Below are positions 1 through 58,515 of a stretch of 58,515 nucleotides of DNA, in pieces. Numbering within the stretch: the stretch's first letter is position 1; every line of letters starts with the position of its first letter. The position numbers were made by a program, and so were the translations under genes. The notes under the pieces are model-generated. The model did not search any database. It saw only the letters and a program-made list of their open reading frames with translations, and was not told the origin of the DNA. The DNA is taken from positions 1 to 58,515 of the forward strand of contig DASTWL010000092.1 of assembly GCA_035765895.1 (NCBI GenBank), read 5' to 3'. Source of the DNA: Verrucomicrobiia bacterium. Its GTDB lineage: Bacteria; Verrucomicrobiota; Verrucomicrobiia; Limisphaerales; DSYF01.

Positions 1-1459
1 CCATCGCGTAGTAGAAAATCCCGTCGGGCGTGTGACCGTAGTCAAAGACCTGGATGGTGTTCGGATGCGCGAGGCGGCAGGTGAGCTGCACCTCCTGCTC
101 AAAGCGCTGTATCGCATACGGCTCGGCCTTGTCCGGCGGCAGCAGCTTGAGCGCGGTTTCCCGGCGCAGCAACGTGTGATGCGCCTTGTAAACGGAGCCC
201 ATGCCGCCTTCGCCAATTTTTTCCTGTAAATGATACTGGCCCAACTGGCGGGCCTTCAATTCGGCCTCCGTCAGCCGCCGGCGGACCCGGGCCTGGGAAA
301 AGGAAAACAGCAAAATCAGCAGGGCCGTGAACAGCAGGAGCAGGAACAGAATCAAAAACACCGACCGCACCACGCGCAACGTGTGGAACGCCTCGCGCGC
401 GTCCACCTTCGTGCCTACGCCGAAGCCGTAATCCGGCAGCCAGCGCCAGGCGCCCACGACCGGGACGCCGCGGTAATCACGGAACGGCTCGGTGGCGACG
501 CCCGATCCGCTGGACACCGCGCGCTCCACCATCAGCATCAATGGCCCGTTGGTGTCGGCGACGTGGCCCTGGCTCAAATCGCCGCCCGGGTCGCGCAGGC
601 GCAGGTTCAACGCCGACACGGCGCCCGCTTCATCCGGGATCAGCTTGAACTGCTTCAACTCCGCGTCGAAGCGGCTTTCCGAGAGCAACACGCCCTCCGC
701 GTCGAACGCGAACGTTTCGCCGGAATCACCCGACCGGGCCACCGAGAGGATGCGGGTGAATTCGGCGTTGGGATTGATGATCAGCACCAGCGCGCCGTGA
801 GTCGCGCCCGCGCTGTCCTTCAACGGCACGGCGACCTGCATGACGGCCGGATCGCGCAGCATCGGTGCAAACCGGCGGCCCATGCGCTCGGGCGGCTCAT
901 GGCCATTGTCTGGAGAACGGGGGCGCGGCGGGTTCCGCTGCAACCAGGGCGGCCGGGGCGCCTTGAACGGCGTAATGATCTGGGGTTCGCCGGTGGCAAA
1001 CAGTTCGCGATACTTCGGCGCCAGGTCTGCCAGCACGGGCTGGCCGATGCGGCCGCGGCCGCGGGCGTTTTCCGAGACGACCATGAGATTGGTGTCCACG
1101 ACCTGGGCCATCGTGTAGCCCAACGTGTGGAGGCGCTCGCCGAATCGTTCGCTCACGAGCAATTGACGGGATAGTTCGGCCAGCGCGGTGCGGTTGGTGC
1201 CGCTGGCATGGTCGGCGGAGAGCAGCCGGTTGGCGAGTTCCTTGAGGCGCGGTTCCTCGGCGAGCGAAGCCGCGATGCGCTTCTGGTTGGCCATCCAGAT
1301 TTCGAGGGCGGTGGCGTTGGCATCCAGCGCCGATTGCAGATCGTTTGCCAGCTCCTGGCGGATCACTTGACGCAACTGGGTGTCTGCCCACCAGCCCACT
1401 CCGGCCACGAGCAGGGCGGTCAGCAGCGGAATCAACCAGATATGCTTGCCACGCAACAT
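1..1459 (-). CDS. Sensor-type Ser/Thr protein kinase, 3' end cut by window edge
   Basis: Membrane-bound protein kinase that should phosphorylate Ser/Thr on cytoplasmic targets after an extracytoplasmic signal. The start ATG at 1459 is followed by a membrane helix (about residues 7-25), then roughly 330 residues of periplasmic sensor resembling a double Cache domain (GDSGETFAFDAEG and an SRF motif), and a second helix (about residues 360-382). The Hanks kinase begins near residue 405 with the glycine loop IGEGGMGSVYK, the lysine segment TALKLL and LAHPNTIQVFDYG. The frame is still open at position 1, so the catalytic loop and C-terminus lie outside the window. The order sensor-then-kinase resembles histidine kinases and is the reverse of PknB-PASTA kinases. 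Family assignment is firm; the ligand is unknown. Confidence 0.85.
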   Translation of the reverse strand, partial: MLRGKHIWLIPLLTALLVAGVGWWADTQLRQVIRQELANDLQSALDANATALEIWMANQKRIAASLAEEPRLKELANRLLSADHASGTNRTALAELSRQLLVSERFGERLHTLGYTMAQVVDTNLMVVSENARGRGRIGQPVLADLAPKYRELFATGEPQIITPFKAPRPPWLQRNPPRPRSPDNGHEPPERMGRRFAPMLRDPAVMQVAVPLKDSAGATHGALVLIINPNAEFTRILSVARSGDSGETFAFDAEGVLLSESRFDAELKQFKLIPDEAGAVSALNLRLRDPGGDLSQGHVADTNGPLMLMVERAVSSGSGVATEPFRDYRGVPVVGAWRWLPDYGFGVGTKVDAREAFHTLRVVRSVFLILFLLLLFTALLILLFSFSQARVRRRLTEAELKARQLGQYHLQEKIGEGGMGSVYKAHHTLLRRETALKLLPPDKAEPYAIQRFEQEVQLTCRLAHPNTIQVFDYGHTPDGIFYYAM

Positions 1460-1536
1460 GCGCAATATGCCACCAACAGACGCGGGAGCCGGGAAAAAGT
1501 TTCACCTGTTTGGCGCCGGCCCCACCACGGGCGCGT

Positions 1537-1881
1537 TCAAATCTCCGGTGCAAAAAGCGCGGCGGTGCGCTTCACGTCGCGTTCCATCTTGGAACAGACC
1601 AGCTGGCAGAGTGAAAAAACCATCGGATCCGCCACCGCGTAGATGACGGACGTTCCACGGCGCTCGCGCTTCACGAGATGCTGGGCGTGGAGCAGGGCGA
1701 GGTGCTTGGAGACGTTGGCCTGCTTCAGGCCGCAGGTTTCCACCAGTTCGTTGACGGACAGCGGGCCCGGTTGCAGCGCCTGCAGGATCGCCAGCCGGGT
1801 GGGTTCGGCCAGCACGGCAAACAGCCGGGCGACGATGGCCAGTTGGGCCGGCGACAGGGTGGATTTATTTTTGATTGCCAT
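1537..1881 (-). CDS. ArsR/SmtB-family winged-helix regulator
   Basis: Small DNA-binding repressor of 114 residues, the normal length for ArsR proteins. The winged helix-turn-helix is visible (LAEPTRLAILQAL, then VNELVETCGLKQANVSKHL and the wing KRERRGTSVIYAV). The classic alpha-3 metal motif ELCVCD is absent; the cysteines seen are one in the recognition region (about residue 50) and a C-terminal pair LCQLVC (about residues 92-96), so metal sensing is possible but not shown. It is divergent from the multihaem cytochrome gene at 1987, and the 105-nt gap carries two GCCATAT/GGCATAT half-sites next to its start codon. Autoregulation and control of the cytochrome are inferences from this arrangement. 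Confidence 0.88.
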   Translation of the reverse strand: MAIKNKSTLSPAQLAIVARLFAVLAEPTRLAILQALQPGPLSVNELVETCGLKQANVSKHLALLHAQHLVKRERRGTSVIYAVADPMVFSLCQLVCSKMERDVKRTAALFAPEI

Positions 1882-1986
1882 ATTACTTAATGGGCATATC
1901 GTTGAACACGAATCATCTCATCATGCGCGCCCGCGCCAGTTGTATCGGCAAACCCGGACGCTGCCAACTGAAAGGAGCTGTTCTTT

Positions 1987-4458
1987 ATGAAGCGACTCTG
2001 GCTTGTGGTTTTGACGGTCGTCTTGGGCGCGGGCGCTTTTTCCGGCCACGCGGTGGACAACCAGCTGCTGGGCTGGAACAACCTCGGCATGCACTGCATG
2101 GATTCGGATTATTCCGTGTTCAGCATCCTGCCGCCTTACAACACCATCGAGGCGCAACTCATCGTCGGCGGCAGGCTGTTCACCAATGGCGTGGGCTACT
2201 CGGTAACCTACCAGGCCGTTGCCGACCCGGATGGCTCCTTTAACTCCACCTCGGTCGGCAAGGGCAACTATCACGATTTCTATCAGCAGCTCTACACCGC
2301 CAATCCGCTGCCGGCCGACATGGGGTTGGCCGGCTGGGGCATGCCGGGCACGAACAACACACCGCAGGCGATGCTGTTCGAGCCGACGAACCAGCCCGCG
2401 CCGGTTTCGGCGCCGGCCGTGCTCACACCGGTCAACTGGTTTCGCGCCGAAGGCATTCCGCTCACGCCTTACGATGACGTCGGCAACAAGAATCCTTACC
2501 CGCTGATGCGGCTCATCGCCCGGAGCGGCGGGACGCCCGTTGCAACCAACGACATCGTGCTGCCCGTTTCCGACGAGATGGACTGCCGCGCCTGTCATGC
2601 ATCGGGCACGCAAACGGCTGCGCAGCCCGCGGCCGGCTGGGTCTGGGCGGCGAATCCGGAGCGGGATTACCGTCTGAACATCCTGCGGCTGCACGACGAG
2701 CGCAATTTTGCCCAGCATCACGACCTCTACGTGGCCGCGCTGGCGGATCGCGGTTACAACCCGCTGGGGCTGTATCGTGGCGTGGTGGCGGACGGTCAGC
2801 CCGTGCTGTGCGCCAATTGCCACTCGTCGGAAGCCCTCGGCACGCCGAGCTTTGGCACCATCCCGCAGCTCACCACGTCCATCCACGCCCTGCACGCGAC
2901 AGTAATGGATCCGGAGTTGAATCTCACCCTTGACAACTCGGCAAATCGGGCGGCGTGTTACCGTTGCCATCCCGGTTCGACCACCAAATGCCTGCGCGGT
3001 GCGATGGGTGGCGCCATTGCCGCGGATGGTTCGATGGAAATGCAGTGTCAAAGCTGCCATGGCAATATGAGCCAGGTCGGTTCCAGCGCACGGGTGGGCT
3101 GGTTTATGGAGCCCAATTGCCAGGGCTGCCACACCGGCACCGCCACGACCAACAGCGGGCAGATCCGCTTCACCTCGGTGTTTTCCGATACCAGCACCTG
3201 GACGGTGCGCACGAATGCGCAATCGACGTTCGCCACCCAGCCCGACATTCCAGCGGCGGGACTGTCCCTTTACCGGTTCTCGGCCGGGCATGGCGGGCTG
3301 CAATGTTCGGCCTGCCACGGCTCGACGCATGCGGAATTTCCTGCGACGCATCGCAACGACAATCTGCGCAATGAACGCCTCCAAGGGCACGCCGGCATGA
3401 TGGTGGAATGCACTGCTTGTCACACTTCCATGTCCGTCAACTCGACCACCGCCCACAACGGCCCGCATGGTTTGCATCCGCTGGGCGCCGGCTGGGTTTC
3501 GGGGCACCACGATTATATCAACGGCAATTATGCCCAGTGCCAGGCGTGTCACGGCCTGGATTATCGCGGCACGGTGCTTTCCCGGGCCCAGGCCACGCGC
3601 ACCTTGGTCGCCAATTTCGACGGTGGGATTTCGATCACCAACGAATTGTTCCGGGGCGCGGAAGTGGGCTGCTACAACTGTCACAATGGTCCGTTTAGCG
3701 ATAATCCGAACGTTGTGGCGGCTCCGACCGCAGGCAATTTCGCGACCAACACCCTGAGTGGACAGCCGGTGATGATTACCTTGCCGGTGACGGGCGCGGG
3801 CGCCACGACACGGATTGTCGGCCAGCCGGCGCATGGGGCCGCGGGCTTGAGCGGAACCATCGCCACTTACTTTCCGGATCCGGGTTTTGTGGGCACGGAC
3901 ACCTTTACGTTCGCCGCCTGGAACGGTGCGCAAAACTCCCTGCTCGCCACGGGTTCCATTGCCGTGGCCCAGGGACCGTTTACGCTTTCGTCGGTGGCGC
4001 ACGTGCCATCAGCCTGGTCGGCGGGCTGGCCGGCGCCGTTTGGGGTCATGGCCACGCCGGACAATGTGAATGGCACGCCGAGCTATGACTGGGACTTTGG
4101 CGACGGTTCGGTGCACGACGCGCGCCAATACGCCACGCATTCCTATGCCACGCCGGGCAGCTACAACTGGCGCATCATTGCCACGGTGGTTGCGGGCCCT
4201 GGCCGTGCCAGCGTTACCAACTCCGGCAGCATTACAGTGCAGCTTCCCGCCGCGTTGGCGCTGGCTTCTGCTCCGGGGGCCGGACTGACCTTGACCTGGC
4301 CCATGCCGGCCGGCGATGCCCTGCTGGAAGAAACCCCGACGTTGAGCCCGCCCGTTTGGACAGCGGTGACGAATCCCGTTTCGTCGTTGGGTGGCGCCAT
4401 TAGTGTCACGGTGCCTGGCGATGGCCCGGCGCGGTTTTACCGGCTGCGGCAGCTTTGA
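1987..4458 (+). CDS. Exported nine-haem c-type cytochrome with PKD-like domain
   Basis: Secreted or periplasmic electron-transfer protein of 823 residues. A signal peptide (residues 1-22) is followed by an N-terminal domain and nine CXXCH haem sites, with first cysteines near residues 200, 275, 324, 354, 378, 440, 475, 518 and 562. Residues about 590-660 resemble an Ig-like repeat (DPGFVGTDTFTFAAWNG) and 690-750 a PKD domain (YDWDFGDGS). The final about 75 residues form a module ending in FYRLRQL that recurs in other exported proteins here. AAAGGAG sits 9 nt before the ATG. Its redox partner and substrate cannot be told; an extracellular or surface role is inferred from the Ig/PKD modules. 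No dedicated haem-maturation genes lie nearby. Confidence 0.85.
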   Translation: MKRLWLVVLTVVLGAGAFSGHAVDNQLLGWNNLGMHCMDSDYSVFSILPPYNTIEAQLIVGGRLFTNGVGYSVTYQAVADPDGSFNSTSVGKGNYHDFYQQLYTANPLPADMGLAGWGMPGTNNTPQAMLFEPTNQPAPVSAPAVLTPVNWFRAEGIPLTPYDDVGNKNPYPLMRLIARSGGTPVATNDIVLPVSDEMDCRACHASGTQTAAQPAAGWVWAANPERDYRLNILRLHDERNFAQHHDLYVAALADRGYNPLGLYRGVVADGQPVLCANCHSSEALGTPSFGTIPQLTTSIHALHATVMDPELNLTLDNSANRAACYRCHPGSTTKCLRGAMGGAIAADGSMEMQCQSCHGNMSQVGSSARVGWFMEPNCQGCHTGTATTNSGQIRFTSVFSDTSTWTVRTNAQSTFATQPDIPAAGLSLYRFSAGHGGLQCSACHGSTHAEFPATHRNDNLRNERLQGHAGMMVECTACHTSMSVNSTTAHNGPHGLHPLGAGWVSGHHDYINGNYAQCQACHGLDYRGTVLSRAQATRTLVANFDGGISITNELFRGAEVGCYNCHNGPFSDNPNVVAAPTAGNFATNTLSGQPVMITLPVTGAGATTRIVGQPAHGAAGLSGTIATYFPDPGFVGTDTFTFAAWNGAQNSLLATGSIAVAQGPFTLSSVAHVPSAWSAGWPAPFGVMATPDNVNGTPSYDWDFGDGSVHDARQYATHSYATPGSYNWRIIATVVAGPGRASVTNSGSITVQLPAALALASAPGAGLTLTWPMPAGDALLEETPTLSPPVWTAVTNPVSSLGGAISVTVPGDGPARFYRLRQL

Positions 4459-4495
4459 GCCAGCGGGAATGCGGGTGCGGAGGTTACGCCGGCGA

Positions 4496-5836
4496 TCAAT
4501 GATTGTATTTGTGCTGCTTGCTGACCTTGGCGAGGCGCTGTTCCCATACGCCTTTGTGAGCCAGTGGATCGGCGTCCGTGCCCCACAGTTTCTTCACCAT
4601 TTCGCGCTGCGGCACGAACGGGCATTTCGCCTTGGGATTCTTGTGCGCGGTGTCCAGTTCGCGGAGGGCAAGCTGGGCGCCGGTCATCAATGCGGTTTTG
4701 CCCAGCCGCGCGTTCAGTTCGTGCGTGGCCTCATCCAGCGCGCCCCAGCGTTCGGCGTCCGTGGTGCCCCAGAGCGTCGGTTGGGTGTCGAGCCGGGAAA
4801 GATTCCAGAACGCCACGCGGATTTGCCGCACGGGCTTGAACGCGCCGCCCATGATGTCGCGGAACAACGCCTCCATCACGTCGTTGATGATGGAATTCCG
4901 GAACTGCGGATGTTGAAACCGGTGGGCGCCGTTCACTTCCGTGAAGTCCGTGAACCGGATGCTGAGCGACAGCTCGCGCGGCTGAAGTTGTTCGCGGCGC
5001 AACTGCCCGATGAGCCGCGTGGCCTCGCTGAGCGTGAAGGTCAGGGCCGCCTCGTAATCCGGTTCGTCGTAGGGCAGGGTGGTGGCGCTGGAAATGGTGG
5101 TGCGATCCTTCACCGTGAGCAGCAGCGGCTCGTTCCACTGGCCGTTGGCGAAGAGCCAGAGCTGCTGGCCCCAGATGCCGAACTTCTGCTTGAGCAGCAT
5201 GGAGGGCAGCTTTGCCACGTCGCCAAACGTGCGCGCGCCGAGGCCGGCCAGGGCGCGCTGGCGGTTTTTGGCGATGCCGGATAATTCCCGCAACGAACGT
5301 TCTTTCAGGAATTCCTTCTCCTCACCCGGTTTGACTTCGTGAAAGCCAGGCTTGAACACATCCGTAACGAGTTTGGCCAGCTTGGCCGAACTGCCCAGTC
5401 CGCCGGAGACGGGCAGGCGCAGCTCGGTCCGGATGCGCTCGCGGATGCCATTGACGTAATCGGCCGGCGTGGTGTTACGCCAGACGTGCGCCGCCATCGT
5501 GGACAAATCCACGAAGCCCTCATCGATCGAAACCGGCATGAGCGTGGGCGAATATTCCTCGATGATGTGAAACATCGCCTGCGACAGGCGGCGATACTCA
5601 TCATAGCTCGGCCGCGCGAGCACACCGTGCGGGCAACGGCGTTTGGCTTCGAAACAGGCCATGCCGGTCTGGATGCCGAACTGCTTGGCCGCGCGGTTCG
5701 CGGCGATCACGATGCCGTCGCCGCGCCGCCCCCCGCCGACCCACACCGGCCGGCCCTCCCACTCGGGATGCAACGCGACTTCGCAACTGGCGAAGAAGCT
5801 GTCGCCGTCGAGATGCAGGATGCGGTTCGGATTCAT
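4496..5836 (-). CDS. Y-family DNA polymerase (DinB/UmuC type)
   Basis: Translesion DNA polymerase of 446 residues. The N-terminus shows the metal-binding strand LHLDGDSFFASCE, and residues about 100-110 hold the catalytic SIDEGFVDLS, both typical of Pol IV/UmuC palm domains; a fingers/thumb region and helix-hairpin-helix-like segment (LSGIAKNRQRALAGLGARTFGDV) follow, then a little-finger domain. The tail is basic and I see no obvious clamp-binding QLxLF motif at the end. The start MNPNRIL was chosen because homology begins there; the same frame stays open another 500 nt upstream, but that stretch is repeat DNA and overlaps the next gene. It is convergent with the cytochrome gene. Whether it is Pol IV or an ImuB-like relative is not settled by reading alone. 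Confidence 0.85.
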   Translation of the reverse strand: MNPNRILHLDGDSFFASCEVALHPEWEGRPVWVGGGRRGDGIVIAANRAAKQFGIQTGMACFEAKRRCPHGVLARPSYDEYRRLSQAMFHIIEEYSPTLMPVSIDEGFVDLSTMAAHVWRNTTPADYVNGIRERIRTELRLPVSGGLGSSAKLAKLVTDVFKPGFHEVKPGEEKEFLKERSLRELSGIAKNRQRALAGLGARTFGDVAKLPSMLLKQKFGIWGQQLWLFANGQWNEPLLLTVKDRTTISSATTLPYDEPDYEAALTFTLSEATRLIGQLRREQLQPRELSLSIRFTDFTEVNGAHRFQHPQFRNSIINDVMEALFRDIMGGAFKPVRQIRVAFWNLSRLDTQPTLWGTTDAERWGALDEATHELNARLGKTALMTGAQLALRELDTAHKNPKAKCPFVPQREMVKKLWGTDADPLAHKGVWEQRLAKVSKQHKYNH

Positions 5837-5961
5837 GAGCCACCGGCCAGCGTAAGCCCGCCCGCCCCGCCAACAAGCCACAAAGTTGGGAAAAGTTATT
5901 CGCAGGGACTGCGGTTGTCCGGGGCGGGCCGGGATTTTTTCGCCTACCCTCCGGAGCGGAG

Positions 5962-5983
5962 CGGCTGGCCCGCGGGCCAGCCG
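5962..5983. repeat. 22-bp perfect palindrome
   Basis: The half-site CGGCTGGCCCG is followed immediately by its exact reverse complement. It is flanked on both sides by GGAGCGGAGCG-like sequence (from 5953 and from 5994), giving a direct repeat around the palindrome. It lies in the 370-nt gap between the divergent polymerase and LpxB-N-like genes, just before the 21-nt repeat block. No T-run follows on either strand, so it is not a standard terminator. Confidence 0.8.
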
Positions 5984-5999
5984 GAAAATCCCGCGGAGC

Positions 6000-6125
6000 G
6001 GAGCGCCCGCCCCGAGGGGTGGAGACTTCCCTCTCAGGGTCGGAGACTCGGCTCCGCGGGGCGGAGAGAAATTTCCTGGCGTTGGAGACTCCGCTCCTGA
6101 GGCTGGAGCGAAATTTCCCGGGGTT
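6000..6125. repeat. Six tandem 21-nt units, each starting GGAG
   Basis: Six consecutive units begin with GGAG at exactly 21-nt spacing (6000, 6021, 6042, 6063, 6084, 6105). Unit interiors diverge but keep two forms: one able to fold as GGAG-ACTCCG-CTCC (6042 and 6084) and one containing GAAATTTCC (6063 and 6105), which alternate in the last four units. The block lies within the 370-nt intergenic stretch 5837-6206 between divergent genes. All three forward frames and two reverse frames are open through it, as expected of a 21-nt period lacking stops, but nothing suggests translation. Function is unknown. Confidence 0.85.
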
Positions 6126-6189
6126 TTTCGGTCCAGCCCCGGCCGTTTGGCCCGCCCATCCTTCCGGCTTCCCGTTCGCGGCGGCGCCG

Positions 6190-6202
6190 CGTAGGCTGCG
6201 CG
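6190..6202 (+). promoter_or_regulatory. Probable -10 element close to start codon
   Basis: The 13-mer CGTAGGCTGCGCG contains TAGGCT at 6192-6197, ending 9 nt before the ATG at 6207. The identical 13-mer lies at the same place before murJ (52738-52750), where it is paired with a good -35. Here the -35 is weak (TTCCCG-like). Confidence 0.45.
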
Positions 6203-6206
6203 GCGT

Positions 6207-6626
6207 ATGGACTGGCTCACAAACTTGATCTGGCACGACGGCCATTTTCTCGGGATTGAATGGCACGTTTGGAAAGTCATTGGCTGGCTGGGCAACGTCG
6301 TGTTTTTCTCGCGGTTTCTGGTCCAGTGGTATGCCACGGAGAAGAAGAAGCGCGTGGTGGTGCCGTCGGCGTTCTGGTGGCTGAGCCTGGCCGGTTCTCT
6401 GCTGCTGCTCAGCTACGCGTTGTTCTTCAAACACGATTCCGTCTTCATCTTCGCCTACGGGTTCACGTGGATTCCCTACATTCGGAATTTGATCATTCAT
6501 CGGCGTCACAAGCAGGCACATCTGGACTGCCCGTCTTGCAACGAAATCTGTCCGCCGAATTCAAACTACTGCTTCCATTGCGGGACCAAGCTGGCGGTGG
6601 AGCCGGCCCCGACGCCAGGCGGCTGA
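6207..6626 (+). CDS. LpxB-N-domain membrane protein with C-terminal zinc ribbon
   Basis: Integral membrane protein of 139 residues. Residues 1-105 look like the lipid-A-disaccharide synthase N-terminal domain found as free-standing proteins: three helices with GWLGNVVFFSRFLVQWYATEK and WWLSLAGSLLLLSYALF, then FAYGFTWIPYIRNLIIH. The tail (residues about 109-128) adds CPSC...CFHC, a four-cysteine zinc-ribbon pattern not usual for the stand-alone domain. No glycosyltransferase domain is attached. Some free-standing members have been linked to lipid A or glycolipid handling, but its reaction here is unknown. It is divergent from the polymerase gene and has a -10-like box 9 nt upstream with no Shine-Dalgarno sequence. 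Confidence 0.8.
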   Translation: MDWLTNLIWHDGHFLGIEWHVWKVIGWLGNVVFFSRFLVQWYATEKKKRVVVPSAFWWLSLAGSLLLLSYALFFKHDSVFIFAYGFTWIPYIRNLIIHRRHKQAHLDCPSCNEICPPNSNYCFHCGTKLAVEPAPTPGG

Positions 6627-6667
6627 AGCGGCAAAGCCGGTCGCAGACCGGCGCTCTGGAAAAAGAA

Positions 6668-6695
6668 AACCCGGCCTGCATCAACAGGCCGGGTT
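6668..6695 (-). terminator. Rho-independent terminator for the small membrane-protein pair
   Basis: AACCCGGCCTG and its exact complement form an 11-bp stem with a 6-nt loop. On the minus strand it is followed by TTTTCTTTTT, placing it 23 nt after the stop of the gene at 6719-7057. Confidence 0.85.
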
Positions 6696-6718
6696 GGGGG
6701 TAAAGTCTTGCGGACCGT

Positions 6719-7057
6719 TTATTTCCTGGGCGCCGTGGTTGCCGCCGACGGATTGCCGACTTGAACCACGCCGTATTTGACCAGGATCGGCACGACGTCC
6801 GGATGCGTCTTGGCGTATTCCTGGAGTTTGCGGGTGAATTCCTGAATCGCGGGGCCGGTGTTGGTCTGGTAGCCGGTAATCACGGGACGCATGGACTCAA
6901 TGTCCTTCCGGGCCAGGCTGACCTGGCGCAGAAAGAAGATGGTCATGGTGGCGCTGACCACCAACAGCAGAATCAGCACGGAATTGAGCTGGTGCCGCAA
7001 CGTGGCGCAGGTTTCCTTGAGATCTTCGCTGCCCGGGGAAATTGGAGTTTCGTTCAT
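6719..7057 (-). CDS. Small single-span membrane protein, unknown function (paralogue of next gene)
   Basis: A 112-residue protein with a short cytoplasmic head, one membrane helix (about residues 25-46, SVLILLLVVSATMTIFFL) and an outside domain of about 60 residues. I do not recognise a named family. Its outside part (GYQTNTGPAIQEFTRKLQEY) aligns by eye with that of the upstream gene (GINKSVGAAQLLHGELVEF), so the two look like a tandem duplication. It lies 11 nt after the stop of that gene and ends just before a terminator, so they form a two-gene unit. Confidence 0.65.
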   Translation of the reverse strand: MNETPISPGSEDLKETCATLRHQLNSVLILLLVVSATMTIFFLRQVSLARKDIESMRPVITGYQTNTGPAIQEFTRKLQEYAKTHPDVVPILVKYGVVQVGNPSAATTAPRK

Positions 7058-7068
7058 GGCGGAGGAAA

Positions 7069-7341
7069 TTACTTGGCCGTGGGTTGCGCCGGATTGGCCT
7101 TGGGTTCAACGGACTGGAGAATGGCCTGCAGCGAGGGGTTGGGGGACTTCTTGTTGAATTCCACCAATTCGCCGTGGAGCAACTGCGCCGCGCCGACACT
7201 TTTGTTGATGCCCACCATCTGCGGCTGCATCGAGCGAATCTGTCGCGAATACGAAATCGTCATCCAACAAAGGACGACGGAAGCCACCGCGCTGAACGCG
7301 GTCAGCCCCATGAGAACGGAGGTGAGGGAACTGTTTTTCAT
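7069..7341 (-). CDS. Small single-span membrane protein, unknown function (paralogue of neighbour)
   Basis: A 90-residue protein with an N-terminal membrane helix (about residues 8-30, LMGLTAFSAVASVVLCWMTI), a conserved-looking linker RQIRSMQPQMVGINKS and an outside tail ending in a Pro/Ala-rich stretch. Start ATG at 7341 was chosen because the helix follows directly; the frame remains open upstream without a plausible start. First gene of a two-gene unit with 6719-7057. No family recognised. Confidence 0.6.
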   Translation of the reverse strand: MKNSSLTSVLMGLTAFSAVASVVLCWMTISYSRQIRSMQPQMVGINKSVGAAQLLHGELVEFNKKSPNPSLQAILQSVEPKANPAQPTAK

Positions 7342-7555
7342 GTTCGATTGTGGGGGCGACTCTAGCCAAGTGTGGTGGTTGGGCCAAGACATTTGCGGGA
7401 CGCCGCGGGTGCGTTGCGGAGACGTCACCGTTTTGGGGTTGCTTTCCCCAACCGGAGTGCCAGCTTTGGCCCGTTCACCCCACGGCGCATTGAACTTGAT
7501 GTAACCCGTGCGAGGCGCGCCTCGTTGCCATCCCAAACATCACCCGTTTCCTCCC

Positions 7556-10500
7556 ATGAAACTCTTTCCGTGCCTGCTGGCCGGAGCCGTGGCGGTCGGC
7601 GCCATCCACTTGCGGGCTGACGATTATTCCGCGCCGCCGCCGCCCACGATCACCAATTTCACCGTTCAAGGCGCGCAGCGTGATCTGCGTTTCCCGCTGT
7701 ATCCTGCGGTGCAGGCCTACACGTTTCTCAGCACGAGCAACCTGGTCGCCGGCTTCGGCGCCGACACGAATTTTTTTCCCGCCGCCTACACCAACGTGGC
7801 GTTTTTCGACAGCGGGGACATCACCAACATCAGCTACGAATGGCGCGCCACGAATGCCGCGGGCCCGGTGCAGTTGTATCGGCTCCAGGCCACGCCCCTG
7901 TCGAGCAGCGCCTTGCTGACGGCGCAGGTGCTCAACCGCCTGGCGTATGGTCCCACGCCCGACGAACTGGAGCGCGTGGCGGCCATTGGCCCGGATGCCT
8001 ACATCGCCGAGCAGTTGAACATGGATGGCATCCCCGAGACGTCTGACACCTATGTCGTCGATGTCACCAACAGCGCGGCGCCGGGACCGGCCACAAACTG
8101 GGTGCGGATTGTGGCTTCGGGAAAGTTGAATGGAACGAACCTCTTCGTCTATCTGACGCAGCCGGGTTCGGTCTTGATTGACGACGTGCAGCTCTTTGAA
8201 GGCACCAACGCCGCCGGACCCAACCTGCTTTTGAATGGCGATTTTGAATCGGCGCTGACGCCGCCGTGGACCCTGGCCGCCGGTTACAGCGGCTCCTTCA
8301 TCACAAATGGCGTGGCGCACGCGGGCAGTCGCTGCCTCAATCTCGTGGCGGCCGCCGGGGGTGCCAATAACACGGCCTCCGCGGTCTGGCAGCCATTCGT
8401 CACCTCGCTGACCAACAATGCCATCGTCACGGTGAGTTACTGGTATTTGCCGACCGCGAATTCCAGCAAACTGACGGTGGGCGTGAGCGGGTCGAGCGGT
8501 TTGCTGGCTTCCGCCGGTGATCTGCCGGCCGACCCGACGTGGGTTTACTGCACCGCCACGGGCCGGGCCACGGCGACCAATTCCCAGGTGTTCTTTTTCC
8601 CGTCGGGAGCGGGCACGTGTTACATCGACGACGTCAAGCTGGTGGCGGGCACCGTGCCGGAAGCGGGCCCCAACCTGCTCGTCAATGGCGGCTTTGAAAC
8701 CGGCGCGCTGGCGCCGTGGATCACCGCGTCCAACTTCACCAACTCCGCCATCAGCGCGGCGCTGGCGCACAGCGGGTCGAACAGCCTGCAGTTCGTGGCC
8801 ACCGCCGGCGGCCGGGCGCAAACAAACGGCTCGGTGTTCCAGAGCGTCGCGCTCGCCACGAACCAGGTTTACACGCTGAGTTACTGGTATGGCACGGCGA
8901 CGCCGAACCGGACGCTGACGACACAGGTGACGGGCGGCCAGATCAACAGCACGCCCGACACGGACACCGGCGGGCTTTACCGGCGGTTGAGCACGGCGAA
9001 CGGAACGGGCATTGACGATTTGCGGGCGTGGTATTGCCAGCATGCCGTTAACAGCCCGCGCCAGTTGCTGGAGGTTTTGTCGCAGTTCTGGGAGAACCAT
9101 TTCGTCACCCAATACCAAAAGAGCTACGACTACTTGAACGCGTTTTATTCCGACGGCACGGTGCTGAACCGGCTCGCCGCCGACTGGGAATGGCGCGAGA
9201 TGACCCGGTGGCGCAACGCCATGCTGAATCCGCAGTGCACCTTCTACGACCTGCTCAAAATCAGCGCCGAGAGCCCGGCCATGATCGTTTACCTCGACAC
9301 CGTCGGCAGCAAGGCGAACGGCAACAATGTCGCCAACGAGAACTATGCCCGGGAACTGCTCGAACTCTTCACCTTCGGCGTGGACAATGGTTACGACCAG
9401 AATGACATCATCGCCATGTCGCGGGCGTGGACGGGCTGGTCGGTGGAACTGGTGGACGCGGCGAATGCGAACAATCCGTTTGCGCCGCCGTCCGTTACCT
9501 ACCAGCCCGGCATCGCCAGCCAGAGCAAGTCGAACATCGTCGGCGTGTGGGCCTTCAACTACAAGGCGGGCAATCACGGCACCAACCGCGCACCGATTTT
9601 CTCGGTGTGGGACACGACCACGACCAATCTCGTGGCGCTGGGGCCCAAGACGGTTCCCGCCCGGTTCGGTCCACCGTGGGCGGGCCGCTATTATCAGTTG
9701 GCGCTGCCGGCCCGGGCCACCGGCACGACCAACAGCATTCAGGACGGCTACGACGTCATCGCCCATCTCGCCAACCAGCCCTTCACCGAGGAATACCTCA
9801 GCGTCAAGCTGTGCCGGCTGTTCGTGCACGACGATTTTCCCAATCCCACCTGTGATCAGGCCCTGACCAACGATTACGCCTTCTACGACTACACCGACCC
9901 GAATCATTCGGCCGAGGCGGAGCTGGTCCATCAATGCATGCTGGCGTGGGAAAACAGCGTGCCGAAAGGGCAGATCCGGCCGGTGCTGAATGTGATCTTC
10001 CAGTCCAATTTGTTCCGCGGGCACGGCGGTTCACTGCACAAGGTCAAGACGCCGCTGGAGTTTGTGGCCAGCAGCGTGCGGGCGCTCCGGGCGTCCAACC
10101 CGGACGGCACCACCACGGCCGGCACCGACGGGTATTCCTTCAAAACGCCGCTCGACCGCATGGGCGCCATGAGCCTCTTCAACCGGCAGGATCCGAACGG
10201 TTACCCCGAGAGCGCGGCGGGCTGGATCAGTGCCGGCACGCTGGTCGAGCGGCTGCGTTACGACCAGGCTTATTGCATCGCCGCCGGCGGCAGCGGGCGG
10301 AGCGATGCGGGCAACAATGTGTGCAATCCTGTCGCCCTGCTGAAGCTCAAGGTTCCATCCGGAAGCTGGAACGACAGCGGGGCGGTGGCGGATTACTTCC
10401 TCGGTATCCTGTTCCCCGGCGAAGGGGCGGGCAACCTGGTGCTCTACCGGTCGGCGGCGGTCAATTTTCTCAACCTCAAGGACGACGGCGTGACGCCCGA

Positions 10501-10600
10501 TCCGTTCAGCGGCTTGAGCAACACGAGTTCCACCTACGACACGCGGGTGCGCGGCATGGTGGCGATGTTGCTGACGATGCCCCGTTTTCAGGAGCAGTGA
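7556..10600 (+). CDS. Secreted DUF1800 protein interrupted by two lectin-like domains
   Basis: Exported protein of 1014 residues, partner of the DUF1501 gene that follows. Signal peptide residues 1-20; residues about 30-115 resemble the Phe/Leu-Tyr-Arg module seen elsewhere here (AYTFLSTSNLV ... VQLYRLQATP). The DUF1800 fold starts near 120 (LLTAQVLNRLAYGPTPDEL), is interrupted at about 160-480 by two beta-sandwich, carbohydrate-binding-like repeats (each with NLLLNGDFE or NLLVNGGFE and IDDV), then resumes with NENYARELLELFTFGVDNGY and ARAWTGW-like sequence. Start ATG 7556 was chosen because it begins the signal peptide. The function of DUF1800 is unproven; paired genes are common in Planctomycetes and Verrucomicrobia and are thought to act in the envelope. 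Confidence 0.85.
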   Translation: MKLFPCLLAGAVAVGAIHLRADDYSAPPPPTITNFTVQGAQRDLRFPLYPAVQAYTFLSTSNLVAGFGADTNFFPAAYTNVAFFDSGDITNISYEWRATNAAGPVQLYRLQATPLSSSALLTAQVLNRLAYGPTPDELERVAAIGPDAYIAEQLNMDGIPETSDTYVVDVTNSAAPGPATNWVRIVASGKLNGTNLFVYLTQPGSVLIDDVQLFEGTNAAGPNLLLNGDFESALTPPWTLAAGYSGSFITNGVAHAGSRCLNLVAAAGGANNTASAVWQPFVTSLTNNAIVTVSYWYLPTANSSKLTVGVSGSSGLLASAGDLPADPTWVYCTATGRATATNSQVFFFPSGAGTCYIDDVKLVAGTVPEAGPNLLVNGGFETGALAPWITASNFTNSAISAALAHSGSNSLQFVATAGGRAQTNGSVFQSVALATNQVYTLSYWYGTATPNRTLTTQVTGGQINSTPDTDTGGLYRRLSTANGTGIDDLRAWYCQHAVNSPRQLLEVLSQFWENHFVTQYQKSYDYLNAFYSDGTVLNRLAADWEWREMTRWRNAMLNPQCTFYDLLKISAESPAMIVYLDTVGSKANGNNVANENYARELLELFTFGVDNGYDQNDIIAMSRAWTGWSVELVDAANANNPFAPPSVTYQPGIASQSKSNIVGVWAFNYKAGNHGTNRAPIFSVWDTTTTNLVALGPKTVPARFGPPWAGRYYQLALPARATGTTNSIQDGYDVIAHLANQPFTEEYLSVKLCRLFVHDDFPNPTCDQALTNDYAFYDYTDPNHSAEAELVHQCMLAWENSVPKGQIRPVLNVIFQSNLFRGHGGSLHKVKTPLEFVASSVRALRASNPDGTTTAGTDGYSFKTPLDRMGAMSLFNRQDPNGYPESAAGWISAGTLVERLRYDQAYCIAAGGSGRSDAGNNVCNPVALLKLKVPSGSWNDSGAVADYFLGILFPGEGAGNLVLYRSAAVNFLNLKDDGVTPDPFSGLSNTSSTYDTRVRGMVAMLLTMPRFQEQ

Positions 10601-10603
10601 CCT

Positions 10604-12322
10604 ATGGCAAACCTCAACATTCTCACGCGGCGCTCGTTCCTGAGCCAGTCGTTCAAGACGAGCATGCTGATCGCGCTCTCCACGCTCGCCGACATTCCGT
10701 TCGTGATGAAGCGCGCCCTGGCCGAGGGCAACATCGGCTTGAACGGCAAGAAGGTGCTGTTCATCTGGCTGCGCGGCGCCAACGATTCGCTCAACTCCGT
10801 GATCCCGGTGGGCGACCCGCAATACTACGTGAACCGCCCCAGCATTGGCATTCCGGCAGATGCCGGCATCGATTACGGCGGCACCGGCCCGGCGTTTGAT
10901 GCGACGCAATACACGGATGCCACCTTCGCCCTGCGCGGCGCCACGGATGCGACGTATTCCTATGGCAAGGCCATCACGCTCGGGAATGGCTTCGCCGCGC
11001 TGCATCCCGCGCTCAAGTTTCTGGCGCCCGTTTACAACGCGGGCGACCTCGCGCTCATCCATCGTGTGGCCTATCCCAAACAATCCCGCTCGCACTTCGA
11101 CTCGCAGAACTACTGGGAGAACGGCAATCCGAACAACAACCTGTCCAAGGACGGCATTTTTTACCGCACCATCATTGAATCCGGGCTGGCGAACACGTCG
11201 CCGTTGACCGGGGTTTCCATCCAGTCGGCATTGCCGCTGATTTTGCGGGGCTCGGCCGCCGCCATGACCAATCTCACCGACCCAACCCGCTACGATCTGC
11301 TCGGGGTGCCCACGCCCGCGGGCGACAACAAGGCGCTCAACGCGATCAAAGCCGCCAACAACTTTCCGTTTCCCGACAAGCGCAACCGGGAACTGCTGGA
11401 ATTGCAGTATGCCAACATGGCCAACACGCTGAGCATTTTTGGCAACCTGAACTTTGGCGACTCCGGCAACATCTTTCAGGATGACCTCAAGACCGATGGC
11501 GACACCGCGTGGGCGCCCATCAACAGCAGCGGCGCGTCCATCGGTGATCCGGCGAAGGGCTATTTTCTCTTTCCGAACACCGACGACAAGAACGGCGGCT
11601 ACCGGCGCACGGCGGGAACCACCGCCGCGGCCTTTGATGCCAACAAGCAGGTCATCGCGTCGGGGCACAAATCGTTTTTCACGAACCTCAAGGCGGCGGC
11701 CATGATCCTGAACAACACCGACGCAATCATTGCCGGCACGGAACTGGGCGGGTTCGACACGCACCAGAGCGAGGGCGCCGCCACCGGCACGCATGCGAAT
11801 TTGCAACGGGCCATCGGCTGGTCCATGTATGCGCTGCGGAAATACTTTACGCTCTACGCCAACAAGGTGAACTGGAACGATGTCGTGGTGGTGACGCTCT
11901 CCGAATTTGGCCGCACCGCGGTGGAAAACTCCGACTATGGCACGGACCATGCCGAAGCCGGCGTGATGTTCGTGGCGGGCGGCTCGGTGCATGGACACGC
12001 GAAAACCGCGCCTGACGCGCCGGGCGTTTTTGGCTGCTCGCCCGGCGAGGCGATTCCGTGGATTACCGGTCCGCGCACGTCGAATCTGGCCACATGCGGG
12101 ACGATGTTCGCGGCGAACACCGGCATCACCGCCGGTTACCTGCGCCGTTCGTGCGATTACCGTTCCGTGCTGGGCGAAATCATCCGCAAACACCTTGGCG
12201 CGACGCAAAACCAGTTGAACCGCATCATCCCGGGTTACGCGAACGCAAATGAAAATCTGCTCGCGGGCGGCACTTCCGGTGTGGATGGGGTGCAAATTCG
12301 GGGCGAGGTCGGCATTCTGTGA
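10604..12322 (+). CDS. DUF1501 protein, Tat-type signal
   Basis: 572 residues, secreted, sulfatase/alkaline-phosphatase-like superfamily by family knowledge. N-terminal TRRSFLSQSF followed by a hydrophobic stretch is a plausible twin-arginine signal. Characteristic segments include VLFIWLRGANDSLNSVIPVGD, FAALHPALKFLAPVYNAGDLALIH, SRSHFDSQNYWE, GGFDTHQSEG and VVVVTLSEFGRTA. AGGAG lies 9 nt before the ATG, and only 3 nt separate it from the DUF1800 stop, so the two are co-translated. Together they probably form a two-component exported system of unknown substrate. The region after EFGRTAVEN contains the family HAEAGVMFVAGG-like segment, so the protein looks complete. Confidence 0.88.
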   Translation: MANLNILTRRSFLSQSFKTSMLIALSTLADIPFVMKRALAEGNIGLNGKKVLFIWLRGANDSLNSVIPVGDPQYYVNRPSIGIPADAGIDYGGTGPAFDATQYTDATFALRGATDATYSYGKAITLGNGFAALHPALKFLAPVYNAGDLALIHRVAYPKQSRSHFDSQNYWENGNPNNNLSKDGIFYRTIIESGLANTSPLTGVSIQSALPLILRGSAAAMTNLTDPTRYDLLGVPTPAGDNKALNAIKAANNFPFPDKRNRELLELQYANMANTLSIFGNLNFGDSGNIFQDDLKTDGDTAWAPINSSGASIGDPAKGYFLFPNTDDKNGGYRRTAGTTAAAFDANKQVIASGHKSFFTNLKAAAMILNNTDAIIAGTELGGFDTHQSEGAATGTHANLQRAIGWSMYALRKYFTLYANKVNWNDVVVVTLSEFGRTAVENSDYGTDHAEAGVMFVAGGSVHGHAKTAPDAPGVFGCSPGEAIPWITGPRTSNLATCGTMFAANTGITAGYLRRSCDYRSVLGEIIRKHLGATQNQLNRIIPGYANANENLLAGGTSGVDGVQIRGEVGIL

Positions 12323-12434
12323 ACGATTCCGGGTCGCGGACGAAGGATTGCGTTTTGGACGGGTTGGCGCACCTTGCAGGGAACAGGCCGGCCGAAAGGG
12401 GCGTTGAGGCCAAACGAGGAAGGAGAGGAACTGC

Positions 12435-13379
12435 ATGCAAGCCATGTCAGCTTCGGGGCTGGGGTCGCGGTATCTAAGGTCTGCGGTTGTTCTGGTTTGC
12501 TTGGTCGCGGTGCTGCGTGCTCCGGCGGTGTCTGTCTCGTTGGTGTCCAGTGCCGACACCGGCCTGATCGAGGTGGCCCCGACGAACAACAACGGCGGTC
12601 AGGAATTCTTCAACGCGGGCACCACCCAAAACGGCACGCGCAATCGCGGCCTGTTGCGCTTTGATCTTAGCACGATTCCCACAAACGCCGTGATTCTTTC
12701 GGCCACCGCCGTGCTGTCCGTGGTGCATGTGCCGGCCGAGACGCCCGCTGATGCACCGTTCAGCCTGCATCGCGTGTTTCAGGAATGGGGTGAGGGCACG
12801 AACGTGGCCGGCCAAAGCGCGGGTCAGGGCCTGCCGGCTCATCCGGGCGACGCCACCTGGAGCTTTGCCCATTACGCCAGCAACGCGTGGTCGGTTCCGG
12901 GCGGCGCGGCCGGCGTGGATTTCGCCACGCTGGAAAGTGCGTCACAGTTCATTTACGAGCTGGGCGATTCGCCTTACACCTTCGGCCCGACGCCCGAATT
13001 GACCACGGACGTGCAAGGGTGGACGGCGCATCCGGCCGCCAATTTTGGCTGGCTGCTCCTGTGCGATGAGGAAGCCACGCCGTTCACGGCGCGCCGCTTT
13101 GGGTCGCGGCAAAATGCGAATTCCGACAACTGGCCGCGCCTGAATGTCGATTACCTGGTGCCGCCACAAATCGCGCGCGCAGAAGTCACGGCCGACCGGT
13201 TCGCCGTGGGCTTTCGCGCCGAAACAGGGCAGGGCTACACGCTGGAGTTCCGCGATCCGACAGGCGGCGGCGCCTGGCAAACGCTGGTTGAACTGGGCGT
13301 GTTTGCCGAAGTGACGGATGTGTTGGTCCTCGATCCCATCGTCCTGCCGGGGCGGCTTTATCGGATCAAGGTTTACTGA
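12435..13379 (+). CDS. Secreted DNRLRE-domain protein
   Basis: Exported structural or carbohydrate-binding protein of 314 residues. Signal peptide about 1-33; residues 35-240 show a DNRLRE/CBM96-like beta-sandwich (RGLLRFDLSTIPTNAVILSA, FQEWGEGTN, ELTTDVQGW, FTARRFGSRQNANSDNWPRL). The last about 70 residues (YTLEFRDPTGGGAWQTLVEL ... LPGRLYRIKVY) match the shared C-terminal module of other exported proteins here. Start 12435 is favoured by AAGGAGAGG 7 nt upstream. It follows the DUF1501 gene by 112 nt on the same strand and may be the third member of that operon. Confidence 0.8.
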   Translation: MQAMSASGLGSRYLRSAVVLVCLVAVLRAPAVSVSLVSSADTGLIEVAPTNNNGGQEFFNAGTTQNGTRNRGLLRFDLSTIPTNAVILSATAVLSVVHVPAETPADAPFSLHRVFQEWGEGTNVAGQSAGQGLPAHPGDATWSFAHYASNAWSVPGGAAGVDFATLESASQFIYELGDSPYTFGPTPELTTDVQGWTAHPAANFGWLLLCDEEATPFTARRFGSRQNANSDNWPRLNVDYLVPPQIARAEVTADRFAVGFRAETGQGYTLEFRDPTGGGAWQTLVELGVFAEVTDVLVLDPIVLPGRLYRIKVY

Positions 13380-13400
13380 GCCGGTGACGCAACGACGGCA

Positions 13401-13850
13401 TCACTTGGTGACGGCCAAAGGATTTTGTTCAACGGAACGGTTTGCCACGTCCGCGTGTCCCTGGGGAAGCCGGTTGACGAACACCACATACATGTTGCCT
13501 GTTCGGGCAGTGCCCTCGCTGGCGTTCGGCCCCAGCGTCAGACTTTCATCGCGTTCCGCCCGATGGGAAAAAAGGTGCATCGTCTGCCCGCCAATCGTGA
13601 TTTGCCAATCGGTGGGATTGAACCGGTCGGTCAGCCAGGCCGGCCGGGGCAGCCGGTCATCATGCGCGATCAGGATGACGGTGTCGGCGACCACCGCGAT
13701 TTCCATGAGATCCACGGCGCTGTAACGCGCGTCACTGTTTGCCGCCTGCACCCAGTCCGCGCCATTCAAGGCGGCGGGCCGCCAGGGAAAGGCGACGTCG
13801 CGATAGAGATACGGATAATCCGGCTCCCGCAGACGCGGCGCCGGCAGCAT
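13401..13850 (-). pseudogene. Solitary beta-sandwich domain, probably remnant of a larger exported protein
   Basis: About 149 residues read from an internal-looking ATG at 13850. The segment AALNGADWVQAANSDARYS, VVADTVILIAHDDRLPRPAWL and MYVVFVNR resembles a sandwich module that normally sits at the end of large verrucomicrobial or planctomycetal exported enzymes. Here there is no signal peptide and no catalytic part: the frame continues upstream only into low-quality sequence and then into the terminator at 14021. I therefore treat it as a decayed fragment, though a small stand-alone gene is possible. Confidence 0.5.
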
Positions 13851-14020
13851 GCCTGTCACGTGAAACTCGATATGCTGCCCGGCGGCTCTGGCTGCCGCTG
13901 CAGACCGCCCTCGCGGTGGCCGATCCGTCTCGGGAGACGGGGCGGGCATTGCTTCCGTTGCGCCAGACGGACTCGTTCGTCGGCAGCGCCGAGGGCGCTC
14001 TGCATCGCTGGCCAAAGCAA

Positions 14021-14050
14021 AACCGGCAGGCTCGCGTGAGCCTGCCGGTT
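14021..14050 (-). terminator. Rho-independent terminator
   Basis: Perfect 13-bp stem (AACCGGCAGGCTC and complement) with a 4-nt loop, followed on the minus strand by TTTTGCTTTGG. It ends the transcript of the exported protein at 14077-14475. Confidence 0.88.
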
Positions 14051-14076
14051 GCTGGTCGAAACTTCGGCGTGACGAT

Positions 14077-14475
14077 TTACTTTTTCTCCTCTTTGGCCTT
14101 TTCCTTGTGGGCTTCCGGCTTGCCGCCAAAGCGGACCAGCTTGGCGGTGAGCTTGCCGTCTTGTTCCACATAGGAGCCGGCGACTTCCTGGCCCACTTCG
14201 CCGTCCGCGAGCGTGGCCGGTTTGCCGTTCTTGACGATCCGCGTTTCGGAGGTCACTTGAAAAGTGCGTGAGCCGACGGTGATGCCGGCGTCGGTCTTGG
14301 AAGCCAGCTTGCCGTGAAACGGAATGGGCCGGCTGCCTTTGTTGCGTTTGGCAGCGCCTTCTTGGGCCGCGTCAGCTTTTTTCGGCGCCTTGGTGTTTTG
14401 GGCCTGAAGCGGAAGTGCCGCGAGGGCCACTGCCGCCGTGATGACGAACATGAATTTGGAGGTGAGCTTGATCAT
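14077..14475 (-). CDS. Small exported protein, unknown function
   Basis: 132 residues with a clear signal peptide (MIKLTSKFMFVITAAVALAA, cleavage probably after LQAQ). The mature part is small, starts Lys/Ala-rich, has a beta-rich core (FHGKLASKTDAGITVGSRTF, TRIVKNGKPATLADGEVGQE, VAGSYVEQDGKLTAKLVRFG) and a highly charged Lys/Glu tail. The core resembles small OB-like DUF5666-type proteins, but this is a weak recognition. Start ATG 14475 is preceded by AGAAGGAAG. Monocistronic: it has its own terminator and the upstream gene is divergent. Confidence 0.75.
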   Translation of the reverse strand: MIKLTSKFMFVITAAVALAALPLQAQNTKAPKKADAAQEGAAKRNKGSRPIPFHGKLASKTDAGITVGSRTFQVTSETRIVKNGKPATLADGEVGQEVAGSYVEQDGKLTAKLVRFGGKPEAHKEKAKEEKK

Positions 14476-14661
14476 GGTTTCTTCCTTCTCTTTGGTTTTG
14501 GGAGACGCTGCCAGAGCTACCAAACTGGTCGAAGTTCGCAAGTGGAATTTAATTGATGCATTACTTCGTCTGACGCAGTGGAAGGCTGGTTAGGCGTCGG
14601 GATGGTGGAGCGGGCGCGACAAAGCCATTGCCGCTGTTGTCCCCATGCGTCAACTTGGGGC

Positions 14662-15522
14662 ATGCGCGTCATTCAATCCGCAGCGGCCATGCAGAGTCAG
14701 GCGCTCGCCTGGCGGCGTCAGGGCCGGCGAATCGCCTTCGTGCCGACGATGGGTTACCTGCACGAAGGGCATCTGAGTTTGGTCCGCCGGGCGCGGACCG
14801 AGGTGGGGCGGCGCGGCTTGGTGGTGGTGAGCATTTACGTCAATCCGACGCAATTTGGGCCCCGCGAAGACCTGTCAAAGTATCCGCGTGATTTACGTCG
14901 GGATCTGCGGTTGTGTCGGGCGGAAGGCGCAGATGTGGTGTTCATTCCCACGGATGCGGAGATGTATCCGGGCAAGGCGACGGGCGGCTACAGCACTTAC
15001 GTCGTCGAAGAGCAATTGGCGGCAGGCATGGAAGGCGCGTCCCGGCCGCACCATTTTCGTGGCGTCACAACTGTCGTGGCGAAACTCTTCAACTTGGTGC
15101 TGCCCGAAGTGGCGGTTTTTGGTGCGAAGGACTGGCAACAGGCGGCGGTCGTGCGCCGCATGGTGGCCGACTTGAATTTCCCGCTGCGCCTTGTGGTGGC
15201 GCCCATTGGCCGCGAACCGGACGGTCTCGCCCTGAGTTCGCGAAACAAGTATCTTGATCCGGAACAGCGTGCCCAAGCCAGCGTTCTCTTTGCCGCCATC
15301 ACCCACGCGCGGCGCCTGGTGCGGCAACGCCCCCGGACCGCGGCCGCCCTGCGCCGGGAAATCATGCGGTTGGCGGCCACACGCCCGGCGGCGCGGCTGG
15401 ACTACGTCGAATTCTTCGATGGCGAAACGCTGGTGCCGGTCCAGACAGTCCGCCGCGGAACCCACCTGGCCCTGGCCGTGTTCTTCGGGCGGACACGTTT
15501 GATTGACAACGGATCGCTGTGA
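14662..15522 (+). CDS. panC: Pantothenate synthetase
   Basis: Cytoplasmic enzyme joining pantoate and beta-alanine with ATP in vitamin B5/coenzyme A synthesis. 286 residues, normal length. Signature segments are FVPTMGYLHEGHLSLVRRA (HIGH-like nucleotide motif), VSIYVNPTQFGPREDLSKYP, HHFRGVTTVVAKLFNLVLPE, VAVFGAKDWQQAAVVRRM and LALSSRNKYL, so all active-site blocks are present. The ATG at 14662 was preferred over in-frame 14578 because homology starts at MRVIQSAA. It stands alone: panB and panD are not next to it. Confidence 0.95.
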   Translation: MRVIQSAAAMQSQALAWRRQGRRIAFVPTMGYLHEGHLSLVRRARTEVGRRGLVVVSIYVNPTQFGPREDLSKYPRDLRRDLRLCRAEGADVVFIPTDAEMYPGKATGGYSTYVVEEQLAAGMEGASRPHHFRGVTTVVAKLFNLVLPEVAVFGAKDWQQAAVVRRMVADLNFPLRLVVAPIGREPDGLALSSRNKYLDPEQRAQASVLFAAITHARRLVRQRPRTAAALRREIMRLAATRPAARLDYVEFFDGETLVPVQTVRRGTHLALAVFFGRTRLIDNGSL

Positions 15523-15934
15523 TCTCAACCGCCACGTGATGCGCGATAATGAGCCGCATCATCGGAGGTAATTAAAGCTCGATTCGGCGCGTCGTTGCCC
15601 GCTGCGGCTGGCATAATTTACCCAGCGCGATACGGCAGTTTTTTCCGGGCGGCATTCATCACGCGCCGCCCAGTTTCCCGCGGCACTCTTCGGTGCCGTC
15701 TCACGTTGCTACACGCTCGCGGCGCGGCTCACGTCATTCCCGGCAAACTCCATTTTAATCAACTGTTTCGCGTGTGGATGGGCGATGCACGTTTTCGCGG
15801 TGTCCGCCTGCAAAATTGGACACGCCCTCGCGGGACCGGCGTTTTCCCACTTGGCAAGTGCCCTGCTAAAGAGCGGTTCGTGATCGTTCAACGGGTGACA
15901 CAACGATCCAAACCAAAAGCGCCCGAGTTTTAGC
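15523..15934. other. 412-nt stretch without a recognisable gene
   Basis: Open frames here (for example 15595-15933 forward) encode Arg-rich, family-less sequence and are not credible. I see a 13-nt palindrome CACTTGGCAAGTG at 15848-15860 and no convincing tRNA, small RNA fold or promoter for the gene at 15935. Confidence 0.6.
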
Positions 15935-16435
15935 ATGAAGACAGTTGTTGGAATCTTGTCATTTTGTTTCGCCGTCGCGGCCTCTGCCGGGAATCTCTCC
16001 CTCGCATGGGATCCGAGCCCAAGTTCTGGTGTGACCGGCTACGCGCTCTACGTCGGCACCACGTCCGGCGCGTATCAGCAACGGTTTGATGTGGGCACGC
16101 AGACGAGCGCGACCGTGAGCAACCTGAGCCCCGGCTTGAAATACTACGTCACGGTGCGCGCCTACGATGCGGCGAATGTGGAAAGCCCCTCCGCAAACGA
16201 GGTCAGCTATGTTATTCCGGGCGCGATGAATCTGTCCGTGCAGCCGGCGGCCGGCGTGCAACTCAATTTCGTGAGTGAACCGGGAAAAACGTATCTGCTG
16301 CAGGCCACCACCGACCTGAAAAACTGGACGACCCTCCAGACGGTGCAGTCGGTGACGAATGCCTGGACGTCGTGGGTGGATCCGCAGTCCGCGGAGTTCG
16401 ACCATCGTTTCTATCGCATTGTTACGGCGCCCTGA
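15935..16435 (+). CDS. Secreted fibronectin type III protein with C-terminal Tyr-Arg module
   Basis: 166 residues: signal peptide 1-18, a fibronectin type III domain (about 19-92: LSLAWDPSPSSGVTGYALYV, SPGLKYYVTVRAYDAANVES) and the shared C-terminal module (about 97-166: YLLQATTDLKNWTTLQTV ... FDHRFYRIVTAP). This is the shortest and clearest example of that module in the window. No catalytic domain is present, so a binding or scaffolding role outside the cell is likely. It converges with the hydrolase gene downstream; a likely promoter was not found in the 412 nt before it. Confidence 0.82.
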   Translation: MKTVVGILSFCFAVAASAGNLSLAWDPSPSSGVTGYALYVGTTSGAYQQRFDVGTQTSATVSNLSPGLKYYVTVRAYDAANVESPSANEVSYVIPGAMNLSVQPAAGVQLNFVSEPGKTYLLQATTDLKNWTTLQTVQSVTNAWTSWVDPQSAEFDHRFYRIVTAP

Positions 16436-16459
16436 CGGCAGGAAAGTGTCGTGTTTCGC

Positions 16460-18046
16460 CTACGGCAGCAGGCGGGCACGAAAGAATTGATTCGAACCTG
16501 CCGGGCCGAACGGCATTTCCCAGCGCGTAGTGGGCAATTGATTGGTCCAGAATGCCTGCCATTCGCGCAGATCCACGGAGTCCTCAATCACAACGGTCTG
16601 ACCCGCGGCGCCATTGACGCCCAACGTGAGGGTTCCCTGCGTCCCTGCTGCAAGGTCGAGGGTGGGCGGAGTCATGTCTGGCACAACCCGCAGAAATTCC
16701 GGAGCGTATAATATCCGGGATTGTCCCGCGCCGGTGACCTTGACGAAAACGGCATAGGCTCCCGCCGGCACGCTGAACGGATCAAGGGGAACGGCAATGG
16801 TGCCGGAGCCAACCTGACTGTCGGTTGTTCCCGATGCGGTTCCAGTCAATGCCAGCCGTTCATTCCCGTTCCGTGGGTTCGCATCATCATCAAGATACAC
16901 CTGCACCGTTTGGGTTTCGGATACGGGCACGGCCCATTGATAATAGATTTGCAGCGTGGCAATGCCTCCACTGGCAATCGGATTCGGCGTGGTCAGATCG
17001 AGGCGGATGACGTTGGGCCACTCGCCGGAGTTGGTCGAGAGGTCGGTGCGATTGTTCGCCATGCCGGCACCCAAATCATATTTCTGGTTGAAGCCATCGC
17101 GGACCGGCGAAGAGTTGGCGCCATTCGGTTGCAGCAGGCTCAGGCGATTGCTTCCTCCCAGCAAACTGTAGCAGAAGCCGGAGTTCGTCCCCATGCTTTC
17201 AGCCGCGGTCCACCAGGTCTGGCGCTCGGAACCCGTCAAGCTGGCTTCCGTGTCCGAGGTGGGAATGTTCCAGTCAATGGTGCCGTGATACCACAGGTGA
17301 ACGTCCGAGTGATTGCCCGACAACGTATCGGTATAGCCGCCGCTGAAGGTGCTTTGCTTGCGCCAACTGGCACCGGGCACCGGCTCGCCGTTGATGAGCA
17401 GGCTCGCGTTTTGATAGCAGCTGTCGGCGAACAGCACATTTTCATAAATCCGCGCCGTGGCGTCATGGGCGCTGTAGATGAAATCGTTGAAACCGTCGTT
17501 GTTCAGCGGGTGGGCATCCAGCGTGGTGACGTGATCCACCCAGATGCCCTGCGTGCCCAGAAGGCGGCTGAGCTCGCATACCAACGAGCCGCCGCGGCTG
17601 TGGCCGATGAAATGCAACGGCCATTCGACCAGCGCGTGACCGCCCAGCTCCGGAATGAAATTGGTCGTGGTGAAATCCGGTGCCACGGCGGCGGCCACTT
17701 GAGCGGTGTTGAAGGAGTTGCCATCCGCCACGGCGCCCCAATCAATCAGGACGATGATCTCGCCGGTGGCGATGGTTCGGGGATCACCGCCGCTGACTTT
17801 GCTGGCCGAGGTCGTGAGCGTGCCCGCAGTGTTGCTGACGGTGAGCTTGTAAATGGGCGCATTGGCCGCTTTTCCGGAAGCGTGGCTCGCAATGGCATTG
17901 GCCATGCCGGTCACCCAGCCGGTGGTGGTGCCGTTCAACCCGTGCGTGATGACCGTCACACCGCCCATGGCCATCGGCGAAACCCCCAGCCCGCACAGCA
18001 GCAGCAGACGGGAGATCAGGCGCGGGTGAGAGGAGGCTGGCTTCAT
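16460..18046 (-). CDS. Secreted alpha/beta-hydrolase (lipase/esterase-like)
   Basis: Exported hydrolase of 528 residues. Signal peptide about 1-27, then an alpha/beta-hydrolase core with oxyanion-type VTVITHGLNG and nucleophile elbow FIGHSRGGSL (Ser near residue 147); a candidate acidic residue lies in TTLDAHPLNNDG. The second half holds a beta-rich region (about 340-450, VQVYLDDDANPRNG) and ends with the shared module (VVIEDSVDLREWQAFW ... GSNQFFRARLLP). Start ATG 18046 was preferred over the longer frame from 18151 because the latter's beginning overlaps the nrdJ terminator. GGAGG lies 12 nt upstream. The natural ester substrate is unknown. Confidence 0.8.
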   Translation of the reverse strand: MKPASSHPRLISRLLLLCGLGVSPMAMGGVTVITHGLNGTTTGWVTGMANAIASHASGKAANAPIYKLTVSNTAGTLTTSASKVSGGDPRTIATGEIIVLIDWGAVADGNSFNTAQVAAAVAPDFTTTNFIPELGGHALVEWPLHFIGHSRGGSLVCELSRLLGTQGIWVDHVTTLDAHPLNNDGFNDFIYSAHDATARIYENVLFADSCYQNASLLINGEPVPGASWRKQSTFSGGYTDTLSGNHSDVHLWYHGTIDWNIPTSDTEASLTGSERQTWWTAAESMGTNSGFCYSLLGGSNRLSLLQPNGANSSPVRDGFNQKYDLGAGMANNRTDLSTNSGEWPNVIRLDLTTPNPIASGGIATLQIYYQWAVPVSETQTVQVYLDDDANPRNGNERLALTGTASGTTDSQVGSGTIAVPLDPFSVPAGAYAVFVKVTGAGQSRILYAPEFLRVVPDMTPPTLDLAAGTQGTLTLGVNGAAGQTVVIEDSVDLREWQAFWTNQLPTTRWEMPFGPAGSNQFFRARLLP

Positions 18047-18125
18047 GGTGGAGAAAATCCTCCGGGCAACCCGCGTCCCCGTCAACTGAATCGGACCATG
18101 GTCCATGGCAACGCAGAAAATAAAA

Positions 18126-18151
18126 ATGCCGGAGGATGGCTCCTCCGGCAT
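18126..18151 (-). terminator. Rho-independent terminator of nrdJ
   Basis: Stem ATGCCGGAGGA with exact complement, 4-nt loop, followed on the minus strand by TTTTTATTTT. It lies 18 nt past the nrdJ stop. Confidence 0.88.
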
Positions 18152-18169
18152 GGCGTGAAAAAGGCCGTC

Positions 18170-21100
18170 TTACGAGCAACCGAGGCTCTCGCCGCAATTC
18201 AGGCACTTGTAGCAGGCGCCATTGCGCACGGCGACGTGACCGCAGTTTGGGCAGGTGGGTGCGTCCTGCTGGCCGACGATCATTTTCAACAGATCGTTCG
18301 CCGGCTTGGTCGGCGCGGAGAGGACCTTTGGCATCCGGCTGGCCGCCGTGGATGACACCGGGATGACATCAGTGTCATTGTCCGCAATGGCCAGTTCGGC
18401 GACCGGGCGATTCACTTTTTTCTTCAATTCTTCGACGAGGTCGGGCATGGGCAGCTCCTGTTGGCCGCGGCTGGGCGAGTGGGCCTCGCGGTAGCCGGGC
18501 AGGAACTGGAACGCCAGCCAGCGGAACACGTAATCGGTGATGGACGAGGCGTTCCGAATTTCGGGGTTCTTGGTGAAACCGCTCGGTTCGAACCGTTGAT
18601 GCGAGAATTTCCGCACCAGCGCCTCCAGCGGCACGCCGTATTGGAATGACATGCTGGTCAGCGTGGCGATGGAGTCCATCAGACCGCCGATGGTGGAGCC
18701 TTCCTTGGCCATGGTGATGAAAAGCTCGCCCGGCGTGCCGTCATCGAAGAGGCCGACGGTGAGGTAGCCCTCGTGGCCGGCGATGTCGAACTTGTGCGTG
18801 AGCGCCTGACGCGTTTCGGACAGGCGCCGGCGCAGTGGCTTGCCGGATTCCTGCTGGAGTCGTTCCACCATGGTTTCGAGCTCCCTGATCCGGAGTTCGA
18901 GGGCGGAAACGTTGGCCGTGGCGGCGGCGGACTTGTCGCCGCCTTCGTTGGTTTTCTTCGTGTTCAGGGGCTGCGAGCGCTTGGAGCCATCCCGGTAGAT
19001 GGCGACGCACTTGAGGCCCATGCGCCAGGCGTCAACGTAGGCGTTGCGGATGTCCGCCACGGTTGCCTCGTTCGGCAGGTTGACCGTTTTGCTGATGGCG
19101 CCGCTGATGAAGGGCTGGGCTGCCGCCATCATCTTCAAATGGGCGAGATAATGGATGCTGCGCTTGCCCTTGGCTGCACGAAAGGCGCAATCGAACACAG
19201 CGAGATGTTCCGGCTTGAGGCCGGACGGAATCACCTGGCCGTTTTCTTCCACATCTTCAATGGTGTCGTGCTTTTCGACGTGGGCGAGGATGCCCTTGAT
19301 CTCGCCTTCGTTGTAGCCCAAGCGTCGCAGCGCATCGGCCACGCCACGGTTGACAATCTTGAGCATGCCGCCGCCGGCGAGGAGCTTGTATTTCACCAGC
19401 GCAATGTCGGGTTCGACGCCGGTGGTGTCGCAATCCATCAGGAAGGCGATGGTGCCGGTGGGGGCGAGAACGGTGACCTGGGCGTTGCGGTAACCGTATT
19501 GGAGGCCCTGTTCAAGCGCGCGGTTCCAGCAGTCCCGGGCTTCGTTCTTGAGATAGTTGAATTCCCGGCTCGGATGAATGTCCTCGACGGCGTTGCGATG
19601 CAGTTTGACGACGCCGAGCGTGGATTCGATGTTGTCCTTGGCCAGCGGCTTGGTCACGCCCGAGCACCGCGCGTCGCGATAACCCGGGAACGCCCCCAGG
19701 CTGCGGGCCATGGCCGCGCTCTGCGCATACGCTTCGCCGGTCATGATGGCGGTGATGGCTCCGGCCAGGGCACGACCTTCGTCGCTGTCGTAAGGCAGTC
19801 CGTAGCTCATGATGAGCGAGCCCAAATTCGCGTAGCCGAGGCCGAGCGTGCGGTAAATGTGCGAGTTTTCCGCGATGGTCTTGGTGGGGTAGCAGGCGTT
19901 GTCCACCAGAATTTCCTGCGCCGTGATGTAGATGCGCACGGCCGCTTTGAAGCGTTCGATGTCGAACTTGCCGTTCTCGCGTTTGAACTTCATCAGGTTC
20001 AGCGACGCCAGATTGCAGGCGGTGTTGTTCAGGAACACGTATTCCGAGCAGGGATTCGTGGAGTGAATCGGTTCGGTGCCCTTGCACGTGTGCCACTTCT
20101 GGATGGCGCCGTCGTATTGCAGTCCCGGGTCGCCGCACACCCAGGTGCCCTCGGCAATTTTATCGAGAAGGGTGCTGGCGTCTTTCTTCTGAAGCGGTTT
20201 GCCGGTGGTAATCGACCGCGTCCACCACTCGCGTCCATCCACGGCGGCCTGCATGAATTCGTCGCTGACGCGGACCGAGAGGTTTTCGTTCTGATACATG
20301 ACCGAGCCGTAAGCTTCGCCATTGAACGAGCCGTCGTAGCCCTGTTCGATGAGCGCCCAAGCCTTGCGCTCCTCCTTCTGCTTGCAATCGATGAACTCCT
20401 CAATGTCCCCGTGCCAGTCGCGGAGGGTGTTCATCTTCGCGGCGCGGCGGGTTTTGCCGCCGGATTTCACGACGTTCGCCACCTGATCGTAAACCTTCAG
20501 GAAGGAGAGGGGACCGCTGGGGCGTCCGCCGCCGGAGAGCTTTTCCTTGGAACTGCGGATGGGCGTCAAGTCCGTGCCGGTGCCGGAGCCGAACTTGAAG
20601 AGCATGGCCTCGGCATACGCGAGGTGCATGATGCTTTCCATGTCGTCCTCGACCGACTGGATGAAGCAGGCTGAGCACTGCGGATACTCGTATTGGGTGG
20701 CGGCGCGCTGGGCCTCACCGGTGGCCGGATTGTAGTGCCAGTTGCCCTTGGTGGAGTTCTTGCCGATGCCGTATTGGTGGTAGAGGCCGACGTTGAACCA
20801 CACGGGTGAATTGAAGGCGCCGTATTGGTTCAAGCAAAGCCAGGTCAGCTCCTCATAGAACACTTCGCCGTCCTGTTTGCTGAAGTAACCATCCTTGATG
20901 CCCCAGTCCGCGATGGTGCGGGTAATGCGGTGGATCAACTGGCGCACGGACACTTCGCGCTCCGAGGTGTTCATCTCGCCGTAGAAATATTTCGAGACAA
21001 CCACTTTGGTGGCCAGTTGCGACCAGGTCTTCGGCACTTCGACGTTTTCCTGCTTGAAAATCACCTTGCCGGAATCGTCGGTGATTTCCGCCGTGCGCCG

Positions 21101-21289
21101 GTCCCACTCAATCTGGTCGAACGGATTGACCCGGGCGTCGCTGAACACCCGGTCAATGGCGAGCATTTCCCGCCGGGTCAGGCCCGGCCTTCTGGTTGAA
21201 CGCTTGGAGCTCACAGGGCTCTTGCTGGTGTTTCGGCGCCCGTTCTTGGTGGGTGCCGACGGCAAAACTTCATCGCGCGCGTCGATCAT
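18170..21289 (-). CDS. nrdJ: Adenosylcobalamin-dependent (class II) ribonucleotide reductase
   Basis: Makes deoxyribonucleotides without oxygen-dependent radical generation, so the cell needs vitamin B12. 1039 residues, the long form with an N-terminal domain (AIDRVFSDARVNPFDQIEWD). Core motifs include GAFNSPVWFNVGLY, PQCSACFIQSVEDD, FGSGTGTDLTPIRSSKE, the active-site cysteine loop STNPCSEYVFLNNTACNLAS and APTGTIAFLMDCDTTGVEPD. The C-terminus has a zinc ribbon (CPNCGHVAVRNGACYKCLNCG). AAGGAAA precedes the ATG. No class I nrdAB genes are visible here. I looked for and did not find a cobalamin riboswitch in the leader. Confidence 0.96.
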   Translation of the reverse strand: MIDARDEVLPSAPTKNGRRNTSKSPVSSKRSTRRPGLTRREMLAIDRVFSDARVNPFDQIEWDRRTAEITDDSGKVIFKQENVEVPKTWSQLATKVVVSKYFYGEMNTSEREVSVRQLIHRITRTIADWGIKDGYFSKQDGEVFYEELTWLCLNQYGAFNSPVWFNVGLYHQYGIGKNSTKGNWHYNPATGEAQRAATQYEYPQCSACFIQSVEDDMESIMHLAYAEAMLFKFGSGTGTDLTPIRSSKEKLSGGGRPSGPLSFLKVYDQVANVVKSGGKTRRAAKMNTLRDWHGDIEEFIDCKQKEERKAWALIEQGYDGSFNGEAYGSVMYQNENLSVRVSDEFMQAAVDGREWWTRSITTGKPLQKKDASTLLDKIAEGTWVCGDPGLQYDGAIQKWHTCKGTEPIHSTNPCSEYVFLNNTACNLASLNLMKFKRENGKFDIERFKAAVRIYITAQEILVDNACYPTKTIAENSHIYRTLGLGYANLGSLIMSYGLPYDSDEGRALAGAITAIMTGEAYAQSAAMARSLGAFPGYRDARCSGVTKPLAKDNIESTLGVVKLHRNAVEDIHPSREFNYLKNEARDCWNRALEQGLQYGYRNAQVTVLAPTGTIAFLMDCDTTGVEPDIALVKYKLLAGGGMLKIVNRGVADALRRLGYNEGEIKGILAHVEKHDTIEDVEENGQVIPSGLKPEHLAVFDCAFRAAKGKRSIHYLAHLKMMAAAQPFISGAISKTVNLPNEATVADIRNAYVDAWRMGLKCVAIYRDGSKRSQPLNTKKTNEGGDKSAAATANVSALELRIRELETMVERLQQESGKPLRRRLSETRQALTHKFDIAGHEGYLTVGLFDDGTPGELFITMAKEGSTIGGLMDSIATLTSMSFQYGVPLEALVRKFSHQRFEPSGFTKNPEIRNASSITDYVFRWLAFQFLPGYREAHSPSRGQQELPMPDLVEELKKKVNRPVAELAIADNDTDVIPVSSTAASRMPKVLSAPTKPANDLLKMIVGQQDAPTCPNCGHVAVRNGACYKCLNCGESLGCS

Positions 21290-21306
21290 GGCAAATTTCC
21301 TTCAAA

Positions 21307-21335
21307 ACTATCGTTGTATCCGGCTACCTGTCCAA
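21307..21335 (-). promoter_or_regulatory. Candidate nrdJ promoter
   Basis: On the minus strand TTGGAC and GATAGT are 17 nt apart, with the -10 ending 17 nt before the nrdJ start; AAGGAAA lies between. The -10 is imperfect. Confidence 0.45.
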
Positions 21336-21425
21336 GTTGTCCTACCATCAACCCAGACCGTCAGCCGCCCCCCAAAACGGCAATAATCCTGAGCAATTTT
21401 GCGGTTTCTTGGGGGTGGTTCGCCC

Positions 21426-21469
21426 CAACCGATTGGGGGTTGCGGCGACCTTACCCACAACCAATTGGG
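21426..21469. repeat. Pair of 12-bp repeats, 32 bp apart, upstream of nrdJ
   Basis: CAACCGATTGGG (21426-21437) and CAACCAATTGGG (21458-21469) differ at one position and are 32 bp apart, about three helical turns. The first lies in a 16-bp near-palindrome CCCCAACCGATTGGGG. They are upstream of the candidate nrdJ promoter by about 90 bp. Confidence 0.6.
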
Positions 21470-21572
21470 CCGCCAAGGTTTTTTTCAAAAAAGTTACGCG
21501 AACGATATTTACGAGCGAAAGGCGCCGTCCCGAGGGGCGGAAATGGGCACCGATTTGGCAGGTGGAGAACCG

Positions 21573-23120
21573 CTATTTTGCTCTTTTCGAACGCCTTTTC
21601 GCCGGATGTGGGCGCCTGGCATTGGGAGTCGGCTTGAACTTCCGCTTGGGATCAATGGTCTTCGGCCGTGCCCGGGGCAGCAGGTGCAGCGGACAACCCT
21701 CATAACCGAAGGCCGTGCGGAGTTCGTTGGCGAGATATTTCTTATACTGGTCGGAGAACAGCTCGTCGCGATTGACGAAGAGCACGAACGTCGGCGGAGC
21801 CTGTTTGACCTGCGTGGCGTAAAAGAACTTCAGGCGATGGCCGAGATCGCTCACGGGTTGACGTTTCTCCACGGCGTCATGCAACGTGCGGTTGAGGAGG
21901 GCGGTGGGGATTTGCTGCTGCAACTGCGCCGCCACATAGCGCACGGCTTCCAGCAGACGTTCGAGCTGAAAGCCGGACTTGGCCGATGTGAAGATCACCG
22001 GTGCATAGTCGATGAAGAACAGCTTTTCCTGCACCCACTGGCCAAATTCGGAGAGCATCACCATTTTTCCGCGCTGGCCATGATGCTTTTTCTGCCGTCG
22101 GCGCATTTCTTCCTCCTGCGCCTTGCGCACGTCTTCGGCCACCAAATCCCATTTGTTTACGACGATGATGCACGCCTTGCGGGCGGCCACGATTTTGTCG
22201 CCGATTTTTTTGTCCTGCTCTGTCACGCCCATTTCGGCATCCAGCACGAGCACCACGATGTCGGCCCGCTCGATCGAATCCTCCGAACGCTGCACGCTGA
22301 AGAACTCCACCGTGTCATCCACCCGCCGGGCTTTGCGCATGCCCGCAGTGTCGATCAAAACGTATTGCTGCCGGACGCCGTCGGTTTCGACTTCGAACGG
22401 CACGTCAACCGCGTCGCGGGTGGTGCCGGGAATCGGGCTGACGATCACCCGCTCCGATCGCGTCAGCGCGTTGATGATGGAGGATTTGCCCACGTTCGGC
22501 CGCCCGACGATCGCCAGTTTCAGGGGTGCCGGGGTCGCCGGGGCTGTTGGTGATTGGGTGGAGTCTTCGGGTGTGCCGGGCGTGTGCGTTGGCAAGGCAG
22601 CCGCCCGTGAATCGGGCGGAAGCAGCTTCAACGCGGCGTTCATCAGTTCGGCAATGCCGCCGCCGTGAATCGCGCTGACGGGAAACAGCGATTCGAAGCC
22701 GAGCCGGGCAAATTCGGCCAGGCCCGCTTCGGCCTTGCTGGTGTCCACCTTGTTCACGGCCACCAACACCGGCTTGCCGCGCTGGCGCAGGCGGGCGGCC
22801 ACTTCCTGATCGAGCGGCACGATGCCTTCCTGCACGTTGACGACGAGCACGATGACAGCGGCCGATTCGAGGGCGATGTCCACCTGTTGAATGGCGGCGG
22901 TGGTGATGGCGTCCGGTGATTTTTCACGGCGCAGCAAGCCGATGCCGCCGGTGTCCACCAAGGTGAACGCCCGGCCCCCCCATTCCACCTCGGCACTGAC
23001 GCGGTCGCGCGTCACGCCCGGCAAATCATGCACGATGGCGATGCGCCGTCCGGCGACGCGGTTGAACAACGCGGACTTGCCGACATTCGGCCGGCCCACA
23101 ATGGCAATCAGTCCTGACAT
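21573..23120 (-). CDS. der: Ribosome biogenesis GTPase Der (EngA)
   Basis: Double GTPase for 50S ribosome assembly, 515 residues. Two Ras-like domains each carry a P-loop (GRPNVGKSALFN near residue 8 and GRPNVGKSSIIN near residue 200), switch motifs LVDTGG and LIDTAG, and NKVD/NKWD base-specificity motifs; a KH-like C-terminal domain follows (LKFFYATQVKQAPPTFVLFVN) and a basic tail. The linker between the G domains is an unusual Pro/Thr/Ala-rich stretch (about residues 172-195). Start MSGLIAIVG at 23120 was chosen over the upstream in-frame ATG because the P-loop strand begins there. Lies 74 nt after the stress-protein gene, same strand. Confidence 0.95.
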   Translation of the reverse strand: MSGLIAIVGRPNVGKSALFNRVAGRRIAIVHDLPGVTRDRVSAEVEWGGRAFTLVDTGGIGLLRREKSPDAITTAAIQQVDIALESAAVIVLVVNVQEGIVPLDQEVAARLRQRGKPVLVAVNKVDTSKAEAGLAEFARLGFESLFPVSAIHGGGIAELMNAALKLLPPDSRAAALPTHTPGTPEDSTQSPTAPATPAPLKLAIVGRPNVGKSSIINALTRSERVIVSPIPGTTRDAVDVPFEVETDGVRQQYVLIDTAGMRKARRVDDTVEFFSVQRSEDSIERADIVVLVLDAEMGVTEQDKKIGDKIVAARKACIIVVNKWDLVAEDVRKAQEEEMRRRQKKHHGQRGKMVMLSEFGQWVQEKLFFIDYAPVIFTSAKSGFQLERLLEAVRYVAAQLQQQIPTALLNRTLHDAVEKRQPVSDLGHRLKFFYATQVKQAPPTFVLFVNRDELFSDQYKKYLANELRTAFGYEGCPLHLLPRARPKTIDPKRKFKPTPNARRPHPAKRRSKRAK

Positions 23121-23194
23121 ACCGCAAAAATGCCGGACCACCGTCGGTGACGAAAGGGAAAAGGAACAGCGAAGAGCAGGCGTCAACTGCCGGC

Positions 23195-23620
23195 CTACGT
23201 TTGGGCGCGGAGAACGAGGAGCGGCACGGTGGCCTTGTGGCGAACGGTGTGAATGACGCTGCCGAAAATAAAATCACCAATCAGCCGGTGGCCGTGGCTG
23301 GTCATGGCGATGAGGTCGCAGCCTTCCGTTTCGCTGGCCCGCAGGATTTCCGTCGGCGGATCGCCCAGGGCCAGCAGCGTCGTGACTTTCAATCCGTCTG
23401 CGCGCAGCGTTTCGGCCGTGGTTTCAAGATAGGCGCGGTCATCCTTCATTTCTTGAGACTCCGCCAGCTTCAGCCGGTCGAAATTGCGTGCCACCCAGCC
23501 GTCGGCCACGTGAACAAGCAGTAGCTCTGCACCGACGCAGTGCGCCAAATGGCTGACGTGGGGCAACAGCGTCCGGTCAGTCTGGCTGTTTTCCAGGGCA
23601 ACGAGAATTTTGTGATACAT
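23195..23620 (-). CDS. Universal stress protein (UspA family)
   Basis: Small cytoplasmic nucleotide-binding stress protein, 141 residues, one Usp domain. It starts MYHKILVALENSQTDRTLLP and ends with the family signature MTSHGHRLIGDFIFGSVIHT followed by VPLLVLR, containing the glycines of the ATP-binding G-2X-G-9X-G pattern, so ATP binding is likely. Start ATG 23620 was chosen at the beginning of the first beta strand. It lies between mntH (128 nt upstream) and der (74 nt downstream), all on the minus strand; whether they are cotranscribed is not clear. Confidence 0.9.
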   Translation of the reverse strand: MYHKILVALENSQTDRTLLPHVSHLAHCVGAELLLVHVADGWVARNFDRLKLAESQEMKDDRAYLETTAETLRADGLKVTTLLALGDPPTEILRASETEGCDLIAMTSHGHRLIGDFIFGSVIHTVRHKATVPLLVLRAQT

Positions 23621-23748
23621 GGCGGAGCAGGGCGCGCCTCGCGCGTTCATTCGTGGTTAATCATGCGGCGATGCCGCCGTTCGGGACAGGACGGCGTTCC
23701 GTCGAGATGACGCGACGGGTCTTTTCCGGCCGGCGTCGCGCTGGTGCT

Positions 23749-25116
23749 TCACTTCCCGGCCAGCCACGTGATGATGCCGAATTCATCTGCCAGTAGTTTA
23801 AGGTTCAAGATGACGATGACAGCCGCGATCAGCCACGCAAGCATCTTCAATCCCGCGGGGATGACGAACTCGCCCATTTTACGGCGGTCGCTGGTGAAAA
23901 GAACCAGCGGGATGACGGCGAAGCTGAGTTGCAGGCTCAGGATGACCTGGCTGAACACGAGCAGCTTGGCGGTGCCGGCCTCGCCGGAAATGGCGGTGAC
24001 GACCACGGCGGGAATAATGGCAATCGCCCGCGTAATCAAGCGCCGCAGCCACGGCCGCAGGCGAATTTGCAGGAAGCCCTCCATGACAATCTGACCGGCG
24101 AGCGTGCCGGTCAGCGTGGAATTCTGTCCCGAGGCCAGCAACGCGAGGGCGAACAGGATGCTTGCGACGGTCGTGCCCAGCGTGGGCGCGAGCAGCTTGT
24201 AGGCGTCCTGGATTTCCTCCACCTGCTGGCCGGTGCGATGAAACGCCGCCGCGGCCAGAATGAGGATGGCGGCGTTGATGAACAGGGCGAACATCAAGGC
24301 AATGGTCGAATCCAGCGTGGCAAAACGGATTGCCTCGCGCTTGCCGGACGCGTTTTGCTCATACTTCCGCGTCTGCACGATGGAGGAATGCAGGTAGAGA
24401 TTGTGCGGCATCACCGTGGCGCCCAGGATGCCGATCGCGATGTAAAGCATTTCGGGATTCTTGATGACCTCGAGCCGCGGCACGAACCCGCCCAGGATGC
24501 CGCTGAGGGACGGGCGGGACAGAATCAAGTCCACGGCAAAGCATCCGCCGATCACCAGAATGAGCGTGATGACAAAGGCCTCCACCCAGCGAAATCCCTT
24601 GTTTTGCAAATACATCACCGCCATCACGTCAAAAGCGGTGATCACACAGCCCCAGGCCAACGGCAGGCCAAACAACAGATTCAACGCGACTGCCGAGCCG
24701 ATGACCTCCGCGAGATCACATGCGCAAATGGCGATTTCGCAGAGCAGCCAGAGAACATGCGTGACCGGCCGCGAGTAATGATCACGGCAGGCTTGCGCAA
24801 GGTCGCGCCCGGTGGCGATGCCCAAACGAGCCGCCAGTGATTGCAGGACGATGGCCATCAGGTTGGACAGTAGAATGACGCTGAGCAGGGTGTAGCCGAA
24901 ACGTGAACCGCCGGCCAAGTCCGTCGCCCAATTGCCGGGATCCATGTAACCCACGGCCACGAGGTAGCCCGGGCCGGAAAACGCCAGCAGCTTCCGCCAG
25001 AAATTGAACCGCGCCGGCACGAGCACGGAGCGGTGAACTTCGGGCAGGCTTGGTGTCTCGCGCGACGAGCGCCAGCCGGTTTCCGCAACCGGCTTGGCTG
25101 GTTTATTCCCATTCAT
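23749..25116 (-). CDS. mntH: Nramp-family divalent metal transporter (Mn/Fe importer)
   Basis: Proton-coupled importer of Mn(II) and similar metals in the inner membrane; 455 residues with about 11 membrane helices. The metal-site motifs are present: [11 protein letters not shown] in helix 1 and [14 protein letters not shown] in helix 6. The short hydrophilic N-terminus (about 45 residues) precedes the first helix. Start ATG 25116 lies 10 nt after the mntR stop, so the repressor and transporter are one operon, fitting manganese-responsive control. Helix 1 also retains the family's conserved proline-glycine break. Confidence 0.94.
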
Positions 25117-25126
25117 GGCTGGTGTG

Positions 25127-25804
25127 TCAACGTGCGGCTTCGTCCGGGGAATCCGCGTGCGCCACGCAGATCTGGCGCGCGAGATTGAAGGCGACGTGAT
25201 GTTCCTTCGAGCCGACGCGCAGGTGGAGCGGACCTTCGAAGGGGGCCTTGCCGATGACCTCGATGCAGGCGGTGGGCCGGATGCCGAGCGAGGCAAGATA
25301 AGTCAGTTGAAGGGAGTCCTGCGCCATGACGCGCGACACGACCACGCATTCGCCCTCCCCGGCTTCGGCCAGACGCAGGGTGGTTTGCCGGGGCAGGGTG
25401 CCGTCCTTGGCCGGGATGGGGTCGCCATGCGGATCCGTTTCCGGATGGCCGAGCAGGGCGGCGATTTTATCCTCGAACTCCTCCGAGATGTGATGCTCCA
25501 GTTTTTCAGCCTCGGCGTGCACCTTGTCCCAGGAATATCCGAGCGCCTCGGCCAGGTAGAGCTCCAGCAGGCGATGATGCCGGATGATTTCCAGCGCAAT
25601 CTTGCGTCCGGCGGTTGTCAGCACCACCCCATGATAGGGGGCATGCTTCACGAGTTTGAGTTCTGCCAGTTTTTTCAGCATGCCCGTCACGCTGGGCGCC
25701 GATACATCGAGCCGCTCGGCCAACAGCACGGTGGTTGCCTCGCCCTGGTCAGCTTCCACCAGAAAGATGGCCTTCAAGTAATCTTCCACCGCCTCGGTGC
25801 GCAT
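25127..25804 (-). CDS. mntR: DtxR/MntR-family metal-dependent repressor with FeoA-like domain
   Basis: Metal-sensing repressor, 225 residues. The N-terminal winged helix ([40 protein letters not shown]) is followed by the metal-binding/dimer domain ([33 protein letters not shown]) with its His/Glu/Cys-type ligands, and a C-terminal SH3/FeoA-like domain (about residues 150-215, [20 protein letters not shown]). Located directly upstream of mntH in the same operon, so manganese is the likely effector. The promoter region contains repeated TTTAGG elements. Confidence 0.92.
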
Positions 25805-25811
25805 AACATAA

Positions 25812-25847
25812 TTTAGGCAAAACTAATAAATTATTTAGGAATGTCAA
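25812..25847 (-). promoter_or_regulatory. mntR-mntH promoter with candidate operator
   Basis: On the minus strand TTGACA (25842-25847), a 16-nt spacer and TAGTTT (25820-25825) form a promoter. TTTAGG occurs twice on the plus strand (25812-25817 and 25834-25839), and TTAG-N6-CTAA (25813-25826) forms an inverted repeat overlapping the -10, as expected of a DtxR/MntR operator. Confidence 0.6.
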
Positions 25848-25920
25848 TCCGAGATTGGGCAGGGTGTGGCGGTGGAATTGCCCGGTTGTCCGCGGCGGCC
25901 GCCTCGGGCAGGATGGCCGG

Positions 25921-26220
25921 GTGAAACTCGTGGATGTGCAACAGGTCGGAAACGAATTGGCAATTAAATGGGCGGACGGCACGGAATCCTTCATTCCGCT
26001 GGAAAAACTGCGCCGGGCCTGTCCGTGCGCTGGATGCAAAGGGGAGATGGACGTATTGGGCAACCTTTACAAGGGCCCGGATATTGCCTTGCGTCCCGAG
26101 TCGTTCCGGCTGCGGCGCATCACGCCGGTTGGCACCTACGCCCTCCAGCCGTCGTGGGAAGACGGGCACAACAGCGGCATTTACTCGTATGATTATCTTG
26201 CCCGCGTGGCGGATGCCTGA
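25921..26220 (+). CDS. DUF971-family protein
   Basis: 99 residues in the GBBH-like DUF971 family, found as small stand-alone proteins or fused to iron-sulfur or BBOX hydroxylase proteins. It shows KWADGTESFIPLEKLRRACPCAGC, GPDIALRPESFRLRRITPVG and YALQPSWEDGHNSGIYSYDYL. The GTG at 25921, with AGGA upstream, fits the family start better than the ATG at 25855. It is divergent from mntR; molecular function is unknown, with a link to iron-sulfur or metal biology proposed for some members. Confidence 0.82.
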   Translation: MKLVDVQQVGNELAIKWADGTESFIPLEKLRRACPCAGCKGEMDVLGNLYKGPDIALRPESFRLRRITPVGTYALQPSWEDGHNSGIYSYDYLARVADA

Positions 26221-26236
26221 AGCGGGTGAACAAAAA

Positions 26237-26263
26237 ACCGCTGCTGGGATGACCAGCAGCGGT
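26237..26263 (-). terminator. Terminator of the pilMNOPQ operon
   Basis: An 11-bp stem (ACCGCTGCTGG and complement) with 5-nt loop, followed on the minus strand by TTTTTTG, 23 nt past the pilQ stop. Confidence 0.88.
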
Positions 26264-26285
26264 GTGAGAGTTTGCCGATGGAGGT

Positions 26286-27944
26286 TTACTTGACGGTCGA
26301 ACCGTCGCGCTTGCTCCAATCGTAGGGCTTGCCACTGTCCCAAGCGCTCCAGTCGGGTTCGCCGGAGTCGTCATTGGGCATAGCCGTTTTCAGGTAAGTG
26401 GTTTTCGTCGGCTGAAAGTCTTCGTCTTGAACGATGGTTGGCGTGATGAAGACAATCAGGTTACCCTTCTCGCGGCTCTTTTTATCCTGTCGGAAGAGCA
26501 AGCCAAGTCCTGGAATGTCTCCCAAAACCGGAACTTTGACGTTGCCAGTGCTGGTATTGTCTTGGATCAAGCCACCCATGACGAGTGTGTTGCCACTCGG
26601 AATCATGACGCTGGTTTCAAGCGTCCGCGTGGCAAAGATTGGCACATCAAAGCCTTGGCCGCCCACGTTGAACTTTTGCACACTATCCAGTCGCATCACG
26701 CGCGGACTCACCTTCAGGTTGATGAAGTCGTTGGCGGAGATACGGGGAGTCACATCGAGGCGGACCGTCAAGTTGGAGTAGGCGATTTGCGACCCGCCAG
26801 TCGTGTTTGCGGTGCCCGCAGTGACATTGATGATTGGATATTCAGTGCCGACTTCAATGTGTGCGGTGTCGTTGTCCAATGTGACGGTCCTGGGAGACGA
26901 AAGGATTTTCGACTCCGTGTCATTGTTGAGGAAAGACAAGACCGCATTAACTCCGTCAGCATTCAAGAAGGCAGTGGCCGGGCTTCCCATCGTGCCAAGA
27001 ATGACTTTCGAGTAATCAGACGCCAATGGAGCTTGCTCGGATGCGCTATTAACCGGTCCAAACTGGCGATTGTTGCCAAAGCTAACGTTCTGGCCTTTGA
27101 GTGTGCCGGACCAATCAATTCCCTTGACCGTGCTTGGATTCATTGACGTTTCCACCAAACGCGCTTCGATCAGGACCTGTTTTGTGCGCGTATCGAGGCG
27201 GGCAACGAGGTTCGTCACATCGTTCAATTCCTTCTCGGTGGAAACGACCACCAACTGGCTGGTGCGCGTGTCGGCGACCACTTTGCTGCGCTTGTCGGTG
27301 AAGGAGGCAGTGACGGCTGCGAGCACGTTGCTCGGGCTGGCGTATTGCAACTGAATCGTCTGGGTGACGAGCGGATCGGGCGCGGCCGGATCTTTCACCG
27401 TGACGCGGGTGATCTTGACTTTCGGATCATCCACGGCTTGCAAACCGTAGTTGCTCAGCAGGGCGTTGAAGGCCTGTTCGGCGGTGATGTTTTCCCAACG
27501 GATGGACACGGTCGGCTGCGGCGCGGCCTTGCCGTCCGGACCAACCTGGCCATAAGCCACTTTGGGATCGATCATCAAATTGATGCCCGCCTGGCGCGCG
27601 AGATTGCGGATCGCATCGAGCAGGGGAGTGTCGTCGATGACAATGAGCGGAATGACGCCTGACGATCCGCCGGTCGGGGCGGCGGCGGCCTCCGTGGCAG
27701 CCGGAGCGGCTGCGGTGGCCGGGGCGGCGGTTTCGGCAGCCGGGGCCGGCGTTGCTTCGGCGACGACGGGTGCCGGGCTCGCGGCGGGTTGTTCCGCCGG
27801 GGCGGCTGCTGGAGTTTCCGCCGGGGCCGGTGTCGCCGGCTCGGCGGACTGTTGTGCGTGAGTCATCATGGCGGTGGCCACCAGGACGCCCAGGGTGGTT
27901 AGGATCAGTTTCGGTTTCATGCGGTTGTTGTTGTTCAGGGCCAT
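26286..27944 (-). CDS. pilQ: Type IV pilus secretin, PilQ-like
   Basis: Outer-membrane secretin through which the pilus exits; 552 residues. After a signal peptide comes an Ala/Pro-rich linker (about 30-100), an STN/N-domain region (VIPLIVIDDTPLLDAIRNLARQAGINLM), a secretin-N repeat (QLQYASPSNVLAAV, TRTSQLVVVSTEKEL) and the secretin core (VLIEARLVE, ILSSPRTVTLDNDTAHIEVGTEYP, NTLVMGGLIQDN, VPVLGDIPGLGLLFR, LIVFITPTIV). Start ATG 27944 or 27920 (MKPKL), no strong ribosome site at either. It is the last gene of the pilus alignment operon, 169 nt after the PilP-like gene. No separate pilotin gene is visible. Confidence 0.88.
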   Translation of the reverse strand: MALNNNNRMKPKLILTTLGVLVATAMMTHAQQSAEPATPAPAETPAAAPAEQPAASPAPVVAEATPAPAAETAAPATAAAPAATEAAAAPTGGSSGVIPLIVIDDTPLLDAIRNLARQAGINLMIDPKVAYGQVGPDGKAAPQPTVSIRWENITAEQAFNALLSNYGLQAVDDPKVKITRVTVKDPAAPDPLVTQTIQLQYASPSNVLAAVTASFTDKRSKVVADTRTSQLVVVSTEKELNDVTNLVARLDTRTKQVLIEARLVETSMNPSTVKGIDWSGTLKGQNVSFGNNRQFGPVNSASEQAPLASDYSKVILGTMGSPATAFLNADGVNAVLSFLNNDTESKILSSPRTVTLDNDTAHIEVGTEYPIINVTAGTANTTGGSQIAYSNLTVRLDVTPRISANDFINLKVSPRVMRLDSVQKFNVGGQGFDVPIFATRTLETSVMIPSGNTLVMGGLIQDNTSTGNVKVPVLGDIPGLGLLFRQDKKSREKGNLIVFITPTIVQDEDFQPTKTTYLKTAMPNDDSGEPDWSAWDSGKPYDWSKRDGSTVK

Positions 27945-28113
27945 CGCCCGTTTGTTAATTTGTTTTCGGCCAATACGAGGGAATTTTAGCAGCCCGGGTG
28001 CCAAGCACGGTTTCGGGCCGGTTTTGCCGCTTTGCCATCCAAGTTGCGCACAGTTGTGTGGCTGATTGTCCGTGCTTGGGACATGCCTTGGTGGGCACGG
28101 GCGGCGGTGTATG

Positions 28114-28587
28114 TCAAAGTCCGGGACGCAGCTTGAGTTCCTGCTGTTTGCCGTCCACATCGACGACGACTGAGTCTTCGCGGATGTCAAGGCAGCGGAC
28201 ACGGACGCGGGACTTGTCCACAGCGATGTCAGCTTCTTCGCCAACGACCATCGTGCGGCCGCTGATGAGGGCGAAGCGTTTCGCTTCGGTGCCGGAGATG
28301 CCTTGCAGGACCAGGCTCACAACCGGGGCTGCAGGAGTCTTGCCGGTGGCCGCCTTGGCCACCAGCCGGCTCGAATTTGGGAAGAAGGGATCGCGGCCGT
28401 CGGCGACCGTGGTGGGGATGGAGAATTCGGACTTGGGAATCTCAATCACCGAATTGGTCGCGGCGGGTTGCGGTTTCGCTTTGGCCGGTGCGTTCGTCGC
28501 GGTGGCGGCTTTGGCCGTCACCATGAGGACCGATGAAAGCGCCAGGCCGGCCAGCAATGAGTAGCGGAATTGTGGGAGTGTTTTCAT
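28114..28587 (-). CDS. PilP-like exported protein
   Basis: 157 residues with signal peptide (about 1-27) and a Pro/Ala/Lys-rich linker. The C-terminal part (ADGRDPFFPNSSR, LVLQGISGTEAKRFALISG, VRVRCLDIREDSVVVDVDG) looks like the HR/PilP-GspC beta domain that contacts the secretin in Gram-negative type IV pilus machines. Position between PilO-like and PilQ-like genes supports that role; the sequence alone is only moderately convincing. Confidence 0.7.
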   Translation of the reverse strand: MKTLPQFRYSLLAGLALSSVLMVTAKAATATNAPAKAKPQPAATNSVIEIPKSEFSIPTTVADGRDPFFPNSSRLVAKAATGKTPAAPVVSLVLQGISGTEAKRFALISGRTMVVGEEADIAVDKSRVRVRCLDIREDSVVVDVDGKQQELKLRPGL

Positions 28588-28596
28588 CGACGGGCC

Positions 28597-29175
28597 TCAG
28601 GACTGATTCGGTTTTACCAGGAAGACGATGTCCATTTTAAACGTGAGCTTTTCCGGCTCGCTCGCCGCCTGGCCGGTGTTCGGAGTCACGTCCAGGTTGA
28701 TGATGCGCGCGAATTGGAACTGATTTTCAAAGTCGGCGATGAACATGCCGAGATCCTGATAATAGGCCGTGCCGGCGACGGTCAGCGTGGCCTGGGAGTA
28801 GGGGAACTTGGGCAGCAGCGTGTTCTCCGTGCGGTTCGGCTGGCTGATTTGCGGGATGTCAATTTTGCGGCCCTCTTTGAAGTTGCGCATGGTGGTGACC
28901 ACCCACGAGTAGATGTCGCCGCTGGCCATCTGGCTTTCCAACGCATCGAGCTTCTCCTGTTCGGTGTCGCGGTCCGCCTGGATCTGATCCTTGCGCGCCA
29001 GCATTTTTTGCATGTCGGCAAGCTGGTTCTTCAATTTCTCCGTGGTGTCGGATGCATGCCGTTTTGCATCGAGCTGGTAGGACAGGATGGCAAAGCCCCA
29101 CGCCGCAGCCAGCATGACCGTGACGAGCCAGACCAGAATGACCTTGTTTCGCTTTTCCTTGGGCAGCTTGTTCAT
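28597..29175 (-). CDS. PilO-like inner-membrane protein
   Basis: 192 residues: N-terminal single membrane helix (VILVWLVTVMLAAAWGFAIL), coiled coil (about 40-90, SDTTEKLKNQLADMQKMLAR) and a ferredoxin-like C-terminal domain. This is the architecture of PilO in the alignment subcomplex, where it pairs with PilN. Starts 3 nt after the PilN-like stop. Sequence identity to known PilO is not obvious by eye, so the name rests on order and architecture. Confidence 0.72.
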   Translation of the reverse strand: MNKLPKEKRNKVILVWLVTVMLAAAWGFAILSYQLDAKRHASDTTEKLKNQLADMQKMLARKDQIQADRDTEQEKLDALESQMASGDIYSWVVTTMRNFKEGRKIDIPQISQPNRTENTLLPKFPYSQATLTVAGTAYYQDLGMFIADFENQFQFARIINLDVTPNTGQAASEPEKLTFKMDIVFLVKPNQS

Positions 29176-29178
29176 GGG

Positions 29179-29928
29179 TTAATCCTCAGGGGTGGCTTTT
29201 TTGGCAACGAGCTTCGCTTTCCCGGTGGAGGGCGCGTAACGGGTGGATGACGTAATCGGCAGGCGGACCTTTTCCGGCAACTGCGATTGCAGGGTGAACT
29301 GCACCACCGGCCGTCCGGTTTCCGGCCAGACCTGCGGGGGCGAAAGGCTGACCAGGCGCAGCTCGTTGTTCGTGCCGATCAAGCTGGACAAGTAATTGTT
29401 TTTGGCCAGCGCCTCCTTGAATTTGTTGACCTGATCGCCGGGGTTCGGACTGGCGTCGCGGGCCTCCAGCACAAGCGTGATGTTCTCGGCGGACGTGGCG
29501 GGCTTCAGCACCTTTTTGTCCGCTGACTTCGACTTCGACTCGTCGGTGACCGTGTAGTTGAACTCGGTGCGCAGGTGAATGAGCTGGACGTTGTCCACGT
29601 AAACTTTTTGCAGCGCGTTCAACAGGCTGCCTTCAGGGAACCGTTCCGAGGCGAGGATGTTCAGCCCCCGGACGTTGAGGTTGAGCTGCTGCAGCTTGTT
29701 GTAGTCTCCCATCACTTCGGCGTAGTCGTTGGTGATGGCCTGGATTTCCCGGGCGAAGCCCTTGGCCTTGGCGTCGGTGCGGATCACATCGGACTGAATG
29801 ACCACCGAGGCGACGGCCATGAGCGCCACGCACAGGGCGCCAAAGATCATGGCGCGCTTGACGGGATCCTTGCGGCGCAATTCCTCCGCCGCCTGGGCTT
29901 CTGCAAGTAGATTGAGTCGTATAGGCAT
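29179..29928 (-). CDS. PilN-like inner-membrane protein
   Basis: 249 residues beginning MPIRLNLLAEAQAAEELRRK: the short cytoplasmic N-terminus with an RLNLL-type motif is what binds PilM in known PilN proteins. One membrane helix (about 28-45, IFGALCVALMAVASVVI), then a coiled-coil and a periplasmic ferredoxin-like domain. Starts 2 nt after pilM, so translation is coupled. The N-terminal motif is the best single evidence. The C-terminal tail is basic and Ala-rich. Confidence 0.8.
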   Translation of the reverse strand: MPIRLNLLAEAQAAEELRRKDPVKRAMIFGALCVALMAVASVVIQSDVIRTDAKAKGFAREIQAITNDYAEVMGDYNKLQQLNLNVRGLNILASERFPEGSLLNALQKVYVDNVQLIHLRTEFNYTVTDESKSKSADKKVLKPATSAENITLVLEARDASPNPGDQVNKFKEALAKNNYLSSLIGTNNELRLVSLSPPQVWPETGRPVVQFTLQSQLPEKVRLPITSSTRYAPSTGKAKLVAKKATPED

Positions 29929-29930
29929 GG

Positions 29931-31016
29931 TTACAGGGCGGCCACGGCAGCGCCGATGGCCACGGTAAGTTGCGGGGCGACCGCATCCAGTTCAGCGGTT
30001 TGTTGCGGGGGCAGGGCGGGTTGCAGAAAAACGGTTGGATTCCAGGTTTTGCATTCTGCCATCAGCTCGACCTGCAGCAACTGGTTGATGAGTTCGGAGC
30101 CGGAGGAACCGCCCGAGACAAAAATCTGCGAGACGATCTTGTCCTGCTGGTGCTCGAAATAGTCAATGGATGCGCGCAGCTCGCGGCCCAGGGCCGTGAC
30201 CATCGGCTCCAGATGCGGCTGGACCTCGGAAGCCATGCCGACCTTGATGCCCTCGGCCTCGGCGTAGCTGATGCCCATCGCTTCCGCCAGGCTGGCGGTC
30301 AATTTGTCGCCGCCGATGTTGACGACGCGGCTCAGGGCCAGATCGCCTTCCTGCAAAATGCTGATGGTGGTGTTTTTGAAGCCGACATCAATCAGCGCGA
30401 CGTTTTCGCGAGCAAAAATTTCCGGCATGGCCAGCTCAAACGCATTGACCGGACCGACGATGGCCGGGGTGACGCTCTCCGCGCTCAGTCCGGCGCCTTT
30501 GATGGCCTCTTGAAGGTCGTCCATCAACTGGCGGCGTGCGCCGCCCACGAGCACGCGGTGTTTTTGCAGGCCGGTGGGCAGCTTTGCCTTGCCTTCGGCG
30601 CTGGGCGCCGTTGGCGCCTGTCTCAAAGGCGCAATGAAGCAATCGAAAACGTAGCCGGGCAGATCCTGCTGCAGGTAGTTCTTTGAATTCATCCTCAACA
30701 CCTGCCGCATGTCGTCCACCGGCATGAGCGGCAGCTCGGCGTGGCGGACGACGGAATCATTCACCCCCAGCACGAGCGTCGTGGCCTTGGTGCGCGCGTT
30801 GAGCGCCTCCGCCACGGCCTTCAAATGTTCGCCCAGCATGTCGGCGGACAGGCTCTTCTCGTAAATGGGCGCGTCCAGCACTGCAAAGCCGGTGAGGATG
30901 AATTTGTCCCCCTTCTTTTGCAGGTGGATGGCCTTGGTGGTGCGTCCCCCCAAATCGACGGAGATGATGCTATCCCGTTTCTTGGGGCCGGAGCTGTTTA
31001 GAAATGGCAGCGCCAT
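29931..31016 (-). CDS. pilM: Type IV pilus assembly ATPase-fold protein PilM
   Basis: Actin/FtsA-like cytoplasmic protein of 361 residues that links the pilus machine to PilN at the membrane. Nucleotide-binding ISVDLGGRTTKAIHLQ, the FALIDVGFKNT-like phosphate motif (VALIDVGFKNTTISILQEGD) and ISGGSSGSELINQLL-type adenosine motif are all visible; FtsA-like PilM family features such as LPLMPVDDMRQVLRMNSKNY are also present. First gene of pilM-N-O-P-Q, start ATG 31016. The gap of 282 nt upstream (31017-31298) contains a GC-rich palindrome at 31240-31251 and no gene. Confidence 0.9.
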   Translation of the reverse strand: MALPFLNSSGPKKRDSIISVDLGGRTTKAIHLQKKGDKFILTGFAVLDAPIYEKSLSADMLGEHLKAVAEALNARTKATTLVLGVNDSVVRHAELPLMPVDDMRQVLRMNSKNYLQQDLPGYVFDCFIAPLRQAPTAPSAEGKAKLPTGLQKHRVLVGGARRQLMDDLQEAIKGAGLSAESVTPAIVGPVNAFELAMPEIFARENVALIDVGFKNTTISILQEGDLALSRVVNIGGDKLTASLAEAMGISYAEAEGIKVGMASEVQPHLEPMVTALGRELRASIDYFEHQQDKIVSQIFVSGGSSGSELINQLLQVELMAECKTWNPTVFLQPALPPQQTAELDAVAPQLTVAIGAAVAAL

Positions 31017-31298
31017 GGCGTTTCGTGTTCGGTAAAATTTTTTGCGTTCAAGCCGGCAACCTTGTGGCGCCGAACAGCGGCGCACAAACTGTCTCCGGGG
31101 CAGAACCAACGTTCCCGCCGTTCCGAGCCCGGCGACCCGCGGTGCTGCAATTTCTCCCGCAGTCGGCTGGCTATTAGCAACCGCCGCGCCAGCTTGCGCA
31201 ATTATGCGAAAACGGCCTGCTGAAACTGAGAAATGCCATCCGGCGCGCCGGTGAGCGTCCGGCGGCTGTCCAAAGGCAGGGCAATCCTGCCTTGTTCT

Positions 31299-32180
31299 TC
31301 AACCAATCTTGGCGAGTTGCCGGGCCCGCTGTTGCAAGGCCTCGACGAAGAGTTGAATCAGCGGCGTGGCGCGGCCGCGCCACAGGGCGCCGACGGCCAC
31401 TTTCGGGAAGTCCGGCAACGGGACGATGCGGGCGCCCGGTCCAATTTTGACGCCCGGAATCTGCACGGCGATGCCCACGCCAAATCCATGCGCCACGTAG
31501 GTTTGAATCAAATCCAGCGAGCTTACTTCAATGCTCGGAAACCAGTCGATGTCCCGTTGGGCGAGCGTTTGTTGCAGATGTTTGGTGATGACCTCCGCGG
31601 CGGGCATGCAGATCAGCGCCTCGTTGATGGGGTCCTGTTCCCACAACTGCTCGGCGTTTGTGATCTTGCTGCTGGCGGGCACGAGCAACATCAGGGGCAG
31701 CTCCAGCAGCACCTGCGAATTGATGCCCGGGGTGGCGCGCTTTTCAATGAGCGTGACCGCGAGGTCGATTTCCTCCCGCAACAACAAGCTTTCCAATTCG
31801 CCCTGATAACCCTCGCGCAGCGCCACGCGCAGCTGCGGCAGTTTTTTTTGCGCATGCTGGATCAGGTCCGGCAGGTGGTCGCGCAGCACGATGGTGGAGG
31901 CGCCGATGCGGATGTGCTGGGCCTGGCCGCCTTGCAGTTCGGTTTCGAGGGCGCCCAGATTGGCAAAGAAGGGCTGGATGAACTGGTAAAGCTTCTCGCC
32001 GGCCGGCGTGAGGGCGAAGGGACGCCGGTGGAACAGGGTCACGCCCAGATGCTCCTCCAACTGGGCCACCTGGCCGCTGATGGCCGGTTGTTGGATGCCG
32101 TAAGGCATGTTGCGCACGGCTTCGGTGATGCCGCCATGACGGGCCACATAGTAAAACAGCTCCAAGTGGTGAATATTCAT
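31299..32180 (-). CDS. LysR-family transcriptional regulator
   Basis: 293 residues. N-terminal helix-turn-helix (LELFYYVARHGGITEAVRNM and GIQQPAISGQVAQLEEHLGV) and a periplasmic-binding-protein-like effector domain (ALREGYQGELESLLLREEID, LVPASSKITN, VAHGFGVGIAVQIPG). The recognition helix sequence differs from most LysR proteins in having an extended MPYGIQ stretch. No divergent metabolic gene is next to it: the neighbour across a 227-nt gap is the MASE1 hybrid kinase, so the target cannot be inferred. Confidence 0.88.
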   Translation of the reverse strand: MNIHHLELFYYVARHGGITEAVRNMPYGIQQPAISGQVAQLEEHLGVTLFHRRPFALTPAGEKLYQFIQPFFANLGALETELQGGQAQHIRIGASTIVLRDHLPDLIQHAQKKLPQLRVALREGYQGELESLLLREEIDLAVTLIEKRATPGINSQVLLELPLMLLVPASSKITNAEQLWEQDPINEALICMPAAEVITKHLQQTLAQRDIDWFPSIEVSSLDLIQTYVAHGFGVGIAVQIPGVKIGPGARIVPLPDFPKVAVGALWRGRATPLIQLFVEALQQRARQLAKIG

Positions 32181-32407
32181 AGGCTTCCGGGCAACCGCCG
32201 GCATGCTGGAAACCCCGCCTTCGAATTGCAAGCGTTCAGCCACCGGCGGTGTTCGGCGATCGCACAAAGTTTTTGCCTAAAGTCCAACCCGGAATCCGCC
32301 GATACATGAGGTTGGTGTGGCCGAATTCCGGCCGGTGAACGGGCCGTTGGTGGCGTGGATGCGCCGCGGGGCTCGCCGGTAGGGAGTTCGCCGCCGCCGC
32401 TGGACGC

Positions 32408-35400
32408 TTGAAATTCAGCCAAAACAAGAATCTGACGACGTTCACCCGCGTGGTGATCCTCACGGCCTTTTATTTTGTGGGCGGCATGTTGGGGAAGCAG
32501 GCCTCGTTCATGTCGGGCAGCGTCGCCCTCGTCTGGCCGCCGGCAGGAATCGCCCTGGCGGCCATTTTGTTGTTCGGCTACCGGTTCTGGCCGGGCGTGG
32601 CGCTGGGCGCCGTGTTGTTCTCCCTCATGAACGGCGTGCCGCTGGGCTTTTTCACCTTCGGCACCGCGGTCGGGAACACCGTCGGCGCGGTGGTGTGCGC
32701 CTTCCTGCTCCGGCAGAGTTTTGTCTTCAACAATGCGATGGAAAGCACGCGCGGCGTCGTGGGCTACATCGGCCTCGCGTGTTTCCTCGGCACCACGGTC
32801 AATGCCGCCTTCAACGTCGTCGGGCTCGCCTACGCCGGCAACGTGGCGTGGACGAATTTGTTTCCGGGCATTCTGGAATGGTGGGTGCCCAACGCGCTTG
32901 CCGCCCTGGTTGTGGCGCCGTTTCTGATTACCTGGGCCACGCCGGCCGCCAGCATTTCGTGGCAGCCCCGGCTGGTCGCGGAAGCGGTGATCTGTGCCGT
33001 CGGGCTCGTCGTGGGCACACTGATTTCGTTTCAATCGTGGTTTGTTTACGGCATTCAAAATTATCCGCTGGCGTATCTGCCCTTCCCCTTTCTCGTCTGG
33101 GGCGCGCTGCGGTTTGGCCAGCGGGGCGCGACCACCGGCACCCTGGTGGTGAGTGTGCTGGCCATTCACTCGCTGCTCCACGGGCGCGGGCCCTTTGTCA
33201 CGCACACCGAGCGGGACAGCTTGATGCTGATTGGCAGTTACATCGGCATTCTGGCAGTCACGAACATGCTGCTGGCCGCGGCCGCCGCCGAACGCCGGCT
33301 GGCCGAGCGGTCCGTGTCCCAGAGCGAACGACGGTTTCGGGCGGTGGTGGAGGATCAGACTGATCTTATCTGCCGGTTTACGCCCACCGGCGAGATTACG
33401 TTTGTGAACGGCGCCTACTGCCGGTTTCGCGGCCGGACCCAGGCGGAACTGCTGGGAACAAATTTCCTGCAAACGCTCAATGCCGAAGATCGCGCGGTGG
33501 CGTTGAGTTATTTCAATGATCTGCCGCCGACGCAGCCGGCGGTTTCGTTCGACCACCGCGTCGCCGGCGCGGACGGCGCGGAACTCTGGCAGCAGTTCAC
33601 CGTGCGGCATCTGTTTCCCGAGGGCGACGGGCCGCATGAATTTCAGGCCGTCATTCAGGACATCACCGCGCGCAAACAATCCGAACAGGCCCTGCAGGCC
33701 AGTGAAAAAAAATATCGTTCGCTCGTGGCCAACATTCCCGACGTGGTGTGGACGGTGAACGCCCGCCGCGAGTTGATTTACATCAGCGACAACGTCGAGA
33801 CCATCCTTGGCTTCAAGCCGCGCGAAATCATGTCGCTGCCGGGCGCATGGTGGCTGGACGGCATCCACCCCGATGACGTGGCCCAGGTGGAAACGGCGTA
33901 TCAAAAACTGTTCGAGGGCGGCGAACAACTGGACGTCGAATATCGCTTCCGCCGCGCCGACGGCGAATGGATCTGGCTCCAGAGCCGGGCGACGGCGACG
34001 CGCGTGGCGGATGGCGTGTTGTGCACGGACGGGTTGCTGTCGGAGATCACCCAGCGCAAACGGTCGGAGGAAGCGCTGCAACAGGCCAAGGAGGCTGCGG
34101 AGGCGGCGAACCGGGCCAAGAGCCAGTTCCTCGCCAACATGAGCCACGAGTTGCGCACGCCGCTCAACGCCATCATCGGGTTCTCCGAAATCCTCGGCGA
34201 TCAAACATTCGGTCCGCTAAACGAACGCCAGTTGCGCTACGCCGGCAACATTTTGAACAGCGGCCGGCACCTGCTCCAGTTGATCAACGACATCCTTGAT
34301 CTCTCCAAAGTCGAGGCCAGCCGGATGGAGCTGGCCCGCACCGCGTTCAACGTGGGCGACGCGTTGAACAACGTGCAGGCCATCGTCAAATCCCTCGCGA
34401 ACAAAAAGCACATCGCACTGGAAATGAAGGTGGCGGCGGACCTCGCGCCGCTGAACGCTGACGAAAGCAAGTTCAAGCAGATCATGTATAACTTGCTCAG
34501 CAACGCCATCAAGTTCACGCCCGATGCCGGGCGCGTCACCGTCACAGCCACCGGCGAACCCGCCGGGGCTGACGCGGATCCGACTGTGTCGGGCTGGCTG
34601 CGCGTGGGCGTTGGCGACACCGGCATCGGCATTCACCCGCGTGATCATGAACGCATCTTTCATGAGTTTGAGCAGGTGGATTCCTCCTACGGCCGGCAAC
34701 AACAGGGCACGGGGCTCGGGTTGACGTTGACCCGGAAATTGGTCGAGTTGCACGGCGGCCGGTTGTGGGTGGAGAGCGAAGGTGTCGAAGGGCGGGGCAG
34801 CACCTTCACGTTTTTGCTGCCACTGGTGCGGAACGATGAACGGCCGGGCGAATTCGCCTCCAGCGACGGCGTGCTGCGGCCACTGGTGCTCGTGGTGGCA
34901 ACGGCTGAAGAACGGCAGCAGCTGGTGAGCGATTGCCTGCGGCGCGCGGGCTACGGCGTGGCCGCGGTGCCGGGCGTGGCGGCGCTGCGCAGTGAATTGC
35001 AGCGCAGCCGGCCTTACGCGGTGGCCATGGATGAACAGTTGCTGCCGGCGGGCGACGCCGGGACGGCTGATCTGCGTTCCATGATTCCGGGCGGGACGCC
35101 GGCGATCGTGTTCTCCACCACGGCCGATGGTTCGCCCGGCTTCAAACTGTGGACTGAAAGTGACGCCGGCTGGGAACCGTTCCGGCCGCGGCTCGTGGAG
35201 GCGATTCGCCCGACGGCATCCACCAGTGCCAAGGAGGTCCGCACCGTGGTGGTGATCGACGACGAGCCGGCGTTGCTGGAGCTGTTGACCAAGACGCTCC
35301 TTTACAAGGGATTTCAAGTGCTGCCGTCCACGGATGGCCGGCGGGGCATTGAATTCGCCGCCGGATTTCATCCGGATGCCATCATTCTCGACCTGAGCAT

Positions 35401-35620
35401 GCCGGAATGCGACGGCCGTCAGGTGCTGGACCAGCTGCGGGCGCGGCCCGAGACCCGGCAGATTCCGATTCTGATTCATACGGGCACGGTGCTGAACGAA
35501 GACGAGCGCCAGCGCCTCGCGGCCCACGTCCACTCCATCACCTTCAAGACCAATCACGCCGGGTTGTTTGAAGACCTGGCGCGGCTGGAGGCAACCGCCG
35601 AAGCCACCGTCCAAACATGA
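32408..35620 (+). CDS. MASE1-PAS-PAS hybrid histidine kinase with two receivers
   Basis: Membrane sensor kinase of 1070 residues. MASE1-type membrane sensor (about 10-290, VWPPAGIALAAILLFGYRFW), two PAS domains (about 315-430 and 440-560), HisKA with phospho-acceptor H580 (MSHELRTPLN), HATPase_c (NLLSNAIKFTPDAG, GDTGIGI, GTGLGLTLTRKLVELHGG), a degenerate receiver (about 825-925) that lacks the N-terminal acidic pair, and an intact receiver (VVVIDDEPALLE, phospho-Asp 995 in ILDLSMP). The start is a TTG, chosen because the first membrane helix follows immediately; the next ATG would cut into MASE1. Its stop overlaps the next gene by 4 nt, so a phosphorelay with it is likely. Confidence 0.9.
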   Translation: MKFSQNKNLTTFTRVVILTAFYFVGGMLGKQASFMSGSVALVWPPAGIALAAILLFGYRFWPGVALGAVLFSLMNGVPLGFFTFGTAVGNTVGAVVCAFLLRQSFVFNNAMESTRGVVGYIGLACFLGTTVNAAFNVVGLAYAGNVAWTNLFPGILEWWVPNALAALVVAPFLITWATPAASISWQPRLVAEAVICAVGLVVGTLISFQSWFVYGIQNYPLAYLPFPFLVWGALRFGQRGATTGTLVVSVLAIHSLLHGRGPFVTHTERDSLMLIGSYIGILAVTNMLLAAAAAERRLAERSVSQSERRFRAVVEDQTDLICRFTPTGEITFVNGAYCRFRGRTQAELLGTNFLQTLNAEDRAVALSYFNDLPPTQPAVSFDHRVAGADGAELWQQFTVRHLFPEGDGPHEFQAVIQDITARKQSEQALQASEKKYRSLVANIPDVVWTVNARRELIYISDNVETILGFKPREIMSLPGAWWLDGIHPDDVAQVETAYQKLFEGGEQLDVEYRFRRADGEWIWLQSRATATRVADGVLCTDGLLSEITQRKRSEEALQQAKEAAEAANRAKSQFLANMSHELRTPLNAIIGFSEILGDQTFGPLNERQLRYAGNILNSGRHLLQLINDILDLSKVEASRMELARTAFNVGDALNNVQAIVKSLANKKHIALEMKVAADLAPLNADESKFKQIMYNLLSNAIKFTPDAGRVTVTATGEPAGADADPTVSGWLRVGVGDTGIGIHPRDHERIFHEFEQVDSSYGRQQQGTGLGLTLTRKLVELHGGRLWVESEGVEGRGSTFTFLLPLVRNDERPGEFASSDGVLRPLVLVVATAEERQQLVSDCLRRAGYGVAAVPGVAALRSELQRSRPYAVAMDEQLLPAGDAGTADLRSMIPGGTPAIVFSTTADGSPGFKLWTESDAGWEPFRPRLVEAIRPTASTSAKEVRTVVVIDDEPALLELLTKTLLYKGFQVLPSTDGRRGIEFAAGFHPDAIILDLSMPECDGRQVLDQLRARPETRQIPILIHTGTVLNEDERQRLAAHVHSITFKTNHAGLFEDLARLEATAEATVQT

Positions 35621-36030
35621 ACAATCCTTCGCCCCATCGCGTGCTGGTGGTTGAGGACAACGTGCTCAACCTGGAACTGGTGACCGACCTGCTGGAGGCC
35701 GCCGGCTATGTCGTCTGGCCCGCCCGCACGGCCGAGGAGGGCTTGCACCGCGCCCAGCATCTGCCGGATTTGATTCTTATGGATCTCAGCCTGCCCGGCA
35801 TGGATGGTCTCGCCGCCATCCGGGCGTTGCGCACCGGACCGTTGACGACTGATCTGCCCATCATCGTCCTGACCGCACATGCAATGAAGGGCGACGAGGA
35901 AATCGCCCGGGCTGCCGGTTGCGACGGCTACCTCACCAAACCCATCGACACCCGCACCTTTGTCGAGAAGGTGGCCGGGTTCATCGCGTTTGCCCATTTG
36001 CGCCGGACCATCGATACCCCCACGAATTAA
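35617..36030 (+). CDS. Single-domain response regulator
   Basis: 137-residue receiver with no output domain: acidic pocket VLVVEDN, phospho-Asp 56 (LILMDLSLPGMDG), switch Thr in VLTAHAM and conserved Lys in YLTKPID. It starts within the stop of the hybrid kinase (ATGA overlap), so it is probably a phosphorelay partner passing phosphate on, possibly to the cyclase receiver downstream. It resembles the DivK/CheY-type receivers often found next to hybrid kinases. All residues needed for phosphorylation are present. Confidence 0.92.
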   Translation: MNNPSPHRVLVVEDNVLNLELVTDLLEAAGYVVWPARTAEEGLHRAQHLPDLILMDLSLPGMDGLAAIRALRTGPLTTDLPIIVLTAHAMKGDEEIARAAGCDGYLTKPIDTRTFVEKVAGFIAFAHLRRTIDTPTN

Positions 36031-36036
36031 GGACAC

Positions 36037-37113
36037 ATGAACACAACGACACTCGAAGCCAAACCGGTCCACCCCGCCACACCGCCCCCCCGGGGACATG
36101 TGCTGGTGGTGGACGACGAAGAACAAAACCGCATGCTGCTGCGCGATTCCCTCGAGGCGCACGGCTACGAAATCGCCGAAGCCGCAGATGGCGAGCAGGC
36201 GCTGCAACAGATCGCCGAACGGCCACCCGATGTCGTGCTGCTCGATGTAATGATGCCGCGCATGGACGGTTTCGAGGTGTGCCGCCGTTTGAAAAACAAC
36301 CCCGCGACCGCGGGCATTCCGGTGCTGATGGTGACGGCGCTTTCCGAACGCAAGGAGCGCATGATGGGCGTGGCCGCCGGGGCCAACGACTTTCTGAACA
36401 AGCCGGTGGACATTCAGGATTTGACCCTGCGCGTGCGCAATGCCGCTCAGCTGCGCCGCCTCTTTGCGCAATTGCAGCAGGAGCAGGAAAAATCGGAACG
36501 CCTGCTGCGGAACATCCTGCCGCCCGCCATCGCCGAGCGCATGAAGCGGGGGGAGACGCACTTTGCCGAGCATCATCCGGAGGTCACCGTGCTGGTGGCG
36601 GACCTCGTTGGTTTCACCGAATTGTCCGCGCACATCAGCCCGGATCAGGTGGTCAGTCTGCTGAACGAAATCTTTTGCGCCTTCGACGAGGTGGTGGCGC
36701 GGCAGGGGCTCGAAAAAATCAAAACCATCGGCGACGCCTACATGGTGGCGGGAGGCCTGACGCAGCCGCGCGCGGATCACGCGGAGGCCGTGGCCGGGCT
36801 GGCGCTGGCCCTGCGCGCCGAAGTGGAGCGCATCAATCGCGAATACAGCACCTCCATCCGCGTTCGGATGGGCATCAGCACCGGGCCCGTCGTGGCGGGC
36901 GTGATTGGCCGGAAGAAAATCAGCTACGACCTGTGGGGCGATTCGGTCAACCTGGCCTTCGGGCTGGAAGCCGCCGGCGAGCCCGGCACCATCACGGTTT
37001 CGGGCGCCACCTTCGAACGCGTTAAACACAGCCATCGCTTCCAACGTCGCGAGGGCGTGCCGGTCAAGGGCCACGGGGCGGTGACGGTTTATCAGTTGTT
37101 GGGCCGCATTTGA
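36037..37113 (+). CDS. Receiver plus class III nucleotide cyclase domain, catalytic Arg missing
   Basis: 358 residues. Receiver (about 21-135): D26/D27, phospho-D70 (VVLLDVMMP), Lys in FLNKPVD. A linker (140-175) carries the usual helix before the cyclase, LRNILPPAIAERMKRGE. Cyclase domain (about 180-358): metal Asp 189 (VLVADLVGFT) and Asp 233, adenine-selective Lys 229 (KIKTIGDAYM) and Asp 298 (YDLWGD), so ATP is the expected substrate. The canonical VNxAxR motif reads VNLAFGL: Asn 305 is kept but Arg is Gly 309. That Arg stabilises the transition state, so activity may be low or lost. It starts 6 nt after the receiver gene, in the same operon. Confidence 0.88.
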   Translation: MNTTTLEAKPVHPATPPPRGHVLVVDDEEQNRMLLRDSLEAHGYEIAEAADGEQALQQIAERPPDVVLLDVMMPRMDGFEVCRRLKNNPATAGIPVLMVTALSERKERMMGVAAGANDFLNKPVDIQDLTLRVRNAAQLRRLFAQLQQEQEKSERLLRNILPPAIAERMKRGETHFAEHHPEVTVLVADLVGFTELSAHISPDQVVSLLNEIFCAFDEVVARQGLEKIKTIGDAYMVAGGLTQPRADHAEAVAGLALALRAEVERINREYSTSIRVRMGISTGPVVAGVIGRKKISYDLWGDSVNLAFGLEAAGEPGTITVSGATFERVKHSHRFQRREGVPVKGHGAVTVYQLLGRI

Positions 37114-37213
37114 GCCGCTTCGGCGGCACCGGCCGGCGGGCCGCGCGGCCGGGCATGACCGGGGTTTGGGCGGGAGCAAATCGCTTGTTCCGTCCGTCTG
37201 ACCCTTTAAAGTC

Positions 37214-40200
37214 ATGCCACTCATGCGAGGCCTGTTAACAATTGCGGCCGTGGGGCTGGGGCTGCTCGGCGCCGCGGCGCAAAACAGCCCGCCGCCGGAC
37301 GCGGCGCTGACCAACGCAATCCGCTCGGCGCGTCTTCAGCTTCAGGGCCGCCAGCCGTCGTTGACGCCGGCCGAAATCACCCGGCAGGCCGAAACGCTGG
37401 GCCGCTCCAACTGGCTCGCCTCCGCCATCGTCAAAGCGATTGAGACGCGCGACTTCACCAATGCCGCGGCGTGGTTGAAGGAGTTTCCCGGTCGCGTCGA
37501 CGACCTGCAACAATACGGGCAACCATTGTTGTATCGCGCCGTGTCGCAGAACCAGCCCGAGCTGCTGGCCTTCCTGCTTCAGCAAAAGGCGAATCCCGAT
37601 GTGGCCGGGCCGTTCAACGATTCACCGCTCGTGCAGGCGCTCCAGTCCCGCCGGTGGAACATGGCCTGCCAGTTGATCGAGGCGGGCGCTTCGGTGATGG
37701 GCACGAATCGTTTCGGGCGCAGCGCCGCGGGCGTCTTCTTCGAGAGTTGGTATCCGGGCAACCCTGGCGAGCCGGGCATCACGAATCTGGTGCCGCTGAT
37801 GTTGCAACACGGGCTCGATCCGTTCGCGCCTGTGCGTGCGGGCAGCCCGGTTTCGCTGGTGGAAGAATGCCTGAGCCGCGAGAGCAACTATCGTTCGTTT
37901 GGCTTCGGCCCGCGCCTTTGGTCGGGGCCCAGTTCGTCGCCACCACAGGCGTTGTTCGGCGATTTGTTGCTGACGAACCAGCCCGGTCCAGCGCGGCTCA
38001 CCCCGCTCGGTGACACGGCCCTGCATCTGGCGGTGTGCTGGCAGCGCACCAATCTCGTCGCATTCCTCCTTCACGCCGGATTCACCATCGATCAGACCAA
38101 CGCCGCAGGGCTGACGCCGTTGCAGGAACTGGTCGGTCGCGGACTGTCGTTCCAGTCGGTCAGTCCCGGATTCACTTGGATCGGGTCCGGTATTGGACCA
38201 GCGTCACCCACGTCGAACACCAATGCGTTGCCCGCCAGCATCCCGGACTTCCTGCTCGCGCAGGGCGCGCGGCTGGATGTGTTTTCCGCGGCGGGACTGG
38301 GCCGCACCAACGAACTCGCGGCCTTGTTGCGCGAAAATCCGCATCTGGCCGGCGCTCGCGACGGTTACGGCCGCACGCCGCTGCACTACGCGGCGTTGAA
38401 TGCGCCTTGGGGTGGCATGGTTGCATTCGGCCCGATGGCGGTGCGCCAGCAGATGGTGATGCCGGGGCGTTCGGGTTTGGCGCGGCCGGGGGCGCCGGAT
38501 GAACCGATTGTTCGGGTGGTTCAACGGTTGTTGCAGGCGGGCGCTGATCCTTCCGTTGCGACCACGCGGAAAGTGCGGTTCGCGCGCAACCTCGGCGACA
38601 TCCCGGCCGGGACGACGCCCTTGCATCTCGCCGCCAAGGCTGGCAACGCCACCTTGCTGCACGCGTTGCTGACGGCCAAGGCGGACGTGCAGCGCGCCGA
38701 CGAGACGGGCGACACGCCCTTGCACCTGGCCGCACGCACGTGGCAGACCAACGCGCTGGCGCTGCTGCTGCGGGCGCACGCGCCGTTGGAGGTGACGAAT
38801 CACGCCGGCCAGACGCCGTTGCGCGCGGCCGTGGAAGCCGGCATGAGCCCCGAAGTCGCCGCGCTGCTCGACGCCGGGGCCAGTCCCACCAACGGCCTCG
38901 GCGGCAGCACGTTGGTGCACCTGGCGGCGGTGCGGGGCGACGTGGCCACCTTGCGGGTGCTGTCCGCGCACCGGCTCGCGCTCGATACGCCGGATGGTTC
39001 GGGCCGCACACCATTCGAACTGGCGGCCACGGCCAGGCGGTGGGACGCCATAACGTTTCTGCGCGAAGCGGGCGCCAACCTCAATGCCGCCGATCACGAC
39101 GGCAACACGGCGTTGCACCTGCTCGCGGCCGAGCAGGATGACATGGTCAATCACGAGGCCGCCCAGTCATGGTGGGAGCGGTGGGAGCGCAATCGCCTGG
39201 CCCAGCCGGGCCTCGTGGGTGGCGCCTTGCGCTGGCTGATGACCAAGAAAGTCCTCACCCCGCCGGCCGGACCGGTGTGGACGAACACCAGTCTCAGCGC
39301 GTGGTTGCTCGACAACGGCGCGCGTGTGAATGCCACCAATCACGCTGGACAGACGCCGTTGCACGTCCTGTGCGGCGCCAACTGGTTGAACTGGTATGAC
39401 CTGAACCAAACCTCGAACCGCCTGGCCGTTTTGCTGAACGCGGGGGCGCGGCTCGATTTGACCGACACGAACGGCCTCACGCCGCTGCATCTCGCAGTCA
39501 CAAACGCTTCACCTGCGCAGCTGGCCTTTCTGCTCAAGCAAGCCGGGCGCGGCGTGGACATGCGGGATGCGCGGGGGCGGACGTTGTTGCACGTCGCCGT
39601 GCTGGGCGCGCGCGACAATCTCGATCGTGTGTCGGCCTTGTTGTCCGCTGGCGCGGACCCGAATGTGCGCGACCGGCAAGGGCAGACCCCGTTGCTCCTC
39701 GCGTTGTCGTTCCGTAACGATGGCTACGACTGGCAGCGGTCGCGGCTCGTGCAGATGTTGTTGACGAATCGCGCCGACCCGAATCTGGCGGACGCGCGCG
39801 GCGACACGCCGCTGCATTGGGTCATGCGAAACTACGCTTCGAACTGGGACTATCCGGCGCGCGACTTTGTTCCGCTGCTGCTCACGAACGGCGCGCAGCC
39901 CAATGCCCGCGACCGGGCCGGGCTGACGCCGCTGCATTGGCTGGCGTCTTCCAGCAACGGCTTTGTGCATCCCTTCGGCCAGATCGGCCCCATCCTGTTT
40001 GATGCGCGCTGGGATTACGCCGCGCGGGATCCGGTGGGCGACGCGCCCGTTCACCTTTGGATTCCGCACCTGCAAAATTACTGGGACGACATGGAGGGCT
40101 TCAAACGCGTATTGACCAACCAGCATCTGGTGAACTTCACCAACAGCGCGGGGGACACGCCGTTGCACCTGGCGTTGAAGGCGGACAAGGATTTTCTGGC

Positions 40201-41425
40201 GCGCGCGTTGATGCAAATCGGCGCCGATCCCACGCTGAAGAATGCCGCGGGCGAAACCGCCCTGCGCCTGGCCGTCGAGCGGTCGCCGGGCTTTTTCGAT
40301 CAGGAGGTGCGTCCACCGGGGGCGCAACATCGGTTCTTCGACGCCATTCGCCTGCGGGATCGGGCGGATTTGAACGGCTGGCTCACGGCGGATCCGAGTC
40401 TGGCCACGGTGACCAATCGCGACGGGGCGACGGCGTTAATGGCGGCCACGGATGCAGGCGATCCCACAAACATCAACCGCCTGCTGGAACTGGGCGCGCC
40501 GCTGGATGCGCTTTCGGCGTTGCGTCTGGGGCGGATGACTGAATTTCAAAAACTGCTGGAAGCTGCGCCTCGTCCGGTGCCTGACGCGTGGCTGTTTGAA
40601 GCCGTGCGGTTCGGCCGGCTGGATGGCTTGCAGGCGTTGCTGGCGGCGGGCGCCTCCGTGGAGGCCGCCGATGGCGACGGACACTCGTTGCTGTTTCGTG
40701 CCACCGCCGCGAAACGCGCGGACCTGGCGGAATGGCTGCGAATTCAGGGCTGCCGTCCGACGTTCTTCGACGCGATCGAGGAGGGCGACATCGCTGCGTT
40801 GGACGCCTTCGCGACGGCCGATCCCGCTTGCGTCAGCCTGACCAATCGCAACGGCGCGACGCCGCTGTATGATGCGGCGACGGCCGGCCGGACGGAAGTT
40901 GCGAAATGGCTGTTGCAGCACGGCGCGCCGGTGAACGCGCCCATTCCCGGCGGCTGGACCGCGCTGCACGCCGCCGCGATGAACGATGCCGTCGAACTGG
41001 GGCGCGTGCTGCTGGACGCGGGTGCCTCACCCAACATTCTGGGACCGGGCGGCATGGGGCCGTTGCATCTGGCGGCGGCGCTGGGAAACACCAACTTCGC
41101 CGGCTTGTTGTTGGCGCGCGGCGCGGACGTGAATTTGATTTCGCCGGTGCAGGGCGGTTATTTCGGCAACTCGCCGCTGCATTGGGCCGCGCACTTGGGG
41201 AAGGTGGACATGTTCAAGTTGTTGCTGGCGCACGGCGCGGACTTGAAGGCGCTGAACCGCCAGAAGGAAACGCCGCTGGAACTTGCCCGGGCCAATACGC
41301 GCGGCCGACACCTTGGATTTCCCTGGCCGCCGGGGACCTCCTACCGTTACGACCCGGCCATGCAGCGGTCGCCACAGCGCGAGGTCCGGTTGCGGGAGCT
41401 GGAAGCGGCGGCGGCCCAACATTGA
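37214..41425 (+). CDS. Exported giant ankyrin-repeat protein
   Basis: 1403 residues: signal peptide (LLTIAAVGLGLLGAAAQ) followed almost entirely by ankyrin repeats; I count about 26 TPLH-like motifs (for example TTPLHLAAKAGN, DTPLHLAAR, LTPLHLAVTNAS, NSPLHWAAHLGK). Some repeats are separated by longer inserts (near 200-330 and 790-830). No enzyme domain was recognised, so protein binding is the likely role. Start 37214 is used; an ATG 9 nt later (MRGLL) would begin the same signal peptide. It lies 100 nt after the cyclase gene but is not clearly in that operon. Confidence 0.88.
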   Translation: MPLMRGLLTIAAVGLGLLGAAAQNSPPPDAALTNAIRSARLQLQGRQPSLTPAEITRQAETLGRSNWLASAIVKAIETRDFTNAAAWLKEFPGRVDDLQQYGQPLLYRAVSQNQPELLAFLLQQKANPDVAGPFNDSPLVQALQSRRWNMACQLIEAGASVMGTNRFGRSAAGVFFESWYPGNPGEPGITNLVPLMLQHGLDPFAPVRAGSPVSLVEECLSRESNYRSFGFGPRLWSGPSSSPPQALFGDLLLTNQPGPARLTPLGDTALHLAVCWQRTNLVAFLLHAGFTIDQTNAAGLTPLQELVGRGLSFQSVSPGFTWIGSGIGPASPTSNTNALPASIPDFLLAQGARLDVFSAAGLGRTNELAALLRENPHLAGARDGYGRTPLHYAALNAPWGGMVAFGPMAVRQQMVMPGRSGLARPGAPDEPIVRVVQRLLQAGADPSVATTRKVRFARNLGDIPAGTTPLHLAAKAGNATLLHALLTAKADVQRADETGDTPLHLAARTWQTNALALLLRAHAPLEVTNHAGQTPLRAAVEAGMSPEVAALLDAGASPTNGLGGSTLVHLAAVRGDVATLRVLSAHRLALDTPDGSGRTPFELAATARRWDAITFLREAGANLNAADHDGNTALHLLAAEQDDMVNHEAAQSWWERWERNRLAQPGLVGGALRWLMTKKVLTPPAGPVWTNTSLSAWLLDNGARVNATNHAGQTPLHVLCGANWLNWYDLNQTSNRLAVLLNAGARLDLTDTNGLTPLHLAVTNASPAQLAFLLKQAGRGVDMRDARGRTLLHVAVLGARDNLDRVSALLSAGADPNVRDRQGQTPLLLALSFRNDGYDWQRSRLVQMLLTNRADPNLADARGDTPLHWVMRNYASNWDYPARDFVPLLLTNGAQPNARDRAGLTPLHWLASSSNGFVHPFGQIGPILFDARWDYAARDPVGDAPVHLWIPHLQNYWDDMEGFKRVLTNQHLVNFTNSAGDTPLHLALKADKDFLARALMQIGADPTLKNAAGETALRLAVERSPGFFDQEVRPPGAQHRFFDAIRLRDRADLNGWLTADPSLATVTNRDGATALMAATDAGDPTNINRLLELGAPLDALSALRLGRMTEFQKLLEAAPRPVPDAWLFEAVRFGRLDGLQALLAAGASVEAADGDGHSLLFRATAAKRADLAEWLRIQGCRPTFFDAIEEGDIAALDAFATADPACVSLTNRNGATPLYDAATAGRTEVAKWLLQHGAPVNAPIPGGWTALHAAAMNDAVELGRVLLDAGASPNILGPGGMGPLHLAAALGNTNFAGLLLARGADVNLISPVQGGYFGNSPLHWAAHLGKVDMFKLLLAHGADLKALNRQKETPLELARANTRGRHLGFPWPPGTSYRYDPAMQRSPQREVRLRELEAAAAQH

Positions 41426-41530
41426 TGGAACTTTCGGTCCTTCACATAAATCAATTTTCACTTGGCAGCCGCTTCCTGCTAAAACACCTTCCAACTTCCC
41501 CGGCGTTCGCCGTGGGTGGTTTCCCGGAAC

Positions 41531-42463
41531 ATGAAACGGCTGCAACTCATTTTCGCGATCCTGGTGCTCGCTTCGCTGGGCACGGGCTGTTCGTTTCGGC
41601 GGCTTGCCGTGAACCAGCTGGGCGATGCGCTGGCGTCCGGCGGCAGCACGTTCGCCAGCGATGATGATCCGGACCTGGTCAAGGCCGCCGTGCCGTTCAG
41701 CCTGAAGTTGATGGAATCCCTGCTGGCGGAAAGCCCGCGGCATCGCGGTTTGTTGCTCGCCTCCTCCAGCGGGTTCACGCAATACGGCTACGCGTTCGTG
41801 CAGGAGGACGCCGACGAGCTCGAAGACACGGACTTCGCGCGGGCCGAGGCGCTGCGCACGCGGGCGAAGCGGCTTTACCTGCGGGCGCGCGGCTACGGCC
41901 TGCGCGGTCTCGAAGCGGCGCACCCGGGCTTCACCAACGCGCTCGTGGCTCATCCGCGTCAGGCGGTGGCGCAGCTCAAAAAGGCCGATGTGCCGCAGGT
42001 GTATTGGACGGCGGCCGCGTGGGGCGCGGCCATTTCGCTGGGCAAGGATGATCCGGCGCTGCTGGCCGAGATTCCGCAGATGGAGGCGTTGATTGACCGG
42101 GCGCTGGTGCTGGACGAAAGCTGGGACGAGGGCGCCATTCACGGGTTCCTCATCAGTTACGAAATGAGCCGGCAGGGCGTGCCGGGCGATCCGGTGGCGC
42201 GCGCGCGACAGCATTTTGAGCGGGCCATGGAATTGACGGGCGGTCACGAGGCCGGTCCGTTGGTGGCGTATGCCGAGTCCGTGTGCGTGGCCCAGCAGGA
42301 CCTGCCGCAATTCGAGGCGTTGCTGCACCGCGCCCTTGCCATCAATCCGGACGAGCATCCGCAAACGCGCCTCGTGAACCTTATCATGCAGCGGCGTGCA
42401 CGGTGGTTGTTGACGAAAAAGGAAGATTTATTTCTGAACGTGCCGCCGCCGGCGTCGCACTAA
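41531..42463 (+). CDS. TatT-type lipoprotein of a TRAP transporter
   Basis: 310-residue lipoprotein (lipobox LGTGC at residues 16-20) made of helical TPR-like repeats. TatT proteins (TPR partner of TRAP transporters, characterised as Tp0956 in Treponema pallidum) have this size and helix content, and their gene precedes a DctP-type binding protein as here. Recognised from ALRTRAKRLYLRARGYGLRG, QVYWTAAAWGAAIS and ALILDESWDEGAIH-like segments together with context. Start ATG 41531 was chosen because the lipoprotein signal begins there, with the next gene 8 nt after its stop. Confidence 0.8.
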   Translation: MKRLQLIFAILVLASLGTGCSFRRLAVNQLGDALASGGSTFASDDDPDLVKAAVPFSLKLMESLLAESPRHRGLLLASSSGFTQYGYAFVQEDADELEDTDFARAEALRTRAKRLYLRARGYGLRGLEAAHPGFTNALVAHPRQAVAQLKKADVPQVYWTAAAWGAAISLGKDDPALLAEIPQMEALIDRALVLDESWDEGAIHGFLISYEMSRQGVPGDPVARARQHFERAMELTGGHEAGPLVAYAESVCVAQQDLPQFEALLHRALAINPDEHPQTRLVNLIMQRRARWLLTKKEDLFLNVPPPASH

Positions 42464-42471
42464 GTTTTGAC

Positions 42472-43476
42472 ATGAAACGCATCCCCATTCTGATGGCCGC
42501 CATTGTTGCGGCGCTCGCCCTGACCACCGCCCAGGCCGCGCCGCGGCTCAAGCTGGGCACGCTGGTGCCGGTGGGCACGTCGTATCACAAATCCCTCATG
42601 ACCATGGCCGAGGCCTGGCGCAAGGATTCCGGCGGCACCGTGCAGTTGAACGTGTATGCCGGCGGCAAACTCGGCGGCGAAGCCGAAATGGTCGGCCTGA
42701 TGAAGCTCGATTCGCTTCAGGCGGCGTTGCTGACCGCCGTCGGGCTGTCCGAAATCGAGCCGGGCGTTTCGGGGCTCCAGAACATTCCGATGGGTTTCAA
42801 CAGCCTCGACGAGGTGGATTATGTTGGCGAAAAATTGCGGCCCCTGCTGGAGGAGCGCATGGCGAGGAAGGGCTTCGTGGTGCTGTTCTGGACCGATGCG
42901 GGCTGGGTGCGCTTCTTCTCCAACAAACCAGTGACGCATCCCGCCGACCTCAAGAAGTTGAAGCTGTTCACCTGGTCGGGCACGCCGGCGTCGGTGGAGA
43001 TTTACAAGGCCGCGGGCTTTGATGCTGTGCCGCTGGAGACGGCCGACATCGTGCCGAGTTTGCAGACCGGGCTTATCGATGCCGTGCCCGTGCCGCCGTT
43101 TTTTGCGATGGCCAGCCAGATCGACGAACGGGCGCCTTACATGGCCGAGGTGAACTGGGCTCCGATTGTCGGCGCGCTCGTCGTGCGCAAGGAGACCTGG
43201 GAGAAAATCCCGGCGGCAGTCCGTGCCAAGCTGCAGGCGGACGCCACCACGGCCGGCCAGGAAATCAAAGCCGCCGGCCGCCGGGAAATGGATGAATCCG
43301 TCGCGGCGATGGAGAAGCGCGGCTTGAAAGTGACGAAGATTCCGCCCGCCGTCGAAGCCGAATGGCGGCAGGCGGCCGAAGCGGTGTATCCGAAAATTCG
43401 CGGTTCAATCGTGCCCGAGGACATCTTTGACCAGGCGATGAAGTTCATCGCCGAATACCGGGCGCAGAAGAAGTGA
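42472..43476 (+). CDS. TRAP transporter solute-binding protein (DctP family)
   Basis: 334-residue periplasmic binding protein. Signal peptide residues 1-22, then the DctP fold with LKLGTLVPVGTSYHKSLMTMAEAW, VYAGGKLGGEAEMVGLMKLD, FWTDAGWVRFFSNKPV, ADLKKLKLFTWSG and the Arg/Asn-type ligand region LQTGLIDAVPVPPFFAMA. It delivers an organic-anion substrate to the membrane subunit. Substrate is not predictable by eye. Translationally close to both neighbours (8 and 10 nt gaps), so the three are one operon. Confidence 0.92.
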   Translation: MKRIPILMAAIVAALALTTAQAAPRLKLGTLVPVGTSYHKSLMTMAEAWRKDSGGTVQLNVYAGGKLGGEAEMVGLMKLDSLQAALLTAVGLSEIEPGVSGLQNIPMGFNSLDEVDYVGEKLRPLLEERMARKGFVVLFWTDAGWVRFFSNKPVTHPADLKKLKLFTWSGTPASVEIYKAAGFDAVPLETADIVPSLQTGLIDAVPVPPFFAMASQIDERAPYMAEVNWAPIVGALVVRKETWEKIPAAVRAKLQADATTAGQEIKAAGRREMDESVAAMEKRGLKVTKIPPAVEAEWRQAAEAVYPKIRGSIVPEDIFDQAMKFIAEYRAQKK

Positions 43477-43486
43477 TTTCCCTCGC

Positions 43487-45367
43487 GTGAGCCATTCCTC
43501 CGCACCGAGCCCGGAAGTTCCCGCCCCGGAACCGGCCAATCTGCCGGCGGGCTGGAAGGTCGTGCGTCAGGGTGAAAACCTGATTGTCGTGGCGGCGCTT
43601 GCGGCCATGACGCTGCTGCCCGTGGTGGAGGTGGCGTTGCGGCAATTCTTCAAGACCGGCGTCCCGGCCTCGGCCACGATGGTGCAGCATCTCGTGCTCG
43701 CCGTCGGGATGCTCGGCGGCGCGCTGGCGGCGCGGGAAAACCGGCTGCTCTCCCTTTCCGTTGCGACGCACTGGCTCAAGGACGGCTGGCTGACGGCGGC
43801 GCGGGTGTTCAGCAATGGCTTTGCGGCCGCCATCAGCGCCCTGCTGACGGCGGCCAGCTGGCAGTTTGTCATGTCGCAGCGCTCGCTCGGGCAGGAGTTT
43901 GCCTTTGGCATTCCGCGCTGGGTGGTGCAGTCGCTCATTGTTGTCGGCTTCGCGCTGGTGACCGTGCGGCTGGTGTGGCACGCCGCCGATCGCTGGCGCT
44001 GGCGCGCGGTCACGCTGGTTCTCGCGGCGGGCTTCATTGCGGTGGCCCTGGACGCGGGCATTCCGCCGGAAAATCTCCGCTGGCCGGCCATGATTGTGCT
44101 GCTGCTGGCGGTGATTTTTGGCGCACCCATTTTTACGGCGCTTGGCGGCATTGCGCTCATCATGCTGTGGTCCGGCGGCGAGCCGGTGGGGCCGATTCCG
44201 CTGAAACATTACCAGCTCACGGTCAACGCCACCCTGCCAAGCCTGCCGCTGTTCACGTTGGCGGGTTACTTCCTTGCGGAAGGCGGCGCGGCGAAACGGC
44301 TGGTGCGCTTGTTCCAGGCGTGGTTTGGCAGCCTGCGCGGCGGGCCGGCGATTGTGACGACGCTGGTGTGCGCGTTTTTCACTTCGTTCACCGGCGCCTC
44401 GGGAGCCACCATTCTGGCGCTGGGCGGCGTGTTGATGCCGGTGCTGGTTTCCGCGCGTTACGCGGAACGTTCTTCGCTTGGCTTGCTGACCGGTGCGGGC
44501 TCGCTTGGCATGCTGTTTCCCCCGTGCCTGCCGCCGATTCTCTACGCCATCATCGCCAGCAGCGGCGGCGAGGTGAGCATTGGCATCAAGGAAATCTTTC
44601 TCGGCGGCTTCCTGCCCGGGCTGCTGCTCGTGGGGTTGACGGTTCTGTGGGGGCTGCGCATCGGCAAGCGGGCGGGCGATTCCGCGCGCACGCCGTTCGT
44701 GGCGCGCGAAGCGTGGGCGGCCACCTGGGCGGCGAAGTGGGAGCTGCTCGTGCCCGTTGTCGCCCTGACGTCGCTGTTCAGCGGTTTTGCGACGCCGGTG
44801 GAGGCCGCGGCGCTGACGGCGTTTTACACGTTCGTGGTGAGCGTCGTGATTCAACGCGACCTGCACCTGTTCCGCGACGTGCCGCGTGTGATGACGGAGT
44901 GCGGTCTGCTCATTGGCGGCGTGTTGCTGATTCTCGGCGTGGCGCTGGGTTTCACCCATTACCTGATTGACGCGCAAATTCCCGACCAGGCGGTCGCGTG
45001 GGCGACGACGACGATTCATTCCAAATGGATTTTCCTGCTGGTGTTGAACGTGGTGCTGCTCGTCATCGGGGGACTGGTGGAGATTTACGCGGCGATCGTC
45101 GTGGTGGTGCCGCTGCTGGTGCCCATTGGCGCGGCGTTCGGCATCGACCCGGTGCATCTGGGCATCATTTTTCTCGCCAACATGGAACTCGGCTTCCTGG
45201 CGCCGCCGGTGGGGATCAATTTGCTGCTCGCCTCGTATCGCTTCAACAAACCGATGAGCGAGGTGACGCGCGCATCCCTGCCCATGCTGGCCGTGATGGT
45301 GATCGGAGTGTTGCTGATCACCTACGTGCCGTGGCTGACGACGTGGCTGCCCGGACTGTTCAAATGA
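43487..45367 (+). CDS. TRAP transporter fused small and large membrane subunit (DctQM)
   Basis: 626 residues. Residues 1-190 are the DctQ-like part with four helices; residues about 195-626 are the DctM large subunit (FGAPIFTALGGIALIMLWSG, FTLAGYFLAEGGAAKRLVRL, SFTGASGATILALGGVLMP, LTGAGSLGMLFPPCLPPILY, ELGFLAPPVGINLLLA). It imports the solute bound by DctP, using an ion gradient. Start is a GTG at 43487, 10 nt after dctP. The natural fusion of Q and M occurs in some TRAP systems; its combination with TatT is less common. A hairpin at 45380-45396 follows. Confidence 0.92.
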   Translation: MSHSSAPSPEVPAPEPANLPAGWKVVRQGENLIVVAALAAMTLLPVVEVALRQFFKTGVPASATMVQHLVLAVGMLGGALAARENRLLSLSVATHWLKDGWLTAARVFSNGFAAAISALLTAASWQFVMSQRSLGQEFAFGIPRWVVQSLIVVGFALVTVRLVWHAADRWRWRAVTLVLAAGFIAVALDAGIPPENLRWPAMIVLLLAVIFGAPIFTALGGIALIMLWSGGEPVGPIPLKHYQLTVNATLPSLPLFTLAGYFLAEGGAAKRLVRLFQAWFGSLRGGPAIVTTLVCAFFTSFTGASGATILALGGVLMPVLVSARYAERSSLGLLTGAGSLGMLFPPCLPPILYAIIASSGGEVSIGIKEIFLGGFLPGLLLVGLTVLWGLRIGKRAGDSARTPFVAREAWAATWAAKWELLVPVVALTSLFSGFATPVEAAALTAFYTFVVSVVIQRDLHLFRDVPRVMTECGLLIGGVLLILGVALGFTHYLIDAQIPDQAVAWATTTIHSKWIFLLVLNVVLLVIGGLVEIYAAIVVVVPLLVPIGAAFGIDPVHLGIIFLANMELGFLAPPVGINLLLASYRFNKPMSEVTRASLPMLAVMVIGVLLITYVPWLTTWLPGLFK

Positions 45368-45460
45368 CATCCAACTCGGGCGGACCGTATGTCCGCAATT
45401 CGGGTCCGCACCGCTGAAGGGAATTTTCCCGGTCGGTGGCGGACTGACCTTTGAAACTTT

Positions 45461-45802
45461 ATGAACCCCACCGAAATTCCCCCGCCGCTGCCCGGCGAAG
45501 CGCCGCCCATGGCGGTCCGCCGCATCAACTGGTTCCTGTTTTTCGCCGTGCTGCTCGCGCCGCCGGTTCTCACGTTGCTGACGGCGATGGCCGGGTGGCA
45601 GAGCTTCCCGGTCGCGTGCCCGTTCGTTGGCGGCGCGCTGGCGGGCCTGGTCTGCGGCATTCAACTCGCGCGCCGGCTCGGCCAGACGACGAATGCGGTC
45701 GTGCTCCTGAGCTTTGCGTTCTTCATCGTGTTCGGCGCGCTGAGTTTTGCGCTGTGCTTCACGGGGTGCCTGCTGGGCAATTACAATTTCAACGTCCACT
45801 GA
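45461..45802 (+). CDS. Small three-span membrane protein, unknown function
   Basis: 113 residues with a Pro-rich N-terminus (EIPPPLPGEAPP) and three membrane helices (about 25-45, 50-72, 80-103); cysteines lie in or next to helices 2 and 3. No family recognised. The stop at 45802 is one nucleotide before the GTG of the radical SAM gene, so the two are translated together and it may anchor or feed that enzyme. The gap of 93 nt before it (45368-45460) holds a hairpin at 45380-45396 and no clear promoter. Confidence 0.65.
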   Translation: MNPTEIPPPLPGEAPPMAVRRINWFLFFAVLLAPPVLTLLTAMAGWQSFPVACPFVGGALAGLVCGIQLARRLGQTTNAVVLLSFAFFIVFGALSFALCFTGCLLGNYNFNVH

Positions 45803-45803
45803 C

Positions 45804-47198
45804 GTGGCCATTCGCGATTCATTGCCCCGGTTGCGGCTGACGGATGAACTGCTGAAGCGCACTACGTCGCGCTGTCCCGTTTGTCACGCGCCCTGTCCGG
45901 CGGAAGTCTGGCGCACGGGGTCAATTCCCGCGCGCGTCCTGCTCAAGCGCCTTTGTCCGACGCATGGCGAGGCGAGCGTCTGTCTCGCGTCCGATGCGCG
46001 CTTTTACTGGCTGGCCAAGGGCCGGCCGGAGAACGCGTGTTGCTCCGGCGGGGCAGCTTCGCCCGGCACCTGCTGCTCGGCGGACGGTTCGAACGTTGGC
46101 ACGCTCGGTCGCAATGCCCATCCCGGCGACGCCGTGGGCGTGATGGAAAAATTGTCCACCTGCCTCGCTCTCATCGAAATTGTTCACTCGTGCAACCTTG
46201 CCTGCCCGACGTGCTACGCGGATTCGCCGCCCGGCGCCGCCGCGCGGGTGGATGCCGTGCCGTTGGCGGACTTGCAACGGCGCATTCAAGGTGTGATTGA
46301 CCGCAAAGGCGGCATTGAGATTTTGCAACTGTCCGGCGGTGAACCCACGTTGCACCCGCAATTCTTCGAGCTGCTCCGGTGGCTCCACGCCCAGCCCGGC
46401 ATTGATTACGTGCTGCTGAACACGAACGGCGTCCGCGTGGCGCACGACGAAGCCTTCGCGCGGGAACTCGCGGCGACATTCCGCCCCGGCCGGTTCCAGC
46501 TTTACCTGCAATTCGATGGTCCGCAGGCGGCGGGCCAGGAATTCCTGCGGGGCGCGGATTTGCGGGCGACGCGGGAGCGCTGCCTCGAACGTTGCCGGGA
46601 AATGAAACTGCCGGTCACGCTCGCGATGACCGTGACGCCGGAGAATCTGGCGTTCCTGTGGGAGGCGATTGAATTTGGCCTGCGCTGGCCCAACGTGCGC
46701 GGCATCAGCTTCCAGCCAATGTTCGGCAGCGGGCGCATGCCCGCGGCCAAGCCGGCGGCGCGTTTGAACACGGCGGACATCATTCTGGCGGCGGTCGCGC
46801 AATCGGCCGGCTGTTTGCGGTTTGAAGATTTCACGCCTCTGCCGTGCGGCGACCCGAACTGCGCCACGATCGGTTATTTGTTGAAGCTGGACGGTCAGGT
46901 GCGGTCGGTGAGCGACTTCGTTGATTTTGCGAACGTGCAGGATTTTCTGGGCACGAAGGTGCGCTACCGGCTGGAGGACTTGATGAAGTGCGGATGCGAA
47001 TCCGAGCCGCTGGGCGACCTGCTCAAGCAATTCGAGCTGGACGAGACGCACACGTTCCGGCTGTTCATCAAGCCCTTCATGGACGCGTTGACGTGGGACG
47101 AGGATCGCATTGACCGCTGTTGCACGCACGTCATCCGGCCGGACGGAAAGCTGGATTCGTTCTGCCGTTACTACTCCGGATTCGCCGATTGCCGATGA
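45804..47198 (+). CDS. Radical SAM enzyme of the Tes/MJ0619 (tetraether lipid synthase-like) family
   Basis: 464 residues. The family includes archaeal tetraether synthase and MJ0619, which couple or methylate at unactivated carbon. N-terminal zinc-ribbon-like cysteines (CPVCHAPCPAEVW, residues 24-31, and CPTHG, 51-55) precede the radical SAM core: cluster CNLACPTC (C130, C134, C137), GGEP at 178-181. The C-terminal region has further cysteines (PCGDPNC, KCGCES) and ends CCTH-...-SFCRYY, as in that family. Residues 78-91 (ACCSGGAASPGTCC) form an unusual double CC insert where the family normally has GCP..CG.C. GTG start, coupled to the upstream gene, and its stop overlaps the next start by 4 nt. 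Confidence 0.82.
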   Translation: MAIRDSLPRLRLTDELLKRTTSRCPVCHAPCPAEVWRTGSIPARVLLKRLCPTHGEASVCLASDARFYWLAKGRPENACCSGGAASPGTCCSADGSNVGTLGRNAHPGDAVGVMEKLSTCLALIEIVHSCNLACPTCYADSPPGAAARVDAVPLADLQRRIQGVIDRKGGIEILQLSGGEPTLHPQFFELLRWLHAQPGIDYVLLNTNGVRVAHDEAFARELAATFRPGRFQLYLQFDGPQAAGQEFLRGADLRATRERCLERCREMKLPVTLAMTVTPENLAFLWEAIEFGLRWPNVRGISFQPMFGSGRMPAAKPAARLNTADIILAAVAQSAGCLRFEDFTPLPCGDPNCATIGYLLKLDGQVRSVSDFVDFANVQDFLGTKVRYRLEDLMKCGCESEPLGDLLKQFELDETHTFRLFIKPFMDALTWDEDRIDRCCTHVIRPDGKLDSFCRYYSGFADCR

Positions 47199-47932
47199 AT
47201 GTCTCCACTGCCTACGGCTGGCTGATGCTTGCGGGCATCGGCGTCAGCATTGGGCTGTGGACGCGCGTGGCGCGGCGGGATGCGCGGCTCGTGGTAATTT
47301 ACGTGGCGGCGCTGGCGGGCGCCTTTCTGGGGGCCAAACTGGTCTATCTCGCGGCGGAAGGCTGGCTGCACTGGCACGACGCCAATCGCTGGCTCGTGCT
47401 GGCCACTGGCAAAAGCATCACGGGCGCGCTGCTCGGGGGTTACGCGGGCGTCGAAATCGCCAAGCGGCTGGTGGCCCATTCCGGCGCGACGGGCGACTGG
47501 TTCGCGGTCATCGCGCCGCTGGGCATCATGCTGGGCCGCGTGGGCTGCCTCTTGCACGGCTGTTGCCTGGGCCGCGTGTGTGCGCCGGCGTGGTATGCCG
47601 TGGGGGACACGGCGGGCGTGGCGCGCTGGCCCGCGGCCGCCACGGAATTGCTCTTCAATGCGCTGATGCTGGGAACGGTTCTCTGGCTGCGCCGACGTAG
47701 AATTTTCTCCGGCCAGCATTTTCATCTCTACCTGATGGCGTATGGCGCCTTCCGGTTCGCGCACGAATTCTGGCGGGACACGCCGCAAATTTTGGGGCCG
47801 TTGACCGGGTATCAAATGGCGGCATTGGCGCTGCTGGCGTTGGGCGCGGTCCGTTTTCTTCAGCGCCGTTCCGCGGCGGTCGCCGGCGGTTCCAGAGCGT
47901 CGCCGATTGAAGCCGCGGGCCCGGTGCGCTAG
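47195..47932 (+). CDS. Non-canonical Lgt-like membrane protein
   Basis: 245 residues, about seven membrane helices. The overall pattern (KSITGALLGGYAGVEIAKRL, IAPLGIMLGRVGCLLHGCC, then HLYLMAYGAFRFAHEFWRD and LTGYQMAALALLALGAVRFL) fits the prolipoprotein diacylglyceryl transferase fold. The canonical Lgt signature GRxxNFINxE is replaced by LGRVGCLLHGCCLGR, which adds a His-Gly-Cys-Cys motif. Overlaps the radical SAM stop (ATGA). The pairing with a Tes-like enzyme suggests lipid or lipid-anchor modification; the acceptor is unknown. A true Lgt for the cell must lie elsewhere. Confidence 0.72.
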   Translation: MNVSTAYGWLMLAGIGVSIGLWTRVARRDARLVVIYVAALAGAFLGAKLVYLAAEGWLHWHDANRWLVLATGKSITGALLGGYAGVEIAKRLVAHSGATGDWFAVIAPLGIMLGRVGCLLHGCCLGRVCAPAWYAVGDTAGVARWPAAATELLFNALMLGTVLWLRRRRIFSGQHFHLYLMAYGAFRFAHEFWRDTPQILGPLTGYQMAALALLALGAVRFLQRRSAAVAGGSRASPIEAAGPVR

Positions 47933-47935
47933 AGT
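47907..47935 (+). promoter_or_regulatory. Promoter with -10 box 6 nt before M48 start codon
   Basis: TTGAAG, a 17-nt spacer and TAGAGT lie inside the end of the upstream gene. The -10 ends 6 nt before the ATG at 47942, leaving almost no leader. Confidence 0.6.
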
Positions 47936-47941
47936 CGCTGC

Positions 47942-48736
47942 ATGAAACGCACGAGGTTCGCAACGACGACGGGCTGGTTGTCCATTTTGCTGGCGGCGGT
48001 GCTGCTGGCGGGCTGCACCACGGTCCCGGAAACGGGCCGGCGGCAGTTCAACTTCATGACGCCCAGCGATGAAATGCAGCTGGGCTTTTCCGAGTTCGAC
48101 AAAATGAAGCAGGAAGTGCCGATCAACCACGATCCTGCCATCAACGCGCTGGTGCAGCGGGTGGGCAAACGCATTGCGGCGGTGGCGCCCCTGCCGAACG
48201 CGCAGTGGGAGTTCGTCGTGTTCGAGAGCAAGGAAGCGAACGCCTTCTGCCTGCCGGGCGGCAAGGTCGGCGTTTACACCGGCATCCTGCCCATCACGAA
48301 GGATGAAGCGGGCCTCGCGACCGTGCTCGGGCACGAAGTGGCGCATGCGGTGGCGCGGCACGGTGGCGAACGCATCAGCGAAGCGGTCGGGCTCCAGTTG
48401 CTCGGCGCGGTGGTGGATGCGTCCACCAGCAAGTCGAAGTATCACGACGCCTTTGTGGCCAGCTACGGTCTGGGCAGCCAGCTCGGGGCGGCTTTGCCCC
48501 ACAGCCGGCTCCAGGAATCGGAGGCGGACCACATCGGGCTCCTTTACATGTCCCGCGCGGGATACGATCCCGAGGAGGCGGTGAAATTCTGGCAGCGCTT
48601 TGCAGCCTTCAACCAGCAGCAGGGCGCGAATACGCCGTGGTTCCTGCGCACGCATCCGCTGGACGAAAAGCGCATCGAACAGTTGAAAGGCTGGATGCCG
48701 GAGGCCAAGGCGCAGTTCAAGCCGGCGGCGAATTGA
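47942..48736 (+). CDS. M48-family metallopeptidase lipoprotein
   Basis: 264 residues, lipobox LLAGC at 20-24, zinc site HEVAH (VLGHEVAHAVARHGGERI) with third ligand glutamate in ESEADHIGLLYMSRAGYD. This is the secreted BepA/LoiP-like branch, acting as a periplasmic protease or outer-membrane quality-control factor. Its promoter overlaps the end of the Lgt-like gene; it is therefore probably a separate transcription unit. No partner gene nearby; substrate unknown. The lipoprotein signal places it at the outside face of a membrane. Confidence 0.9.
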   Translation: MKRTRFATTTGWLSILLAAVLLAGCTTVPETGRRQFNFMTPSDEMQLGFSEFDKMKQEVPINHDPAINALVQRVGKRIAAVAPLPNAQWEFVVFESKEANAFCLPGGKVGVYTGILPITKDEAGLATVLGHEVAHAVARHGGERISEAVGLQLLGAVVDASTSKSKYHDAFVASYGLGSQLGAALPHSRLQESEADHIGLLYMSRAGYDPEEAVKFWQRFAAFNQQQGANTPWFLRTHPLDEKRIEQLKGWMPEAKAQFKPAAN

Positions 48737-48755
48737 AGCGTCGGTCCGTTCCGTT

Positions 48756-49604
48756 CTAGCGCTGGCAGACGGCGCAATAAAACGTGCTGCGCGCCGCCTG
48801 GACGATGCGCTTGATCGCCGCGGCACAATCGGGGCACGGCTGCCCGGCGCGGTCATACACGCGGAGCCGTTCCGTGTAATAATCCGGCGTTTCAGCGGCC
48901 CGGCCGAAATAGAACAGCCGGTCCTTCGCCTGCGTCCCGGCAAAATCCAGCGGGATCGTGCTGCCGCAGTCGATGGCCTCCTGCAACACCGCGCGAATCT
49001 GACCGTGCAACGCGGTCACTTCGGCGCGCTTCAAACTGCGCGCCGCACGGCGGGGTGACAGCCGCGCGCGAAACAGGGCTTCACTGGCGTAAATGTTGCC
49101 CACGCCGGCCACCAGCGATTGATCGAGCAGCCTCACCTTGATGGCCTGCGTGGAACGCGTCAACGCGGCGGCAAACTCAGGCACGGTAAATTCATCCGAC
49201 AACGGCTCCGGCCCGAGCGACTCCACCGCGGTTGTGTCGAGCGTGAAGCGGCCGAAGTAACGCGTGTCCTCATACACGAAATGGAGTTTTCCGAGATCCA
49301 AAATGACCGCCGCATGCCGGGGCAGGGGCGCGGCGTGCGGTTGCAGAAACATCCGGCCCGTCATCCCGAGGTGCCCCAGACAGGTGAAGGGCTGGCCATT
49401 CGGTGGTTGCCAGTCAAACAAAAGGTATTTGCCACGCCGGCGCAAACCGGCAAACCGCGCGCCCGTCAGCCGCTGCGCCAGCGCGCGTGCGCTCGTCGGG
49501 CGGATGACCTTGGCGCGACACACTTCGACACCACGCACCGTCTGGCCGCGCAACAGCGGGCGCAGGTGGCGGGCGAGGACTTCCACTTCAGGCAGTTCCG
49601 GCAC
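48756..49604 (-). CDS. mutM: Formamidopyrimidine-DNA glycosylase
   Basis: Removes oxidised purines from DNA; 282 residues. N-terminal catalytic Pro2-Glu3 (MPELPEVEVLARHL), lysine in GKYLLFD, helix-two-turn-helix region (LLDQSLVAGVGNIYASEALF) and C-terminal zinc finger (CPDC...CAVC with RVYDRAGQPC) are all present, so it looks complete. Convergent with the M48 gene and divergent from pyk, with 104 nt between the starts of mutM and pyk. It could in principle be endonuclease VIII-like, but the Lys position fits Fpg. The finger carries the loop TERLRVYDRAG typical of Fpg. Confidence 0.93.
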   Translation of the reverse strand: MPELPEVEVLARHLRPLLRGQTVRGVEVCRAKVIRPTSARALAQRLTGARFAGLRRRGKYLLFDWQPPNGQPFTCLGHLGMTGRMFLQPHAAPLPRHAAVILDLGKLHFVYEDTRYFGRFTLDTTAVESLGPEPLSDEFTVPEFAAALTRSTQAIKVRLLDQSLVAGVGNIYASEALFRARLSPRRAARSLKRAEVTALHGQIRAVLQEAIDCGSTIPLDFAGTQAKDRLFYFGRAAETPDYYTERLRVYDRAGQPCPDCAAAIKRIVQAARSTFYCAVCQR

Positions 49605-49708
49605 GCGCTGAATTTAATGATTCCACGGCACAATAAAAGCCGCGGCTGGATCCGGTGTTTTTGCTTTGCAGCGCCGGTGGCCCCACTAAGCTCCCGGCCG
49701 GTTTTGAT

Positions 49709-51115
49709 ATGAGACGAACGAAGATAGTCGCAACCCTGGGCCCGGCCACGGAATCGCCGGAGATGATCCGCAAGCTGGTGGCCGCCGGCATGAACGTGGC
49801 GCGCCTGAACATGTCGCACGCGCCGCACGACTGGATCCGCCGCATCGTGCCGGAAATCCGCGCCGCCGCGAAGGAGCAGGGACGGTTTGTCGGCATTCTG
49901 CTCGACACGCAGGGTCCGGCCATTCGCACGGGCGACCTGCCGACGAAGCTCGATCTCAAGCCGGGCCAGAAATTCACCTTCACCGTGCGCGGCGAGACGC
50001 GCGAGGAACATCATTCGGTGGATGTGAACTACGAGAACTTCGTGAATGACATCAGCGTGGGCGACATCGTGCTCGTGGACAACGGCACGATTCACATGCG
50101 CGTGTTGAAGAAGCACGAGAACAAGATCGAATGCGAAGTGCTGACGCCCGGTCAGTTGGGCAGCCGCCGGCACATCAACCTGCCCGGCGTCAAGGTCAGC
50201 CTGCCGGCGTTGACGGCCAAGGACCTGGCCGACGTGGCGGTCGGCCTGGAAGTGGGTGTGGACTACATCGCGCTCTCGTTCGTCCGCGAGGCCAAGGACA
50301 TTTTGCAGTTGCGCGCGGTGATCGGCGACCGGAGCAATCCGCCGCAGATCGTCGCCAAGATCGAAGACCAGGAGGCCGTTCGGAACCTCGACGCGATCGT
50401 CAGCGAGGCGGACGCCATCATGGTGGCGCGCGGCGACCTGGGCATCGAATGTCCCTACGAGGAGCTGCCGATCATTCAGCGGCGCATCGTGAAAACCTGC
50501 ATGCGCGCGGGCAAGCCGTTCATCATCGCGACCCACATGCTCGAAAGCATGATTGAAAACCCGCATCCGACGCGGGCCGAAGTGACCGACGTGGCCAACG
50601 CAGTTTACGAGCAGGCGGACGCCATCATGCTCAGCGGCGAAACCACCGTGGGCAAGAATCCGCTCAAGTGCATCGAGGTGCTCGACAAGATCGCCTGCCG
50701 CATCGAACGCAGCGGCGGCGCCAATTTTCAGGAGCAGGCCGTGCTTACGACCCCCCGGCAGAAGCTGGTCAAGAGCGCGGTGGTCATGGCCAACGACCTC
50801 AAGGCCGAGGCAATTGTCGTCTTCACCTACGCGGGCAACATGGCGCGCTACGCGGCGTGGATGCGGCCACGTCATTCCTCGATTTATGTGGCGTGCGACA
50901 GCGAGCACGTGGCCAACGCGCTCGCGCTCAACTGGGGTGTGGTGCCCAAGATCGTGCCGTTCGACCGCATTCAACCCGAGAACACCATCAATGCAGCGCT
51001 CAACCTGCTGCGGACGGAAGGAGCCTTGAAAGCGGGCAGCACGGCGGTGGTGATTGGCGCGGTTTCCACCGGCACCGAAATCATCGACGCGGTGCAAATG
51101 CGCACCATCGACTAA
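49709..51115 (+). CDS. pyk: Pyruvate kinase
   Basis: Last step of glycolysis, phosphoenolpyruvate to pyruvate with ATP; 468 residues. Typical blocks: KIVATLGPATESPEMIRKLV, GPAIRTGDLP, VDYIALSFVREAKDI, AKIEDQEAVRNLD, MVARGDLGIECPYEELP, the active-site-distal ATHMLESMIENPHPTRAEVTD (His where most have Gln) and IMLSGETTVGKNP; C-terminal domain ends GTEIIDAVQMRTID. Start ATG 49709 chosen over in-frame 49655. A TAAGCT -10-like box lies 17 nt upstream. Its stop overlaps the convergent phosphoribosyltransferase by 4 nt. Confidence 0.95.
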   Translation: MRRTKIVATLGPATESPEMIRKLVAAGMNVARLNMSHAPHDWIRRIVPEIRAAAKEQGRFVGILLDTQGPAIRTGDLPTKLDLKPGQKFTFTVRGETREEHHSVDVNYENFVNDISVGDIVLVDNGTIHMRVLKKHENKIECEVLTPGQLGSRRHINLPGVKVSLPALTAKDLADVAVGLEVGVDYIALSFVREAKDILQLRAVIGDRSNPPQIVAKIEDQEAVRNLDAIVSEADAIMVARGDLGIECPYEELPIIQRRIVKTCMRAGKPFIIATHMLESMIENPHPTRAEVTDVANAVYEQADAIMLSGETTVGKNPLKCIEVLDKIACRIERSGGANFQEQAVLTTPRQKLVKSAVVMANDLKAEAIVVFTYAGNMARYAAWMRPRHSSIYVACDSEHVANALALNWGVVPKIVPFDRIQPENTINAALNLLRTEGALKAGSTAVVIGAVSTGTEIIDAVQMRTID

Positions 51116-51765
51116 CCGGGTGCGGCGGCGGGTGCGGGAAGCGGCGTTTGCCGTCCTGCATCCAGCAGTTGAATGACCTCTTCGTCGCTCGTCTGGTCAA
51201 AGACATCGTAGTAGCAGCCGATGGCCTCCAGGGCGGGATCGTTGATCAAGGTCAGGATCTCGTCGGCGAGCCGGCCCAGGCGGTTGACGGCGTGGGTGGA
51301 AGCGACCGGAACCGCGACGACAACGCGCCGGGCCCGTTGGGCGCGCACGGAACGGGCGGCGGCCTCCATGGTGGCACCGGTGGCAAGCCCGTCGTCCACC
51401 AACAACACCTGAAACCCGGACAGTGGCGGCCGGCGGTTGATGGCAAACAGGCGTTCCACCCGCGCCAGCCGTTGTTTTTCCTCGGCGATGACCCGGTCCA
51501 GCGCCGGACTGCCGGTGGGCGCGGCCGGATCAAGCAGTTGGATGCCGCGTTCCGCGATCGCACCGACGGCGAATTCGCGCTGCACCGGATGGCCGATTTT
51601 GCGCACAACCAAAGCATCCAGCGGCCGGGTCAGCGCGCGGGCGACCTCCGCCGCAACCACCACGCCTCCGCGCGGCAAACCGAGCACCATGTCGATGGGC
51701 GTTCCGCGTTCCTTCAACCGACGCCCCAACAATGCACCGGCCTCTTTGCGATTGGCAAACCTCAC
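51112..51765 (-). CDS. Phosphoribosyltransferase-family protein
   Basis: 217 residues, type I phosphoribosyltransferase fold with PRPP motif VLLVDDGLATGATM and an N-terminal RFANRKEAGALLGRRL start. This family (often called a phosphoribosyltransferase of unknown substrate, sometimes fused to a hydrolase) has no assigned base. It was started at a GTG at 51765 with GGAAG 8 nt upstream; the open frame extends further but into sequence overlapping the terminator of the next gene. It is tail-to-tail with pyk by 4 nt. Confidence 0.8.
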   Translation of the reverse strand: MRFANRKEAGALLGRRLKERGTPIDMVLGLPRGGVVVAAEVARALTRPLDALVVRKIGHPVQREFAVGAIAERGIQLLDPAAPTGSPALDRVIAEEKQRLARVERLFAINRRPPLSGFQVLLVDDGLATGATMEAAARSVRAQRARRVVVAVPVASTHAVNRLGRLADEILTLINDPALEAIGCYYDVFDQTSDEEVIQLLDAGRQTPLPAPAAAPG

Positions 51766-51800
51766 ATCGCAACTTCCAGCCGCCGCGTCCCAAATGCAAA

Positions 51801-51828
51801 CGCCCGCGAACCAGGCGGCCCGCGGGCG
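51801..51828 (-). terminator. Possible terminator of pyrH
   Basis: CGCCCGCG (51801-51808) and CGCGGGCG (51821-51828) form an 8-bp stem with 12-nt loop, followed on the minus strand by TTTGCATTTGGG. The T-run is weak. Confidence 0.5.
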
Positions 51829-51844
51829 CGAGAGTGGTCGTCGG

Positions 51845-52630
<786 letters not shown>

Positions 52631-52716
52631 TCAATCCAAGCCGGGACCGGCAGGTTGAAAAGGCGCGGCCGGAGGCGTTGCCGTTCGCCGCCAACGCCGA
52701 ATTGTCACTTTGGACT

Positions 52717-52745
52717 TTGAACCCCGCGGGGCGAATCCGTAGGCT
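52717..52745 (+). promoter_or_regulatory. murJ promoter placing the start at or next to the ATG
   Basis: TTGAAC, 17-nt spacer, TAGGCT, then 8 nt to the ATG at 52754. Transcription would begin at about the start codon, and no Shine-Dalgarno sequence is present. Confidence 0.65.
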
Positions 52746-52753
52746 GCGCGCGC

Positions 52754-54331
52754 ATGTCGCAAATGCTCAAGTCTTCGGGCGCGATGGCCGTCGCCACGCT
52801 GACCAGCCGCCTGCTCGGCATGGTGCGCGAAATGGTTTACAGCTGGTTCATGGGCTCCGGCGAGGTCGCGGGCGCGTTCATGCTGGCGTTCACCATTCCC
52901 AACCTCTTCCGCCGGCTGCTGGGCGAGGGCGCGCTGACGGCGGCGTTCATTCCCATTTTCAAGGAGAAGGAGCGCACGGCGGGCGAAGCCGAAATGTGGC
53001 GGGCCGCGAACGTGACCATTTCGGCGCTCATCCTCGCGGCCACGGTCATCATTGCGCTGGCGATGATCGGGCTGAGTGTCGCGTTGCACTGGGGCCATTT
53101 TTCCGCGGCCACCACGCTCATGCTGCACCTGTTGCGGTGGATGTTTCCCTACATGCTGCTGGTCTGCCTCGCGGCGGTGTTCATGGGCATGCTCAACGCC
53201 CGCGGGCATTTTTTCATTCCGGCCATGGGCGCCACGATGTTGAACGTGGTGATGATTTCGGCGGTCGTGTTTCTGGCGCCGCACTTCGGCACGGAACTGC
53301 GGGAAAAGGTGTTCGCGCTGGCCATCGGCGTGCTGTTCGCCGGCGTGGCGCAGGCGGGGTTTCAACTGCCCAGCCTGCGGCGGGAAGGCTTTCGCTTCCG
53401 GTGGGTTTCGCCATTCGGAGATCCCACTGTGCGTCACGTCATCGAACGCATGATCCCCGGCACCATCGGCATGGCGTCGTATCAGATCAACGTCCTGCTG
53501 ACGCAAAGTCTCGCCTTTTGGGTGGGGGCGAGCATCGTGGCGTCGTTCCAGTATTCGGTCCGGTTGATGGAACTGCCCCAGGGCCTGTTTGGCATTTCGC
53601 TGGCCACATATCTGTTGCCGACGTTGACCGGGCTGGCCGCGGAAAAGAAATATGACGACTTCCGCGCCACGTTGCGGCAGGGCGTGTCGCACCTGTTGTT
53701 CCTGAATCTGCTGGCGTCCGTGTTGCTGGTCACATTGTCCGAACCGATCATCCGGGTCATTTACGAACGCGGCCGTTTCGCGGCCGATGGCTCCACCGAT
53801 GCGGTGGCCTTTGCGCTCGCGTGTCTGGCGCCCGGCCTCGTCATGTTTTCCACGGTGAACGTGCTGGCCCGCGCGTTCTATGCCTTGGGCGACACGCGGA
53901 CGCCGATGCTGGTCAGCGTGTTTTGCCTCGTGCTGAACCTGGTGTTCACGGTGGTGCTGCTCATTCTGTTCAAACCCGGCTACAAGCAGGGCGGGTTGGG
54001 CGTGGCCAACACGTTGAGCGCGCTCTTCAACGCCGGTTTGCTCGCGTATGCCCTGCGACGGAAACTCCGGCGCCTGGGCTGGCATGAACTGCGGCAGGCC
54101 TTGAACCCGCTGCTGGCGGCGGGCGTGGTGGCGGGATTGGTGGCCTGGTTTGGCGGTCGGTTTTGGGAAAGCCATCTCGGGCATGGCAACCTCGCATTGA
54201 AAATTGGCGCGGTCTTTGCCCCTGCTTCCGTCGCCGCGCTGGCCTACTGGGCCGTGGCTTGGTGGCTGAGGGTGCCCTCCGCGGGCGAAATCGGAAAACT
54301 GCTGACCGGCTGGCGGCGCCGGGTGGGTTGA
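52754..54331 (+). CDS. murJ: Lipid II flippase MurJ (MviN)
   Basis: Flips the peptidoglycan precursor lipid II across the inner membrane; 525 residues with about 14 helices, the family's usual architecture. Recognised from [18 protein letters not shown]-like start ([20 protein letters not shown]), [46 protein letters not shown], the central [21 protein letters not shown] and [12 protein letters not shown]. All normal hallmarks present. The transcript is probably leaderless (see promoter). It is followed by the rpmH cluster, 211 nt away with its own promoter. Confidence 0.94.
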
Positions 54332-54431
54332 GGTTTGCTCGACGGGCCGCCGCCGGGTGATGGACGGGAGCAATTGCGGGCCGTCCGCGTCGAACGGCCG
54401 TTTTCACCGTTCCCGAACCCGCCCGGTTGCC

Positions 54432-54459
54432 TTGACACAAGGGGCTTCATTGTTATTCT
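54432..54459 (+). promoter_or_regulatory. rpmH operon promoter
   Basis: TTGACA (54432-54437), 16-nt spacer, TATTCT (54454-54459), 83 nt before rpmH: a near-consensus sigma70 promoter. Confidence 0.7.
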
Positions 54460-54542
54460 CCGGCGCTCCGCTCGCGGCGGTGGGTCCGGGTCAAACTGAC
54501 TCTGGGCCGGGTTCGCGGCGGGAATTGATTTTTTGCCAAGCT

Positions 54543-54680
54543 ATGAAACGCCAATACCAACCGTCGAAAATTCGCCGCAAGCGCCAGCATGGTTTCCGCG
54601 CGCGCAACAAGACCAAGCGCGGCGCTGCCACCATTGCGCGCCGTCGTCGTGCCGGGCGCAAGCGCCTGACGCCGGTTTGA
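54543..54680 (+). CDS. rpmH: 50S ribosomal protein L34
   Basis: 45 residues, the normal size for L34: [20 protein letters not shown] and then [19 protein letters not shown]. It sits at the head of the conserved rpmH-rnpA-yidD-yidC-jag gene order and has a strong promoter upstream. The bacterial dnaA usually found in front of rpmH is absent; murJ is there instead. A start other than the ATG at 54543 would add a basic, non-family extension. It is translated 4 nt before rnpA. Confidence 0.96.
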
Positions 54681-54684
54681 GGCC

Positions 54685-55068
54685 ATGACGGGCCCGGCTC
54701 AGCGCCTGCGCTTTGGGCGCGGGATGCACATCAAGCACGGCCGGGATTTTGCCCGGGTGCGGGAGCAGGGCGGGCGGCTGGCCAGCGGTTGTCTGGTGGC
54801 CAACTGGTTGCGGTTGCCGGCGGGGTCCGCCTCGCGGCTGGGCGTGGTGGCCGGCAGCAAAATTGGGGGAGCCGTCCTGCGGAGCCGGGTTAAACGTCTC
54901 CTACGCGAATCGTTTCGCCTCCACCAACTTGAACTCGCCGGGCCCGTGGATTTGGTGTTGGTTGCGCGGCCGTCCATTGCGCGCGGGGATTTTGTCACGG
55001 TGGAACGGGATTTTTTGGCGGCGTTGCGCAAGGCCGGTTTGCTGAAGGCGCCGGCGGCAAGCGAATGA
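54685..55068 (+). CDS. rnpA: Ribonuclease P protein component
   Basis: Protein subunit of RNase P, which matures the 5' end of tRNAs; 127 residues. The RNR-like basic helix is visible ([18 protein letters not shown]), with the preceding [19 protein letters not shown] region binding RNA. The N-terminus starts 4 nt after the rpmH stop, and its end overlaps yidD (ATGA). The catalytic RNA is not encoded in this window. Length is slightly above the usual 110-120 residues because of a short C-terminal extension. Confidence 0.93.
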
Positions 55069-55361
55069 ATCCACTGCAGCACACGCTGATTTTTTTGGGC
55101 CGGCTTTATCGCTGGACGTTGTCCCCGTTGAAGACCGCCTTGTTTGGTCCGACGGGGCGTTGCCGTTTTGAACCCAGCTGCTCCGCGTATGCCATCGAGG
55201 CGGTGCGGGTCCACGGCGCGCTGGCCGGCAGCTGGCTGGCGTTGAAACGGATCGGGCGCTGTCATCCCTGGGGTGGCTGTGGTCACGATCCTGTACCGCC
55301 CCGGCGGCCGGGGGCGACCGCGCCCAAACTGGCCTCGTCGCCGGGCGATTGCGGCTGTTAA
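55065..55361 (+). CDS. yidD: Membrane protein insertion efficiency factor YidD
   Basis: 98 residues. Family signature [40 protein letters not shown] is intact, including the cysteines. Helps YidC-dependent insertion at the inner membrane. Starts within the rnpA stop by 4 nt; yidC follows after 5 nt, so all are one transcript. An extra 15-residue tail ([14 protein letters not shown]) is slightly longer than usual. It begins with an amphipathic stretch ([13 protein letters not shown]) as expected. Three neighbouring genes in the same order confirm the call. Confidence 0.95.
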
Positions 55362-55366
55362 AATTC

Positions 55367-57160
55367 ATGGATCGCAAAGCAATCATCGTTGTCAGCGCGT
55401 CACTAGGCTTCATCTTGCTGTGGAGCGTGGTCATCGTTCCGAAGTTTCTCACCAAGCCGTTGCCCCCCGGTGCGATTCCCGCGGCCACCGCGAGTTCCAA
55501 CAACCTTGCCGCAACCGCGGCCACCAATGTGTCCACCGAGCCGGCGCTGGCGGCGTCAACCAACGCCGTGGCGCCTTTTGTGACGCCGGCCGCGCCCGAA
55601 ACGACCCTTACGCTGACCAACCGCAACGCGCGTTACATCTTCACCTCGCATGGCGGTGGCTTGAAGGAAATCGAGCTGGTGCGGTATCCCGAATTCGTGG
55701 CGCGCGGCCAGAGGACGGCCTCCACCAACGTCGCCACGTTGAATCACGGCGCACCGGTGCCGGTCATGGCGTTGCTGGGTGACGCGGCGCTGCAGGGAGA
55801 CGGCGAGTTTCAGTTGTCCCGGACGGCCAACGGCGTGCGGGCCGAAAAGGCCCTGACCAACGGCCTGGTGGTGGTGAAAGAATTTGTGCCGTCATCCAAT
55901 TACCTGTTCACGGCCACGGTGCGCGTGGAGAACCGTTCGGCGGCCGACGTGTCGGTGGGCTCGCAGGAATGGGTCATCGGCACGGCATCACCCATGAACC
56001 CGCTGGACAAGCAGGCGCTCACGACGGTGGGCCTGATGTGGTCGGATGGCAACAAGGCGCACGACACGCCGAAGTCGTGGTTTGACAACCGCAGCTTCAC
56101 CGGCTGCCTCACCGGCCATCAGGAACCGCGCACCGAATATCGCGGTGGCGAAAGCAACGTGGTCTGGGTGGCGGCTCACGACCAGTTCTTCGCCATTGTC
56201 GCCATCCCGCCGACCAACGCGCCGTCCGTCGTCGCCCACACCGTCAAGCTGCCCAAGCCGCCGGTCGATGATTCGATTCCGGGCAGCGCGTCGCTGCCGG
56301 CACCCGAAGGGTTCCAGACGGCCATCAATTACCCCGGCTTCACGGTCAAGGCGGGCGGCACGTTCGAGCGCACGCTGACGTTCTACGCCGGGCCCAAGGA
56401 ATATCGCCGGCTGGCGGAGATTGCCGCGCAGCAGGGGAACGACCTGGATCACTTGATGGGCTTTGGCTTCTTCGGGTTTGTTTCCAAGGCCCTGCTCCTG
56501 GGCATGAACTGGCTGCATGACACGCTCAAGTTCGGTTACGGCCTCGCCATTGTTTTCATCACCATCCTCATCAAAACGGTGTTCTGGCCGCTGACGGCCG
56601 CGAGCACGCGCTCGATGAAGCGCATGCAGACCCTGCAACCGCAGATGAAGGCATTGCAGGAAAAATACAAGGACGACCCGGCCAAGATGAACCGGAAGCT
56701 GATGGAGTTCATGAAGGAGAACCGCGTCAGCCCGCTCGGCGGCTGTCTGCCGATGTTCCTGCAAATCCCGGTGTTCTTCGGCTTCTTCACGATGATTCGC
56801 AGCGCGATCGAGCTGCGCGGCGCGCCTTTCCTGTGGGTGCACGACCTGTCGCAGGCCGACACGTTGTTCTATCTGCCGGGCACGCATTTCCCCTTCAACT
56901 TGCTGCCGCTGATCATGGGCGCCACGATGCTCTGGCAGGCGCGGCTCACGCCGCCGTCGCCGGGCATGGACCCCGCCCAGCAAAAGATCATGAAATACAT
57001 GCCGCTCATGTTCATGGTCTTCCTCTACAATTACTCCGCCGCCCTGACGCTTTACTGGACGACGAACAACCTGCTGACCATTCTGCAGACCAAGCTGACC
57101 AAGGCCAAGGCGCCGGCCCCCGCCACGCCGGCCGTTGCCACGCCGGCCAAACGCAGGTAA
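55367..57160 (+). CDS. yidC: Membrane protein insertase YidC
   Basis: Inserts membrane proteins independently of or with Sec; 597 residues. It is the long Gram-negative form: N-terminal helix (KAIIVVSASLGFILLWSVVI), periplasmic domain (about 80-340), then the conserved core (VFITILIKTVFWPLTAAS, MKRMQTLQPQMKALQEKYKDDP, GGCLPMFLQIPVFFGFFTMI, MKYMPLMFMVFLYNYSAAL, LYWTTNNLLTILQT). The presence of the periplasmic domain supports a diderm envelope. Start ATG 55367 is 5 nt after yidD. A Pro/Ala-rich stretch follows the first helix. Complete. Confidence 0.95.
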   Translation: MDRKAIIVVSASLGFILLWSVVIVPKFLTKPLPPGAIPAATASSNNLAATAATNVSTEPALAASTNAVAPFVTPAAPETTLTLTNRNARYIFTSHGGGLKEIELVRYPEFVARGQRTASTNVATLNHGAPVPVMALLGDAALQGDGEFQLSRTANGVRAEKALTNGLVVVKEFVPSSNYLFTATVRVENRSAADVSVGSQEWVIGTASPMNPLDKQALTTVGLMWSDGNKAHDTPKSWFDNRSFTGCLTGHQEPRTEYRGGESNVVWVAAHDQFFAIVAIPPTNAPSVVAHTVKLPKPPVDDSIPGSASLPAPEGFQTAINYPGFTVKAGGTFERTLTFYAGPKEYRRLAEIAAQQGNDLDHLMGFGFFGFVSKALLLGMNWLHDTLKFGYGLAIVFITILIKTVFWPLTAASTRSMKRMQTLQPQMKALQEKYKDDPAKMNRKLMEFMKENRVSPLGGCLPMFLQIPVFFGFFTMIRSAIELRGAPFLWVHDLSQADTLFYLPGTHFPFNLLPLIMGATMLWQARLTPPSPGMDPAQQKIMKYMPLMFMVFLYNYSAALTLYWTTNNLLTILQTKLTKAKAPAPATPAVATPAKRR

Positions 57161-57181
57161 ACCCGGGCCCGTTTTCACACC

Positions 57182-57634
57182 ATGACTGCACAACCCAAAG
57201 CCACGCTCGAAAAAGTGCTCGCCCTGCTCGGCTTTCCCGCCGAGATCGAGGAGAAGCAAATCGAGGACGGCCTCCTGCTGGACATCAAAACCGAGGACTC
57301 CGGCCGCCTGATCGGCCGCCAGGGCCAGACGCTCGCCGACCTGCAATACATCGTCAACCGGCTCCTGTTCCAACAGGACCAGAACGCGCCGCGCGTGACC
57401 GTGGACGTGGGCGGCTACCGCAACCAGGCGCGGGAAGCGCTCATCAAGAAGGCCATGGAGGCGGCGGAGAAAGTGCGCCGGCTGGGCGACATTGTGGAAC
57501 TGGAGCCGCTCAACTCCTTCGAGCGCCGCATCGTGCACCAGGCCATTAAGGACGACCCGGACATCGAGACGCACAGCGTCGAAGTGGAGGGGACGGACAA
57601 GAAGGCCATTTTGTTCCGGCCCAAAAGAAGCTAA
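57182..57634 (+). CDS. Jag/KhpB-type RNA-binding protein (KH plus R3H domain)
   Basis: 150 residues. KH-like region (KLIGRQGQT type: GRLIGRQGQTLADLQYIVNR) at about 40-60 and R3H domain (ELEPLNSFERRIVHQAIKDD) at about 105-130, the layout of short Jag/KhpB proteins. It lacks the separate N-terminal Jag domain found in Firmicutes. It is the last gene of the rpmH cluster, 21 nt after yidC, as in many bacteria, and probably binds RNA. The start ATG at 57182 fits the family. Confidence 0.92.
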   Translation: MTAQPKATLEKVLALLGFPAEIEEKQIEDGLLLDIKTEDSGRLIGRQGQTLADLQYIVNRLLFQQDQNAPRVTVDVGGYRNQAREALIKKAMEAAEKVRRLGDIVELEPLNSFERRIVHQAIKDDPDIETHSVEVEGTDKKAILFRPKRS

Positions 57635-57720
57635 GCAGGCGCCGGGGATGAATCCTTGAAGTTGGGGGTCACGTTGGGTGAACAGGGGGGCGGTCAACAG
57701 GATTGACATGTTTGGCCGTG

Positions 57721-58515
57721 ATGGAAACGGGGCTTGATGTCCGCGCTTTGCCGTCGGCAACGCTGACCTTCCAGAACAACGGCCTCACGCGTCTGGTCAC
57801 GACCCGGGCCTACGACGCGCTGAACCGGCTGACGAACATCGTGAGCGCCTCCAACAGCGTGGTGTATGCGGCCTTTGCCTACGGCTACAACGCGGCCAAC
57901 CAGCGGACGAACGTGATCACGGCGGACGCCTCGCATTGGGTGTATCAGTATGATAAACTGGGCCAGGTGACCTCGGGCAAAAAATACTGGAGCGACGGCA
58001 CGGCGGTGGCCGGCCAGCAGTTCGACTACGCCTTTGACGACATCGGCAACCGGCAGAGCACGACGCGGGACACGCGCACGGCCAGTTACACGGCCAATCT
58101 GCTCAATCAATACAGCAGCCGGACGGTGCCGGGCTATGTGAACGTGCTGGGCGAAGCGACGAACGCGGCCACGGTGACGGTGTGGACACAGGACGGCGGG
58201 TTTGCCTGTGAACGGCACGACGCCTACTTCCGGGCCGAGGTGACGGCGAGCAACAGTGCCGCCCCCGAATGGCTCAACCTGACGAACCTGGCCGTGCTGA
58301 ACAACGGCACCAACGCCGACCTCATCGCCACCAACACCGGGAACCTGTTCGTGGCGCAGACGCCCGAGACGTTCCAGTATGACTTGGACGGCAACCTGAC
58401 CAACGACGGGCGCTGGCTGCTGACGTGGGACGGCGAGAACCGGCTGGTTAAACTGGAGAGCCAGGCGGCCGCCCCAACGGCCTCCAAGCTGAAACTGGAG
58501 TTCGTGTATGACGCG
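57721..58515 (+). CDS. RHS/YD-repeat protein fragment, 5' truncated and running off the window
   Basis: At least 265 residues read from ATG 57721 with no stop before the window end. RHS-type tyrosine-aspartate repeats: TRAYDALNRLTNI, WVYQYDKLGQVTSG, FDYAFDDIGNRQSTTRD, FQYDLDGNLTNDGRW, LTWDGENRLVKLES. The frame begins in the middle of a repeat; upstream in-frame there is a stop at 57679 and no signal peptide or N-terminal domain, so this is a 5'-truncated gene or the remnant of a larger one. Such repeats form polymorphic toxin or wall-associated shells. The missing 3' part decides whether a toxin domain exists. Confidence 0.8.
   Translation, partial: METGLDVRALPSATLTFQNNGLTRLVTTRAYDALNRLTNIVSASNSVVYAAFAYGYNAANQRTNVITADASHWVYQYDKLGQVTSGKKYWSDGTAVAGQQFDYAFDDIGNRQSTTRDTRTASYTANLLNQYSSRTVPGYVNVLGEATNAATVTVWTQDGGFACERHDAYFRAEVTASNSAAPEWLNLTNLAVLNNGTNADLIATNTGNLFVAQTPETFQYDLDGNLTNDGRWLLTWDGENRLVKLESQAAAPTASKLKLEFVYDA

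Follow-up and report, generated by a model that had tools for sequence, protein, structure and literature searches.

The described systems closest to the locus reported here are the radical SAM enzyme Tes/GDGT-MAS (MJ0619; PDB 7TOL/7TOM; NCBIfam NF045702), the TrsS radical SAM (seleno)proteins (NF045646) and Lgt (TIGR00544; PDB 5AZB/5AZC). As reference we used the metal-site ligands of MJ0619, including Met439, as given in PMC9433317, and the essential Lgt residues given in PMC13251419. Two lipidation systems are also relevant. In MYXO-CTERM/myxosortase, a conserved Cys lies within a C-terminal membrane signal and Lgt-type lipidation has been proposed (PMC11980579), while the Skillet-1 lipocone, which has a GS-lipobox partner, is a predicted non-canonical lipidation enzyme (PMC12419801). 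Our literature search, with subscription papers and preprints outside its reach, returned no account of the radical SAM/Lgt pair, of the trio described below, or of a C-terminal lipobox together with a radical SAM enzyme, and the novelty of the system is regarded as provisional.

The window, that is, the whole stretch of DNA analysed, comprises positions 1-58,515 of contig DASTWL010000092.1 (58,515 nucleotides) from a Verrucomicrobiia bacterium (GCA_035765895.1; Verrucomicrobiota; Verrucomicrobiia; Limisphaerales; DSYF01).

Gene context and recurrence of the trio

As shown in Table 1, the plus strand carries a small membrane protein gene, a radical SAM gene and an Lgt-like gene in a row, with spacings of +1 nt and then -4 nt. 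The original prediction had taken these gaps as a sign of translational coupling, and the same coordinates were recovered. The trio was confirmed as a genuine gene set; third-position GC was 0.79-0.87 in all three genes, as in the neighbouring real genes. The Pfam search found Radical_SAM and an HMPTM Zn-ribbon in the second product and LGT in the third, and no family in the small membrane protein.

Table 1 Positions of the trio, its motifs and the variable stretch in the window
Feature	Position	Strand	Details
Small membrane protein	45461..45802	+	113 aa, ATG start, Pro-rich N-terminus, three predicted TM helices
Lipobox-like motif F-T-G-C, residues 100-103	45758..45769	+	closes the last TM helix; consensus across 72 distinct tails
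C-terminal tail LLGNYNFNVH, 10 residues	45770..45799	+	sequence
Radical SAM protein, Tes/TrsS superfamily	45804..47198	+	464 aa, GTG start, 1 nt past preceding stop
Rubredoxin-like site C24-x2-C27...C51-x2-H54	45873..45965	+	alignment to MJ0619 C9, C12, C33, H36
Radical SAM CX3CX2C motif, C130/C134/C137	46191..46214	+	alignment
C353, C439, C454	46860..47165	+	aligned with MJ0619 C338, C455, C470
Lgt paralogue	47195..47932	+	245 aa; 4 nt ATGA overlap with radical SAM gene
Lgt signature R116-VGCLLHGCCL-G127	47540..47575	+	aligns with E. coli R143...G154; Cys at N146 and E151
Trio-containing stretch missing from same-genus genome G001	45368..48010		comparison of flanks

Upstream of the trio lies a TRAP transporter (TatT, DctP and fused DctQM), and an M48 peptidase gene lies downstream. 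The DctQ and DctM parts of the transporter form one ORF at window positions 43487-45367, with the TatT and DctP genes upstream of it. In genome G001, of the same genus, the DctM and M48 homologues adjoin, with about 110 nt between the aligned flanks and the trio absent. Because G001 has the flanking genes without any trio gene, this suggested that the trio is one unit that can be inserted or removed.

A scan of GTDB contigs yielded 79 loci, and together with additional genomes there were 84 loci having both the radical SAM and the Lgt-like gene. The two genes were adjacent and on the same strand in all 84, in at least seven phyla, in line with the conserved adjacency that had been proposed as a check. 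The order was radical SAM to Lgt-like in 55/55 loci of the PVC type and was reversed in 28 of the 29 loci of the other subtype, which include Bacteroidota, Bacillota, Pseudomonadota, Acidobacteriota, Planctomycetota and Actinomycetota. The distances among the radical SAM proteins and those among the Lgt-like proteins, taken pairwise, co-varied (r 0.93 overall; 0.79 and 0.66 within the subtypes; 0/500 shuffles). A window-type radical SAM protein at 60% identity or more was found in 12 of 57 further sampled genomes, almost all belonging to the same order, and in 19/236 genomes of the class, the window's own included. Cultured genera with the system are Chitinophaga, Caulobacter, Brevibacillus and Haloferula.

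All-against-all clustering of the neighbouring genes revealed no further conserved operon enzyme, and it missed the small proteins because they have almost no sequence in common. Several longer membrane ORFs located between the two genes of the pair (L021, L027) received no convincing family assignment. Several Verrucomicrobiota loci, but not the window, encode upstream of radical SAM a conserved membrane protein of about 130-155 aa with no Pfam family (L022:5077-5547, L006:966-1436, L037:4767-5279, L066:5104-5499). A Mycobacterium avium plasmid (L113:5207-8527) carries in succession an Lgt-like gene, small genes and a divergent radical SAM gene, and one of its small gene products ends AGYC-TGLNPSDYRSY.

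The radical SAM protein and the Lgt paralogue

MJ0619/GDGT-MAS was the closest solved protein to the radical SAM protein by sequence (E 1e-31). The AlphaFold model (mean pLDDT 80, pTM 0.83) matched Tes (7TOM) with a TM score of 0.74 and E 2e-30, and the next protein followed at E 3e-9; SkfB, SuiB and anSME, which are peptide-modifying radical SAM enzymes, were among the next-best folds. No peptide-recognition domain or SPASM family scored above cut-off in Pfam or NCBIfam. These results supported a Tes/MJ0619 architecture. The original prediction had called this protein Tes/MJ0619-like, and its kinship with MJ0619, by far the closest solved structure, held up; membership of an unrelated family, which had been named as a refuting result, was not what was found.

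The metal sites were then compared by alignment. The rubredoxin quartet, the CX3CX2C motif and the three C-terminal Cys were all present, the last three as inferred from the alignment, in which MJ0619 C338, C455 and C470 read as putative ligands of a C-terminal auxiliary cluster. Lys423 occupies the position of MJ0619 Met439, and Lys is found there in 20/20 aligned PVC-type members. In the non-PVC subtype the equivalents of C338, C455 and C470 are lost. For the N-terminal cluster of MJ0619 (C73, C77, C80 and a His), C80 and C90 of the radical SAM protein align and MJ0619 C80 and H83 do not, in a poorly aligned loop which holds further Cys near these positions, and the cluster motif is rearranged compared with MJ0619.

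Orthology with Tes was ruled out by score and tree. The radical SAM protein reached 145 bits against NF045702, below the cut-off of 450, and bacterial Tes proteins of Acidobacteriota reached 472-619 bits. In the careful tree, the Tes clade (MJ0619 and bacterial Tes) excluded the radical SAM protein with 100/99 support, and the family grouped with TrsS-like proteins on the opposite side from Tes. Its best NCBIfam score was 209 bits against the TrsS model NF045646, which is below the cut-off of 490; in related pairs this score reaches up to 335. Monophyly of all Lgt-paired radical SAM proteins had a support of 85 in a quick tree, and the careful tree gives it no resolution. The tree placement thus went against a Tes assignment, and the membrane-spanning or ether lipids that had been suggested as products do not follow from a protein outside the Tes clade and below its cut-off. 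The view of MJ0619 as a methylase was not corroborated by its later study (PMC9433317).

Other members of the superfamily were observed in different surroundings. Tandem or nearby pairs of radical SAM paralogues of the Tes/TrsS superfamily without an Lgt-like gene occur at L161 and L179 (G168, G038). Plasmids L112, L114, L116 and L117, which are a Mycolicibacterium plasmid and haloarchaeal plasmids, carry a TrsS-like radical SAM gene with a DVU_1556-like methyltransferase gene directly after it, with thiol and sulfur genes near. In Acidobacteriota (L144-L147, L171-L177), a large Tes-like group (about 630-800 aa; 310-350 bits) is encoded in addition to true Tes over the cut-off; it is without the N-terminal cluster Cys and nested within the Tes clade.

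The third protein scored 86 bits against Pfam LGT and 42 bits against TIGR00544, below the cut-off of 118.9, and a canonical Lgt elsewhere in the window's genome scored 160 bits against TIGR00544. At least two LGT matches were present in 20/20 genomes searched, and the one next to the radical SAM gene was of the weaker kind. A stronger Lgt match is located elsewhere in all 20 genomes, which makes the radical SAM neighbour a paralogue. The E. coli Lgt positions kept in it are Y26 (in this subtype), G99, G142, R143, G145, G154, Y235, R239 and R246; within the essential set of Y26, H103, R143, N146, G154 and R239, the Y, both R and the G are kept, H103 is T and N146 is C. H103, an essential residue of the E. 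coli enzyme, is replaced by T, L or V in the paralogue family. The family shares the Lys of GK[ST]I, the residues GVExxK and the TG of TGD, none of which is common to the genome's own Lgt. The alignment showed that the phosphatidylglycerol-binding arginines are kept, and the protein is an Lgt homologue as originally proposed. The HGCC motif, which had been taken as a mark of an altered acceptor, was ruled out as such a marker: the genome's canonical Lgt carries GCLMTGCCFG, where N146 is also C, and N146C/E151C has been reported in distant Lgts (PMC13251419).

The small membrane protein and its terminal cysteine

The AF2 model of the small protein, of moderate confidence (mean pLDDT 75), places helices at residues 24-44, 52-73 and 77-110. 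Homologues are 18-44% identical, and G102 and C103 are the only invariant residues. Across 72 distinct tails the consensus is F(-3)-x-G(-1)-C, which is also that of the PVC type and of Verrucomicrobiota; in most cases 4-14 residues follow, and the last residue is H or R in 27 of the 72 (background 5.7%, P 9e-16). In Bacteroidota the residue at -1 is mostly I, V, A or T, not G, which makes a weaker lipobox. The small protein has the lipobox pattern [hydrophobic]-x-[G/A/S]-C and a preceding positive charge, which are found at its C-terminal helix and not at the N-terminus.

We counted small membrane ORFs, defined as 55-180 aa with at least two helices, within or adjoining the operons. A last helix closed by a Cys and followed by a short tail was found in 73/98 operonic ORFs, and a last-helix-end Cys in 3/17 in the distant flanks. 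The controls gave 1/22 across 769 kb of the window's genome with the trio's own left out, 0/10 in G001 (242 kb), and 0/13 beside Tes, 'large', methyltransferase-paired or unpaired relatives; the operonic frequency was significantly higher than in the pooled controls (73/98 versus 1/45, P 9e-18). Per locus, the automatic search found a tail-Cys ORF in 47/55 PVC-type loci and 9/29 others, with more found by eye. The pattern was first noticed post hoc, and three groups were searched again for previously unseen loci. In these fresh loci 23 of the 27 small membrane ORFs had the tail Cys, spread over 20/28 loci, and the radical SAM and Lgt-like genes were on one strand in 23/28, within a flank of about 1.5 kb. 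Pairs of Pseudomonadota and several of Acidobacteriota had no small tail-Cys ORF alongside when searched down to 35 aa.

Positively charged loops lie on the cytoplasmic side of the membrane, according to the positive-inside rule, and in 59/72 small proteins the loop preceding the last helix has a net positive charge; the tail Cys is therefore predicted to be periplasmic. Judged from hydropathy, charge and the single moderate AF2 model, it would lie outside, on the side where Lgt works. The small proteins diverge rapidly: in the nearest pair they are 43% identical, compared with 85% for the radical SAM proteins and 73% for the Lgt-like proteins, and their genes are frequently in tandem copies. 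Rapid divergence and tandem duplication fit substrates. The original prediction missed that the small protein is probably the acceptor, with a lipobox-like C-terminal Cys.

Several small proteins also bear Zn-ribbon Cys pairs at the N-terminus. About 1 kb upstream, some loci encode further small proteins that combine a Zn ribbon at the N-terminus with a single helix and an LFAGC-type C-terminal end (L037:4570-4848, L022:4863-5111, L006:713-1009), which may be extra substrates.

Proposed function and comparison with known systems

With all three parts taken into account, the simplest reading, and the one we prefer, is that the trio is a dedicated protein-lipidation module; we hold it tentatively, at somewhat short of an even chance. 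The small protein would sit in the membrane with its Cys ending the last helix at the periplasmic face, in lipobox geometry at the C-terminus. The Lgt paralogue would move a diacylglyceryl (or related glycerolipid) group from phosphatidylglycerol onto this Cys, as the tail pattern and the homology to Lgt suggest. The cytosolic Tes-like enzyme, judging from its fold, might take hydrogen from an alkyl chain and couple or otherwise modify the chain, so altering the lipid or the anchor, and the radical step could come either ahead of transfer or upon the lipidated small protein. The original prediction is supported in part, by the fold, the Lgt homology and the conservation, whereas Tes identity, the meaning given to HGCC and the methylase role do not. 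Several points count against a lipidation module: there are bare pairs with no small protein next to them, so that such a neighbour is not required for the pair to act; H103 is replaced in the Lgt paralogue; the radical SAM enzyme has its active site in the cytosol, whereas a periplasmic position is predicted for the Cys; and the -1 residue in Bacteroidota weakens the likeness to a lipobox.

In a rather unlikely alternative, close to the original prediction, the radical SAM protein couples or modifies acyl chains of free membrane phospholipids, the Lgt paralogue moves a glycerolipid group onto a non-protein acceptor and the small protein is an accessory subunit. The Tes fold with its rubredoxin-like and C-terminal cluster Cys, the phospholipid-site arginines kept in the Lgt paralogue, and the bare pairs agree with such a pathway. 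However, the radical SAM protein lies outside the Tes clade and below the Tes cut-off, Lys replaces Met439 in the PVC type, C338, C455 and C470 are lost in the other type, and the conservation of the small protein's terminal Cys would be left unexplained. Membrane-spanning lipids are, to our knowledge, not known from members such as Chitinophaga, Caulobacter and Pseudoxanthomonas, which also counts against it. If the small protein itself is the target of the radical chemistry, for example by a thioether or C-C link near the terminal Cys, the Lgt paralogue might recognise, anchor or present it. Hypervariable, duplicated small proteins near modifying enzymes do look like precursor peptides, and SkfB, SuiB and anSME are among the folds that follow Tes, but the match to the Tes structure is stronger by about 20 orders of magnitude, neither a peptide-recognition domain nor a SPASM family came out over cut-off, and the conserved Cys is predicted on the opposite side from the cytosolic enzyme. 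We consider peptide maturation unlikely. It seems still less probable that the small protein is a scaffold or redox helper, which keeps both enzymes at the membrane and whose unlipidated Cys binds metal or does thiol chemistry. The Cys as the sole feature common to the small proteins and the N-terminal Zn-ribbon pairs in several of them are consistent with this role, while rapid divergence and tandem copies are atypical of a scaffold, and F-x-G-C with a positive loop ahead of the helix resembles a lipobox.

The lipidation reading can be extended to a widespread system, in which small, fast-evolving polytopic membrane proteins receive a glycerolipid from the Lgt paralogue on a lipobox-like Cys at their C-terminus and the Tes-like enzyme alters the attached lipid by a C-C bond or otherwise, possibly tying it to another chain; this extension is doubtful. 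If lipidation by the trio is true, the set, which recurs in several bacterial phyla, would be an undescribed route to an unusual lipid-carrying protein, and bacteria of at least seven phyla would have a second pathway of the lipoprotein type, in which attachment is at the C-terminus and the lipid undergoes radical chemistry. The results also bear on lipid biomarker work. In a scaled blastp, broad-subtype members matched MJ0619 at E <1e-50 and about 30% identity, and they would therefore pass a threshold of the type by which PMC8941075 counted bacterial 'Tes homologues', though the query there was a different one, MA_1486, and these members are not Tes and have an Lgt paralogue alongside. For this reason, some of the bacteria inferred to produce membrane-spanning lipids may be miscounted.

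Compared with known systems, the radical SAM protein is like Tes in its whole-length fold, rubredoxin-like site, radical SAM motif and three C-terminal Cys positions, and unlike it in score, clade, rearranged N-terminal ligands, the change of Met439 to Lys and its Lgt-paralogue partner. TrsS gives the best NCBIfam score, and the methyltransferase-paired relatives lie on the same side of the tree; the score is nevertheless below cut-off, and those relatives adjoin DVU_1556-like methyltransferases with no tail-Cys small protein near. MYXO-CTERM, for which PMC11980579 describes no radical SAM partner, likewise has a conserved C-terminal Cys in a membrane signal with proposed Lgt-type lipidation, but there the Cys stands ahead of the helix, with an Arg-rich tail in the cytoplasm, whereas here the Cys comes after the helix and the tail is predicted periplasmic. 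The Skillet-1 lipocone is similar in that non-canonical lipidation is predicted for the enzyme and that it is coupled to a partner with a lipobox-like motif, and differs in its enzyme fold, in Ser instead of Cys and in a partner with extracellular domains. The paralogue is of the same fold family as Lgt and has most of its essential residues, R143 and R239 among them, and it is set apart by its score of 42 against 118.9 bits, the replaced H103, the family signature of GK[ST]I, GVExxK and TGD, and the canonical Lgt encoded elsewhere in the same genome.
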